A DNA stretch of 42,793 bases from an uncultured Bacteroidia bacterium (GTDB taxonomy: Bacteria; Bacteroidota; Bacteroidia; Bacteroidales; F082): NCBI GenBank assembly GCA_902799345.1, contig CADBZW010000033.1, positions 5,712 to 48,504 on the forward strand, written 5' to 3'. Below, piece after piece: positions 1-42,793 of the stretch (within the stretch, counting starts at the first letter, position 1; each line of letters begins with the position of its first letter). Both the position numbers and the translations under genes were made by a program. The notes below the pieces were generated by a model, which had not been told where the DNA came from, searched no databases, and worked only from the letters and a program-made list of their open reading frames with translations.

Positions 1-884
1 ACATGCTACAGGCGCCTCAGTTCCGCGACATCTATGTGTCGCCGCGTACCCGCCACACCGTGGTGGAAGGCGACCTCAAGAGCGAGCGCATCAACGCCTT
101 CGACTTGAGCTACCTCTACCGCTCACCTGTGTTCAAGTTCCGCCTGACGGGTTACTACTACACCTATCAGAACCTCATCTGGAACCGTAGCTTCTATTGC
201 GAGAACGTCTTCCAGAACACCACCACCAGCGAGAACTCCTACACCAGCGAGTACATCAACTTCATCATGACGGGCATCAACCAGCGCAGCCTCGGTGTGG
301 AATTGGGTGCGGAATGGAAAGTCACCCCGACCATCACCTTGCAAGCCGCCGCTGCCAATGGCATCCACGTCTACGCCAACAACCCCTTGTTCTCGGTGTA
401 TGACGACAACAACGACGTCGCCTATATCCAGGAGCACACGGCCTACCTGAAAGACTATCACGTCTCTTCGGGCCCCGAGACGGTGGCTTCGTTGGGTATC
501 AAGTACAACTCGCCCAAATACTGGTGGGTGAGCCTCAACGCCAACTACCTCGCCAATATGTACTTCGACGTGAACCCCTATAACCACACCGAAGAAGGCA
601 TGCTGCACTACGCCCAGGGCGACATCCGTATCGAGGATGTGTTGCGCCAGACCCCGATGAAGCCGGCCTTCACACTCGACTTCTACGGCGGCTTCTCGAA
701 GCGTTACAAAGGGTATTACTTCCTCGTGAACGTGAGCGTCAACAACCTGCTCAACAACAAGAGCACCATCCTCTATGGCTACGAGCAGCTGCGCTTTGAT
801 GCGAACAATCCCGATAAGTTCCCCGCGAAGTATTCTTATATGTACGGCCTCAATTATTTCATCAGCCTGACAGTTAGGAAGTAA
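1..884 (+). CDS. TonB-dependent receptor, C-terminal part (5' end outside window)
   Basis: This is the last ~293 residues of an outer-membrane beta barrel that imports a substrate using TonB energy. The frame is open to the left edge, so the first ATG at position 3 is probably internal and the signal peptide, plug domain and early strands lie upstream. The visible part shows alternating aromatic and polar strands, asparagine/tyrosine-rich extracellular loops, and a terminal strand ending YFISLTVRK, as expected for a barrel inserted by the BAM machinery. The gene ends at a TAA 144 bp before a surface-lipoprotein gene on the same strand, a common receptor plus lipoprotein arrangement in Bacteroidota. 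The substrate cannot be told from this part. Confidence 0.85.
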   Translation, partial: MLQAPQFRDIYVSPRTRHTVVEGDLKSERINAFDLSYLYRSPVFKFRLTGYYYTYQNLIWNRSFYCENVFQNTTTSENSYTSEYINFIMTGINQRSLGVELGAEWKVTPTITLQAAAANGIHVYANNPLFSVYDDNNDVAYIQEHTAYLKDYHVSSGPETVASLGIKYNSPKYWWVSLNANYLANMYFDVNPYNHTEEGMLHYAQGDIRIEDVLRQTPMKPAFTLDFYGGFSKRYKGYYFLVNVSVNNLLNNKSTILYGYEQLRFDANNPDKFPAKYSYMYGLNYFISLTVRK

Positions 885-1020
885 GCTATTAGCCATTAGC
901 TGTTAGCCGTTAGCTCGGTTGCTACCATGCTAAAATCTAACAGCCTAAATTTTAGAATCTTGGGATCTTGAAATCTTGAAATCTTGGAATTTTGAAATCT
1001 TGAAATCAATAAATAAACAC
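885..1020. repeat. Low-complexity repeats: TTAGC-type array, then AAATCTTG-type array
   Basis: Between the receptor and the lipoprotein gene there are two simple arrays. The first (about 885-916) repeats TTAGC with two- to four-base spacers. The second (about 954-1008) repeats AAATCTTG/GAATCTTG with small variations and ends 20 bp before the start codon. The second type recurs upstream of 27898 and 42154. If the two genes are co-transcribed, it lies in the 5' leader of the lipoprotein gene. Confidence 0.7.
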
Positions 1021-1028
1021 CAAATACA

Positions 1029-3224
1029 ATGAAAAACAGACTTTTAACCACCAGTTTACTTCTTCTTGCCGTGATGGGCGTGCTGTTTGCCTCGTGCAAG
1101 AAAGAATACCCCCAACCGCCTATCCAGAACCTGCCGATAGGAACGGTTTACACAATCCAAGACATCTTGGCCATGACGCCAGGTACGGTGTTCGACTCCG
1201 CCTCGGTGTATGGCATCGTCACTGCCGACGAGGTGTCGGGCAACCTTTACAAGGTGATCTTCATCCAAGACCGCGCCTCGGGTGCCGCCATCGAGTTGAA
1301 GCTGAACGCCACCTCGGGCGTGCGCATCGGCGACTCCATCCGCGTCTATCTGAAGGATGCGATTTTCGACAAATACCACAACCTGCCGCAGCTGAGTGGC
1401 TTTGGTCCTGACGGTCACATCATTATCCTTGCCAACGACCGTCCTATCGAGCCCGCTTTGACGACCATCGCCGGCATCAAGGGTGGACAGTATCTGTGTG
1501 GCTTGGTGCGCCTCGAGGATGTCAGCTTCACGCAAACCGGTACCTTTGCTGAGATTTCGGAGTCGGGCAACCGCTATCTTGTGGATGCCACCAGCCCCAA
1601 CAACGACGACAATTTCGTGGTTCGTACCAGCAACTACGCCAACTTCGCTTACGACAACCTGCCGGAAGGCCCTGGCAGCCTCGTGGGCATCGCCACGGTC
1701 TACAACAGCACTTGGCAAATCATCATCCGTTCGAAGGGTGAGATGCAATTTGATAACTGGGATCCCACACCCACACCGCCCGTCGTTCCTGGCGAAGTTC
1801 AGAGCTTGCCCTACACACAGTCGTTCTCAACGGGCTTCGGCACCTATATGTCGTACAGCGTTGTCGATGACAACCATGTGTGGACGTATGAAAGTACCTA
1901 TAGCGTCGTTCAGATGACGGGTCATGTCGGAGGCAACCCGGGTGAGGACTTCGCCAATGAAGACTGGCTGATTTCTTCGCCTGTGGCTCTCACGGGCGTC
2001 AGCGATGCCAAGATGACGATGAGGTATCTCGGCCGTTATTTCAACAACATCAATAATGATGTTACCGTTTGGGTGTCGACTAACTACACCTACGGTGAGA
2101 ATCCTACCACGGCGCAATGGACGCAGCTGCCCGCCAACCTGGTGGAAAGCACCACCTGGAGCGACTTTAAGGACGTCGAGCTGGCCTTGACTGACTATGT
2201 CGGCCAAACGATTACGGTGGCTGTGAAATACCTGTCGACCGACACGAAAGGCGGCACCATCGAGGTGTCGGCTATCACCGTTGAAGAGGGCACGGCAGGT
2301 GATACACCTACGCCTCCCACGCCGGGAGAGGGCGAAGGTAGTGGCACTGCCGATGACCCGTATAATGTGGCCGCTGGTATTGGCCTGCAGAGCGAAGAAC
2401 CCATCGCATGGGTGCATGGCTATATCGTCGGTGCCGTGAAGTCGGGCCTTAGCTCGGTCACGGGCAACGCGGACATCAACTGGGCTGGTCCGTTCGACCT
2501 GGCCACCAACGTGGTTATTGCCGACGATGCTTCTTGCAACGAAATCAGCCAGTGTATCATCGTCAACCTGCCTGCTGGCAAGCCTTTGCGCACACAAGTC
2601 AACCTGATGGACAACCCTGACAATCTGGGCAAGCATCTGGCTGTGAACGGAAAGCTTCGTTCCTATTTCGGTCAGGCGGGTCTCCGCGACAGCGGCGGCA
2701 CCGAGGCCGATTTCGTGTTGGAAGGCGGCGTGACGCCTCCTCCGACACCTGGGACGACCATCTTCTCTGAGACATTTGCTTCTGGTCAAGGTGAATTTAC
2801 CATCCAAGACGTCACTTTGCCCGAGGAATTGACCTACGTTTGGAATCATGATGCCAACTATAGCTGCATGAAAGCCAGCGCCTACGTCGGTCAGGCTTAC
2901 GCCACCGAGAGCTGGCTGGTTTCGCCCGCCATCGCATTGACGAATGCCGCCACGCTGAAGTTCGACCAAGCCGTCAACTATGCCTCTCCTGATGGTGCTT
3001 TGGCTGTGATGGTTTCGACCAACTACAACGGCGATGTCAACACTGCCACATGGACGGAGCTGAGCCTCAGCCAATGGCCCGCTGGCAACAACTGGACCTT
3101 TATCAACTCCACCGCCGATTTGAGCAACTATGCTGGCCAATCGGTGACTATCGCTTTCAAGTACACGAGTACAACGAGTGCTTCCGCCACTTGGGAAGTG
3201 AAGAACTTCGTGGTGGAAGAGTAA
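1029..3224 (+). CDS. DUF5689 / choice-of-anchor J surface lipoprotein
   Basis: A 731-residue exported lipoprotein. The N-terminus is a type II signal peptide with lipobox FASC (Cys23), followed by KKEYPQPP. Residues ~35-240 look like DUF5689, an OB-like domain found in Bacteroidota surface proteins. About 255-425 and 580-731 are two related beta-sandwich domains of the choice-of-anchor J type (motifs ESTYS..EDFANEDWLISSP and ATESWLVSPAIAL). Between them (~437-575) is a second OB-like domain resembling DUF6359 (GTADDPYNVAAG start). Pro/Thr/Gly-rich linkers separate the domains. It probably sits on the outer surface and acts with the upstream TonB receptor; the ligand is unknown. No catalytic motif is evident. 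Confidence 0.85.
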   Translation: MKNRLLTTSLLLLAVMGVLFASCKKEYPQPPIQNLPIGTVYTIQDILAMTPGTVFDSASVYGIVTADEVSGNLYKVIFIQDRASGAAIELKLNATSGVRIGDSIRVYLKDAIFDKYHNLPQLSGFGPDGHIIILANDRPIEPALTTIAGIKGGQYLCGLVRLEDVSFTQTGTFAEISESGNRYLVDATSPNNDDNFVVRTSNYANFAYDNLPEGPGSLVGIATVYNSTWQIIIRSKGEMQFDNWDPTPTPPVVPGEVQSLPYTQSFSTGFGTYMSYSVVDDNHVWTYESTYSVVQMTGHVGGNPGEDFANEDWLISSPVALTGVSDAKMTMRYLGRYFNNINNDVTVWVSTNYTYGENPTTAQWTQLPANLVESTTWSDFKDVELALTDYVGQTITVAVKYLSTDTKGGTIEVSAITVEEGTAGDTPTPPTPGEGEGSGTADDPYNVAAGIGLQSEEPIAWVHGYIVGAVKSGLSSVTGNADINWAGPFDLATNVVIADDASCNEISQCIIVNLPAGKPLRTQVNLMDNPDNLGKHLAVNGKLRSYFGQAGLRDSGGTEADFVLEGGVTPPPTPGTTIFSETFASGQGEFTIQDVTLPEELTYVWNHDANYSCMKASAYVGQAYATESWLVSPAIALTNAATLKFDQAVNYASPDGALAVMVSTNYNGDVNTATWTELSLSQWPAGNNWTFINSTADLSNYAGQSVTIAFKYTSTTSASATWEVKNFVVEE

Positions 3225-3244
3225 AACATTACGAAATGCAATAG

Positions 3245-3273
3245 AAAAGCCTGCCTTCGGGCGGGCTTTTTTG
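3245..3273 (+). terminator. Rho-independent terminator after the lipoprotein gene
   Basis: The stem AAGCCTGCC / GGCGGGCTT (one G-T pair) with a TTCG tetraloop is followed by a T run. It begins about 20 bp after the stop codon at 3224. Confidence 0.9.
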
Positions 3274-3277
3274 TGTC

Positions 3278-3378
3278 TATACCTTGTCCAAATCGTGCAA
3301 AAAAATCAAGATTTGGAAGCACTATAGCCTATACTTGCTCCAAATCATCAAAAAATTATGAGATTTGGAGCAAGTATA
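3278..3378. repeat. Two tandem 49-bp palindromes upstream of ATPase/nuclease gene 1
   Basis: Unit one is 3278-3326 and unit two 3330-3378, separated by 3 bp. Unit two has perfect 17-bp arms, TATACTTGCTCCAAATC and its complement GATTTGGAGCAAGTATA, around a 15-bp loop. Unit one keeps the inner core CCAAATC/GATTTGG and the outer TATA/TATA, with mismatches between. The right arm of unit two ends 24 bp before the -7 box at 3403, so it abuts the -33 region. Matching units follow the gene at 4888-4988. Confidence 0.95.
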
Positions 3379-3402
3379 AGGGTGTTTTTTCGGAAAAAGA
3401 CG

Positions 3403-3410
3403 TATCTTTG
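3403..3410 (+). promoter_or_regulatory. Bacteroidota -7 box (TATCTTTG) for ATPase/nuclease gene 1
   Basis: TATCTTTG matches the TAnnTTTG consensus and lies 25 bp before the ATG at 3436. The palindrome arm next to its upstream side suggests that a palindrome-binding protein could control this promoter. Confidence 0.75.
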
Positions 3411-3435
3411 CAGCCTGAAACAAAAGAGTAAAGTC

Positions 3436-4881
3436 ATGAAAGACAATAGAATCATCGGAAGGAAGTACGAACAGCAACTGCTTGCGTCGATTTGCGAACA
3501 GCGCGAAGCCCGCATGGTGGCGGTGTATGGTCGCCGTAGGGTGGGGAAGACGTTCCTGATAAAGGAGTTTTTCCACAACAAGTTCGATTTTATGTTTACG
3601 GGCAGTTACGAAGCCCCGATGCAGGTGCAACTCGCTTTTTTCCAAAGGGAACTGCGGAAACATTCTGGCCAAAACCGTCGGCGTCCGGCCAACTGGTTTG
3701 AGGCTTTCGAGCAGTTGCAGGACTATTTGGAAGGCTTGCGAAAGGAACGCCTCGTCGTCTTTTTCGATGAGTTGCCTTGGATGGATACGCCCAAATCGAA
3801 GTTCCTGACGGCGTTCAGCTATTTCTGGAATTCTTGGGCTTCCACCCGCGACGGGCTGAAACTCTTCATCTGCGGCAGTTCCACTTCGTGGATGATGAAC
3901 AAGGTCATCGGTGATAAGGGCGGACTCTACAACCGTTGCTCGCGCACCATCTATCTTGCTCCGTTTACGTTGGGCGAAGTGGAGGAACAACTGAAACGAA
4001 AGGGCATCGTCTGGACGCGCTACCAAATCACTGAGGCATACATGATTTTCGGCGGCATACCTTATTATATTGACATGCTTGACAAGGACTTGACCTTTGC
4101 CCAAAACATCGACCGATTGTTTTTTGCCCAAGGCGCACCATTGCGCACGGAATACGACTTTTTGTTCCGCTCGCTGTTCAAGGATTCTACGTTGGCACGT
4201 CAAGTGGTTGAGGAATTGGTCGGCAACGGGAAAGGAATGACGCAACAGGAATTGAAAGAAACGCTCAAGTTATCGTCAGGCGGGGCGTTGACCAAGGTGC
4301 TGAAAGAGCTGCAACAATGCGATTTCATCAGGTCGTATTCCTCGATGGGCAGGAAGTCGAAGGGGATGCTGTATCAACTCATCGACCTTTTCACGCTCTT
4401 TCATCTGCGTTTCGTGGCCAAACATTCCAGCCAGGACGAACAGTATTGGAGCAACCTCGACGAACACACTCACGATGCTTGGGCCGGATACGCCTTCGAG
4501 CGTGTATGTTTGCATCATATTCCGCAGATTAAGAAGAAGTTGGGAATTTCAGGCGTGTTGACCAACGCCTACGGCTGGAGCACGAAACCCATGATAGACG
4601 AGGATGAGACCGAGTGGGAAGGCGCACAAATCGACCTGCTCTTGAGTCGCGCCGATGATGTGATCAATATTTGCGAGATGAAATACAGCAAATATTCCTA
4701 CACCATCACCGACGATTACAGCAAACGCCTGAGAACCAAGATGTCAGTCTTTCGCCACCACACAAAAACCAAGTTCGCGCTTCACCTGACCTTTATCACG
4801 ACCTTTGGTCTCACCCACAATAAATATTGGAACATGGCGCAAAGTGAAGTGGTGATGGACGACTTGTTCAAGTTGTCATAA
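3436..4881 (+). CDS. AAA+ ATPase with C-terminal DUF234-type PD-(D/E)XK nuclease-like domain
   Basis: A 481-residue protein. The start at 3436 is chosen because it follows the -7 box and gives MKDNRIIGRK, matching the beginning of its paralogue at 32628; upstream starts would lie inside the promoter and palindrome. The P-loop GRRRVGKTF is at residues ~32-40 and Walker B VVFFDELPW at ~107-115, both typical of archaeal-type ATPases (PF01637-like). A winged-helix region around 255-310 (LKLSSGGALTKVLKEL) could bind DNA. The C-terminal part has Asp400 in QIDLLLSR, then Glu414 and Lys416 in CEMKYS, the pattern of a PD-(D/E)XK nuclease and of DUF234. The biological role of this family is not settled. 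The gene is bracketed by 49-bp palindromes, the downstream pair starting 6 bp after its stop codon, so gene and palindromes look like one unit. Confidence 0.85.
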   Translation: MKDNRIIGRKYEQQLLASICEQREARMVAVYGRRRVGKTFLIKEFFHNKFDFMFTGSYEAPMQVQLAFFQRELRKHSGQNRRRPANWFEAFEQLQDYLEGLRKERLVVFFDELPWMDTPKSKFLTAFSYFWNSWASTRDGLKLFICGSSTSWMMNKVIGDKGGLYNRCSRTIYLAPFTLGEVEEQLKRKGIVWTRYQITEAYMIFGGIPYYIDMLDKDLTFAQNIDRLFFAQGAPLRTEYDFLFRSLFKDSTLARQVVEELVGNGKGMTQQELKETLKLSSGGALTKVLKELQQCDFIRSYSSMGRKSKGMLYQLIDLFTLFHLRFVAKHSSQDEQYWSNLDEHTHDAWAGYAFERVCLHHIPQIKKKLGISGVLTNAYGWSTKPMIDEDETEWEGAQIDLLLSRADDVINICEMKYSKYSYTITDDYSKRLRTKMSVFRHHTKTKFALHLTFITTFGLTHNKYWNMAQSEVVMDDLFKLS

Positions 4882-4887
4882 AATGCC

Positions 4888-4988
4888 TATACTTGCTCCA
4901 AATCTCGCAAAAATGATGAGATTTGGAAGTACTATAGCTTATACTTTCTCCAAATCTATGAAAAAAATCGAGATTTGGATGCATTATA
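4888..4988. repeat. Two tandem 49-bp palindromes downstream of ATPase/nuclease gene 1
   Basis: Units at 4888-4936 and 4940-4988, again 49 bp each with a 3-bp spacer, repeat the upstream architecture. The left arm of the first is identical to TATACTTGCTCCAAATC; its right arm is GATTTGGAAGTACTATA. The second is TATACTTTCTCCAAATC with GATTTGGATGCATTATA. The arms are slightly less perfect than in the 3330-3378 unit. They may also form hairpins in the mRNA 3' end. Confidence 0.93.
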
Positions 4989-5053
4989 ATGGTGTTTTCC
5001 AAAACTGAAGAAATCAATTTTCGCAAATCTTCGTTTTTTCGGCAATTTTCCCC

Positions 5054-5061
5054 TATCTTTG
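5054..5061 (+). promoter_or_regulatory. -7 box (TATCTTTG) for the mannosyltransferase operon
   Basis: TATCTTTG followed by GCG lies 30 bp before the ATG at 5091. It probably serves the three-gene run 5091-7648. Confidence 0.7.
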
Positions 5062-5090
5062 CGCGTTGTAAGGAAAACGAATAATTTGAA

Positions 5091-5828
5091 ATGTCAGAGA
5101 ATCTAGTCATCATACCCACCTACAAGGAAAAGGAGAACATTGAGAAGATCATCCGCTATGTGTTCAACCTGCCCATGGCCTTCGACATCCTCATCATCGA
5201 CGACAACAGTCCCGACGGCACCGCCGACATCGTGAAATCGCTGATGACTGAGTTTGCCGACCGCCTGTTTATGATCCAACGTGCTGGAAAACTGGGACTC
5301 GGCACGGCATATATCACGGGCTTCAAGTGGGCATTGGAGCGCGACTACCAGTATGTCTTCGAGATGGATGCCGACTTCTCGCACAACCCCGACGACCTGG
5401 CCCGCCTCCACGACGCCTGCGCCAATGGCGCCGACCTCGCCGTAGGCTCGCGCTACAAGACGGGTGTCAACGTGGTGAACTGGCCCATGGGCCGCGTGCT
5501 GATGTCGTACTACGCCTCAGCCTACGTGCGTTTCGTCACGCGTATGCAGGTGCGCGACACCACGGCAGGCTTCGTGTGCTACACGCGCCGCGTGCTCGAG
5601 ACCATCGACCTCGACCGAATCAAGTTCGTGGGCTATGCCTTCCAAATCGAGATGAAATACACCGCCTGGAAGCTCGGCTTCAAGATCGAAGAGGTGCCGA
5701 TTGTCTTCACCGACCGCCGCGAAGGGCAGTCGAAGATGAGCAAGGGCATCTTCCGCGAGGCCGTGTTTGGCGTGCTCAACCTGCGCTGGCGAGGCATGAC
5801 AGGAAAAATCAAACCAAAGAAAGGCTAA
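5091..5828 (+). CDS. Polyprenol monophosphomannose synthase (GT2, DPM1-like)
   Basis: A 245-residue GT-A glycosyltransferase without a membrane anchor. It probably transfers mannose (or another hexose) from a nucleotide sugar to a polyprenyl phosphate at the cytoplasmic face, supplying sugar for envelope glycosylation such as O-glycosylation of exported proteins. Visible motifs are IPTYKEKENI at the N-terminus, DDNSPDGTADIV at about 37-48, the metal-binding EMDADFSHNP at about 93-102, and a DPM1-like C-terminal part (EVPIVFTDRREGQSKMS). Length is normal for the single-domain form. Its stop codon overlaps the start of the dihydroorotase gene (TAATG), so the two are translationally linked. Confidence 0.9.
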   Translation: MSENLVIIPTYKEKENIEKIIRYVFNLPMAFDILIIDDNSPDGTADIVKSLMTEFADRLFMIQRAGKLGLGTAYITGFKWALERDYQYVFEMDADFSHNPDDLARLHDACANGADLAVGSRYKTGVNVVNWPMGRVLMSYYASAYVRFVTRMQVRDTTAGFVCYTRRVLETIDLDRIKFVGYAFQIEMKYTAWKLGFKIEEVPIVFTDRREGQSKMSKGIFREAVFGVLNLRWRGMTGKIKPKKG

Positions 5829-7219
5829 TGAACTACTATATCAAAAATGCGACACTTGTCAACGAAGGCCAGACCTTCGTGGCAAGTGTTTTTGTTTCGG
5901 AGGGCAAGATTGAAAAGATTATCAGAGCAAATCAGGCCCCTGAGCCCGTCGAAGGGCCGGTAGAAGCTGGGTCGGCCTTTCGACAGGCTCAGGGACCTAA
6001 TACCCAAGTCATCGACGCCACAGGCAAATACCTCATCCCCGGCATCATCGATGAGCATGTGCATTTCCGTGAGCCCGGCCTGACCCAGAAGGCCGACATC
6101 TACACCGAAAGCCGTGCCGCCGTGGCTGGCGGTGTGACCTCGTTCATGGACATGCCCAACACCAACCCGCAGACCACCACGCAAGACTTGTTGCAACAGA
6201 AGTTCGACCTCGCCGCCGAGAAGTCGCTGGCTAACTATTCCTTCTATCTCGGCGCCACCAACGACAACCTCGCCGAAGTCGTGAAGACCGACCCCAAGAA
6301 GGTGTGCGGCATCAAGTTGTTCATGGGTTCCAGCACGGGCAACATGCTTGTCGACAAGAACGAAACCTTGGTGCGCCTGTTCCGTGAGTCGCCTTGTCTG
6401 GTGGCCGTGCATTGCGAGGACGAGCAGACCATATATGAAAACACGGTGTGCAGCAAAGACTTGGCCTCGAAGGGCGAAGTCATCCTCGACGCCAGCATCC
6501 ATCCTTTCATTCGCACCACCGAAGCCTGCTACAAGTCCTCATCGAAGGCCGTTGACATGGCCGAGAAATTCGGGGTGAGGTTGCATGTGCTGCACATCTC
6601 CACCCAGAAAGAGTTGTCGCTGTTCAGAAACGACATCCCACTAGCGGAGAAAAGAATCACGGCTGAGACCTGCCCGCATTACCTTTGGTTTGACGCCCAC
6701 GACTATGAGGCGAAGAGCTTCGCCATCAAATGCAACCCCGCCATCAAGTCGCACCGCGATAGGGAGGCCTTGTTGCAAGCCATTCGCAACGGACAGATCG
6801 ACACCATCGGCACCGACCATGCGCCGCATCTCCTTAAGGAAAAGATGACCGACGATTACTTCACAAGCAAGTCAGGCTTCCCGTCCATACAACATTCGTT
6901 GCAGGTGATGGCTAACGTGCTGCCCGACGACTTGCCCTTGTTGGTGCAGTTGATGTGCCACAACCCCGCCGTCCTCTATCAGGTCGACCGCCGCGGCTTC
7001 ATACGCGAAGGCTATCACGCTGACCTGGCTTTGGTCGACATGAACGCGGACCATGTGATTTCGGGCAAGGAAGAATACTCGAAATGCGGTTGGACGCCTT
7101 ACGACGGCATGGAGTCGCATTGCCGCGTGACCCATACCTTCGTGAACGGCAACCTGGTGTTTGAAAACGGCATGTTCCACGAAGAAAACAAAGGCGAAAG
7201 ACTAGTGTTTAACCGATAA
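5828..7219 (+). CDS. pyrC: Dihydroorotase, with an in-frame repeat insertion
   Basis: A 463-residue amidohydrolase that cyclises N-carbamoyl-aspartate to dihydroorotate in de novo pyrimidine synthesis. The metal-binding motif DEHVHFREPG is at residues 75-84, AAVAGGVTSFMDMPNTNP follows, then histidines in VLHIS and the catalytic IGTDHAPH. The start at 5828 overlaps the previous stop codon and gives the expected MNYYIKNATLVNEG; longer readings would run through the glycosyltransferase in another frame. Residues ~36-58 (PEPVEG ... FRQAQG) are foreign to the family and are encoded by a palindromic element at 5935-5997. The insertion is in phase, in the N-terminal beta-sandwich before VIDATGKYLIPG, and leaves the catalytic motifs intact, so the enzyme is probably functional. 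Confidence 0.93.
   Translation: MNYYIKNATLVNEGQTFVASVFVSEGKIEKIIRANQAPEPVEGPVEAGSAFRQAQGPNTQVIDATGKYLIPGIIDEHVHFREPGLTQKADIYTESRAAVAGGVTSFMDMPNTNPQTTTQDLLQQKFDLAAEKSLANYSFYLGATNDNLAEVVKTDPKKVCGIKLFMGSSTGNMLVDKNETLVRLFRESPCLVAVHCEDEQTIYENTVCSKDLASKGEVILDASIHPFIRTTEACYKSSSKAVDMAEKFGVRLHVLHISTQKELSLFRNDIPLAEKRITAETCPHYLWFDAHDYEAKSFAIKCNPAIKSHRDREALLQAIRNGQIDTIGTDHAPHLLKEKMTDDYFTSKSGFPSIQHSLQVMANVLPDDLPLLVQLMCHNPAVLYQVDRRGFIREGYHADLALVDMNADHVISGKEEYSKCGWTPYDGMESHCRVTHTFVNGNLVFENGMFHEENKGERLVFNR
5935..5997. repeat. Palindromic element inserted in frame in dihydroorotase
   Basis: The arms are 5935-5958 and 5974-5997, 24 bp each with three mismatches that would all form G-U pairs in RNA. The cores are CCTGAGCCCGTCGAAGG and CCTTTCGACAGGCTCAGG. 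This is the widespread intergenic 'TTTCGACAGGCTCAGGGACC' type of bacterial palindromic repeat. Here it is translated as PEPVEG and FRQAQGP without interrupting the gene. Confidence 0.9.
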
Positions 7220-7231
7220 AAAGATACAACC

Positions 7232-7648
7232 ATGAAAAAGATATTCCTGATTTTGAGCTCCATGTTGCTGTTGGCTTCCTGTTCCGCCCAGCTGGACGAA
7301 AGAGTAGTCTCCAAATACCCAAGCGGTCAAATCCGTGTGGTGCATTATTTCGACAAACACGACAAGTGCGTGAAGGAGACCGAATACTACGAAAACGGCC
7401 AGGTGAAGATGGAAGGCGGCATGAAAGACGGCAAGATGGAAGGGGAGTGGACGGCCTATTTCATCGACGGTCGTGTGCAGAGCCACGGCTTTTTTGAAGA
7501 CGATAAGCGCACTGGCCCCGCTCAGGTATTCTATTCCAACGGCAATAAATACGAGGAAGGCAGCTACAAGAACGGCAAGCACTGCGGCTTGTGGAAGTTC
7601 TACGACGAGCAGGGCCACCTCGTGAAGGAGGTCGACTTCGGCGAATAG
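7232..7648 (+). CDS. MORN-repeat lipoprotein (YwqK-like)
   Basis: A 138-residue protein with a lipoprotein signal peptide (lipobox LASC, Cys17), so probably anchored in the outer or inner membrane and facing the periplasm or surface. The rest consists of MORN_2-type repeats of about 22 residues: YYENGQVKMEGGMKDGKMEGEW, then FYSNGNKYEEGSYKNGKHCGLW, and a final FYDEQGHLVKEVDFGE. Such repeats form a beta-hairpin ribbon. Members are often named 'YwqK family antitoxin', but no toxin gene is adjacent and that role should not be assumed. It follows pyrC by 12 bp and is probably co-transcribed. Confidence 0.85.
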   Translation: MKKIFLILSSMLLLASCSAQLDERVVSKYPSGQIRVVHYFDKHDKCVKETEYYENGQVKMEGGMKDGKMEGEWTAYFIDGRVQSHGFFEDDKRTGPAQVFYSNGNKYEEGSYKNGKHCGLWKFYDEQGHLVKEVDFGE

Positions 7649-7663
7649 CCCATGTCGTTCCGA

Positions 7664-7724
7664 GCCTTATGAAGGCATAGATACGCTCACCTTTCAGGTT
7701 CGGTATGACATGCCTTCATAAGGC
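7664..7724. terminator. Hairpin between convergent genes, built from a palindromic repeat
   Basis: Perfect 14-bp arms GCCTTATGAAGGCA (7664-7677) and TGCCTTCATAAGGC (7711-7724) lie between the stop codons of two converging genes. A further outer pair, ATAGCCCAT near 7646 and ATGGGCTAT near 7735, reaches both stop codons. It is likely a bidirectional terminator. Bases 7698-7715 are the exact complement of 34179-34196, so it belongs to a repeat family also present at 34171-34245. Confidence 0.75.
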
Positions 7725-7739
7725 GAGTGAACCTATGGG

Positions 7740-9110
7740 CTATTTCTTTTTGTCCTTCCAGCTATACAAGTTGACGCCGAAGGTGAACTCGGCATAGTCG
7801 ATGACGGCCTCATGCACCTTCATGAATGAGCCGACGAACATGTTGCGGTTCTTGCCCAAGTAATACTTGAATCCCAAACGTTCGTAGAAAGTACGGTAGC
7901 AGGGTGGGAGGTAGGTGTCTTCAAACTTGCTTTCAGATGACTCGGCCAAGCCCCAGGTCTTCTTTTGGTCGGTGCCATAATAGATGCCATGCCAGAGGTA
8001 ATAGCCGCCGCCAATGCAGAAGGCGAAGCGGTTGAAGTTGACCTCGAACATCACCGAGGGCGCCAGATGCAGCCCGCGGGCGAAGCTGTATTCCATCAAC
8101 GGGATGGCATCGTCGCCAGTGAAGTATTCGTGGCCGTCGTTATACATCTGATGCGCTTTCTCATACATGCGTTTGGTCTCGCCTGTCCAGCCGAAGTCCA
8201 AGCACACGTCGTAGCTGAACTTGGGATGGAACTGACGGTGCACGCCGAGTTGTATGACATTGGCGAAGTAATAGGGACGTTCGTTGGGCATGTCGTCCAC
8301 CATGGTGCCGTCGGCTGTCTGGTAGCAACGCATCGATTCGTTGGTTTGCAAGAGGCCCATCGACTCGGTGGCGAAGATAGAAGTACTCTTTTCAAACTTC
8401 GGGCGCGGTTTCTCCTTGGGGACGAGTTCGGGACGACCCAAAGGATGGTAGCGCAGTCCCACCACCCAGCTGAACACGTTGATGCCGCAGTTGGGCAGCC
8501 TGAGTGCAGCATTGGAGGAGTGCGAGAACTGGTAACGCAGCGTGATGTCGAAATTGTCCTCGATCATAAAGGTCGGACCGACATCGATGGCGAGGTGTAC
8601 GTTGGTTACGGAGCCGATGAACTCGTCGCCGTGTTTGGTCCAAAACGACAAGCCTCCCATGATGTCGTAGTCGAGCGACCAATATTTGCCACGGTAGAAA
8701 TGCCCGTTGATGAAGCCACCTAGAGAGTAGCAGTCGCCGAGTGAGCGATGGTAGGTCTCGCGTTCATAGCCGTTTTCGTCGCGGTATTTGAACTGGATGC
8801 TGTCCACGTTGTTCTTCTCGAAGCGCAGGAAGGCGCCGTAGGAGAGATAGTTGAAGTCGCGCTCCCATTTCAGGCGACCGTCGGTCTGCCGCCCGATGCG
8901 CAGGTCGAGGCCGTATTGCGGCAGCGACTTCATATAGGCATGGCGTTCCTCGAAGGGGAAATACTTGCCCAAGCGGCCGTCTACTTCAAAGAAGGTACGG
9001 TTGTCGAAGGTGAAGAGCTTCTGTTCCTGTGCCCAAACGAAATGGGATGAAAAAAGAAGAAGTGTAAAAGCAAAAAAAACGATGCTTTTTAAAATACTGC
9101 AGTGTCTCAT
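7740..9110 (-). CDS. Outer-membrane beta-barrel protein, unknown function
   Basis: A 456-residue protein with a signal peptide (MRHCSILKSIVFFAFTLLLF ... VWAQEQ). The mature part has many short amphipathic aromatic strands (FNYLSYGAFLRF, YWSLDYDIMGGLSF, FDITLRYQFSHSS, FAFCIGGGYYLWHGIYYG) and ends FTFGVNLYSWKDKKK, suggesting an outer-membrane barrel. The HSSNAALRLPNCGINVF stretch resembles the HSSNA motif seen in PagL-like lipid A deacylases and related acyloxyacyl hydrolases, so a lipid-A-modifying barrel is a possibility; I do not assign it firmly. It starts 5 bp after the stop of the patatin gene and is clearly in the same operon. Confidence 0.7.
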   Translation of the reverse strand: MRHCSILKSIVFFAFTLLLFSSHFVWAQEQKLFTFDNRTFFEVDGRLGKYFPFEERHAYMKSLPQYGLDLRIGRQTDGRLKWERDFNYLSYGAFLRFEKNNVDSIQFKYRDENGYERETYHRSLGDCYSLGGFINGHFYRGKYWSLDYDIMGGLSFWTKHGDEFIGSVTNVHLAIDVGPTFMIEDNFDITLRYQFSHSSNAALRLPNCGINVFSWVVGLRYHPLGRPELVPKEKPRPKFEKSTSIFATESMGLLQTNESMRCYQTADGTMVDDMPNERPYYFANVIQLGVHRQFHPKFSYDVCLDFGWTGETKRMYEKAHQMYNDGHEYFTGDDAIPLMEYSFARGLHLAPSVMFEVNFNRFAFCIGGGYYLWHGIYYGTDQKKTWGLAESSESKFEDTYLPPCYRTFYERLGFKYYLGKNRNMFVGSFMKVHEAVIDYAEFTFGVNLYSWKDKKK

Positions 9111-9115
9111 TTAGG

Positions 9116-10225
9116 TTACTTATTGGCTTTCGCTTCGTCGTTGTTGTACCAATCAAGGTAGTCTTGTGTGAAGCCACGTCCGGCTTCAACAAGTTGATTT
9201 TTCTTCGCGTCAGTGATGTCGAAGTCGGTGGCTTCCACGCCAAAGGTGTTGATGTAGATGGTGCGTTGCCAGTCGTCGCTGTGCAGGTGCACGTTGTTTT
9301 GGAAGTCGATGAGCGTGGTGACCAAGGCCTTGGTGTAGGTGAACAGGCTCTTGATTTCCTTCTCTGGCGGCTGGGTATTGGGGTTGAGGTATATGTCGAT
9401 TTCGTCTTTGCCGTCGAGGCGGAATCCCAGGGTCTCCTTGTTGTAGACGTACTCGTTGATGACAGTGCCTTTCTGTCCCATCTTTTGGGGAGTCATCTGT
9501 TTGATCCTATCATTGATTTTCTCGTAATAGGAAGTCCGGCGGGCATTGATCTCGTCGTCGACGAAGACCATGCGGTCGAAGGTCTTGATGGCATAGTTGT
9601 TCAGCAATCCACCGTCGACATAGACGTGGTCGTCGCCTTCAACGCCTTTCACGGCGGCGAAAAACAGCGGAATCGACATGGAGATGCGGGCGGCATCGGC
9701 GACTTTCACGTTGGGCGTTTTTTCGGCGTTGAACACCTTGGAGTAGCCTGTCGTGAGGTCGGCGCCAAGCAGGTGCAACTCTCTGAATTGCTTGTTTTTG
9801 GCCAGCTCCTTGAAGGTGATTTCACCATTGTTGGTCTTTCTCTCGATATAGCCAGCCATAAGGTTACGGAAGTAGTCGCCTTTGTACCAGCCATAGTCGT
9901 TGACGAGACGGTTGATGTCGCGCACAATACCCCAAGAGCTGTCCATGAAGTTCTTGAAGTTGATGTCCCAAAGGACTTCGCTGATTTCTGTAGCTGTATA
10001 GCCCAAGGCGACGAGGACGGCTACCATGGCTCCCGCCGAGGTGCCTGCCACGCGTTCTATGCTGCAGAGGATGCCTTCTTTCTCAAGCACCTCAAGGGCA
10101 CCCACGTAGGCAATGCCTTTGACGCCGCCGCCTTCGAAGACGAGGTTCTTGAAGTGGTATTTGTTGTTGGAAGGAAGGTTAATGCTCTTTCTTACGATTT
10201 TGATGGTTTTGACTTCTCCGTTCAT
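9116..10225 (-). CDS. Patatin-like phospholipase
   Basis: A 369-residue serine hydrolase predicted to release fatty acids from phospholipids through a Ser-Asp dyad. Near the N-terminus are the oxyanion-hole motif FEGGGVKGIAYVGAL, the nucleophile elbow GTSAGA and, further on, DGGLLNNY carrying the catalytic Asp. No signal peptide is evident, so the protein is either cytoplasmic or membrane-associated. Gene order on the minus strand is cysS, patatin (35 bp later), then the barrel protein 5 bp later, suggesting one transcript. If the barrel is lipid-active, the pair could act together in envelope lipid turnover; that is inference from adjacency. Confidence 0.9.
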   Translation of the reverse strand: MNGEVKTIKIVRKSINLPSNNKYHFKNLVFEGGGVKGIAYVGALEVLEKEGILCSIERVAGTSAGAMVAVLVALGYTATEISEVLWDINFKNFMDSSWGIVRDINRLVNDYGWYKGDYFRNLMAGYIERKTNNGEITFKELAKNKQFRELHLLGADLTTGYSKVFNAEKTPNVKVADAARISMSIPLFFAAVKGVEGDDHVYVDGGLLNNYAIKTFDRMVFVDDEINARRTSYYEKINDRIKQMTPQKMGQKGTVINEYVYNKETLGFRLDGKDEIDIYLNPNTQPPEKEIKSLFTYTKALVTTLIDFQNNVHLHSDDWQRTIYINTFGVEATDFDITDAKKNQLVEAGRGFTQDYLDWYNNDEAKANK

Positions 10226-10260
10226 GACATGTTGGTTTTAGTAGTTAGTGTGAAGTTGAA

Positions 10261-11751
10261 TTATTCCATAATCCAGCTGGTGCCTTCCTTGCCGTCCTTC
10301 AAGGTGATGTGCAGCTTGGCGAGTTCGTCGCGGATCTTGTCGCTGGTGGCCCAGTCCTTGTTGGCACGGGCTGCCTTGCGGATGTCGATAATGGTCTGCA
10401 TGAGGCCGTCGACGAGGGCACCGCTGCCGTCGGAGGCGTTGCTTTCCACCAAGCCCAAGATGTCGAAGACGAAGTCTTGGAACAGCTTGTTGAGCAGGGC
10501 CAGTTCCTCGGCGTTGATTTGAGCCTTGCCGTCCTTCACGGTGTTGACGATGCGTACGGCCTCGAAGAGGTTGGCGATGACGATGGGGCTGTTGAAGTCG
10601 TCGTTCATGGCATCGTAGCAGGCATCGACGATCTTCTGGATGTCGAGGCTGGCGGCACCTTCGGTGGCTTTCAGGCCCTTGGCGGCTTTCACGGCTTCCA
10701 TCAAGCGGTTGTATCCCTTCTCGGCGGCTTGCAGGGCTTCGTTGCTGAAGTCCAAGGTGCTGCGGTAGTGGGCTTGCAGGATGAAGAAGCGGATGGTCAT
10801 GGGATTGTAAGGTTGTGCGATCATCTCCTCGCCCTTGGCGTTGATGTGGCTGCCGTTGAAGAACTCGTCAAGGGTGATGAAGTTGCCTAACGACTTGCCC
10901 ATCTTCTGTCCGCCGATGGTGATCATGTTGTTGTGCATCCAGTAGGTGACGGGCTGTTTGCCGTTGGCGGCCACGCTCTGTGCAATCTCCGACTCGTGGT
11001 GGGGGAACATGAGGTCCATGCCGCCGCCGTGAATGTCGAAGGTCTCGCCGAGGTACTTGCAGCCCATGGCCGAGCACTCCATGTGCCAGCCCGGGAAGCC
11101 GTCGCTCCAAGGCGAAGGCCAGCGCATGATGTGCTTGGGTTCGGCCTTCTTCCACAGGGCGAAGTCGACGGGGTTGTGCTTCTCCTCTTGGCCACTCAGC
11201 TCGCGCGTGGTGTTGAGCATCTCCTCGAAGTTGCGACCCGAGAGGATGCCATAGGGGTGCTCCTTATTATATTTCTCGATGTCGAAATACACCGATCCGT
11301 TCTCCACGTAGGCATAGCCGTGGTCGAGGATCTTCTGCACCATGGCGATTTGTTCGATGATGTGACCTGAGGCGTGAGGCTCGATGGATGGGCGCAGCAC
11401 GTTCAGCTTGTCCATGGCGGCGTGGTAGCGGTTGGTGTAGTATTGTGCCACCTCCATCGGCTCGAGGTTCTCGAGGCGGGCTTTCTTAGCGATTTTGTCC
11501 TCGCCTTCGTCGGCGTCGTGCTCCAGGTGACCCACGTCGGTGATGTTGCGCACATAGCGGACTTTATAGCCAAGATGTTGCAAATATCTGAATACCAAGT
11601 CGAAAGTGATGGCGGGACGGGCGTGACCCAGGTGTGCGTCGCCGTAGACAGTGGGGCCGCAGACGTACATGCCTACATGCGGGGCGTTCAAAGGTTTGAA
11701 AGGCTGTTTGCAGCGCGAGAGGCTGTTATAGATGTATAAGGTGTTGTTCAT
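10261..11751 (-). CDS. cysS: Cysteinyl-tRNA synthetase
   Basis: A 496-residue class I aminoacyl-tRNA synthetase that charges tRNA-Cys. The start is placed at 11751 ([16 protein letters not shown]); upstream codons would cover the promoter. The zinc-binding Cys and HIGH-like motif appear in [18 protein letters not shown], further zinc ligands in GWHMECSAM, and the KMSKS equivalent is KMGKSLGNF. Length is normal. The C-terminus ends with a CysRS-type helical tail. It leads the minus-strand operon ending at 7740. Confidence 0.97.
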
Positions 11752-11775
11752 TTTACTGATGTTTTGATTTTGCTG

Positions 11776-11783
11776 CAAAATTA
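11776..11783 (-). promoter_or_regulatory. -7 box (TAATTTTG) for cysS
   Basis: On the minus strand TAATTTTG followed by CAG lies 24 bp before the cysS ATG, matching TAnnTTTG. Confidence 0.7.
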
Positions 11784-11863
11784 CAAAAATAAGCGATAGG
11801 AATAAAAAAACCTTGCAAAGCATGAAAATTAGCCATGTTTTACATAGGAAACGGAAAATGTAT

Positions 11864-11871
11864 TATTTTTG
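11864..11871 (+). promoter_or_regulatory. -7 box (TATTTTTG) for the T9SS cargo gene
   Basis: TATTTTTG is 23 bp before the ATG at 11895. The divergent cysS promoter lies about 80 bp to the left. Confidence 0.65.
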
Positions 11872-11894
11872 TGTTGCAATAATAAACCTGTCAT

Positions 11895-12767
11895 ATGAAG
11901 AAGATTTTACTGTTCTTTTTTGCCATAGTGCTATGTGGTGCGATGTGTGCACAAAACGCATTGCCTTTGACTCATCCCGCCTCCACCGACGAAAGGGATG
12001 AATGGGTTGGAAACCAGGATGTCACGATGTTTGTGCGATTGGAAGACGCGGAGTTTGCCATGCTGCCTCATGTCATCGACCCTTCGTTGACGGGGGTGAT
12101 GACAAAACTGAAGTTTTATCGTAATCCTTACGAAGATTACAACACAACCTCTTATGCCATAAAGATTTATGAAGGGGGAGAGTTGCACTTGGTTGACGAG
12201 GTGCAAGGCCTTTATGACCTCGGTTCGTGTGGGGAACTGGTCTACGAGCAACGTTTTACCTGTGAAGGCACGGGTTGGCAGGAAATCGAGTTGACAACGC
12301 CGTACACCATTCCCGAGGGCGATTTTTGGGTCGCCGTGAAGATGAACGGCATGGGCACTGTGGTCATCGGCGAGGAAGGCACCGCCACGGAAGGGGAGTA
12401 TTTCTATACTAAGATGACCAATTTCATCAATTATTGGAGCCATACCTATTTCTTCAATAGTTATTCGCAGTATGTGTTATATAGCTGTGGGTTGGCGATT
12501 TATGTGGAGGATGAAGAGGATGGCTTTGACGAGTCCAACGTCGCTGCGGTGAAGGTGTACCCTAACCCTGCGCAAGGGACGGTGATCGTAGAGGCTGGAA
12601 TGCCGTTCGAACTGGGTTGTTATGACGCCATGGGGAGAATGATCATCCAAGATGCCGTTCGTGAAGTCAGAAAGGTTTTGGATGTGAGCGCACTCCCCGC
12701 GGGCATATATTTGTTCCGCGTGGCTACCGCTGACGGTGTTGTCATACAACGTGTTTGTGTGGAGTGA
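11895..12767 (+). CDS. Secreted protein with T9SS type A sorting domain
   Basis: A 290-residue protein. The signal peptide MKKILLFFFAIVLCGAMCAQ is followed by a ~190-residue beta-rich domain of unknown role (residues ~25-200). The last ~75 residues are a Por-type C-terminal sorting domain: VKVYPNPAQGTVIVEA, YDAMGRMI, LDVSALPAGIYLFRV and a short final strand VVIQRVCVE. This tail directs export across the outer membrane by the type IX system, followed by cleavage and surface attachment. The gene has its own promoter. No protease or adhesin motif is recognised in the passenger. Confidence 0.85.
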   Translation: MKKILLFFFAIVLCGAMCAQNALPLTHPASTDERDEWVGNQDVTMFVRLEDAEFAMLPHVIDPSLTGVMTKLKFYRNPYEDYNTTSYAIKIYEGGELHLVDEVQGLYDLGSCGELVYEQRFTCEGTGWQEIELTTPYTIPEGDFWVAVKMNGMGTVVIGEEGTATEGEYFYTKMTNFINYWSHTYFFNSYSQYVLYSCGLAIYVEDEEDGFDESNVAAVKVYPNPAQGTVIVEAGMPFELGCYDAMGRMIIQDAVREVRKVLDVSALPAGIYLFRVATADGVVIQRVCVE

Positions 12768-12811
12768 CCAAAAAACTATGTTAAATCGTTCCAACCTATC
12801 AATCCTTTTCG

Positions 12812-12819
12812 TACCTTTG
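12812..12819 (+). promoter_or_regulatory. -7 box (TACCTTTG) for kbl
   Basis: TACCTTTG followed by CAG is 92 bp before the kbl ATG, leaving a long leader that holds repeats. Confidence 0.7.
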
Positions 12820-12827
12820 CAGCCAAA

Positions 12828-12897
12828 GTCCCGCGTCTCGCAGTCTTGCGTCTCGCGTCAACTGAACAACTGAATAACTGAACAACTGAACAACTTC
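12828..12897. repeat. Repeat-rich leader of kbl
   Basis: Two copies of GCGTCTCGC lie within 12828-12859, then AACTGAACAACTGAATAACT-type tandem 8- to 9-mers fill about 12859-12897. The first part shares the 10-mer GACGCGAGAC (complement strand) with the repeat at the 3' end of surE (18881-18953). Confidence 0.7.
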
Positions 12898-12910
12898 AAA
12901 CTTAAATAAT

Positions 12911-14098
12911 ATGTACGCTAATTTTCAAGAGTATCTGAAGAAGGAATTGGCTCAAATCGAAGCCGATGGCCTTTATAAACATGAACGCATCATCGAGAGC
13001 GCCCAGGGCGCCGAAATCATGGTTGGCGGCAAGGTGTGCCTCAACTTCTGCGCCAATAACTACCTCGGCTTGGCCGACAACCCGGAATTGATCCAAGCTG
13101 CCAAGGACGGCATGGACGCCCGTGGCTTCGGTATGGCTTCGGTCCGCTTCATCTGCGGCTGCCAGGACCTCCACAAGAAGTTGGAAGCCAAGATCGCTGA
13201 GTTCTTCGGCACGGAAGACACCATCCTCTATGCCGCCTGCTTCGATGCCAACGGCGGTGTGTTCGAGCCGCTGCTCGGTCCCGACGATGCCATCATCTCC
13301 GATGCTTTGAACCACGCTTCCATCATCGACGGCGTGCGCCTCTGCAAGGCACAGCGTTTCCGCTATGCCAACGCCGACATGGCCGACCTTGAGAAGCAAC
13401 TGCAAGACGCACAAGGCTGCCGCTTCCGCCTCATCGTCACCGACGGCGTGTTCTCGATGGACGGCAACGTCTGCCCGCTCGATAAGATCTATGAACTGGC
13501 ACAGAAATACAACGCCATGGTGATGGTCGACGAGAGCCACTCCGCTGGCGTGGTCGGCCGCACGGGTCGTGGTGTCACCGAGCACTACAACCTCCGTGGC
13601 AAGATCGAAATCCTGACCGGTACCCTCGGCAAGGCCTTCGGTGGCGCCATGGGTGGCTTCACCACGGGCCGTAAGGAAATCATCGACATGTTGCGTCAGC
13701 GCAGCCGTCCGTACCTCTTCTCCAACTCGATGGCTCCCGGCCTCGTGGCCGCTGGCATCCGCATGTTCGAGATGATGAGCGAGACCAACACACTGCAAGA
13801 CAAGCTGCACGCCAACACCGAATACTTCATCAAAAAGATGACTGAGGCCGGCTTCGACTGCAAGCCTTCGCAATCGGCCATCTGCGCCGTGATGCTCTAC
13901 GACGCCCCGCTGTCGCAGAAGTTCGCCGCCAAGTTGCAGGAAGAGGGCATCTTTGTCACGGGATTCTACTATCCTGTGGTGCCGAAGGGACAGGCCCGTA
14001 TCCGTGTGCAGGTGAGCGCCGCCCACGAGCGCGAGCACCTCGACAAGTGCATCGCCGCCTTCGTGAAGATTGGTAAAGAACTGGGAATTTTGAAGTAA
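12911..14098 (+). CDS. kbl: Glycine C-acetyltransferase (2-amino-3-ketobutyrate CoA ligase)
   Basis: A 395-residue PLP enzyme of the alpha-oxoamine synthase family. It cleaves 2-amino-3-ketobutyrate with CoA to glycine and acetyl-CoA, the second step of threonine catabolism. The KBL-specific run CANNYLGLADNPELI, the GMASVRFICG stretch, SDALNHASIIDGVRLCKA and the PLP lysine in GTLGKAFGG (Lys241) are all present, and VVPKGQARIRVQ sits near the C-terminus. These match KBL rather than serine palmitoyltransferase or BioF. The next gene on the strand is threonine dehydrogenase, which confirms the role. Confidence 0.96.
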   Translation: MYANFQEYLKKELAQIEADGLYKHERIIESAQGAEIMVGGKVCLNFCANNYLGLADNPELIQAAKDGMDARGFGMASVRFICGCQDLHKKLEAKIAEFFGTEDTILYAACFDANGGVFEPLLGPDDAIISDALNHASIIDGVRLCKAQRFRYANADMADLEKQLQDAQGCRFRLIVTDGVFSMDGNVCPLDKIYELAQKYNAMVMVDESHSAGVVGRTGRGVTEHYNLRGKIEILTGTLGKAFGGAMGGFTTGRKEIIDMLRQRSRPYLFSNSMAPGLVAAGIRMFEMMSETNTLQDKLHANTEYFIKKMTEAGFDCKPSQSAICAVMLYDAPLSQKFAAKLQEEGIFVTGFYYPVVPKGQARIRVQVSAAHEREHLDKCIAAFVKIGKELGILK

Positions 14099-14136
14099 TT
14101 GATAGGAGACCTTGGAACACGTCCACTTCCCTTTGA

Positions 14137-14223
14137 CGTCATTGCGGGCTTGACCCGCAATCTCCTGCGCGAAAGGATTCGTCTTCGCGCATAGGAGATG
14201 GCGGATGTTCCTCCGCCATGACG
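14137..14223. repeat. Compound palindromic repeat with cloverleaf folding potential
   Basis: This element lies between kbl and tdh. The outer arms CGTCAT (14137-14142) and ATGACG (14218-14223) enclose three hairpins: GCGGG/CCCGC at about 14144-14158; ATCTCCT/AGGAGAT enclosing GCGCGAA/TTCGCGC at about 14160-14198; and GGCGGA/TCCGCC at about 14200-14217. The first hairpin (ATTGCGGGCTTGACCCGCAAT type) is a common bacterial intergenic repeat. It would fold in the kbl-tdh transcript. Confidence 0.8.
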
Positions 14224-14268
14224 ATAAAAGGCGGTGGTTTTCCCCTGTCTCTATAATAGAATAACACT

Positions 14269-15216
14269 ATGAAAAAGATATTGATCGTTGGTTCCGGCGG
14301 ACAGATCGGAACAGAATTGGTGAAGAAGCTCCGTGCTACCTACGGCAACGAAAACGTGGTGGCCTCGGATCTTCGCCCTTTGACCGGTGAAATCGTCGAG
14401 CAAGGTCCTTTTGAGAGAATCGACTCGACGCAAATCATGCAAATCGTCGACGTGGTGAAACGCTACAACATCGACACGATTTATAACCTCGCTGCCATCC
14501 TTTCGGCCACAGCCGAGAAGAACCCCATGCTTGGTTGGAACGTCGGCATCGGCTCGTTGGTGAACTGCCTTGAAACGGCCCGCGTTTTCAACTGCGCCGT
14601 CTTCACGCCTTCATCCATCGGCGCTTTCGGTGCTTCAACGCCGCACGACAACACGCCTCAGGACACCATCCAACGTCCTAACACCATCTACGGCGTGACC
14701 AAGGTCACGGGTGAGCTGCTGAGCGACTACTACTTCACCCGCTTCGGTGTGGACACCCGTAGCGTCCGCTTCCCCGGCTTGATTTCCAACTTGACCTTGC
14801 CTGGCGGTGGCACCACCGACTACGCTGTGGAGATTTACTACGCCGCCGTGAAGGGCGAGAAGTTCATCTGCCCCATCAGCAAGGGCACCTACATGGACAT
14901 GATGTATATGCCCGACGCTTTGGATGCCATGGTCGACATCATGGAAGCCGACCCGACCAAGCTGGTGCACCGCAACTCGTTCAACGTCACTTCGATGAGC
15001 TTCGACCCGGAGATCATCTACAACGCCATCAAGAAGTACTATCCGAACTTCGAGATGGAATACAAGTTCGACCCGATCCGTCAGGCCATCGCCGACAGCT
15101 GGCCGAACAAGATGGATGACAGCTGCGCCCGCGCCGAGTGGGGCTGGAATCCCAAGTACGACCTCGACAAGATGACGGTCGACATGATTGAGACCTTGAA
15201 GAAGAAGCTGCTGTAA
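14269..15216 (+). CDS. L-threonine 3-dehydrogenase, short-chain (epimerase-like) type
   Basis: A 315-residue extended SDR with NAD-binding VGSGGQIGTELVKKL at the N-terminus and the catalytic YGVTK motif near residue 143. Members of this subfamily oxidise L-threonine to 2-amino-3-ketobutyrate, the substrate of the kbl product encoded upstream, so together the pair turns threonine into glycine and acetyl-CoA. Tell-tale stretches are TPSSIGAFG, RFPGLISN and PGGGTTDYAVEIYY. The gene lies 170 bp after kbl, separated by the compound repeat, and ends before a strong terminator. Confidence 0.92.
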   Translation: MKKILIVGSGGQIGTELVKKLRATYGNENVVASDLRPLTGEIVEQGPFERIDSTQIMQIVDVVKRYNIDTIYNLAAILSATAEKNPMLGWNVGIGSLVNCLETARVFNCAVFTPSSIGAFGASTPHDNTPQDTIQRPNTIYGVTKVTGELLSDYYFTRFGVDTRSVRFPGLISNLTLPGGGTTDYAVEIYYAAVKGEKFICPISKGTYMDMMYMPDALDAMVDIMEADPTKLVHRNSFNVTSMSFDPEIIYNAIKKYYPNFEMEYKFDPIRQAIADSWPNKMDDSCARAEWGWNPKYDLDKMTVDMIETLKKKLL

Positions 15217-15239
15217 TTGAGCAGCCCTTCCCAGATTTG

Positions 15240-15278
15240 CGAATAGCGGAGGTTGAAGAATCTCCGCTATTCGTTTTT
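15240..15278 (+). terminator. Terminator after tdh (first of two near-identical copies)
   Basis: The 12-bp stem CGAATAGCGGAG / CTCCGCTATTCG is followed by TTTTT. A second copy, with the same CGAATAGCGG / CCGCTATTCG arms, follows higA at 16036-16073. Confidence 0.93.
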
Positions 15279-15300
15279 ATTGCTGGTTTTGGAAAAGAAA

Positions 15301-15324
15301 AATATTCACAAATTTGTGAATATT
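15301..15324. promoter_or_regulatory. Perfect 24-bp palindromic operator of the higBA module
   Basis: The half-site AATATTCACAAA is followed directly by its complement TTTGTGAATATT. It spans the expected -33 region of the promoter whose -7 box (TATTTTTG) is at 15338-15345, so the HigA-type antitoxin probably binds here to repress its own operon. Confidence 0.85.
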
Positions 15325-15337
15325 CAAAAACTTTGTT

Positions 15338-15345
15338 TATTTTTG
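15338..15345 (+). promoter_or_regulatory. -7 box (TATTTTTG) of the higBA promoter
   Basis: The box is 22 bp before the toxin ATG, downstream of the palindromic operator; TTTG at 15313-15316 can serve as the -33 element. Confidence 0.75.
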
Positions 15346-15366
15346 CAGCACCAAAACATAGAGCGA

Positions 15367-15684
15367 ATGAAGGTATTGTTCGACAAAGAGTATCTTGGTA
15401 ATTTGTATGAAAAAGGCGATAGTGGCGACAAGAAACACCGCTATCAACCGCAAGTGGTCAAGAAGTATAAGAGGGTGGTAGATTTGATGATAGATACACC
15501 TGATGTTTTGTCGTTAGCCAAGTATAATTCGTTGCATTATGAGAAATTGGTTGGTGATAAAGCAGGGTTGTCTTCGGTAAGGGTAAATGACCAATATCGA
15601 ATTGAGTTTGAGGAGCTAAAGCAAGACAATGAGGTGATAGCAACAATATGCAATATCACTGAATTGAGTAACCATTATCAATAA
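15367..15684 (+). CDS. higB: Type II toxin, HigB/RelE family
   Basis: A 105-residue small basic protein. The start at 15367 (MKVLFDKEYL) is chosen because it follows the -7 box; upstream codons would cover the operator. The fold pattern is RelE/ParE-like: KYKRVVDLM, YNSLHYEKLVGDKAGLSSVRVNDQYRIEF, then a last strand IATICNITELSNHY. HigB-type toxins cut mRNA at the ribosome; the SVRVNDQYRI segment carries the usual arginines. The gene is followed 10 bp later by the antitoxin gene, in the toxin-first order typical of hig systems. Confidence 0.9.
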   Translation: MKVLFDKEYLGNLYEKGDSGDKKHRYQPQVVKKYKRVVDLMIDTPDVLSLAKYNSLHYEKLVGDKAGLSSVRVNDQYRIEFEELKQDNEVIATICNITELSNHYQ

Positions 15685-15694
15685 ATACAAGATT

Positions 15695-16018
15695 ATGAAA
15701 ACAATGGAAGCAAATAAAATGGAACCATTTGAACCAACGCATCCTGGAGAGGTGATTAAAGACGAGATAGAATACCGTGGCATTTCACAAAGGGCATTGG
15801 CAGCCCAGATAGGCGTTTCCTATACGCAATTGAATGAAATGCTTAATGGCAAGCGTACGCTGAATACGGAATTGGCCTTGCTCATCAGTGCAGCCCTTGA
15901 CATTGATGCCGAGCCGCTTTTGGCCATGCAAACCCGTTATAATGTGATTACTGCACGGCGTAATCAAAGTTTTGTAAGCCGGCTGAAGTCAATCAGAAAG
16001 ATTGCAGCGGCGTTTTGA
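15695..16018 (+). CDS. higA: HigA-type antitoxin (HTH)
   Basis: A 107-residue helix-turn-helix protein of the HigA/VapI type: the family signature HPGEVIKDEIEYRGISQRAL, then AAQIGVSYTQLNEMLNGKR as the HTH and ALDIDAEPLLAMQTRY after it. It would neutralise HigB by direct binding and repress the operon at the palindrome 15301-15324. Two internal ATGs (MEANK, MEPFE) are possible alternative starts a few codons downstream. Confidence 0.92.
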   Translation: MKTMEANKMEPFEPTHPGEVIKDEIEYRGISQRALAAQIGVSYTQLNEMLNGKRTLNTELALLISAALDIDAEPLLAMQTRYNVITARRNQSFVSRLKSIRKIAAAF

Positions 16019-16035
16019 TACTGTGAAATTTTGAA

Positions 16036-16073
16036 CGAATAGCGGCCCCAATTATCTCCGCTATTCGTTTTTT
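16036..16073 (+). terminator. Terminator after higA (second copy)
   Basis: The stem CGAATAGCGG / CCGCTATTCG is followed by a T run. Arms and the downstream 'TTATnGnTGGTTT' stretch repeat the terminator after tdh, so the toxin-antitoxin module is flanked by direct repeats of roughly 60 bp. Confidence 0.92.
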
Positions 16074-16113
16074 ATGGTTGGTTTCAGTAAAATTCATTCA
16101 GATTCTCATTTTA

Positions 16114-16150
16114 TGATTACTATTTTATGGTAATCATTTTATGGTAATCA
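16114..16150. promoter_or_regulatory. Inverted/direct TGATTAC-GTAATCA repeats upstream of ATPase 3
   Basis: TGATTAC (16114-16120) is followed by GTAATCA at 16130-16136 and again at 16144-16150, giving an inverted pair and a 14-bp-spaced direct pair just upstream of the -7 box TATTTTTG at 16160-16167. It is likely a regulator-binding site in the promoter. Confidence 0.65.
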
Positions 16151-16190
16151 AAATTTTTGTATTTTTGCGGGAAAATAACAAATCAAATCC

Positions 16191-17318
16191 ATGAAGAATC
16201 CATTTGTTACCAATGGCTATGCCGGAGCCGAGTATTTTTGCGACCGCGTGCAGGAGACCGAGATCTTGCGTGAGCTCCTTCTCAACGAGAACAATATCGC
16301 TTTGATTTCTCCCCGCCGTATTGGAAAGACTGACTTGATTTGTCATGTGTTCGATAATCCTGAAATTCAGAAGAATTACCACTGTTTTGTGGTTGACATC
16401 TATGCCACCAAAAATCTCAGTGATTTTGTGAACATGCTGGGCAAAGCCTTGGTCGACGAGCTTCGGCCCAAAGGCAGGAAGGCTTGGGAGAAGTTTGTGA
16501 ACATGGTGGCATCGCTACGCAGTGAAATCACATTCGACATTAGCGGAATGCCTGTATGGGGCGTTGGGATTGGCTCGATTAACAACCCGACGGTTACATT
16601 GGATGAGATTTTCACTTACTTGGAAAAAGCGGATAAACCCTGCCTGGTGGCCATTGATGAGTTTCAACAGATTACCCGATATGGTGATGAAACCATAGAG
16701 GCTACCATTAGGACATACGTGCAGCGTTGTACCAATGCCCATTTCATTTTCTCGGGTTCACAACGCCACATGATGAACGGCATGTTCACTTCGCCTTCTC
16801 GCCCGTTCTATCAGGCGGTTACGATTATGAATTTACAACCGTTGGATTTGAACGTGTACACTGATTTTTGCGTAGGTAAGTTTAAGGAAGCAGGAAAACA
16901 CCTTGATGCGAAGGTCGTGACACTGCTTTATGAGCGTTTCGAGGCGGTGACAAGTTATATGCATCGCGTGATGAATGTGCTTTTCTCCAGAACAGACAAA
17001 GGTGCCACCTGTGACGTTTCGATGGTGGACGAGGCCGTGGAGTTCATCATTCGACTCTCTTCCGACACATACGAGTCTTTGTTTTATCAAATGCCCGAAA
17101 AACAACGTTCTCTGTTCCTGGCTATTGCAAGAGAAGGAAAAGCTACGGAGGTCACAAGTGGGGCGTTTATCAAAAGGAACAAACTTAATTCTGCCAGTAG
17201 CGTGAGCTCTGCATTGAAGGGTCTACTGGATAAAGATTTTATTACTGAAGACAAAAATGTTTATTCGGTATATGACCAGTTCTTTGCCTTGTGGCTGAAG
17301 TTCAAGGGCCTTATTTAA
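16191..17318 (+). CDS. AAA+ ATPase, archaeal-type, without visible nuclease domain
   Basis: A 375-residue ATPase. The N-terminus MKNPFVTNGYAGAEYFCDR is typical of a Bacteroidota subfamily. Walker A is SPRRIGKTDL at about 40-49 and Walker B CLVAIDEFQQI at about 150-160, with sensor-like FIFSGSQRHMM later. The C-terminal ~80 residues form a winged helix (TSGAFIKRNKLNSASSVSSALKGLLDKDFI) ending YDQFFALWLKF. Unlike the genes at 3436 and 32628 it lacks the D...EMK nuclease pattern and is not bracketed on both sides by palindromes, although it has inverted repeats at its promoter. Its role is unknown. Confidence 0.85.
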   Translation: MKNPFVTNGYAGAEYFCDRVQETEILRELLLNENNIALISPRRIGKTDLICHVFDNPEIQKNYHCFVVDIYATKNLSDFVNMLGKALVDELRPKGRKAWEKFVNMVASLRSEITFDISGMPVWGVGIGSINNPTVTLDEIFTYLEKADKPCLVAIDEFQQITRYGDETIEATIRTYVQRCTNAHFIFSGSQRHMMNGMFTSPSRPFYQAVTIMNLQPLDLNVYTDFCVGKFKEAGKHLDAKVVTLLYERFEAVTSYMHRVMNVLFSRTDKGATCDVSMVDEAVEFIIRLSSDTYESLFYQMPEKQRSLFLAIAREGKATEVTSGAFIKRNKLNSASSVSSALKGLLDKDFITEDKNVYSVYDQFFALWLKFKGLI

Positions 17319-17342
17319 TCACATTAAACACCTTATTATATT

Positions 17343-17924
17343 ATGCTCGCCAACCTAAATAAATACCATATCATCCTCGCGTCAAAATCCCCGCGCCGAC
17401 AGGAACTGCTGCGCGGAATGGGCGTCGGTTTCGAGATTCTGACTAAGGAAACGCCTGAAAACTATCCAACAGATCTGCCTTTGGATGAGGTGCCGAAATA
17501 CCTTAGCCTGCAAAAGTCGTTGGCATTCAAGGATAGCGAGTTGCCTGCTGATTATCTGCTGATTACCTCGGATACCGTCGTGATTTGCGAAGGCGAGATT
17601 TTGGGCAAGCCGAAGGATAGGGAAGACGCCGACCGAATGTTGCGACTGCTCTCGGGCAAGACGCATCATGTGGTCACAGGCGTGACGGTGCGCTCGGCAG
17701 AGAAGACGGAATCGTTTGCGGTGCGCTCCAATGTGGCCTTTGCAGAACTGGAGCAAGACGAAATCGACTATTACATCGAGCATTGCCAACCCTACGACAA
17801 AGCGGGCGCCTACGGCATCCAGGAGTGGATTGGCTACGTGGGCATCAGCGGGCTGGAAGGCTCGTTCTATAATGTGATGGGCCTCCCGACGCGGAAACTA
17901 TACCAGTGCTTGAAGGAGTTCTGA
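17343..17924 (+). CDS. maf: Maf family nucleotide pyrophosphatase
   Basis: A 193-residue protein of the Maf/HAM1-like fold that hydrolyses non-canonical or excess nucleoside triphosphates (dTTP/UTP type) to the monophosphate, a house-cleaning role once linked to septum formation. The N-terminal ILASKSPRRQELL is the substrate-binding motif; ITSDTVVICEGEILGKP and the KAGAYGIQ segment complete the active site. It begins 24 bp after the ATPase gene and is probably co-transcribed with it. Confidence 0.94.
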   Translation: MLANLNKYHIILASKSPRRQELLRGMGVGFEILTKETPENYPTDLPLDEVPKYLSLQKSLAFKDSELPADYLLITSDTVVICEGEILGKPKDREDADRMLRLLSGKTHHVVTGVTVRSAEKTESFAVRSNVAFAELEQDEIDYYIEHCQPYDKAGAYGIQEWIGYVGISGLEGSFYNVMGLPTRKLYQCLKEF

Positions 17925-17933
17925 TAGGGATTG

Positions 17934-18048
17934 CCTTACGGCAAGAAATCGGTCAAAATCAAATCAAAAATCATTTTTTATGATTTTGAGATAGATTTTT
18001 TTCAGATTTCTTGCGAAGCAATCCCGAAAAAAATATTGATTTCTTGCC
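17934..18048. repeat. Long palindromic repeat (GCAAGAAATC family), copy 1
   Basis: GGCAAGAAATC at 17941-17951 pairs with GATTTCTTGC near 18005-18015, and the flanking GGGATTGCC and GCAATCCC pair outside them; AAAATCAnnnTGATTTT pairs inside. A third GATTTCTTGCCCG lies further right. A second copy is at 36523-36620. Confidence 0.75.
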
Positions 18049-18078
18049 CGAAAGGGCAATTCCATTATTGCTTTTTCC

Positions 18079-18086
18079 TATCTTTG
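18079..18086 (+). promoter_or_regulatory. -7 box (TATCTTTG) for surE
   Basis: TATCTTTG followed by CAG is 18 bp before the ATG at 18104 and supports that start. Confidence 0.7.
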
Positions 18087-18103
18087 CAGCATATTGTTGT
18101 AAA

Positions 18104-18958
18104 ATGGAGAAAAACCGCCCTCAGATACTTATCACAAACGACGACGGCTATGCCGCCAAAGGCCTGCGTAAGTTGGTTACGCTGATGCGCACCCTTGGCG
18201 ATGTGACGCTCATCTCGACGGACGAGGTGATGTCGGCCAAGAGCCATTCCTGCACCATCCGTGAGAGGATTTATGTGCGCCTCGTGCATGAGGAGGAGGG
18301 CTTCAAGGAATACCGCTGCAACGGCACGCCCGTCGACTGCGTGAAACTTGGCTACCAGAAGCTGTTGCCGATGCCGCCCGACTTGGTGGTCTCAGGCATC
18401 AACCATGGGATGAACGCCGCCACGACGGTGGTGTATTCGGGCACCATCGGCGCCGTCATCGAGGCTTGCATGAACGACTTGAACGCCATCGGATACAGCC
18501 TCTTCAGCCTCGACCCTGACGCCGACTTTGACCACCTCGACACGTTCATCCTCGAAATCACAAAGAAGGTGCTGAAGGAAGGCCTGCCCAAGGGCGTCTG
18601 TCTCAACGTGAACTTCCCCAAACGCAGCGAAGAGCCAATTAAAGGCATCAAAGTTTGCCGCCAGGCGGCCTGCCGCTGGGTGGAGTATTTCAATGATCAT
18701 TTCGATGAAAAGGGTGTGCAGTATTACGACCTTGAAGGCACCTTCGAGAGCGATGACGTCATGCCCGACACCGACCTCTGGGCCTTGCAGAATAACTACA
18801 TCTCTGTAGTGCCCACCTGCTTCGACTGGACGGCACATTCGCAGATTGTACCGATGAAAGAATTTGAAAACATAACTATTGACGCGAGACTTCGTGACAC
18901 GAGACGCGAGACTATGGATAGTCCCGAGTCACGCAGTCCCGTGTCCCGTGTCAAATAA
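18104..18958 (+). CDS. surE: 5'/3'-nucleotidase SurE, with repeat-derived C-terminal tail
   Basis: A 284-residue metal-dependent nucleotidase acting on nucleoside monophosphates. The metal-binding ILITNDDGYAAKG (Asp13, Asp14) opens the protein, followed by the SurE stretches AKSHSCTIRE, CNGTPVDCVKLG and VVSGINHGMNAATTVVYSGTIGA. The core ends near SQIVPMKEF. The last ~25 residues (starting DARLRDTRRE) are arginine/serine-rich low complexity, encoded by repeats of GACGCGAGAC and GTCCCGTGTC; they are not typical of SurE and appear to be a repeat captured at the 3' end. The start follows the -7 box. Confidence 0.93.
   Translation: MEKNRPQILITNDDGYAAKGLRKLVTLMRTLGDVTLISTDEVMSAKSHSCTIRERIYVRLVHEEEGFKEYRCNGTPVDCVKLGYQKLLPMPPDLVVSGINHGMNAATTVVYSGTIGAVIEACMNDLNAIGYSLFSLDPDADFDHLDTFILEITKKVLKEGLPKGVCLNVNFPKRSEEPIKGIKVCRQAACRWVEYFNDHFDEKGVQYYDLEGTFESDDVMPDTDLWALQNNYISVVPTCFDWTAHSQIVPMKEFENITIDARLRDTRRETMDSPESRSPVSRVK
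18881..18953. repeat. GACGCGAGAC-type repeat forming the 3' end of surE
   Basis: GACGCGAGAC occurs twice and GACACGAGAC pairs with GTCCCGTGTC to form a hairpin with ACTATGGATAGT inside. The 10-mer GACGCGAGAC also occurs (complement) in the kbl leader at 12828-12859. Confidence 0.75.
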
Positions 18959-18965
18959 TACATTT

Positions 18966-19238
18966 ATGAAAATCAAGGATAACTTTTGGCTTGGCTTGTT
19001 GGCGGGAGCGGCTTCTTTCGGGCTGTTCTATTTTCTGCTGAGCCTTGTCAATTGGGAGAAACTGGGCATCTTCGCTGATAGGGCGCCGTTTCTGTTGGCT
19101 TTCATCCCCGGGGTCGTCTTGTTCAGGATGATGCTCGTGAAGTGGAACCTCGAAAAGATGGGCAAGGGCGTGCTGGTCGTCACGGTGGTCGGGATGCTGC
19201 TGGTCTTCTTCCTTGTTAAATCAACCGTAAACCCATGA
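18966..19238 (+). CDS. Small integral membrane protein
   Basis: A 90-residue protein with three hydrophobic stretches: LGLLAGAASFGLFYFLLSLV (about 9-28), APFLLAFIPGVVLFRMML (about 40-57) and GVLVVTVVGMLLVFFLV (about 68-84). No family is recognised. The start at 18966 follows surE by 7 bp and its stop overlaps the lpxB start (ATGA), so it is in the same operon, which suggests an envelope role by context only. Confidence 0.7.
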   Translation: MKIKDNFWLGLLAGAASFGLFYFLLSLVNWEKLGIFADRAPFLLAFIPGVVLFRMMLVKWNLEKMGKGVLVVTVVGMLLVFFLVKSTVNP

Positions 19239-20359
19239 AATACTATATCATAGCAGGCGAGGCTTCGGGCGACATGCACGCATCCAACCTCGTGGCCGAG
19301 ATCAAGAAGAAGGACAAGAAAGCCGAGTTTCGGGGCTTTGGTGGCGACATGATGCAAGCCCAAGGCGTCGAATTGGTGAAGCATTACCGCTTGATGGCCT
19401 ATATGGGCTTCGTGGAGGTGGCGGCCAACCTGCGCAAGGTGTTGGGTAACATCGCCCAAGCCAAGAAAGATATGATTGACTATCAGCCTGATGCGGTGAT
19501 TTTGGTGGATTATCCTGGCTTCAACCTGCGCATGGCCAAGTTCGCCCACGAGAGGGGCTTGAAGGTGTTTTATTACATCTCGCCTCAGGTGTGGGCATGG
19601 AAACGCCGTCGTGTACATAAGATCAAGGCGTCGGTGGACAAGATGCTGGTCATCCTGCCTTTCGAAGAGGAGTTTTACAGACGTTATGGTGTAGACGTGA
19701 CCTATGTGGGCAACCCCTTGCTCGATGAGTTGGCCAAGTCGGGCAGCCCCAACCGATCGATTTTCCTGCGCCGTAACAGCCTCGGCGAGAAACGCGAAAT
19801 CATCGCCTTGTTGCCGGGTAGCCGCAAACAAGAGGTGAAACGCATGCTGCCTGTGATGCTGAAGATGGTACCACGATTTCCCAACTACCAGTTTGTCGTG
19901 GCTGGCGTTTCGTCGCTCGACAAGGACTTGTACAAGCAAATCATGGGCAAGACCGACGCTTTCTTCGTCGAGAACCAGACCTACGAGTTGCTGCAAAACT
20001 CCAGCGCCGCCCTCGTCACCTCTGGCACGGCCACACTCGAAGCGGCCTTGTTCACCGTCCCCGAGGTGGTGTGCTACAAGGCCACAGGATTTTCCTATCG
20101 TCTGGCTAAGTCGATGATCAAGGTGAAGTACATCTCCTTGGTCAACTTGGTGATGGATAGGGAGGTGGTCAAGGAATTGATTCAAAACGACTTGACGGAA
20201 GAAAACGTGGCCAAGGAGCTGGAGGGCATCTTGCATAACGGCAAGCGTCAGCGTCAGCTGCTTGAGGATTATGAGGAACTGAAAGGCCGTCTGGGCAACG
20301 CCGGCGCTTCGGAGAAAGCTGCCGAGGTCATCCTGACCGCGATGAAGAAGAAAGGATGA
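19235..20359 (+). CDS. lpxB: Lipid-A-disaccharide synthase
   Basis: A 374-residue GT19 glycosyltransferase that joins UDP-2,3-diacylglucosamine and lipid X to make the lipid A disaccharide at the inner membrane. The diagnostic N-terminus is YIIAGEASGDMHASNLV, followed by FRGFGGDMMQAQGVEL, LVDYPGFNLRMAKFA, YYISPQVWAWKRRRV, ALLPGSRKQEVKRMLPVML and SGTATLEAALF. Length is normal. Its presence shows a classical Gram-negative outer membrane. It overlaps the preceding small membrane protein gene by 4 bp. Confidence 0.96.
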   Translation: MKYYIIAGEASGDMHASNLVAEIKKKDKKAEFRGFGGDMMQAQGVELVKHYRLMAYMGFVEVAANLRKVLGNIAQAKKDMIDYQPDAVILVDYPGFNLRMAKFAHERGLKVFYYISPQVWAWKRRRVHKIKASVDKMLVILPFEEEFYRRYGVDVTYVGNPLLDELAKSGSPNRSIFLRRNSLGEKREIIALLPGSRKQEVKRMLPVMLKMVPRFPNYQFVVAGVSSLDKDLYKQIMGKTDAFFVENQTYELLQNSSAALVTSGTATLEAALFTVPEVVCYKATGFSYRLAKSMIKVKYISLVNLVMDREVVKELIQNDLTEENVAKELEGILHNGKRQRQLLEDYEELKGRLGNAGASEKAAEVILTAMKKKG

Positions 20360-20402
20360 TATGCCTGTTTGTATGAAAACCAGTTGAATCCATATTGTTG
20401 CC

Positions 20403-22514
20403 ATGACGGACTACGCCAAATATCCCTTCGTTAGGATGCTGATTCCCTTCGCATTGGGTGTTTGGTGTTGCTTTTGTATTTCATCGTTTCGTCTTACTCC
20501 AACTGTTACCATCGGCATTGCCTTGGCCTTGTTTGCCATGGCTGCGGTGACGGCTTTTGTCTTGAAGAGCTACCGCCACAACTGGGTCTTCGGTGCGGTC
20601 ATGGCTTGCTATCTTGTTTTGGCTGGTTATGCCTTGACGCAAGTACACCAGGCGGAGACGCAAAAGGACTATTACCGCAACTATGAAGCCGATGCGAAGT
20701 ATTATGTGGCAAGGGTTTACGACTATCCCACTGAGCGTCCCAACTCCATCAGGACGGTGCTTGACTTGGAGTACCAGTTTGGCGACAGCCTGCCTTCGCG
20801 ACCCATTTCGGGCAAGGTGATGGCGTATTTTCCCAAGTCGGACTCAGCCTTCGCCCTCCGCTATGGTGATTTGATTGCCATCCCGGCTCCTGTCCGTGCG
20901 GTGACACCGCCCTTGAATCCTGGGGAGTTCGACTATAAAGCCTATCTGGAGCGCAAGGGCATCACCGGACAAATCTATCTGAAAGACGAGGACTGGCTGG
21001 ACCTGCAGATCAACAACGCCAATCCCATCTATGCCTTTTCCTATCGCTTCCGTGACATTTTGCTCGCCTCGCTGCAACGCAGCGGCTTGAGCAACGATGA
21101 ATATGGCGTGGCGGCAGCCATTTTGTTAGGCTACGACGATAACCTCGCTGACGAGGTGCGCAAAAACTACGTGGCGGCAGGCTCCATGCACATCCTCTGC
21201 GTGTCGGGTATGCATGTGGGTATCATCTACCTGCTGGCGAGCTTCCTCTTGGGCTTCCTCAACCGCAAGAAATGGCAAAAGGTCTTGAAGCAGGCCTTGT
21301 TGCTAGCCTTGATTTGGTTTTATGCCCTCATCGCTGGACTGTCGCCCTCCATCCTTCGCGCTTCGCTCATGCTGACTTTCGTTATCGTGGGCGAGATGAT
21401 CCATCGTAAGGGATTTATCATCAACTCAATAGCAGCATCGGCGTTTGTCCTGCTGTGTGTCAACCCGAACAACTTGTTCGAAATCGGTTTCCTGCTGTCG
21501 TATGCCGCCGTTCTCGGCATCGTGGTGCTGCAACGGCCCATTTACAGTTGGTTCGTCATCAAGAACAAACTGCTTGACCGAGCCTGGGAGATTACCGCGG
21601 TGGCTCTGGCCGCACAAGCCGGGACGATACCCTTCACCTTGTTTTATTTCAACCAGTTCTCGACGTATTTCGTCCTCAGCAATCTCTTCATGACGCCCAT
21701 CTCGTTCATCGTCGTCATTAGCGGAATGGTGCTCCTGCTGGTGTCGTGGGTGCCTTATCTCAGCACGTTGGTTGGCTATCTGGTCTGGGGCGCAGTGTAT
21801 GTGATGAACTGGGTGGTGGCCAAGATCGAAAGCTTCCCTGGGTCAATCGTAAAGGGATTGTATATCAGTGATTTGGAGTTTGCCTTGTTGTTGGTTGCCT
21901 TGCTACTGCTTTTGTTGCGGGTTGTGCTTCAAAAGCGACAGCTGTTCATCGCCTTTTTGGGGACGTTGCTGCTCGTGATGGTTTCGGTTACTGTGAGGAT
22001 GTATAGCTCTGAGTATCAACAAGGGATGATGGTGTTTAGCCTGCGCAACCACACCGCCGTCGACTTCGTCAGGGGAGGGGAGCATCTGCTTTTGGCCGAC
22101 TCCACCCTGATGGCCGATGCATCTACCGTAGACTATAGCATGAAGGGCGCCTGGGCACAACGACACCTCTCATATCATCCGCAAGTGATTGGCCTTGAAG
22201 AGGATTTTGCAAACGGCTACCTCTGCAAGAAGTCGAATCTGGTCTCGTTTGATGGGAAATTATTGGCGCTTTGGGACGATGCCCTTCAATGCAAAGACAG
22301 CCTCGATTATCGTCTCCCCGTCGATTATCTCTTGGTTAGGGGAAAGCAAAAACCTGATGTCCAGTCAGCGGTGAACGGCTATGATGCCCAACTGCTCCTC
22401 ATTGACGGGTCGGTGCCGCGTTATCTGGCCGAGAAATGGAGGGCACAAGCCGAGGCTCTCAATATGCCTTGCTATGACTTGGCTGAAGGAGCGCTTGAGG
22501 TCGGCCTGAGATAA
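20403..22514 (+). CDS. ComEC/Rec2-type DNA uptake channel protein
   Basis: A 703-residue polytopic membrane protein. Residues 1-90 hold three hydrophobic helices, then a soluble OB-like segment (about 100-210, DUF4131-like), then the competence domain with LCVSGMHVGIIYLLASFLL, IWFYALIAGLSPSILRASLM and FLLSYAAVLGIVVLQRP. This channel moves single-stranded DNA across the inner membrane during natural transformation. The C-terminal part after the last helix is only about 170 residues and lacks a recognisable metallo-beta-lactamase metal site, as is usual for Bacteroidota members. The gene ends 4 bp before a convergent gene. Confidence 0.9.
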   Translation: MTDYAKYPFVRMLIPFALGVWCCFCISSFRLTPTVTIGIALALFAMAAVTAFVLKSYRHNWVFGAVMACYLVLAGYALTQVHQAETQKDYYRNYEADAKYYVARVYDYPTERPNSIRTVLDLEYQFGDSLPSRPISGKVMAYFPKSDSAFALRYGDLIAIPAPVRAVTPPLNPGEFDYKAYLERKGITGQIYLKDEDWLDLQINNANPIYAFSYRFRDILLASLQRSGLSNDEYGVAAAILLGYDDNLADEVRKNYVAAGSMHILCVSGMHVGIIYLLASFLLGFLNRKKWQKVLKQALLLALIWFYALIAGLSPSILRASLMLTFVIVGEMIHRKGFIINSIAASAFVLLCVNPNNLFEIGFLLSYAAVLGIVVLQRPIYSWFVIKNKLLDRAWEITAVALAAQAGTIPFTLFYFNQFSTYFVLSNLFMTPISFIVVISGMVLLLVSWVPYLSTLVGYLVWGAVYVMNWVVAKIESFPGSIVKGLYISDLEFALLLVALLLLLLRVVLQKRQLFIAFLGTLLLVMVSVTVRMYSSEYQQGMMVFSLRNHTAVDFVRGGEHLLLADSTLMADASTVDYSMKGAWAQRHLSYHPQVIGLEEDFANGYLCKKSNLVSFDGKLLALWDDALQCKDSLDYRLPVDYLLVRGKQKPDVQSAVNGYDAQLLLIDGSVPRYLAEKWRAQAEALNMPCYDLAEGALEVGLR

Positions 22515-22518
22515 GGCT

Positions 22519-23301
22519 TTACAACTCCCTTTTCACGATGCGGGTCAGGATGGGCGTCTTGATGGCGTTGGGCACCATCTTCGACAAGGCGTAGCTGACG
22601 GGGTTGATGACGATATGTCGCTTCCCACGTAGCGTCTGTCGCACGCATTTTTGTGCGATGCTTTCCACGGATTTTAGGGTAAAACGTCCAAAGAAGCCTT
22701 GCCGTTCGATGCGGGCGGTCACCTCTTCGTTGGTGGCCATGGCACCGGGCGAGCACACGCTGACCGACACTGACGTTTCTTTCAGCTCTTCGCGAAGCCC
22801 GAGCGAGAAGTGCTGGATGAAGGCCTTGGAGGCGGGATAGACGGTCTTGAAGCCTGTGGGCGTGTGCGCGGCCATGCTGCCGATGTTAAGCACGTAGGCG
22901 TGAGGCTGCCGCAGCAGGTTGGGCAACAGGGCATGGGTGAGCAACGCCGTTGCTTTCGTGTTCAGGTCGAGGATGTTCTCGAGGTATTGCGTCGAGGCCT
23001 CGACAAAGCGGCGGGAGCCACCTGTGCCTGCGTTGTTGACGAGCATGAAGACCTGATAGTTGGCGTTGACCTGTTCGGCAAGGTCGGCGATGCTGCGAGG
23101 GTCGGTCAGGTCGGCACGGAACCCCACCGATGGGATGTGATAAAGAGAGGCGATCTCCTCGCAGGTCTCATGCACCTTGTCGGAGCGGCTTACCAGAATC
23201 GTGGGGTATCCTCGTCGGGCCAACTCTATGGCGATGGCTTTGCCCAAACCTCGGCTGGCGCCTGTGACGAGGGCGTAGCGTTCGGAGTTTTGCTGTGTCA
23301 T
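22519..23301 (-). CDS. SDR family NAD(P)-dependent oxidoreductase
   Basis: A 260-residue short-chain dehydrogenase. The cofactor motif is TGASRGLGKAIA, then NNAG and the catalytic YPASK with the upstream Ser in NIGSMAA. The C-terminal extension with KRHIVINPVSYALSKMVPNAI resembles DltE/YqjQ-like SDRs that act on acyl or lipid substrates. The start at 23301 overlaps the stop codon of the upstream GNAT-like gene (ATGA), so the two are tightly coupled; the substrate is unknown. Confidence 0.88.
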   Translation of the reverse strand: MTQQNSERYALVTGASRGLGKAIAIELARRGYPTILVSRSDKVHETCEEIASLYHIPSVGFRADLTDPRSIADLAEQVNANYQVFMLVNNAGTGGSRRFVEASTQYLENILDLNTKATALLTHALLPNLLRQPHAYVLNIGSMAAHTPTGFKTVYPASKAFIQHFSLGLREELKETSVSVSVCSPGAMATNEEVTARIERQGFFGRFTLKSVESIAQKCVRQTLRGKRHIVINPVSYALSKMVPNAIKTPILTRIVKREL

Positions 23302-24407
23302 GGCTTGATGTCCTTTTTGTAACACCGTCTGCGGCAAAACAGCTCGCTGTCGTAGCGTTGCCAGATGTTGACGGCTTTGTTGTCCTCGAGTTGTTGCGAG
23401 GCGATGGCGTATTGGTAGCCTTTTTCTATAAAGGTGTCTTGCAGTTGCTTGTGGTAGATGAGGTGGATGCCGCTGTTTTTGTATTCCGGCAGCACCCCCG
23501 TGAGGTACATGTCGACCTTGTCGTTTTTCCGCAAGGCTTTCAGGACGTGGTACCAGCCAAAAGGCAGGATCTTGCCTTTGGCTTTCTGGAAGGCCTCGCT
23601 CAACGAGGGGAGACAGAAGGCGAAGCCGACGAGTCGCCCTTGTTCGTCTTCCAGTATGGACGCGAGGGAGGGGTCGGCAAATTGGAAGAAGTCTTTGATG
23701 GCCCAGTCGATTTCGGCTTCGGTGAGCGGGATGAAGTTGAAGATGTTGGCGTAGCTCTCGTTGAGCACGGCGAAAAACTCCTTGCCCGCCGTGCTGAGCT
23801 CCTCTTTATTTTTGTATGTTCTCAACCTGACGTGGTAACGTTGCGAGAGCTTTTCTGCAAGTTCGGCAAATCGTGGCGGGAAGGTCTCCACTTTCATCCT
23901 GTACTGGACATAGTCGACTTCCTTCTCGAATCCAAGTTGTTCCAGAAGCTTTGGGTAATAAGGATAGTTGTAGTCGGCGCAGATGGAAGGGGTGACATCG
24001 AAACCCTCTATCAGCATGGCTTGTTTTTCCAAATTGGAAAATCTCGAAGGACCACAGATTTCCGTCAGACCTTCTTGTGCCCCCCATTCTTCCACTACGT
24101 GAACCAAGGCTCGGGCGACTTCGATGTCGTCGATGAGGTCGAACCAGCTGAAACGGATCCGCTTTTGGCCTTTGATCTCGTTGCTCTTATGGTTGATAAT
24201 GGCGCCGATGCGGCCGACCACCTTGCCGTTGCGATAGGCCAGCCAATAGCGGGCTTCACAAAACGCCAAGGTCGGATGCTCGGTCATGGTCTTCAGTTCC
24301 ATACCGTCCATAGGAGGCACGTAATGTGGGCAACCTTTGTACAGTTGTTTGGGAAAGGCAATGAAGGCGCGGTAATCCCTTCTGGATTTCACTTCGACAA
24401 TATCCAT
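23298..24407 (-). CDS. GNAT-fold acyltransferase-like protein
   Basis: A 369-residue protein conserved in Bacteroidota. An N-terminal half (MDIVEVKSRRDYRAFIAFP, then CEARYWLAYRNGKVVGRIGAIINH) and a C-terminal half (YLTGVLPEYKNSGIHLIYHKQL, then YQYAIASQQLEDNKAV) each look like half of an acyl-CoA N-acyltransferase fold. It starts its own minus-strand operon with the SDR. Bacterial ceramide synthases are GNAT-fold proteins paired with a dehydrogenase, so sphingolipid acylation is one possibility, but I see no serine palmitoyltransferase here and do not assign it. Confidence 0.75.
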   Translation of the reverse strand: MDIVEVKSRRDYRAFIAFPKQLYKGCPHYVPPMDGMELKTMTEHPTLAFCEARYWLAYRNGKVVGRIGAIINHKSNEIKGQKRIRFSWFDLIDDIEVARALVHVVEEWGAQEGLTEICGPSRFSNLEKQAMLIEGFDVTPSICADYNYPYYPKLLEQLGFEKEVDYVQYRMKVETFPPRFAELAEKLSQRYHVRLRTYKNKEELSTAGKEFFAVLNESYANIFNFIPLTEAEIDWAIKDFFQFADPSLASILEDEQGRLVGFAFCLPSLSEAFQKAKGKILPFGWYHVLKALRKNDKVDMYLTGVLPEYKNSGIHLIYHKQLQDTFIEKGYQYAIASQQLEDNKAVNIWQRYDSELFCRRRCYKKDIKP

Positions 24408-24430
24408 AATAATCAGATGCTTAAAGGATA

Positions 24431-24438
24431 CAAAAATA
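24431..24438 (-). promoter_or_regulatory. -7 box (TATTTTTG) for the GNAT-SDR operon
   Basis: On the minus strand TATTTTTG lies 23 bp before the ATG at 24407. Confidence 0.65.
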
Positions 24439-24595
24439 GTGTTTTTCTTTTAGCCGCCGTCATGAATGAGGTCAGATAATCTTTTATTTCGAAAATGCGT
24501 ATATATAAGTTATTGTTTTTCAATGTTATATAAATCTATTTCAAAAATATTTCAAAAAAAATGAGAAAAAACATTGTCAGTTTCAAAAAAGGTTG

Positions 24596-24603
24596 TACTT
24601 TTG
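24596..24603 (+). promoter_or_regulatory. -7 box (TACTTTTG) of the tRNA-Asp promoter
   Basis: TGTACTTTTGCACCCGC (24594-24610) is identical to the segment at 42653-42669, in front of the putative rRNA leader. A very AT-rich stretch (about 24480-24590) precedes it like an UP element. Confidence 0.8.
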
Positions 24604-24641
24604 CACCCGCAAAGCAAAGCAATAGAGTTCTTTTTCTGGTT

Positions 24642-24712
24642 GGTCCGGTAGTTCAGCTTGGTTAGAATGCCTGCCTGTCACGCAGTCGCGAGTTCGAGTC
24701 TCGTCCGGACCG
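24642..24712 (+). tRNA. tRNA-Asp (GTC), short variable region
   Basis: Acceptor GGTCCGG pairs with CCGGACC; the D-arm is GTTC/GAAT; the anticodon loop CTGTCAC gives GTC (Asp); the T-arm is GCGAG-TTCGAGT-CTCGT. Only 71 nt separate the first base and the discriminator, and the anticodon-stem 3' strand reads GCAG followed by TC before the T-arm. A normal molecule needs about 4 more bases for the fifth stem pair and variable region. CCA is not encoded. It could be a real variant, a pseudogene or an assembly error. Confidence 0.8.
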
Positions 24713-24713
24713 C

Positions 24714-24750
24714 AAGAGCGCAAGTCCAAAAGACCTGCGCTTTTGTTTTA
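24714..24750 (+). terminator. Terminator after tRNA-Asp
   Basis: AAGAGCGCAAGTC pairs with GACCTGCGCTTTT (two G-T or mismatch positions) and is followed by GTTTT. It lies between the tRNA and the RF3 gene. Confidence 0.7.
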
Positions 24751-24778
24751 TAAACACCTTGTTGAAAACGAAAGAGTT

Positions 24779-26353
24779 ATGTCGTTCATAGATGAAATCA
24801 ACCGCCGGCGGACCTTCGCCATCGTCAGCCACCCCGACGCAGGTAAGACCACTTTGACCGAGAAGCTGCTGCTTTATGGTGGCGCCATCCAGGTGGCCGG
24901 TGCCGTGAAGTCGAACAAAATCAAGAAGACTGCCACTTCCGACTGGATGGAAATCGAGCGGCAACGTGGCATCTCGGTGGCTACCTCAGTGATGGGTTTT
25001 GACTATAAAAACATCAAAATCAACATCTTGGATACCCCTGGTCACAAGGACTTCGCAGAAGACACCTTCCGCACCCTGACGGCCGTCGACAGCGTCATCG
25101 TGGTCATCGATGCCGCCAAAGGCGTCGAGTCGCAGACGGAGAAGCTGGTCGAGGTGTGCCGCATGAGGAACACGCCCATCATCGTTTTCATCAACAAGAT
25201 GGACCGCCCGGGCATGGACCCGTTTGAGCTGTTAGACGAAATCGAGCAGAAACTTCATATCCGCCTCACGCCGTTGAGCTGGCCTATCAATAGCGGCCCG
25301 AAGTTCAAAGGCGTGTATAGCATCTACGATAAGAGCCTCTATCTCTTCAACTCCGACAAACAACATATTACTGAAGGTATCGCCTTCGACGATCTCAACA
25401 ACCCTGATTTGGACAAGATGATTGGCGAAGATGCCGAGACCCTGCGCAACGAGACCGAACTCGTGCAAGGTGTTTATGACGATTTCAGCCGTGATGCATA
25501 TTTAAAAGGTGACATCTGCCCTGTGTTCTTCGGCTCGGCCTTGAACAACTTTGGCGTCAAGGAGCTGTTGGACTGTTTCATCGAGATTGCGCCTACGCCC
25601 ATTGGCCGCGACACGGTGGAGCGTCGCATCGAGCCAACGGAAGAGAAGTTCACGGGCTTCGTCTTCAAGATCCACGCCAACATGGACCCCAACCACCGCG
25701 ACCGTATCGCCTTCGTGCGTGTGGTGTCGGGCCGCTTCGAGCGCAACAAGAACTACTTCCACGTGCGTCAGCGCCGCGAACTGAAGTTCTCCAACCCGAC
25801 AGCCTTCATGGCGCAGAAGAAATCCGTCCTTGACGAGGCCTATCCTGGCGACATCGTGGGTCTCTACGATGCCGGCAACTTCAAGATCGGCGACACGTTG
25901 ACAGAAGGTGAAATCCTGAACTACAAGGGCATCCCGAGTTTCTCGCCCGAGCAGTTCCGCTATGTGGAGAATGCCGACCCGATGAAGTCGAAGCAGCTGG
26001 CCAAGGGTTTGGAGCAACTGACGGACGAAGGTGTGGCCCAGCTCTTTACGGGTAAGATGACGGGCAGAAAGATCATCGGCACGGTGGGCGAGTTGCAGTT
26101 TGAGGTCATCCAATACCGCTTGCTGCACGAGTACAATGCCTCCTGCCGCTACCAACCGATTTCGCTTTACAAGACCGCTTGGATCACCAGCGACAACGAA
26201 GCCCAACTCGCCGACTTCAAGATGCGCAAGGCCTTGAATCTCGCCGAGGACAAAGAGGGTAGGGACGTGTTCTTGGCCGAGTCGCCCTACGCCCTCCAAA
26301 TGGCCATGGAGAAATACCCCGATATTGAGTTCCATTTCACCTCGGAGTTCTGA
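24779..26353 (+). CDS. prfC: Peptide chain release factor 3
   Basis: A 524-residue translational GTPase that removes RF1/RF2 from the ribosome after termination. The start at 24779 gives [19 protein letters not shown], as expected; an upstream ATG would overlap the tRNA terminator. GTPase motifs are HPDAGKTT (G1), RGISVATS (G2), [11 protein letters not shown] (G3) and INKMDRPG (G4). The domain II and III regions follow ([39 protein letters not shown]). Length is close to that of the E. coli protein. Confidence 0.96.
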
Positions 26354-26412
26354 TTCTTTTGGAAAAACACGATTTTCATTGAATTAGGCCACGTATTGCC
26401 CCATGAATTTTG

Positions 26413-26420
26413 TATCTTTG
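26413..26420 (+). promoter_or_regulatory. -7 box (TATCTTTG) for the AraC-type regulator
   Basis: TATCTTTG followed by CAC is 32 bp before the ATG at 26452, which supports that start over upstream alternatives. Confidence 0.7.
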
Positions 26421-26451
26421 CACCTTTGAAAAGGTACAAAACCGCAAACCA

Positions 26452-27564
26452 ATGTTCATCCAAGACATACCTTCAGGCCAACTGCTTTATATCATGCTCT
26501 ATGGCGGAGCGGCCATGGCTGCCCTCATCGCCTTCGTCTATCTGCTGCTGCGCAGGGGCAACGCCTTTGCGCCCGACGTGACGCCGCCGCTGTCCATGCG
26601 CCGCTGGGCTGCGGCATTCTTTGCCGTGGCGTGTTTGGGCCATTTTTGGTGGCTCCTTCTATACTTCCGTTCCAACGACATCAACTCTGTGGGCGGCATG
26701 GTGGTTTCGTTGCTCGACTGCGTGGGGCTGCTCACCACTATCGCCGGCACGCTGTTTGCCATGCTCCAAGACCGCAAGCGACCTGTCTGGCCCGTCATCG
26801 TGGCGATTTTACCATACGCGGTGCTCCTGGCGCTGAACCTTGTCTTCCCCGATCGTCGTTTCTATGACATCGCCATCGCCTGCATCTTGTTGTTCTACGT
26901 GCTCTTTATCATATATATGATGTTCGCTGTCAGGCAATACAGGCAGTGGCTGCGCGACAACTACGCCGACTTGGAGCATAAGGAGGTCAGGCAGAGCTAT
27001 ATGCTCATCGTCGTCGTCTCGCTGCTGCTCATCCTCTTCTATATGTTCGACACCCGCTACATGGCCATCAGCTTTATCGTGCAAGCCATCGAAATCCCGT
27101 TTTTCGGTTTCCTGCTGTGGCGTGTGGAAACGCTGCAACAATTGGATGGCACGCCAGTAGAAGCCACGGAAGAAGCCCCTGCGGAACAGGAAGATGACGA
27201 TGAGTCACCGTCAGACGCTCCCTCCGGCATCGGGCAACTGCTTGAGCTGCATTGCGAGGGAACCCAACTGTATTTGCAGCACGACCTCTCCCTGTCTCAA
27301 CTCTCGCACGCCGTCGGCACCAACCACTACTATCTCAGCCAGTATTTCACCCAGCAGGGTCTGACCTACAACGCCTACATCAACGGGCTGCGCATCCGCC
27401 ATTTTGTCAATCTCTATAATGAAGCCGTTGCCAACCAACGTTCCTTCACCGCGCAACAACTGGCCAGCGAGAGCGGCTTCAGGAGCTACAGCACCTTCAG
27501 CACCGCCTTCAAGCAACGCATGGGACAGACCGTGACGGCCTGGATGCGCGGTCAGGGGCAGTAG
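26452..27564 (+). CDS. Membrane-anchored AraC family regulator
   Basis: A 370-residue protein with an N-terminal membrane domain of about six or seven helices (residues ~10-225; for example LLYIMLYGGAAMAALIAFVYL and IACILLFYVLFIIYMMFAV) and a short acidic linker (~EEAPAEQEDDDESPSD). The C-terminal ~100 residues are a HTH_18 domain: LSLSQLSHAVGTNHYYLSQY and then QLASESGFRSYSTFSTAFKQ. A sensor inside the membrane presumably controls DNA binding. Immediately downstream is an array of about six 14-bp sites at near-20-bp spacing (27585-27717), the likely target, in front of two exported-protein genes. Confidence 0.85.
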   Translation: MFIQDIPSGQLLYIMLYGGAAMAALIAFVYLLLRRGNAFAPDVTPPLSMRRWAAAFFAVACLGHFWWLLLYFRSNDINSVGGMVVSLLDCVGLLTTIAGTLFAMLQDRKRPVWPVIVAILPYAVLLALNLVFPDRRFYDIAIACILLFYVLFIIYMMFAVRQYRQWLRDNYADLEHKEVRQSYMLIVVVSLLLILFYMFDTRYMAISFIVQAIEIPFFGFLLWRVETLQQLDGTPVEATEEAPAEQEDDDESPSDAPSGIGQLLELHCEGTQLYLQHDLSLSQLSHAVGTNHYYLSQYFTQQGLTYNAYINGLRIRHFVNLYNEAVANQRSFTAQQLASESGFRSYSTFSTAFKQRMGQTVTAWMRGQGQ

Positions 27565-27584
27565 GGAACCATCCCAATGACTTT

Positions 27585-27717
27585 CAGAATCTGCAAAAAT
27601 GGATTTGCAGAATCTGCAAAACAGTTTCAGAATCTGCAAAAAATAAAACGAAAACGGTTAGTTGCAAAATCTGCAATTTTTACGGAATCCGCAAAACTTT
27701 TATCGGGATTTGCAAAA
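27585..27717. promoter_or_regulatory. Six phased CAGAATCTGCAAAA-type sites
   Basis: CAGAATCTGCAAAA occurs at 27585, 27608 and 27628; variants begin at 27665 (CAAAATCTGCAA), 27683 (CGGAATCCGCAAAA) and 27704 (CGGGATTTGCAAAA). Start-to-start distances are 23, 20, 37, 18 and 21 bp, so most are about two helical turns apart. They lie between the AraC-type regulator and the -7 box TACTTTTG at 27765. Repeated direct half-sites are usual for AraC-family binding. The link is inference. Confidence 0.7.
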
Positions 27718-27764
27718 CTTCTGTTTTGGGGTTTTTGAGGCGCTTTTCATATAAGAAAAGGTAC

Positions 27765-27772
27765 TACTTTTG
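27765..27772 (+). promoter_or_regulatory. -7 box (TACTTTTG) upstream of the Gly-rich protein
   Basis: TACTTTTG followed by CAC matches the strong stable-RNA-like form of the consensus. It is 125 bp before the ATG at 27898, so the leader is long and holds a TTTAAATC-type repeat (about 27835-27890) and a short sequence resembling the 5' half of a tRNA-Ser (about 27789-27811). Confidence 0.7.
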
Positions 27773-27897
27773 CACGCCTTTAAGCAAGGGGTATGGCCGA
27801 GTTGAAGGCCGAATAATCTTGGAAAACGTTATTAAATTTTGAATCTTTAAATCAAATTTTGAATCTTTAAATCTTTAATTTTTAAATCCAAAAACAA

Positions 27898-28332
27898 ATG
27901 TTCAGAAACTACAACAAACGAAAAGTCATCGTGCTTTGCCTTGGGCTTGCAGCCATGACGATGCTGCCCCAATGGGTGTCTGCTCAAGATAATGGCGGGT
28001 CGGGCACGCAGGCATGGTCTGGTAAGAGTTTATTAGGCAGGGACGGCTCGGGAAATGGCTACAGCGTCTCGACAGGACAAGGCGACGGCGGTAGCCATGC
28101 TGGATCCTTCGTGTCATTATTTGGCAGGGAAACCGCGAGAGGTGGCACGGGCAGCGGCTACAGCATCTTTGTCGAACAGTTCGGCGGCGAGAATGGCGGC
28201 GGAACGGGAGGCTACAACATCGGCACCGAGCAATTCGGCGACGCCCCGCTCGGCAGCGGACTCTTCATCATGGCAGCGGCTGGCGCGGCCTACGCATTTT
28301 CAAAAAAACGTAAAAAACAGGAAAACAACTAA
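27898..28332 (+). CDS. Exported Gly/Ser-rich protein with PLGSG-TM-basic C-terminal anchor
   Basis: A 144-residue protein. A signal peptide (MFRNYNKRKVIVLCLGLAAM ... VSAQ) is followed by a Gly/Ser-rich body with imperfect repeats of about 30 residues, each containing GSGYSI/GGYNIG and EQFG. The C-terminus is APLGSG, a hydrophobic stretch LFIMAAAGAAYAF, then SKKRKKQENN, which has the layout of cell-surface sorting signals: short Gly/Pro motif, membrane helix, basic tail. No family is recognised. It sits 17 bp before the lipoprotein gene and is probably co-transcribed. Confidence 0.75.
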   Translation: MFRNYNKRKVIVLCLGLAAMTMLPQWVSAQDNGGSGTQAWSGKSLLGRDGSGNGYSVSTGQGDGGSHAGSFVSLFGRETARGGTGSGYSIFVEQFGGENGGGTGGYNIGTEQFGDAPLGSGLFIMAAAGAAYAFSKKRKKQENN

Positions 28333-28349
28333 AAACACATCCATCTACA

Positions 28350-30170
28350 ATGAAAAAACTTAGCACAATTATCATGGCCTTGGCTCTCGTGCTTGGTATG
28401 AGCCAATGCAAGAAACAGGAAACACCCGCCACGGGCAACAGTACTCCGGGATTTTACATCACCGTGAACGTGGGCGACCAGGACGGCAAGGACGGCAAGG
28501 ACAATAACGGCGAAAAACACAACATCGCCCCGGCTTACGGTCTGTTTGCCTTCACCAACAATGACGTTCTTTATGTGGGCCATGACGGTAAATTTGTGGG
28601 CACACTGAAGTTCAAAAACGGCTTTTTCAGTGGCACCATCTACCCGAATGACGCAGTCACCGACCAGCCCTTGCACTTCTACTTCTTGGGCAATGCGGCG
28701 ATTTCTCAATCTAATGATACTATTTATGACGCAGCTCACCCCAAGACCTCGATTGGCATCAGCATTGCTGACCAGAGCGGAAACCTGCCCGTGCTTTCCT
28801 ACGGCGCTTCCACCAAGCCTTTCACCGGCGCAGGCACCACCTATTCCACCACGCTGAAGAACAAGTGCGCCTTGGTGAGGTTCAACCTTCAGAATGAAGG
28901 GAATTATGAAGTTACCCTGTCAAACGTGCCTACGCTGGCCACCGTCAACTTCGCCAATCCTACTGATGAGACCGCCATTGTGGCCACCGCGGGACAAACC
29001 AACGGCAATATCAAGCTTTATGGCGAGGAAGGAAACACCGCTATCAGATGGGCCATCCTGCTGCCTGGCACCAACCTTGGAGACAAAATTGGAGAAGATG
29101 AAGGTGATTTGAGTTGGGAAGGTGAAGGCGAAACCATACCTGTCATGGCGAACAACACCTATATCAACTCCGGCCTTGGCATCAACAATCCTTTGCCCGT
29201 GCCTGATCCGCCTGCGGCAGAATACGCCGTTAAGACAAGTGGCGGTACGTTGACCCAATTCTCGGTGAGTGCGAACAAGAAGGTCTATTTCTCGAGGGGC
29301 AACCTGAAGGCTTCCTTCTCAACTAATAGTTTCGCTGATGGCTGGAGTTTCCACAACACTCAGTTTGACGAGATTGATGGTCCATACGCAGTAAATGGTT
29401 TGGGTCAGATTCAATCTTATCACCAACAGTCAAATACAAATTGTAATAATCCTGTTAATGAAAATGGACTAATTTTTTCATCGGGTCATAACTCCGGAGA
29501 CAGATTTACTTGGGGATATTTCGACCAAATTAAACTAACAACCTCTGAATATCTTAATGTAAATGAGAATCTGACTAAGACTGCAGCAGTGGCAAAAGAC
29601 TGGGCCTGTGTGTTTACGGAGAGTAGTCCAGAGGGTGGCAATTGGCGCACACTGAGTGCAGACGAGTGGATTTATTTGTTCAATGGCCCATCCAATGTGA
29701 GGGGAAACAAACGTTTCTTAAGGGTATTTTTAAGAAATTATATAGAAGAATCTGGTGAATCATATCTTGGTGTCTTCGTGTTCCCTGATAACTACTCTGG
29801 CTCAGACCTTACAGGCTCCTACACTTTTAATTCTGTAACAGGTAATCCGGCTATAATTCAGAATAGTAATAGTAATCCTGATGTGCAAAAGATGCTTGAC
29901 GCCGGAGCCGTGTTCTTGCCGTGCGTGGGCTATCGCTATAAAGAAAGATACTATGATTATTTGTGCTATAATTATGAACCGTATATTGGCGCAGGTATTG
30001 GCTACTATTGGTCGTCCACTTGTACTGATAGTAATCCTTATAAAGCGAAGGCCTTGCACATCGTCGTTTTAGGTGCATCAGGTGCGACTTATACCGCTCC
30101 TAGAGTTGCAATTGAGAATTTGCAGCGCGAGTATGGCTACTGTGTCCGTTTGGTGTGGGATGCCAACTAA
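28350..30170 (+). CDS. Fimbrillin-like/FISUMP-type surface lipoprotein
   Basis: A 606-residue lipoprotein (lipobox MSQC, Cys20). Residues ~25-290 resemble fimbrillin-like domains (ITVNVGDQDGKDGKD, then CALVRFNLQNEGNYEVTLSN). Residues ~295-606 look like a FISUMP/major-paralogous domain: KKVYFSRGNLKAS, EGGNWRTLSADEWIYLF, VFLPCVGYR, GYYWSSTCTDSNP and a final YGYCVRLVWDAN. Such domains have a lectin-like fold and are sometimes hypervariable. The DNA from about 29300 to 30120 is visibly AT-richer than the first half. The last 32 bp recur at 31211-31242. Confidence 0.8.
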   Translation: MKKLSTIIMALALVLGMSQCKKQETPATGNSTPGFYITVNVGDQDGKDGKDNNGEKHNIAPAYGLFAFTNNDVLYVGHDGKFVGTLKFKNGFFSGTIYPNDAVTDQPLHFYFLGNAAISQSNDTIYDAAHPKTSIGISIADQSGNLPVLSYGASTKPFTGAGTTYSTTLKNKCALVRFNLQNEGNYEVTLSNVPTLATVNFANPTDETAIVATAGQTNGNIKLYGEEGNTAIRWAILLPGTNLGDKIGEDEGDLSWEGEGETIPVMANNTYINSGLGINNPLPVPDPPAAEYAVKTSGGTLTQFSVSANKKVYFSRGNLKASFSTNSFADGWSFHNTQFDEIDGPYAVNGLGQIQSYHQQSNTNCNNPVNENGLIFSSGHNSGDRFTWGYFDQIKLTTSEYLNVNENLTKTAAVAKDWACVFTESSPEGGNWRTLSADEWIYLFNGPSNVRGNKRFLRVFLRNYIEESGESYLGVFVFPDNYSGSDLTGSYTFNSVTGNPAIIQNSNSNPDVQKMLDAGAVFLPCVGYRYKERYYDYLCYNYEPYIGAGIGYYWSSTCTDSNPYKAKALHIVVLGASGATYTAPRVAIENLQREYGYCVRLVWDAN

Positions 30171-30603
30171 GCGGTTAGCAAGGAGGCGGGATTTCCGATT
30201 CCGCAAGCCGGGGGAAGGGATATTTTCCATTCCCGCATGAAGATCGTAGAGACGTCACAGTGTGGCGTCTCTATGTTTTTTATTGCGGTAGGATGGACGG
30301 CGGCAGCGTCAGCGGGTCAAGACCCGCTGTCCCTACCGGGGTGCTGCCTGCCGGGGAGCTGCCGTAGGTCAGCGACCTACGGTTACGGGAGGTTGCGTCT
30401 TTCAGACGCTGGGGGAGGGGCTGTAGAGCTGTCACACCGTGGCAGCCGGATTTTGGGTGGCGGTCTTGCAGGGGCTCCCGTCCTTGCGGACTTCACCCCT
30501 GCCGAATCCCCCTGCCCCCTTTAAGGGGAAAGTCCGCCGTCGCTCCGCGACTGTGGGGGCTTTGTGTTTTTCATGGAGATGTGGCGGTTTTGGAAAAAAT
30601 GAT
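30171..30603. repeat. Mosaic of small palindromes after the FISUMP lipoprotein
   Basis: This stretch holds no gene that I can support. It contains the terminator 30247-30284, then a series of perfect or near-perfect hairpins: CAGCGGGTC/GACCCGCTG (about 30310-30330), CCGTAGGTC/GACCTACGG (about 30362-30382), GCGTCT/AGACGC (about 30395-30409) and CCCCTT/AAGGGG (about 30516-30530). The 30361-30418 block recurs at 31369-31424. Confidence 0.75.
30247..30284 (+). terminator. Terminator after the FISUMP lipoprotein
   Basis: TAGAGACG pairs with CGTCTCTA around a short loop, followed by GTTTTTTAT. The same arms appear in the palindrome at 36482-36507. Confidence 0.85.
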
Positions 30604-30611
30604 TATTTTTG
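30604..30611 (+). promoter_or_regulatory. -7 box (TATTTTTG) for the DUF4160/DUF2442 pair
   Basis: TATTTTTG followed by CAG is 24 bp before the ATG at 30636. Confidence 0.65.
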
Positions 30612-30635
30612 CAGGCATAATACGAAAACATTATT

Positions 30636-30932
30636 ATGGGTCAGTTGGCATTCCTGAAAGCGTTTATCCTCGTTTCTGTTCCGATTGATGCGAACGACAA
30701 CCGACGTCATGTCCATGTGTTTCGCAAAGGGCAGCGCCATTTGAAATCGATAGCGAAGATTTGGATTGAGTCAAACGGTGAGAAGTGTGTGGAGATAGCG
30801 GAATCGACATTGACATCCAAAGAGAATAGAGAGTTGACAGAGGCTATTGAAAGGCATTGGGACTTTATCAACGAACAAATTACAAAGACATTCAGGGGTG
30901 AAAAGACAAAACCACAAGATATTGAAAAATAA
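30636..30932 (+). CDS. DUF4160 domain protein
   Basis: A 98-residue protein. The segment FILVSVPIDANDNRRHVHVF followed by AKIWIESNGEKCVEIAES has the DUF4160 pattern, with a HVHVF histidine pair and a following acidic strand. A Leu/Glu-rich C-terminal helix follows. DUF4160 proteins are usually encoded next to a DUF2442 gene, as here, and such pairs have been proposed as toxin-antitoxin-like modules; biochemical function is unknown. Confidence 0.75.
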   Translation: MGQLAFLKAFILVSVPIDANDNRRHVHVFRKGQRHLKSIAKIWIESNGEKCVEIAESTLTSKENRELTEAIERHWDFINEQITKTFRGEKTKPQDIEK

Positions 30933-30952
30933 GAAGATAGGAGAATGATATT

Positions 30953-31195
30953 ATGTGTAAGATTCCAAATGTGAACTTAGGTATCAAGGACCTGGACTTC
31001 ACTTCTCGTCGCGGCATGTTTATTGCCCGTTTGACAGATGGACGTGAAATCGTAGTACCCGTTTCGATGTTTCCCGACATCAAGCAGATGTCGCTCAAGG
31101 AGCGTAGCGAATGGATGATTTTGGACGACCAGTATTTCACCTTTGAACACATGAGTCGAGTTTATTCCATCCTCGACCTTTTGAAAGTGGCATAA
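30953..31195 (+). CDS. DUF2442 domain protein
   Basis: An 80-residue protein fitting DUF2442: FIARLTDGREIVVPVSMFPD, then SERSEW-like helix and WMILDDQYFTFEH. It follows the DUF4160 gene by 20 bp. The pair sits between two blocks of repeated DNA (30139-30418 and 31211-31424), consistent with a module that moved or duplicated together with them. Confidence 0.78.
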   Translation: MCKIPNVNLGIKDLDFTSRRGMFIARLTDGREIVVPVSMFPDIKQMSLKERSEWMILDDQYFTFEHMSRVYSILDLLKVA

Positions 31196-31204
31196 AACCA
31201 TCGA

Positions 31205-31572
31205 TATGGCACTGTGTCCGTTTGGTGTGGGATGCCAACTAAACGAGCTGTGCGGTGTCGCGGGCGTGAGAGCGCGTTGCGGCATGAGCGCAGAAGAGAC
31301 TGGATGATTGAGGCGGCCTTCTTTTTGGGGAGGCTGGCTGTTTTTTGGTGGTGTTCTGGCGGTGTTCTGCCGTAGGTCGCGACCTACGGTTAGGGGAGGT
31401 TGCGTCTTTCAGACGCGGGGGAGGACAATGCCATAATGGCAATCCGTGGAAAATTAATGGCAATCCGTGTGAAAAGGAAGTGTTTTTTTCCTATTTTTGC
31501 GTTCATAAACAGTTCAACAATTGACTACGTCGAATTATCATTTCAACAATCAACAATTAAACATCATCGCTT
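31205..31572. repeat. Duplicated gene end, repeated palindromes and mscL upstream region
   Basis: Positions 31211-31242 are identical to the last 32 bp of the FISUMP lipoprotein gene including its stop codon. The block 31369-31424 repeats 30361-30418 with small changes (CCGTAGGTCGCGACCTACGG, then GCGTCTTTCAGACGC). Positions 31435-31448 and 31456-31469 are direct copies of AATGGCAATCCGTG, 21 bp apart, just upstream of the mscL -7 box TATTTTTG at 31492-31499. No gene is seen. Confidence 0.8.
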
Positions 31573-31998
31573 ATGGGTAAATTTATGCAAGAATTCAAGG
31601 AGTTTGCCATGAAGGGCAACGTCATGGACATGGCTGTCGGTGTGGTCATCGGCGGCGCGTTCGGTAAAATCGTCTCCTCATTGGTGTCCGACATCATCAT
31701 GCCGCTCATCGGTGCCATCACGGGTGGTCTCAACTTCACCGACTGGAAGTGGGTCATCCGCGAAGCCGTCATGGATGGCGAGACCGTGGTGAAGCCCGAG
31801 CTGTGTATGACTTGGGGCAACTTCCTGCAAGTCGTCTTCGACTTCATCATCATCGCCTTCTCGATCTTCCTGGTCATCAAGGGCATCAACAAGCTGAAGA
31901 GACAACCTGAGTCGGAGCCAGAGGCACCTGCCGCTCCCGCCGGCCCGACGCAAGAGGAACTCCTCGCCGAAATCCGCGATTTGCTGAAGAACAAGTAA
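31573..31998 (+). CDS. mscL: Large-conductance mechanosensitive channel
   Basis: A 141-residue inner-membrane channel that opens under membrane tension to release solutes after hypo-osmotic shock. The N-terminal helix [20 protein letters not shown] and the pore helix [20 protein letters not shown] are classical MscL; the second helix is [23 protein letters not shown], and a Glu/Pro-rich linker leads to the C-terminal bundle helix [17 protein letters not shown]. It has its own promoter and terminator. Confidence 0.96.
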
Positions 31999-32024
31999 TT
32001 GCTTTAGGCAGATTGAAATGAAGC

Positions 32025-32057
32025 AGGGCGCACCTGATTGGGTGCGCCTTGTTTTGT
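32025..32057 (+). terminator. Terminator after mscL
   Basis: GGCGCACC pairs with GGTGCGCC, followed by TTGTTTTGT. Confidence 0.85.
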
Positions 32058-32060
32058 GTT

Positions 32061-32129
32061 ATTACTTGGAATGAACGCATTGATTTACCCAGCGACACCA
32101 TCTATGAATATGGCGTGCCGCTCAACTAA
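32061..32129 (+). pseudogene. Possible 3' end of a lost gene
   Basis: The frame reads ITWNERIDLPSDTIYEYGVP and then LN and a stop, with the terminator of mscL immediately before it. It looks like the end of a coding sequence whose body is missing. No family is recognised; this is a weak call. Confidence 0.3.
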
Positions 32130-32321
32130 ATACACAACCAAAAAACTGAATTCTAGAAAAATAGGAATATAACTGACAAATAATTAAAACACTGAGCTTT
32201 ACGCTCTTTTTCTCTCCGCTGAAAACTGGACACTTTCAATGGTAAGTGAGAATAAGTGCAATAAGTTCACGCCTAATGGCGTGGACTTTTTGTGCTTGCC
32301 TACTTATCTTGGTCGTCCAGT
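32130..32321. other. Non-coding stretch with one terminator-like hairpin
   Basis: No gene is seen. CACGCC/GGCGTG with flanking AAGT/ACTT and a T run at about 32262-32291 forms a terminator-like hairpin. The rest is AT-rich without recognisable features. Confidence 0.6.
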
Positions 32322-32512
32322 AAATTTCGGAACGGCCTTACCTCATCACAAAGGCGGAATGGGATAAGATTGAAACACGTTTGAGCGAGGTGCAAAATTA
32401 CTTCAAACGTAAGACTTTGTTTTTTGCAATGGTGACTTCTAACGGACTTGTAAAGAACAAATATTCAATCAATTATATTCGACAAGAAATCACTTTAGAT
32501 GATTTATTTTGA
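32322..32512 (+). pseudogene. 3' relic of a second ATPase/nuclease copy
   Basis: This 191-bp stretch matches the last part of the gene at 32628-34022, offset by exactly 1510 bp at the stop codon, with about 9 differences by eye (roughly 95% identity). It starts abruptly at AAATTTCGG and ends with the same TGA. It encodes the region after the CEMKFS nuclease motif up to LDDLF. The palindrome family that follows it also follows the intact gene. Confidence 0.92.
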
Positions 32513-32513
32513 T

Positions 32514-32581
32514 ATTATTTTTGGCTATCTGACCATAAAAATGCACTCAAATAGCCAAAAATAATCATCATTTTTGGCTAT
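32514..32581. repeat. Palindrome upstream of ATPase/nuclease gene 2, plus extra arm
   Basis: Perfect 15-bp arms ATTATTTTTGGCTAT (32514-32528) and ATAGCCAAAAATAAT (32551-32565) surround a 22-bp loop, 1 bp after the relic's stop codon. An additional direct arm ATTTTTGGCTAT lies at 32570-32581, 15 bp before the -7 box at 32597, so it covers the -33 region. The intact gene is followed by the same palindrome at 34024-34075. Confidence 0.95.
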
Positions 32582-32596
32582 CTAATGAAAAAATCC

Positions 32597-32604
32597 TACC
32601 TTTG
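32597..32604 (+). promoter_or_regulatory. -7 box (TACCTTTG) for ATPase/nuclease gene 2
   Basis: TACCTTTG followed by CAG is 23 bp before the ATG at 32628, downstream of the palindrome arms. Confidence 0.75.
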
Positions 32605-32627
32605 CAGCCAGAAATAATTCTGAAGCA

Positions 32628-34022
32628 ATGCAAATAATAGGCAGAAAAGAAGAAATAAAAGAACTGCAAAGAATCTATGATTCAACGAGTTCGGAATTTG
32701 TGGTGGTCTATGGCCGCCGCAGGGTAGGGAAGACCTATCTCGTCAGGGAGTTCTTCCAAGATAATTTTGTGTATTATGCTACAGGGGTGGCGCGTGGCAA
32801 CCGGAAAGAACAATTGGCCCATTTCCATAATAGACTGATTCGTTATGGCTCGCCTGACGAACAAGCCGTGCCCTACAATTGGTTTGAGGCGTTTGAACGG
32901 CTTGAGGCCTTGGTCGCGAAATCAAAAAAGAAGCGGAAAGTGATTTTTCTGGATGAGTTACCGTGGATGGATACGCAGAAATCCGAGTTTCTGAAGGCCT
33001 TGGAACTGTTTTGGAACGAATGGGCTTCGGCACGCAACGACATTGTGCTTGTGGTGTGTGGCTCTGCAGCCTCGTGGATGGTCAACAAGGTCATCAATAA
33101 TCACGGTGGGTTGCATAACCGCTTGACTTGCAAGATGAAACTGCTGCCGTTTACCTTGTCTGAGACCAAGGAATATCTTGAAAGCCAAAAGTTTAAGTGG
33201 GATAATATGAGTGTGGCGGAGTGCTATATGATTCTCGGTGGCATACCTTATTATTTGCATCTGCTTGACAAGAGCCGAAGCCTGGCCCAAAATGTAGACA
33301 GGCTTTTCTTCGCAGAATCGGCACTTCTGGCTGACGAGTTCGACAATCTTTATAATTCACTTTTCTCGAAATCAGAGGATTATGTTCGCATCGTGGAAAC
33401 CTTGTCAAAGAAGAAGTCGGGCTATACTCGCGATGAGATTGCCAAAGGCTCCAAGCTGAGCAATGGCGGCGGCTTGACGCGGAAACTCATTGCTCTTGAA
33501 CAGTGCGGTTTTATTCGGAAATACAAGACCATCGGGGAGGTGCCTTATCTTTATCAGCTTTCGGACAGCTTCACCTTGTTTTATTTCCAGTTCCTGAAAA
33601 ACGGTGCGTATTCCGACCATGAGACATGGATGCATTTGCTGACGACAAGCACTTGCACTACATGGCGAGGCTTGGCTTTTGAAAGATTGTGTTTTGCTCA
33701 TTTACAACAGATTAAACAGAAATTAGGCATCTCTGGCATCCTTACCAAAACCTGCTCTTATTATTCAGGACAAGCCCAGGTTGATATGGTTATCGATCGT
33801 GCAGACCGAGCTGTTACGGTGTGCGAGATGAAATTTTCGGAGCGGCCTTACCTCATCACAAAGGCGGAATGGGATAAGATTGAAACACGATTGAGCGAGG
33901 TGCAAAATTACTTCAAGCGTAAGACTTTGTTTTTTGCAATGGTTACTTCAAATGGCCTTGTAAAGAACAAATATTCAATCAATTATGTTCGACAAGAAAT
34001 TACTTTAGATGATTTATTTTGA
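32628..34022 (+). CDS. AAA+ ATPase with C-terminal DUF234-type PD-(D/E)XK nuclease-like domain (paralogue 2)
   Basis: A 464-residue paralogue of the protein at 3436-4881. Walker A is GRRRVGKTY (about 29-37) and Walker B VIFLDELPWMDT (about 105-116); the motif GGIPYYLHLLDKS is shared. A winged-helix segment (AKGSKLSNGGGLTRKLIALE) precedes the C-terminal domain, where Asp386 (QVDMVID), Glu400 and Lys402 (CEMKFS) have the same spacing as Asp400, Glu414 and Lys416 in the first copy. The gene is flanked by its own palindrome family, with the downstream one starting 1 bp after the stop codon. A relic of a sister gene lies upstream. Function is unknown. Confidence 0.87.
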   Translation: MQIIGRKEEIKELQRIYDSTSSEFVVVYGRRRVGKTYLVREFFQDNFVYYATGVARGNRKEQLAHFHNRLIRYGSPDEQAVPYNWFEAFERLEALVAKSKKKRKVIFLDELPWMDTQKSEFLKALELFWNEWASARNDIVLVVCGSAASWMVNKVINNHGGLHNRLTCKMKLLPFTLSETKEYLESQKFKWDNMSVAECYMILGGIPYYLHLLDKSRSLAQNVDRLFFAESALLADEFDNLYNSLFSKSEDYVRIVETLSKKKSGYTRDEIAKGSKLSNGGGLTRKLIALEQCGFIRKYKTIGEVPYLYQLSDSFTLFYFQFLKNGAYSDHETWMHLLTTSTCTTWRGLAFERLCFAHLQQIKQKLGISGILTKTCSYYSGQAQVDMVIDRADRAVTVCEMKFSERPYLITKAEWDKIETRLSEVQNYFKRKTLFFAMVTSNGLVKNKYSINYVRQEITLDDLF

Positions 34023-34023
34023 T

Positions 34024-34075
34024 ATTATTTTTGGCTATCTGACCATAAAAATGCATCCAAATAGCCAAAAATAAT
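34024..34075. repeat. Palindrome downstream of ATPase/nuclease gene 2
   Basis: ATTATTTTTGGCTAT (34024-34038) and ATAGCCAAAAATAAT (34061-34075), with a 22-bp loop differing at two positions from that of the upstream copy (32514-32565). It begins 1 bp after the TGA. Confidence 0.95.
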
Positions 34076-34114
34076 CCATTTTTCTGAATTTTTCGCTGTT
34101 TCCCCAAAAAACAC

Positions 34115-34122
34115 TACATTTG
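34115..34122 (+). promoter_or_regulatory. -7 box (TACATTTG) for the CHU_C protein
   Basis: TACATTTG followed by CAG is 16 bp before the ATG at 34139, supporting that start. Confidence 0.65.
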
Positions 34123-34138
34123 CAGTTTCAATTAGGCT

Positions 34139-36475
34139 ATGAATAGTAGAACGCACATAGATTCGCTTCAGATTTTGAAGGCATGTCATACCGAACGACG
34201 GAGGAGAGATCGTATCTGTGCCTTCAAAATCCTCGGAATGACATGTGCGTTCCTCTTCTGCTTCGTCCTCTCCGCCAAGGCCACGCACCAGCGTGCGGCA
34301 GAAATCACATACGCATGGGTGGGCGGCAATGCCTACGAGATTACGCTGACGACCTACAATGTCCCTAACGCGGCTTGGGAACAACGCGACTCCCTGCTGG
34401 TGCTTTGGGGCGACGGCGCCGAGGAATTTATCCCTCGCATCGCATGGTCGAACATGGGCGACAACTGCATCAAGAACACCTATCGTCAGACCCATAACTA
34501 CGCTACCCCAGGCACCTACGTCATCAGCATGGAGGACGCCAACCGCAACTACGGCGTGGTCAACGTGCCCAACTCGGTGACGGTGCCGATGTATATCGAG
34601 ACGGAACTGGTCATCAACCCGTTTATGGGCTACAACAACTCGGTGCAGCTGCTCAACGCGCCTGTCGACAAGGCCTGCGTGGGCAAGCTGTTCATCCACA
34701 ACCCCTCGGCCTACGACCCCGACGGCGACAGCCTGAGCTACCGCCTGCTGCCTTGCAAGGGCATGAATGGCATGGAGATTCCCGGGTATAGCTATCCCCA
34801 AGCCTCGCAAGCCTTCGAAATCGACCCCGTCACGGGCGACCTGCGCTGGGAGAACCCCGTGCTGCAAGGCGAATACAACGTGGCGTTCATCATCGAGGAA
34901 TGGCGCCATGGCGTGAAGATTGGCTCCGTCATCCGCGACATGCAGATCCTCGTCTCGGCATGCAGCAACAACGTGCCTAACATCAATTGCAACGACGAGT
35001 ATTGCCTCGTGGCGGGCGAACAGCTCGACTTCGTCATCTCCGCCTCCGACCCCGATGGCGACAACGTCACCTTGACGGCCTCGGGTGCGCCTTTCGAGGT
35101 GGCGGTGAGTCCGGCCACACTGACCCCCGAGTCGGCCTATGGCTTGCAGCCTCAGATGGAGTTCCTTTGGAACACCGTCAACGCCCATATCCGCAACACG
35201 CCCTATCAGGTGGTGATTCACGCCAAGGACGACAGTGAGCCTATCAGCCTGACCAATGTCAAGACGGTGACGATTAAAGTGATGGGACCCAAGCCCCAGA
35301 CCCTTGTCGCCGAGATGCATGGGCACGACGCCACCTTGTCGTGGGCTCATTATCAATGTCCCAACGCCGTGGCTTTATTGGTCTACCGCAAGGCAGGCTG
35401 CGACGGCTACGAACCCGACTTCTGCGAGACGGGCATCCGCGACGGCTATCAGCTGATGGCGACGTTGGATCCCTCGGCGACCACCTATACCGACCACGAC
35501 CTCCCACCAGGCATGGCCTACGAATACCGCGTCGTGGCCCGTTTCCCCGACGGCGCCATGAGCATCGTCAGCGACCCGGCCTGTGTGACCCTGAAAAACG
35601 ACAGCCCGCTGATGACCCATGTCACCAACGACAGCATCGACCTCGAGTCGGGGCAGGTCAGGGCCTGTTGGACCCAGCCGAAAGAGATCGACGAACAATA
35701 CGTAGCGCCCTTCAGCTATGCCTTGACCCGCATTCTCGAAGGTGAGACCGCCGTCGTTTACGAAGGTGCCGACACCACCTTCCTTGACGCCAATGTGGAC
35801 TTGGCGGCAGTGACGTCGTTAGTATATAAGGTGGAGATGCGTGATGCCACCCATCAGCTGATGGGCACGAGTGCCACGGCATCGGCGGTGCTGCTCACGG
35901 CGAACGGCGCCAATAACGAAGCCAGTCTCTCGTGGACGGAGGAGGTGCCATGGCTCGTCGACAGCACCCAGGTGTTTAAAGAGGTGGAGAACCACTTTGT
36001 CAGGATTGCTTCGGTGACGGGCTTTGCCTACACCGACACCGACGTGGAGGCCGACGCCACCTATCGTTATTATGTCCGCACCTTTGGCCATTACACTCTC
36101 GAAGGCGTCATGCGGCCTTTGGTCAACTATTCCGCCATCAAGACGGTGCGTATCGGCCATGAGGAGCCTGAGGAGGAGTTCTCGTACGTGTTGCCCAATG
36201 TCTTCACGCCCAACGGCGATGGTTTCAACGACGTTTTTGAACCTAAGGTGACGGGCTTGGACTTGATTACGGGAGCCAAAACGGTCATCTTCAACCGTTG
36301 GGGCAATATCCTTTGCGACACCGACGACCCGCTCATTCAGTGGGACGGTAAGAACAAGATGACGAAATTGGAATGCTCGCCAGGTACCTATTTCTATATT
36401 ACTGACATCACCTACATCGCCCCGACTGGCGAGGAGAAACTGCATTTGCAAGGTTCCATCACCATCGTCCGATAA
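34139..36475 (+). CDS. Large secreted protein with gliding-motility (CHU_C, T9SS type B) C-terminus
   Basis: A 778-residue exported protein. The likely start at 34139 gives an unusually long Arg-rich leader (HTERRRRDRICAF) before the hydrophobic core GMTCAFLFCFVLSAKA; an internal ATG at 34238 would give a normal short signal peptide. The leader DNA is a palindromic repeat (34171-34245). The body has Ig/PKD-like beta domains, with YDPDGDSLSYRLLP and SDPDGDNVTL motifs of the cadherin-like type, and fibronectin-like segments. The last ~90 residues (VLPNVFTPNGDGFNDVF, then IFNRWGN and GTYFYI) are the CHU_C domain, which targets proteins to the type IX system. It probably works at the cell surface as an adhesin or structural protein. 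Confidence 0.88.
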   Translation: MNSRTHIDSLQILKACHTERRRRDRICAFKILGMTCAFLFCFVLSAKATHQRAAEITYAWVGGNAYEITLTTYNVPNAAWEQRDSLLVLWGDGAEEFIPRIAWSNMGDNCIKNTYRQTHNYATPGTYVISMEDANRNYGVVNVPNSVTVPMYIETELVINPFMGYNNSVQLLNAPVDKACVGKLFIHNPSAYDPDGDSLSYRLLPCKGMNGMEIPGYSYPQASQAFEIDPVTGDLRWENPVLQGEYNVAFIIEEWRHGVKIGSVIRDMQILVSACSNNVPNINCNDEYCLVAGEQLDFVISASDPDGDNVTLTASGAPFEVAVSPATLTPESAYGLQPQMEFLWNTVNAHIRNTPYQVVIHAKDDSEPISLTNVKTVTIKVMGPKPQTLVAEMHGHDATLSWAHYQCPNAVALLVYRKAGCDGYEPDFCETGIRDGYQLMATLDPSATTYTDHDLPPGMAYEYRVVARFPDGAMSIVSDPACVTLKNDSPLMTHVTNDSIDLESGQVRACWTQPKEIDEQYVAPFSYALTRILEGETAVVYEGADTTFLDANVDLAAVTSLVYKVEMRDATHQLMGTSATASAVLLTANGANNEASLSWTEEVPWLVDSTQVFKEVENHFVRIASVTGFAYTDTDVEADATYRYYVRTFGHYTLEGVMRPLVNYSAIKTVRIGHEEPEEEFSYVLPNVFTPNGDGFNDVFEPKVTGLDLITGAKTVIFNRWGNILCDTDDPLIQWDGKNKMTKLECSPGTYFYITDITYIAPTGEEKLHLQGSITIVR
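34171..34245. repeat. Palindromic repeat inside the leader of the CHU_C protein gene
   Basis: GATTTTGAAGGCA (34171-34183) pairs with TGCCTTCAAAATC (34219-34231), and CATGTCATACCGA (34182-34194) pairs with TCGGAATGACATG (34233-34245, one mismatch). The pairs cross, so they are alternatives or a pseudoknot. Bases 34179-34196 are the exact complement of 7698-7715 in the convergent hairpin. Confidence 0.85.
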
Positions 36476-36481
36476 AAACAA

Positions 36482-36507
36482 TAGAGACGCAAAATTTTGC
36501 GTCTCTA
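36482..36507. terminator. Terminator-like 26-bp perfect palindrome after the CHU_C gene
   Basis: TAGAGACGCAAAA is directly followed by its complement. The arms resemble those of the terminator at 30247. Confidence 0.75.
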
Positions 36508-36522
36508 CATGTCTTTTTGGTG

Positions 36523-36620
36523 TTGCTTCGCAAGAAATCTTTCAAAATCTTTCAAAAATCATTTTGGTAGATTTTAATACAGATTTTTGAAAGATTTCTT
36601 GCTGCAGGCAATCCCAATAA
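36523..36620. repeat. Long palindromic repeat (GCAAGAAATC family), copy 2
   Basis: GCAAGAAATCTTTCAAAA near 36530 pairs with TTTTTGAAAGATTTCTTGC near 36584-36602, with TTGCTTC/GCAGGCAA and GGGATTG-type bases outside. The same arms are at 17934-18048. It lies between two convergent genes. Confidence 0.8.
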
Positions 36621-36646
36621 TCTTGGCCGTAGGCCAATCCCATAAA

Positions 36647-37597
36647 TCAATACTTCATCATCTCGATGAGGTCGACCATGCGGTTGGAATAGCCCCATTC
36701 GTTGTCGTACCACGACATGATCTTCACCATCTTACCCATCACCATGGTGCTTTGGGCATCGAAGATGCTGCTGTGCGGGTTGTGGATGACGTCGCAGCTC
36801 ACGATCGGGTCCTCGGTGTATTCGAGCACGCCCTTCATCGGGCCTTCGGCGGCTTCCTTCATGGCGGCGTTGATCTCTTCCTTGGTGGCTTCGGTCTTCA
36901 GCATGCAGACGAGGTCGACGAGCGAACCCGTAGGCGTGGGGACGCGGACGGCGATGCCGTCGAGTTTGCCGTTCAGTTCGGGGATGACGATGCCCACGGC
37001 CTTGGCGGCGCCAGTGGTGGTCGGGATTTGCGACATGGCGGCGCTACGGGCGCGGCGCAGGTCGCTGTGAGGACCGTCGAGGATCACCTGGTCGTTGGTG
37101 TAGCTGTGGATGGTGGTGATGTAGCCCTGCTCGATGCCGAAGCGGTCGTTCAGCACCTTGGCCACGGGAGCCAGGCAGTTGGTGGTGCAGGAGGCGTTGC
37201 TGACGCACTCGATGTCGTCGGTCAGGTCGTTGTTGTTGACGCCCACCACGATGGTGGCGTCGATGGCGTCCTTCGAGGGAGCCGAGAGGATGACCTTCTT
37301 GGCGCCGTTCTTCAGGTGGTCGCCATAGCCGCCCTTGCTGCTTTCCTTCGAGCGGAACACGCGCTCGGCCGTGACGGGGATGCGCTGGCCGTTGACGATG
37401 AGAGCGGTCTCATCATATTCCACGGTGCCAGGGAACTTGCCCTGCGTGGAGTCATATTTCAACAGGTGGGCCAGCACCTTGGTGCTCGTCAGGTCGTTGA
37501 CGCCCACGATTTCGAGATTCGGACGTTCGCAGATGATGCGGAACACATTGCGGCCGATGCGGCCGAAACCATTGATACCTACTTTAATCTTTTCCAT
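36647..37597 (-). CDS. gapA: Glyceraldehyde-3-phosphate dehydrogenase with an internal deletion
   Basis: A 316-residue protein whose family normally has about 335. The NAD-binding GINGFGRIGRNVFR, the catalytic cysteine in SNASCTTNCLAP, the HSYTNDQ and SWYDNEWGYSNRMVDL motifs are present. Between PVTAER (residue 79) and VFRSKESSKGGYGDHLK the usual segment of roughly 20 residues (DPxxLPWxxLGVDVVxESTG-like) is missing, with the frame kept; the junction is near 37360/37361. That segment carries part of the Rossmann sheet and the ESTG motif, so function is doubtful if the deletion is real. The enzyme oxidises glyceraldehyde-3-phosphate in glycolysis. Confidence 0.93.
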   Translation of the reverse strand: MEKIKVGINGFGRIGRNVFRIICERPNLEIVGVNDLTSTKVLAHLLKYDSTQGKFPGTVEYDETALIVNGQRIPVTAERVFRSKESSKGGYGDHLKNGAKKVILSAPSKDAIDATIVVGVNNNDLTDDIECVSNASCTTNCLAPVAKVLNDRFGIEQGYITTIHSYTNDQVILDGPHSDLRRARSAAMSQIPTTTGAAKAVGIVIPELNGKLDGIAVRVPTPTGSLVDLVCMLKTEATKEEINAAMKEAAEGPMKGVLEYTEDPIVSCDVIHNPHSSIFDAQSTMVMGKMVKIMSWYDNEWGYSNRMVDLIEMMKY

Positions 37598-37638
37598 TGT
37601 GTTAGTATTTAGAGATTAATCGTTTTCAAAAGAAGCGG

Positions 37639-37646
37639 CAAAATTA
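37639..37646 (-). promoter_or_regulatory. -7 box (TAATTTTG) for gapA
   Basis: On the minus strand TAATTTTG lies about 41 bp before the gapA ATG at 37597. The divergent box for the next gene is at 37680. Confidence 0.65.
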
Positions 37647-37679
37647 CGATTTTCGCAGGAATTTTCATTCAAATTTGCG

Positions 37680-37687
37680 TATTTTTG
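37680..37687 (+). promoter_or_regulatory. -7 box (TATTTTTG) for the PPDK-like gene
   Basis: TATTTTTG followed by CAA lies 20 bp before the ATG at 37708 and argues against an earlier start. Confidence 0.7.
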
Positions 37688-37707
37688 CAAACTTTATCAA
37701 TCAAACC

Positions 37708-40700
37708 ATGTCCGAACCTTTCAAATCAAGCGCCCTCGAAGCCAATCTGGCGCAAACGCGCTACAAAGATATCTTCATCCCTGAAGAACACCAACAGTTT
37801 ATCGCCCTGTCGGCCAAATACTTCGGCATCAACAAGCGGGCCAAGGAATGTATCACCGAATACCATCACCCGCTGTCGAACCATACCTTCGTCACAGAAG
37901 AGCTGCGCAAGATGCTCCTCGACGATTTCTGGTTCTACACTCGCGACGACGTGCCCGCCAACGCGCTCCACATCCCCTTGGAGATGATGCACAGCCTGCT
38001 GAAGCCCGAAGTGCCCGCCAAGCTGCGACTCAGCATCATCATCACCTTGATGGAGTTTGCCGATAAGACGTTTACGTCATTGCGAGGAGGAACGACGAAG
38101 CAATCTAGTCAAGAAGCTACTTCACAGGGTGATATTTCAAGTGCCGATGGGGCCACTTTGGATTGCATCATGCCTCGCAATGCTCTTGTTGCTACGGTTT
38201 TCAATATCTTGAACGATGCCTTTGATACCAACAAAGACGTCTTTATCCTGGCCACGAAACACGCCGGTCGTTACTTCGACAAGGTGGCCAACGACGAGCG
38301 TTTCAAGCAACAAGCCTGCCAACTGCTGCGCATGATGCTGCAAGAAAACTACCGCTATTGGCAAGAGACGTCGCAGGTGGAAAACTGGGTGGAGAGCAAG
38401 AAAACCCTGCTGACCGAGGAAGAAGTCAAAAAAGTGTGTGAGGAAGTGGGCAAGCCGTATTTCGAGCAGCTGAAGGCTGACTTGAACGCTGCCGACACAT
38501 GGGAGAAGCTGACCGACATGCCCAACTTCGAGCAGGTGGCCAAGCGCTTCACCGAGTCGGAACAGGCCTTCCCGCATTTCATCACCAAGTTCCATTACGT
38601 CTTCTTCCTGCTTCACCTGCCGGGCATGGAGAACCAGCGCGAGCGCCTCATCTGGAACATGGACCGCATGATGCGCGACGCCATCGACGAGATGCCGCAA
38701 GAGCAGCTGATACCCTTCATCGACACCATTTTCGACCTCGCCGAGGAGCTGCGCAAGGACTATATGTCGGCCGTGCTCGACTTCCAGCTCACTTTGGGCC
38801 TGAAAGTCATCGACGTCGACCAGACCGAGATGAAGGAATACGTCAACTACTTCGAGAAGAAACTCATCGCCTTCGGCTTCGTCACGCCAGGCAACGTGTT
38901 TGTCGGCGAGGACTGGCAACTCTCTGTGGATGAGAACCATATCAAGAACATCCGCGTGTGGCTCGAACTGATTGAACACGCCAAGTCGCCGTTGGAGAAA
39001 CTGCTCTCCGCCTTGATTGTCAACCTGAAGTTGGGCGGCATCTTCCTCAGCGACACCGACCTCTTCCAGCGCGAGATCACCAAGGTCTTGAACTCCAACA
39101 TCACGCCGTATTATAAGAAGGTGAAGCAGCTGACGCGCATCTTCCCCGTCTACTTCAACGAAATCGGCGCCGAGGGCGAGATCCGTAACGTTACCACCAA
39201 CATGGACGAAATCTCGGGCCGTCAGGACCAACTGGTGCATTTCCTCCGCAAGCAGGTACACACCGAGAGCAATAACACCTTGATAGCCTTGACTTTCGAT
39301 GTGTTCAAGTTCTGGAGCGACGGCAACCTCGACTTGCTGAAACCCATCTTGCCGAATAACGTCTTTGAAAGCATCGACAAGGAAAGCACCTGGTTTGTGC
39401 ATGTCCACAACCTTGTGCAGACCATGTGCGAGATATCGTGCCTCAACCCCGAGGACGTTTTGATGCTGTCGCGCGACGACTACGAAAACCTCATCGGCTC
39501 TGCCGCCCGTCGCCTCGAATTGGACGAAGAAATCAGCCAGCGCGAACACGCCCGTCTCATGGACATCCGCGACCTCTACGCCTACCTCCGCGAGAAATAT
39601 AGCTTCGAGTCGGTCAACATCTTCAGCTCGCTGCGGAGCTTCCCCTTCATCCCCGACGAGGAAATCGACGAGTTCGAAAGGGTTTACAAAGCCAAGGACT
39701 TTGGCCGTTCGCTGACGATGATTTATGCCTTCATGGATAAGCTCAAGACCGTGATTTTCAACCCCGAGCAGAGCGAAGGCTGGGAGAATATCTACCACAA
39801 GCGCCATATCGCCATCGGCATCCCGTCGATGTATGGCACCTATCGCGAAAACAAGTTTGAGGCCATGGGCCTGACCTTCCGTCTGGAGCGTGTGGCCACC
39901 CAGCTCATGGAAAAGGTGGTGCAGAGCATCAACCTCGAATACATCTCGGAACGCACGCTGAATCAGATATATAGAATCCTCGAATTTTTCCGTAATGGGC
40001 TTGAGCTTGACGGCATCACCAACCAGAGCTTCAACTCGAAACTCGACATGTTGCGTTATTCGTTGACCTCGCGAAGCTTCTCGTTCGGCCAGTATATCAA
40101 CATCTTCCAGTTCATCGCCGAGGATGTGCGCCGCATCATCATCAAGTACTTCCTGAAGTCGTACGAATACCCGCTGAAAATCGTCATCCCGCAGCTCTTC
40201 GACCCCGAAGGGAAACTCAGCGAGCGTGAGACGTTGGCCCTCATCAGCCAGAAATCGGAGGAGTTCCACCGCGACCTGCTTTCCGATGCCTTCCTGATGC
40301 AGCCTTTGGACAACTTCATCGGGCGTATCCTCACCTCCTTGCGCAACATGGAAACCACCCTTAACGCGAAACTCATCAGCGACATCATGACCTACAACTC
40401 GGAGATGCTGATTTGTCCCTTCTGGGAAATTACGCCCAAGATGGACAACCAGGTGTTTATCGGCAACAAGGCTTACCACCTGAAGAACCTCTACCTGCAC
40501 GGGATGCCGGTGCCTTCGGGCTTCGTCATCACCACCGAGACCTTCCGCCGCAACGAGACCATCAACACCATCCCTGAGCTGCGGACGGAAATCCATGGCA
40601 TGATTCGCAAGCACATCGAGGAGTTGGAGAACCTCTCGGGGCGCAAGTTCGGGAAACCTGAGAATCCACTGCTCGTTTCGGTGCGTTCAGGTACGGCCAT

Positions 40701-41937
40701 TTCCATGCCCGGTGCCATGGACACTTTCTTGAATGTGGGCCTGAACGACGAAATCACCGAAGCCATTGCGCAAGACCAAAGCATCGCCTGGGCGGTGTGG
40801 GATTCCTACCGCCGTTTCTTGCAGAGCTGGGGCATGGCCAAAGGCATCGAGCGCGATGTGTTCGACGACGAAATCAACGCCTTCAAGCAGAAAAACAACG
40901 TGAAGATGAAGGCCGACTTCAGCATCGGCCAGATGCGCGAGGTGGCACTGTCGTATAAACGCATCCTCGCCGACCACGGTGTGGCTTTCGAGCAAGACCC
41001 GTTCAAGCAGTTGATTGACTGCGTCAACATGGTCATTGAGTCGTGGAACTCGGAGCGCGCCTTGGCCTATCGCCGCCATTTGGGCATCTCGGAGAACTGG
41101 GGTACCGCCGTCATAGTGCAGCAGATGATCTTCGGCAACCGCAGCGAGAACTCCGGCTCAGGCGTGGTGTTCACGCAGAACCCGCACCGCGAGCGTCCGG
41201 GCGTGCACCTCTATGGCGACTTCACCTTGCGCAGCCAGGGCGAGGATATCGTGGGCGGACTGGTCAAGCCGCTGCCTATCGGCGAGACGCAGCGCAAGGC
41301 CGCCGGACTGGAAGGCCCTTCGATGCAGACTATGCTACCCGACATCTACAAGAAAATCTATTCCATCGCTGTCGAACTCACCGAGCACCTCGGCTACAGC
41401 CCGCAGGAGATGGAGTTCACCTTCGAATCCGATAACCCCGACGACTTCCGCATCCTGCAGATCCGCGACCAAGACCTCAAGACGGAAGAGGAGAAGATCG
41501 CTTTCGTGCAGTCGCCCGACGAGATGCAACAACTCGGTCACGGCATGGGCATTGGCGGCGGCGCGATGAACGGCTTGGCGGCGTTCAACGCTGACCAAAT
41601 CAAGACCTTGCGCGAGCAACATCCTGGAAGTGATATCATATTGGTGCGTCCCGACACGGTGCCTCAAGACATCGGCATGATCTTCGACTGCGACGGTCTG
41701 CTGACGGCGCGTGGCGGCGCTACCTCACACGCGGCGGTCACTGCGGTGCGTCTTGGCAAGGTCTGCGTGGTGAGCTGCGACGGCCTCGAAGTCGACATCA
41801 ACGACGAATTCGGCCAGCTGAACGGCCATCCGCTGAAGATGGGCGACGAAATCGCCATCGACGGCAACCTCGGCATCGTCTACCTCGGCCATTACCAGAC
41901 GGAGAAGATGAAGATTGGGAAAGGGTATAATTATTAG
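37708..41937 (+). CDS. PPDK-like PEP/pyruvate-binding domain protein, 1409 residues
   Basis: A 1409-residue protein. The start at 37708 follows the -7 box. Residues ~1-900 form a long N-terminal region with no recognised domain, mostly helical. From ~910 it matches the ATP-grasp (PEP/pyruvate-binding) part of pyruvate phosphate dikinase: KAYHLKNLYLHGMPVPSGFV, VSVRSGTAISMPGAMDTFLN, GSGVVFTQNPHRE, SQGEDIVGG, PQEMEFTFES. Residues ~1325-1400 are the phosphohistidine domain (ARGGATSHAAVTAVRLG). The C-terminal TIM barrel of PPDK, which binds PEP/pyruvate, is absent, so it cannot be an ordinary PPDK; transfer to another acceptor is likely. Residues ~124-158 are encoded by an inserted palindromic element. 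Confidence 0.85.
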   Translation: MSEPFKSSALEANLAQTRYKDIFIPEEHQQFIALSAKYFGINKRAKECITEYHHPLSNHTFVTEELRKMLLDDFWFYTRDDVPANALHIPLEMMHSLLKPEVPAKLRLSIIITLMEFADKTFTSLRGGTTKQSSQEATSQGDISSADGATLDCIMPRNALVATVFNILNDAFDTNKDVFILATKHAGRYFDKVANDERFKQQACQLLRMMLQENYRYWQETSQVENWVESKKTLLTEEEVKKVCEEVGKPYFEQLKADLNAADTWEKLTDMPNFEQVAKRFTESEQAFPHFITKFHYVFFLLHLPGMENQRERLIWNMDRMMRDAIDEMPQEQLIPFIDTIFDLAEELRKDYMSAVLDFQLTLGLKVIDVDQTEMKEYVNYFEKKLIAFGFVTPGNVFVGEDWQLSVDENHIKNIRVWLELIEHAKSPLEKLLSALIVNLKLGGIFLSDTDLFQREITKVLNSNITPYYKKVKQLTRIFPVYFNEIGAEGEIRNVTTNMDEISGRQDQLVHFLRKQVHTESNNTLIALTFDVFKFWSDGNLDLLKPILPNNVFESIDKESTWFVHVHNLVQTMCEISCLNPEDVLMLSRDDYENLIGSAARRLELDEEISQREHARLMDIRDLYAYLREKYSFESVNIFSSLRSFPFIPDEEIDEFERVYKAKDFGRSLTMIYAFMDKLKTVIFNPEQSEGWENIYHKRHIAIGIPSMYGTYRENKFEAMGLTFRLERVATQLMEKVVQSINLEYISERTLNQIYRILEFFRNGLELDGITNQSFNSKLDMLRYSLTSRSFSFGQYINIFQFIAEDVRRIIIKYFLKSYEYPLKIVIPQLFDPEGKLSERETLALISQKSEEFHRDLLSDAFLMQPLDNFIGRILTSLRNMETTLNAKLISDIMTYNSEMLICPFWEITPKMDNQVFIGNKAYHLKNLYLHGMPVPSGFVITTETFRRNETINTIPELRTEIHGMIRKHIEELENLSGRKFGKPENPLLVSVRSGTAISMPGAMDTFLNVGLNDEITEAIAQDQSIAWAVWDSYRRFLQSWGMAKGIERDVFDDEINAFKQKNNVKMKADFSIGQMREVALSYKRILADHGVAFEQDPFKQLIDCVNMVIESWNSERALAYRRHLGISENWGTAVIVQQMIFGNRSENSGSGVVFTQNPHRERPGVHLYGDFTLRSQGEDIVGGLVKPLPIGETQRKAAGLEGPSMQTMLPDIYKKIYSIAVELTEHLGYSPQEMEFTFESDNPDDFRILQIRDQDLKTEEEKIAFVQSPDEMQQLGHGMGIGGGAMNGLAAFNADQIKTLREQHPGSDIILVRPDTVPQDIGMIFDCDGLLTARGGATSHAAVTAVRLGKVCVVSCDGLEVDINDEFGQLNGHPLKMGDEIAIDGNLGIVYLGHYQTEKMKIGKGYNY
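38078..38182. repeat. Palindromic element inserted in frame in the PPDK-like gene
   Basis: CATTGCGAGG (38078-38087) and GAAGCAATC (38097-38105) pair with GATTGCATC (38161-38169) and CCTCGCAATG (38173-38182). This is the common bacterial 'CATTGCGAGGnnnGAAGCAATC' palindrome. It is translated as TSLRGGTTKQSS on the left and DCIMPRNA on the right without a stop or a frameshift. Confidence 0.88.
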
Positions 41938-42153
41938 TTGGCAGTTGTTCAGTTTGGAGTTAGAAATTGAGAATTGACAATTGACAATTGAGAATTGACA
42001 ATTGAGAATTGAGAATTGAGAATTGATAATTGATAATGGTTTAGGTAGGAGGTAGGAGGTATGAAGTAGGAAATTTTTGAATTTTGAATCCTGAAATCTT
42101 GAAATCTTTAAATCTTGAAATCTTGAAATCTTTAAATCTTTAAATCCCCCGTT
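41938..42153. repeat. Tandem low-complexity arrays before the YraN gene
   Basis: Three arrays follow each other: GAATTGACA/GAATTGAGA units (about 41965-42036), AGGTAGG units (about 42043-42069), and GAAATCTTGAAATCTTTAAATC units (about 42074-42146), which end 8 bp before the ATG at 42154. No -7 box TAnnTTTG is evident, so transcription may come from upstream. No gene is seen. Confidence 0.85.
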
Positions 42154-42516
42154 ATGGCAGAACACAACGATTTAGGCAAGATCGGCGAGGAGCTCGCCGT
42201 CAACTATCTCATCGGAAAAGGCTACGAGATTTTGGAGCACAACTGGCGCAACAAGCACAAGGAAATCGACATCGTCGCCAAAGACGGCGGGACGCTGGTC
42301 ATCGTGGAGGTGAAGACCCGCCAGAGCGACGGCTTCGGCGAGCCCGACATGGCGGTGACACGCCAAAAGCAAAGGTGTCTTGTCTATGCTGCCAATGCCT
42401 ATGTCTTCAGCAAAAGGTTGGACCTTGACATCCGTTTTGATATCATTTCCATCGTTTTTAACCAAGGAAACCCCAAAATCGACCATATTGAGGACGCTTT
42501 TTTGCCACGGTGGTGA
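42154..42516 (+). CDS. YraN family (UPF0102) nuclease-like protein
   Basis: A 120-residue protein of the YraN family, which has a PD-(D/E)XK endonuclease-like fold: LGKIGEELAVNYLIGKGYEI, then HKEIDIVAKDGGTLVIVEVKTRQ carrying the D...EVK catalytic pattern. Length and layout are typical. Members are suspected to act in DNA processing or recombination; the substrate is unknown. Confidence 0.93.
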   Translation: MAEHNDLGKIGEELAVNYLIGKGYEILEHNWRNKHKEIDIVAKDGGTLVIVEVKTRQSDGFGEPDMAVTRQKQRCLVYAANAYVFSKRLDLDIRFDIISIVFNQGNPKIDHIEDAFLPRW

Positions 42517-42793
42517 GGCCTCTTTATATTAATATAGGTGTGTAAAATCCCCTTTCCTATATATATTCAGTATTTTTAAATACTGATAATCAGATATATA
42601 ACTAATACAAGAAAAATATTTTCAATAAAATGTTGCGCGTATTGTAAAAAGCTGTACTTTTGCACCCGCTTTCGGAAGGAACGAGGGGTGAGACGAGAGG
42701 GGAGACGGAAGCGCAAGTTCTTTGAAAGTCTGAGGCCAGCACAAGATACCTGCGCCGTTGCGAAGCGGCGCGAGGGAAGGAACCTTTTAAAAG
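42517..42793. other. Probable rRNA operon promoter and leader (gene beyond window)
   Basis: A highly AT-rich stretch (about 42525-42650) leads to TACTTTTG at 42655-42662. The 17-mer at 42653-42669 is identical to that in front of the tRNA-Asp (24594-24610). The following G-rich leader contains GTTCTTTGAAA (about 42717-42727), a box typical of Bacteroidales 16S leaders, and a hairpin GCGCCG/CGGCGC (about 42751-42770). I infer that a 16S rRNA gene starts beyond the right edge; no mature rRNA sequence is in the window. Confidence 0.65.

Follow-up and report, generated by a model that had tools for sequence, protein, structure and literature searches.

IS200/IS605 elements are one-gene units with palindromic ends that encode an HUH transposase. 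PDC-S27 is a phage defence candidate of PADLOC in which an ATPase is fused to a PD-(D/E)XK domain (PMC12988326). Its candidacy rests on 'embedding' in defence islands, and the antiviral role is putative. According to the available parts of two surveys, 4562 bacterial and 3503 archaeal detections (PMC12988326) and 2865 detections in rumen genomes (PMC13356809) have been recorded, and the family is among the frequent candidate defence families. The word element 'palindrom' does not occur in the accessible main text of PMC12988326 and occurs three times in PMC13356809, all within the CRISPR name; the accessible portions mention neither bounding palindromes of PDC-S27 nor a mechanism. Among the matches listed in literature searches, no title describes a link between palindromes and an ATPase of this kind. 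Pairing of an ATPase gene with adjacent DNA sites is known from haloarchaeal Orc1/Cdc6, where, in the part of the study available, gene-adjacent sites resemble one another among proteins of one family (≥80% identity), and internal duplication is thought to be an unlikely source of the paralogues in one genome (PMC3528665).

The window analysed here, a stretch of 42,793 nucleotides from an uncultured Bacteroidia bacterium, carries two PDC-S27 genes, each accompanied by its own palindromes (Table 1). For the gene at 32628 and its relatives, we favour, as reasonably probable, a reading in which a single gene forms a mobile cassette and its protein recognises the palindromes at the cassette's ends. 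A palindrome-bounded PDC-S27 cassette with type-specific pairing appears to be new, as no description of it was found; PDC-S27 as a defence candidate was already known.

Table 1. Features of the PDC-S27 loci and their surroundings (positions are those of the window)
Feature	Position	Strand	Evidence or remark
PDC-S27-family gene, 464 aa	32628..34022	+	ATPase_2, PADLOC PDC-S27, invariant residues, AF2
Left palindrome, 15-bp perfect arms, 22-nt loop	32514..32565	.	
Right palindrome, arms and orientation identical to the left one	34024..34075	.	
Degenerate third palindrome of the left palindrome's family, straddling box TACCTTTG	32567..32618	+	arms by eye, ~11/13 matched
Box TACCTTTG within the third palindrome	32597-32604		
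Relic: 3' end (62 codons plus stop) of a diverged second copy of the intact gene's type	32322..32512	+	
Remnant: 3' end of a 95-aa ORF and region preceding a 91-aa ORF	32056..32321	+	joined to relic by deletion
mscL, left neighbour (site marker)	31573..31998	+	MscL 2.8e-46
CHU_C / type IX secretion-signal protein, right neighbour (site marker)	34139..36475	+	CHU_C 3.4e-15
First paralogue, PDC-S27, ~45% identical to the 32628 gene, own palindrome family	about 3436..4881	+	
Left palindrome of first paralogue, 17-bp arms TATACTTGCTCCAAATC	about 3330..3378	.	
Right palindrome array of first paralogue	about 4897..4979	.	

A preliminary description of this DNA had reported palindromes with perfect 15-bp arms on both sides of the 32628 gene, unrelated to those of the first paralogue, and a direct repeat of 'gene 3' end plus palindrome' around the intact gene. 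All three observations were confirmed. Both palindromes have perfect arms of the sequence ATTATTTTTGGCTAT, the palindromes of the first paralogue differ from them in sequence, and the direct repeat (32322-32566 and 33832-34076) extends over 245 nt at 95% identity with an offset of 1510 bp. The exact 15-mer arm (W at position 4) is present at four places in the 3.1-Mb genome, all of them at the locus of the 32628 gene. The spaced palindrome with exact 11-bp arms was found in 16/99 genomes of the genus and never exceeded two occurrences in one of them; a reversed control pattern was found in 0/99. By eye, the third palindrome straddles the promoter of the 32628 gene itself, and the box within it is presumably a −7 box of the Bacteroidota type. 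An 88-bp dispersed repeat at 34157-34244 occurs in this and in other genomes of the genus.

The window protein matches the PADLOC PDC-S27 profile over its full length (1.4e-189, residues 2-464), as do 43/43 aligned homologues. G29, G34, K35, T36, D109, E110, D386, E400 and K402 are invariant in the 43 aligned proteins; we read them as Walker A and B residues and, for D386, E400 and K402, as a nuclease motif of the PD-(D/E)XK type. Pfam assigned ATPase_2 (1.2e-20) and, weakly and under the cut-off, DUF234. No HUH (Y1) transposase was found in the window protein, the Pfam matches being to ATPase families and weakly to DUF234 only, with none in NCBIfam; nor was a transposase domain of any kind found with the Pfam, NCBIfam and PADLOC profiles. 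Searches of phage families and viral structures with the protein gave generic ATPase matches. The best PDB matches of the AlphaFold2 model (mean pLDDT 93.6) in Foldseek were the Pyrococcus Walker ATPase (2qen), STAND proteins and archaeal Cdc6/Orc1 (2qby, 8.4e-9). In a profile search, residues 247-316 weakly matched 1ku9 (E 0.0094), which we take to be a winged helix. The modelled helices at 268-275 and 281-292 and strands at 296-300 and 307-311 make the stretch 271-315 the helix-wing part of such a fold. The predicted domain order is thus an AAA+/STAND-type (ATPase_2) ATPase, a winged-helix-like middle (~247-316) and a PD-(D/E)XK-type nuclease.

The genome itself contains four full PDC-S27 copies. 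The other three are 45-48% identical to that of the window and each has its own palindromes; two remoter relatives (24-26% identical) have no palindromes of this kind. In 60 genomes of the genus, between 0 and 27 copies were counted per genome, and 39/60 had one or more at E ≤ 1e-60; among 198 genomes sampled from the order, 32 had a PDC-S27 match at E ≤ 1e-80. From 139 raw matches in the genus, 134 were retained. A short one (a truncated gene in G043) was removed, as were four that lack an ATG, namely two matches to the relic, one to a truncated G084 gene and the nearly full L150 copy. These gave 128 distinct copies, then 126 on removal of two truncated duplicates, and 122 with both flanks; from 98 matches in four genomes, three fragments were left out.

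In this genus set, a left palindrome (stem score ≥11) was detected at 110/122 copies and a right one at 71/122, leaving 51/122 without a strong right palindrome, and gene-internal control stretches reached this score in 0/122. Left and right flanks of one copy matched each other at ≥30 in 88/122 copies compared to 52/1500 random cross pairs, and at ≥50 in 77/122 compared to 14/1500. In a separate contig set, where 5/80 loci repeat proteins of the genus set, 74 loci had both flanks; 52 carried a left and 29 a right palindrome, and the left-right match reached ≥30 in 25/74 as against 17/1500 cross pairs. Thirty loci encoding DUF4143 (L382-L411, genomes G000 and G047) served as a control. Left palindromes were seen at 10/30 and right ones at 7/30 of them, with a left-right match ≥30 in 7/30 and ≥50 in 5/30. 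Given these 7/30 loci, DUF4143 is a weaker case and not a clean negative.

The box TANNTTTG is found in the 130 bp preceding the ATG in 169/196 copies, and after the stop codon in 43/196. Palindromes that straddle the promoter (score ≥9) are a minority, 27/171 compared to 11/855 in shuffled sequence. Mismatches in the stems are GU-type in 47 cases and AC-type in 48, so that wobble pairs show no gene-strand bias; this balance points to a DNA site and not to an RNA hairpin. Concerted evolution of the left and right palindromes was considered and dropped. In 48/68 pairs the similarity within a copy exceeded that between copies, a figure that is biased because the segments were picked by their left-right match; with unbiased segments the excess was weak (14 pairs; loops 0.75 within and 0.66 between, arms 0.83 and 0.85).

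Copies on plasmids and phages were also inspected. The PDC-S27 profile is matched by those of Segatella, Butyrivibrio, Emticicia and phage WO. Of six plasmid or phage copies examined, those of Segatella, Butyrivibrio and Emticicia have a palindrome on the left but no matching counterpart on the right, and the only palindrome of a Phocaeicola plasmid copy and of one faecal phage copy is a distant one at -259. In Wolbachia phage WO (L416, MN180249.1), the gene at 2989-4452 (PDC-S27 match 6.5e-179) has a head-tail preconnector gene on one side and a hypothetical gene on the other; near-palindromic CCGCGG arms are visible by eye around two TATAAT boxes before its start, where the automatic score is only 7.

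The palindrome varies with the type of the protein. With similarity counted at ≥0.5, among 111 copies kept for their left score ≥11, a choice that favours palindrome-bearing copies, palindromes were similar in 74/103 pairs with proteins above 80% identity, 2/10 at 70-80%, 2/34 at 60-70% and 8/5958 below 60%. The eight exceptions comprise two (0.96) in which the palindrome is that of a tandem neighbour and six at 0.50-0.54. The agreement above 80% identity, set against the 8/5958 below 60%, indicates that each gene type has its own palindrome. The earlier suggestion that gene and palindrome evolve together is strongly supported by these numbers, and palindromes of one family beside unrelated ATPase clades, which would have spoken against it, are confined to the same eight pairs.

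The region of the protein that follows the palindrome was sought with a test corrected for overall identity, in which pairs at ≥62% were left out and windows were compared with permutation maxima. In the genus set the peak fell on residues 271-315 (r 0.144-0.173; 99% of permutation maxima, 0.095), and 406-435 reached 0.096; a repeat run gave a winged-helix peak of 0.156 against a 99% level of 0.126. In the separate contig set (56 units) residues 277-300 ranked top at 0.199 (99%, 0.190), followed by 85-114 at 0.168-0.180 (95%, 0.167), and in the combined set of 104 units 277-300 was again top at 0.126 (99%, 0.126). When five shared proteins were removed from the separate set (52 units), an ATPase-domain window, 91-114, came top at 0.213 (99%, 0.212) and 277-300 third at 0.182, just under the 95% level of 0.188. 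In a dereplicated genus subset of 48 units, the winged-helix window gave 0.141 against a 95% level of 0.183, and 415-438 was top (0.178). From these sequence comparisons it is probable that the protein itself directly recognises its own palindrome. They suggest the winged helix as the likeliest reader, with a correlation that is uneven between sets.

Cassettes of one type sit at different intergenic places in different species. Among 113 same-type pairs, both flanks differ in 34, both are the same in 28, one side differs in 38 and one side could not be judged in 13. In example pairs with different flanks, homology starts and stops at or near the outer palindrome edges: from -92 to 61 in L093/L102 and from -93 to 58 in L003/L115, the palindromes spanning -92 to 60 in both. 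A DNA search with the L003 copy gave one match each in G022, G016, G089, G092 and G093, running from palindrome to palindrome within ~10 bp. In several clades without a right palindrome, homology stops near the stop codon, and the contexts of these clades differ too; two palindromes are therefore not required for relocation. A module of two co-transcribed genes of the toxin-antitoxin kind does not describe the unit, as there is one gene between the palindromes and homology runs from one palindrome to the other. No precise target-site duplication was found: the empty mscL sites have other terminators and are not alignable base for base, and extra sequence is present at the L003 site.

Multiplication within genomes was not seen. 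Apart from the relic, none of 834 within-genome copy pairs exceeded 70% identity (maximum 0.61) compared to 113/5271 pairs between genomes, a count in which near-identical copies, and to a lesser degree copies at 70-95%, may have escaped notice through the assembly of MAGs. The term 'selfish' used earlier for the unit is not borne out, since copies do not multiply within a genome and the family is catalogued as a defence candidate.

The turnover proposed for this site, on the other hand, is supported by related species, where filled, truncated, solo-palindrome and empty states all occur. Between mscL and the CHU_C gene, G064, G049 and G080 hold a full unit as the window does, G043 holds a truncated gene, G019, G012, G095, G016 and G044 a solo palindrome, and G028 a double palindrome without a gene; G085 (flanks ~94-96%) and others have no palindrome. 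In G064 and G019, filled and solo respectively, the immediate flanks match. At a second site, X-Y, palindromes without a gene are found in G018 (one), G022 (where a second one is degenerate) and G056, a truncated gene in G084, the flanks of which are 96% and 97.5% identical to those of G018, and a full unit in G081. GTTTTGAAATT precedes the solo palindrome of G018 at this site and matches the gene end of the close relative G084; this solo palindrome is thus a deletion scar. Palindrome-gene-palindrome in G055 (C5) corresponds to a single palindrome in G018 (C18), with a right flank of 94% and a left match of only ~30 bp. At the L002 site, G012, G084, G055 and G083 have solo palindromes and G057 a truncated gene; G018, G047, G086 and G041 have no palindrome, and homology resumes just outside it.

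Some further arrangements were noted at these and other sites. At two different sites (L073, L074, L075, L069, L083 and L081), the GGCTAT palindrome has as its immediate left neighbour a palindrome of a second family, by eye of the CCGCG-AAACG type. In G018 (C7) and G047 (C7), two PDC-S27 genes of different types are in tandem a few hundred bp apart (L174, L175), and at L175 the best palindrome detected in front of the second gene is the right palindrome of the first. In G049 (C6), L342 appears by eye to be what an internal deletion left of a PDC-S27 gene of another type, with a palindrome across the promoter; it lies at a hotspot where G022 and G055 carry a different type.

The relic upstream of the intact gene had been described as sharing its stop codon and differing from it at about nine positions, and had been taken for a sign that a related, non-identical copy entered or was swapped at the site. 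The TGA is indeed common to both over the 191 nt compared; the differences number 10/191, and lie in eight synonymous and two non-synonymous codons. This predominance of synonymous changes indicates that most of the divergence of the relic copy arose while it was a functional gene, ahead of its truncation. In the same comparison the intact gene differs from the G064 copy at 7/191 positions and the relic from the G064 copy at 12/191. The distance of the relic is comparable to that of another species' copy, which fits a related, non-identical copy better than a duplicate made recently at the site; 191 bp is too short for proof. Both a related immigrant and an old tandem copy are possible as its origin. 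None of the three other species with a full unit at this site has the relic.

The segment in front of the relic (32056-32321) is 87.6% identical to the intact gene neighbourhood of G016 (L073), where it lies between the 95-aa and 91-aa ORFs, and is colinear with G028 (L083). It joins the relic at about codon 402, with the junction at ~32322. Since both genomes place the segment in a gene neighbourhood, the left edge of the relic is attributed to a deletion, and since that neighbourhood joins the relic mid-gene, an earlier unit of the intact gene's type lay upstream and lost its front. An IS insertion behind this edge, considered because dispersed matches end at 32323, was ruled out by the same two neighbourhoods. 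Pfam gave no match for the 95-aa or the 91-aa ORF, and DUF4160 for the neighbouring ORF; DUF2442 and xre as identities of two ORFs of the neighbourhood were discarded, as only the DUF4160 assignment has Pfam support.

On the reading of a mobile cassette recognised by its own protein, the single gene would encode an ATPase of the Orc/STAND-like kind that also has a winged helix and a nuclease of the PD-(D/E)XK type, and the bounding palindrome would be the DNA site of that protein, bound most likely through the winged helix. Left palindromes lie against or across the promoter, by which the protein may control its own expression. The matching palindrome that in this genus usually lies just 3' of the gene would mark the cassette at both ends, and binding may bear on its movement. 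Decay by deletion would leave truncated genes, relics and solo palindromes, the relic of the window being the end of an earlier neighbouring copy whose front was deleted.

The palindromes could also be two operators of the encoded protein, perhaps looping the gene for tight repression, in a passive defence cassette that spreads by ordinary horizontal transfer and recombination; they would mark the ends since selection keeps operators while flanks drift. We give this account somewhat less than an even chance. The left palindromes at the promoter and the bias of TANNTTTG towards the start of the gene are in line with it, as are the Segatella, Butyrivibrio and Emticicia mobile copies, whose left palindrome lacks a match on the right, the distant or low-scoring palindromes of the Phocaeicola plasmid, faecal phage and phage WO copies, the presence of one copy per type per genome, and the cataloguing of the family as a defence candidate by PADLOC and in the available text of PMC12988326 and PMC13356809. 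However, it leaves an operator directly after the stop codon without explanation, and the filled/solo pair with matching flanks, together with the many locations, suggests a unit that is discrete and has defined ends. If the unit moved itself like REP/RAYT or IS200/IS605, the nuclease-ATPase acting on palindromic ends, perhaps as extruded hairpins, to move or copy the cassette, this would account for the palindromes at the ends, the boundaries of the cassette, the solo palindromes and the several sites per type. Such self-mobilisation is unlikely: no transposase domain was found, there is no amplification within genomes (near-identical copies may be hidden in MAGs), the exact window-type palindrome does not exceed two per genome, and types without a right palindrome relocate too. 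Similarly doubtful is the proposal that PDC-S27 genes are one-gene mobile elements without a known transposase, in which the Orc-like ATPase-nuclease reads clade-specific end palindromes, uses them both as operator and for excision/insertion, and keeps out any further copy of its type; were it true, 'embedding' in defence islands would partly reflect the mobility of PDC-S27.

The filled/solo pairs are explained equally well if solo palindromes are pre-existing targets and insertion of the unit duplicates the palindrome. The G018 solo at X-Y, however, is a deletion scar with gene-end sequence, and copies at other sites carry both palindromes, which makes this origin distinctly improbable. Some palindromes lie, by eye, right behind the terminator-like hairpin of the neighbouring gene, as might be expected of RNA hairpins acting as terminators or attenuators. 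This is highly improbable in view of the stem mismatches, which lack gene-strand bias, the AT-rich arms in the window and the co-variation of palindrome with protein type.

With a DNA target predicted for every protein from its palindromes, experiments can address binding, regulation, activation of the nuclease and mobility directly, and dozens of protein-site pairs form a natural data set. If the cassettes move themselves, the inference of defence from embedding needs correction for PDC-S27. By family, the window protein and all 43 homologues belong to PDC-S27, matching its profile and carrying the ATPase and PD-(D/E)XK residues. The closest working parallel is archaeal Orc1/Cdc6 with its origin recognition boxes. 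The likeness lies in the AAA+ fold and, by a weak profile match, the winged helix, and in gene-adjacent sites that co-vary with the protein in the PDC-S27 set too; PDC-S27 differs in its nuclease motif and in sites that often lie on both sides of the gene, within a relocating cassette. In comparison with IS200/IS605, the PDC-S27 protein matches no HUH transposase family and amplification within genomes is not seen. The closest architectural parallel is REP/RAYT with REPINs, in which, according to the part of the report available, palindromes are tied to a specific gene and solo palindromes occur (PMC3116915); REP/RAYT has a tyrosine transposase and genome-wide REPs, whereas PDC-S27 has an ATPase-nuclease and at most two exact window-type palindromes per genome.
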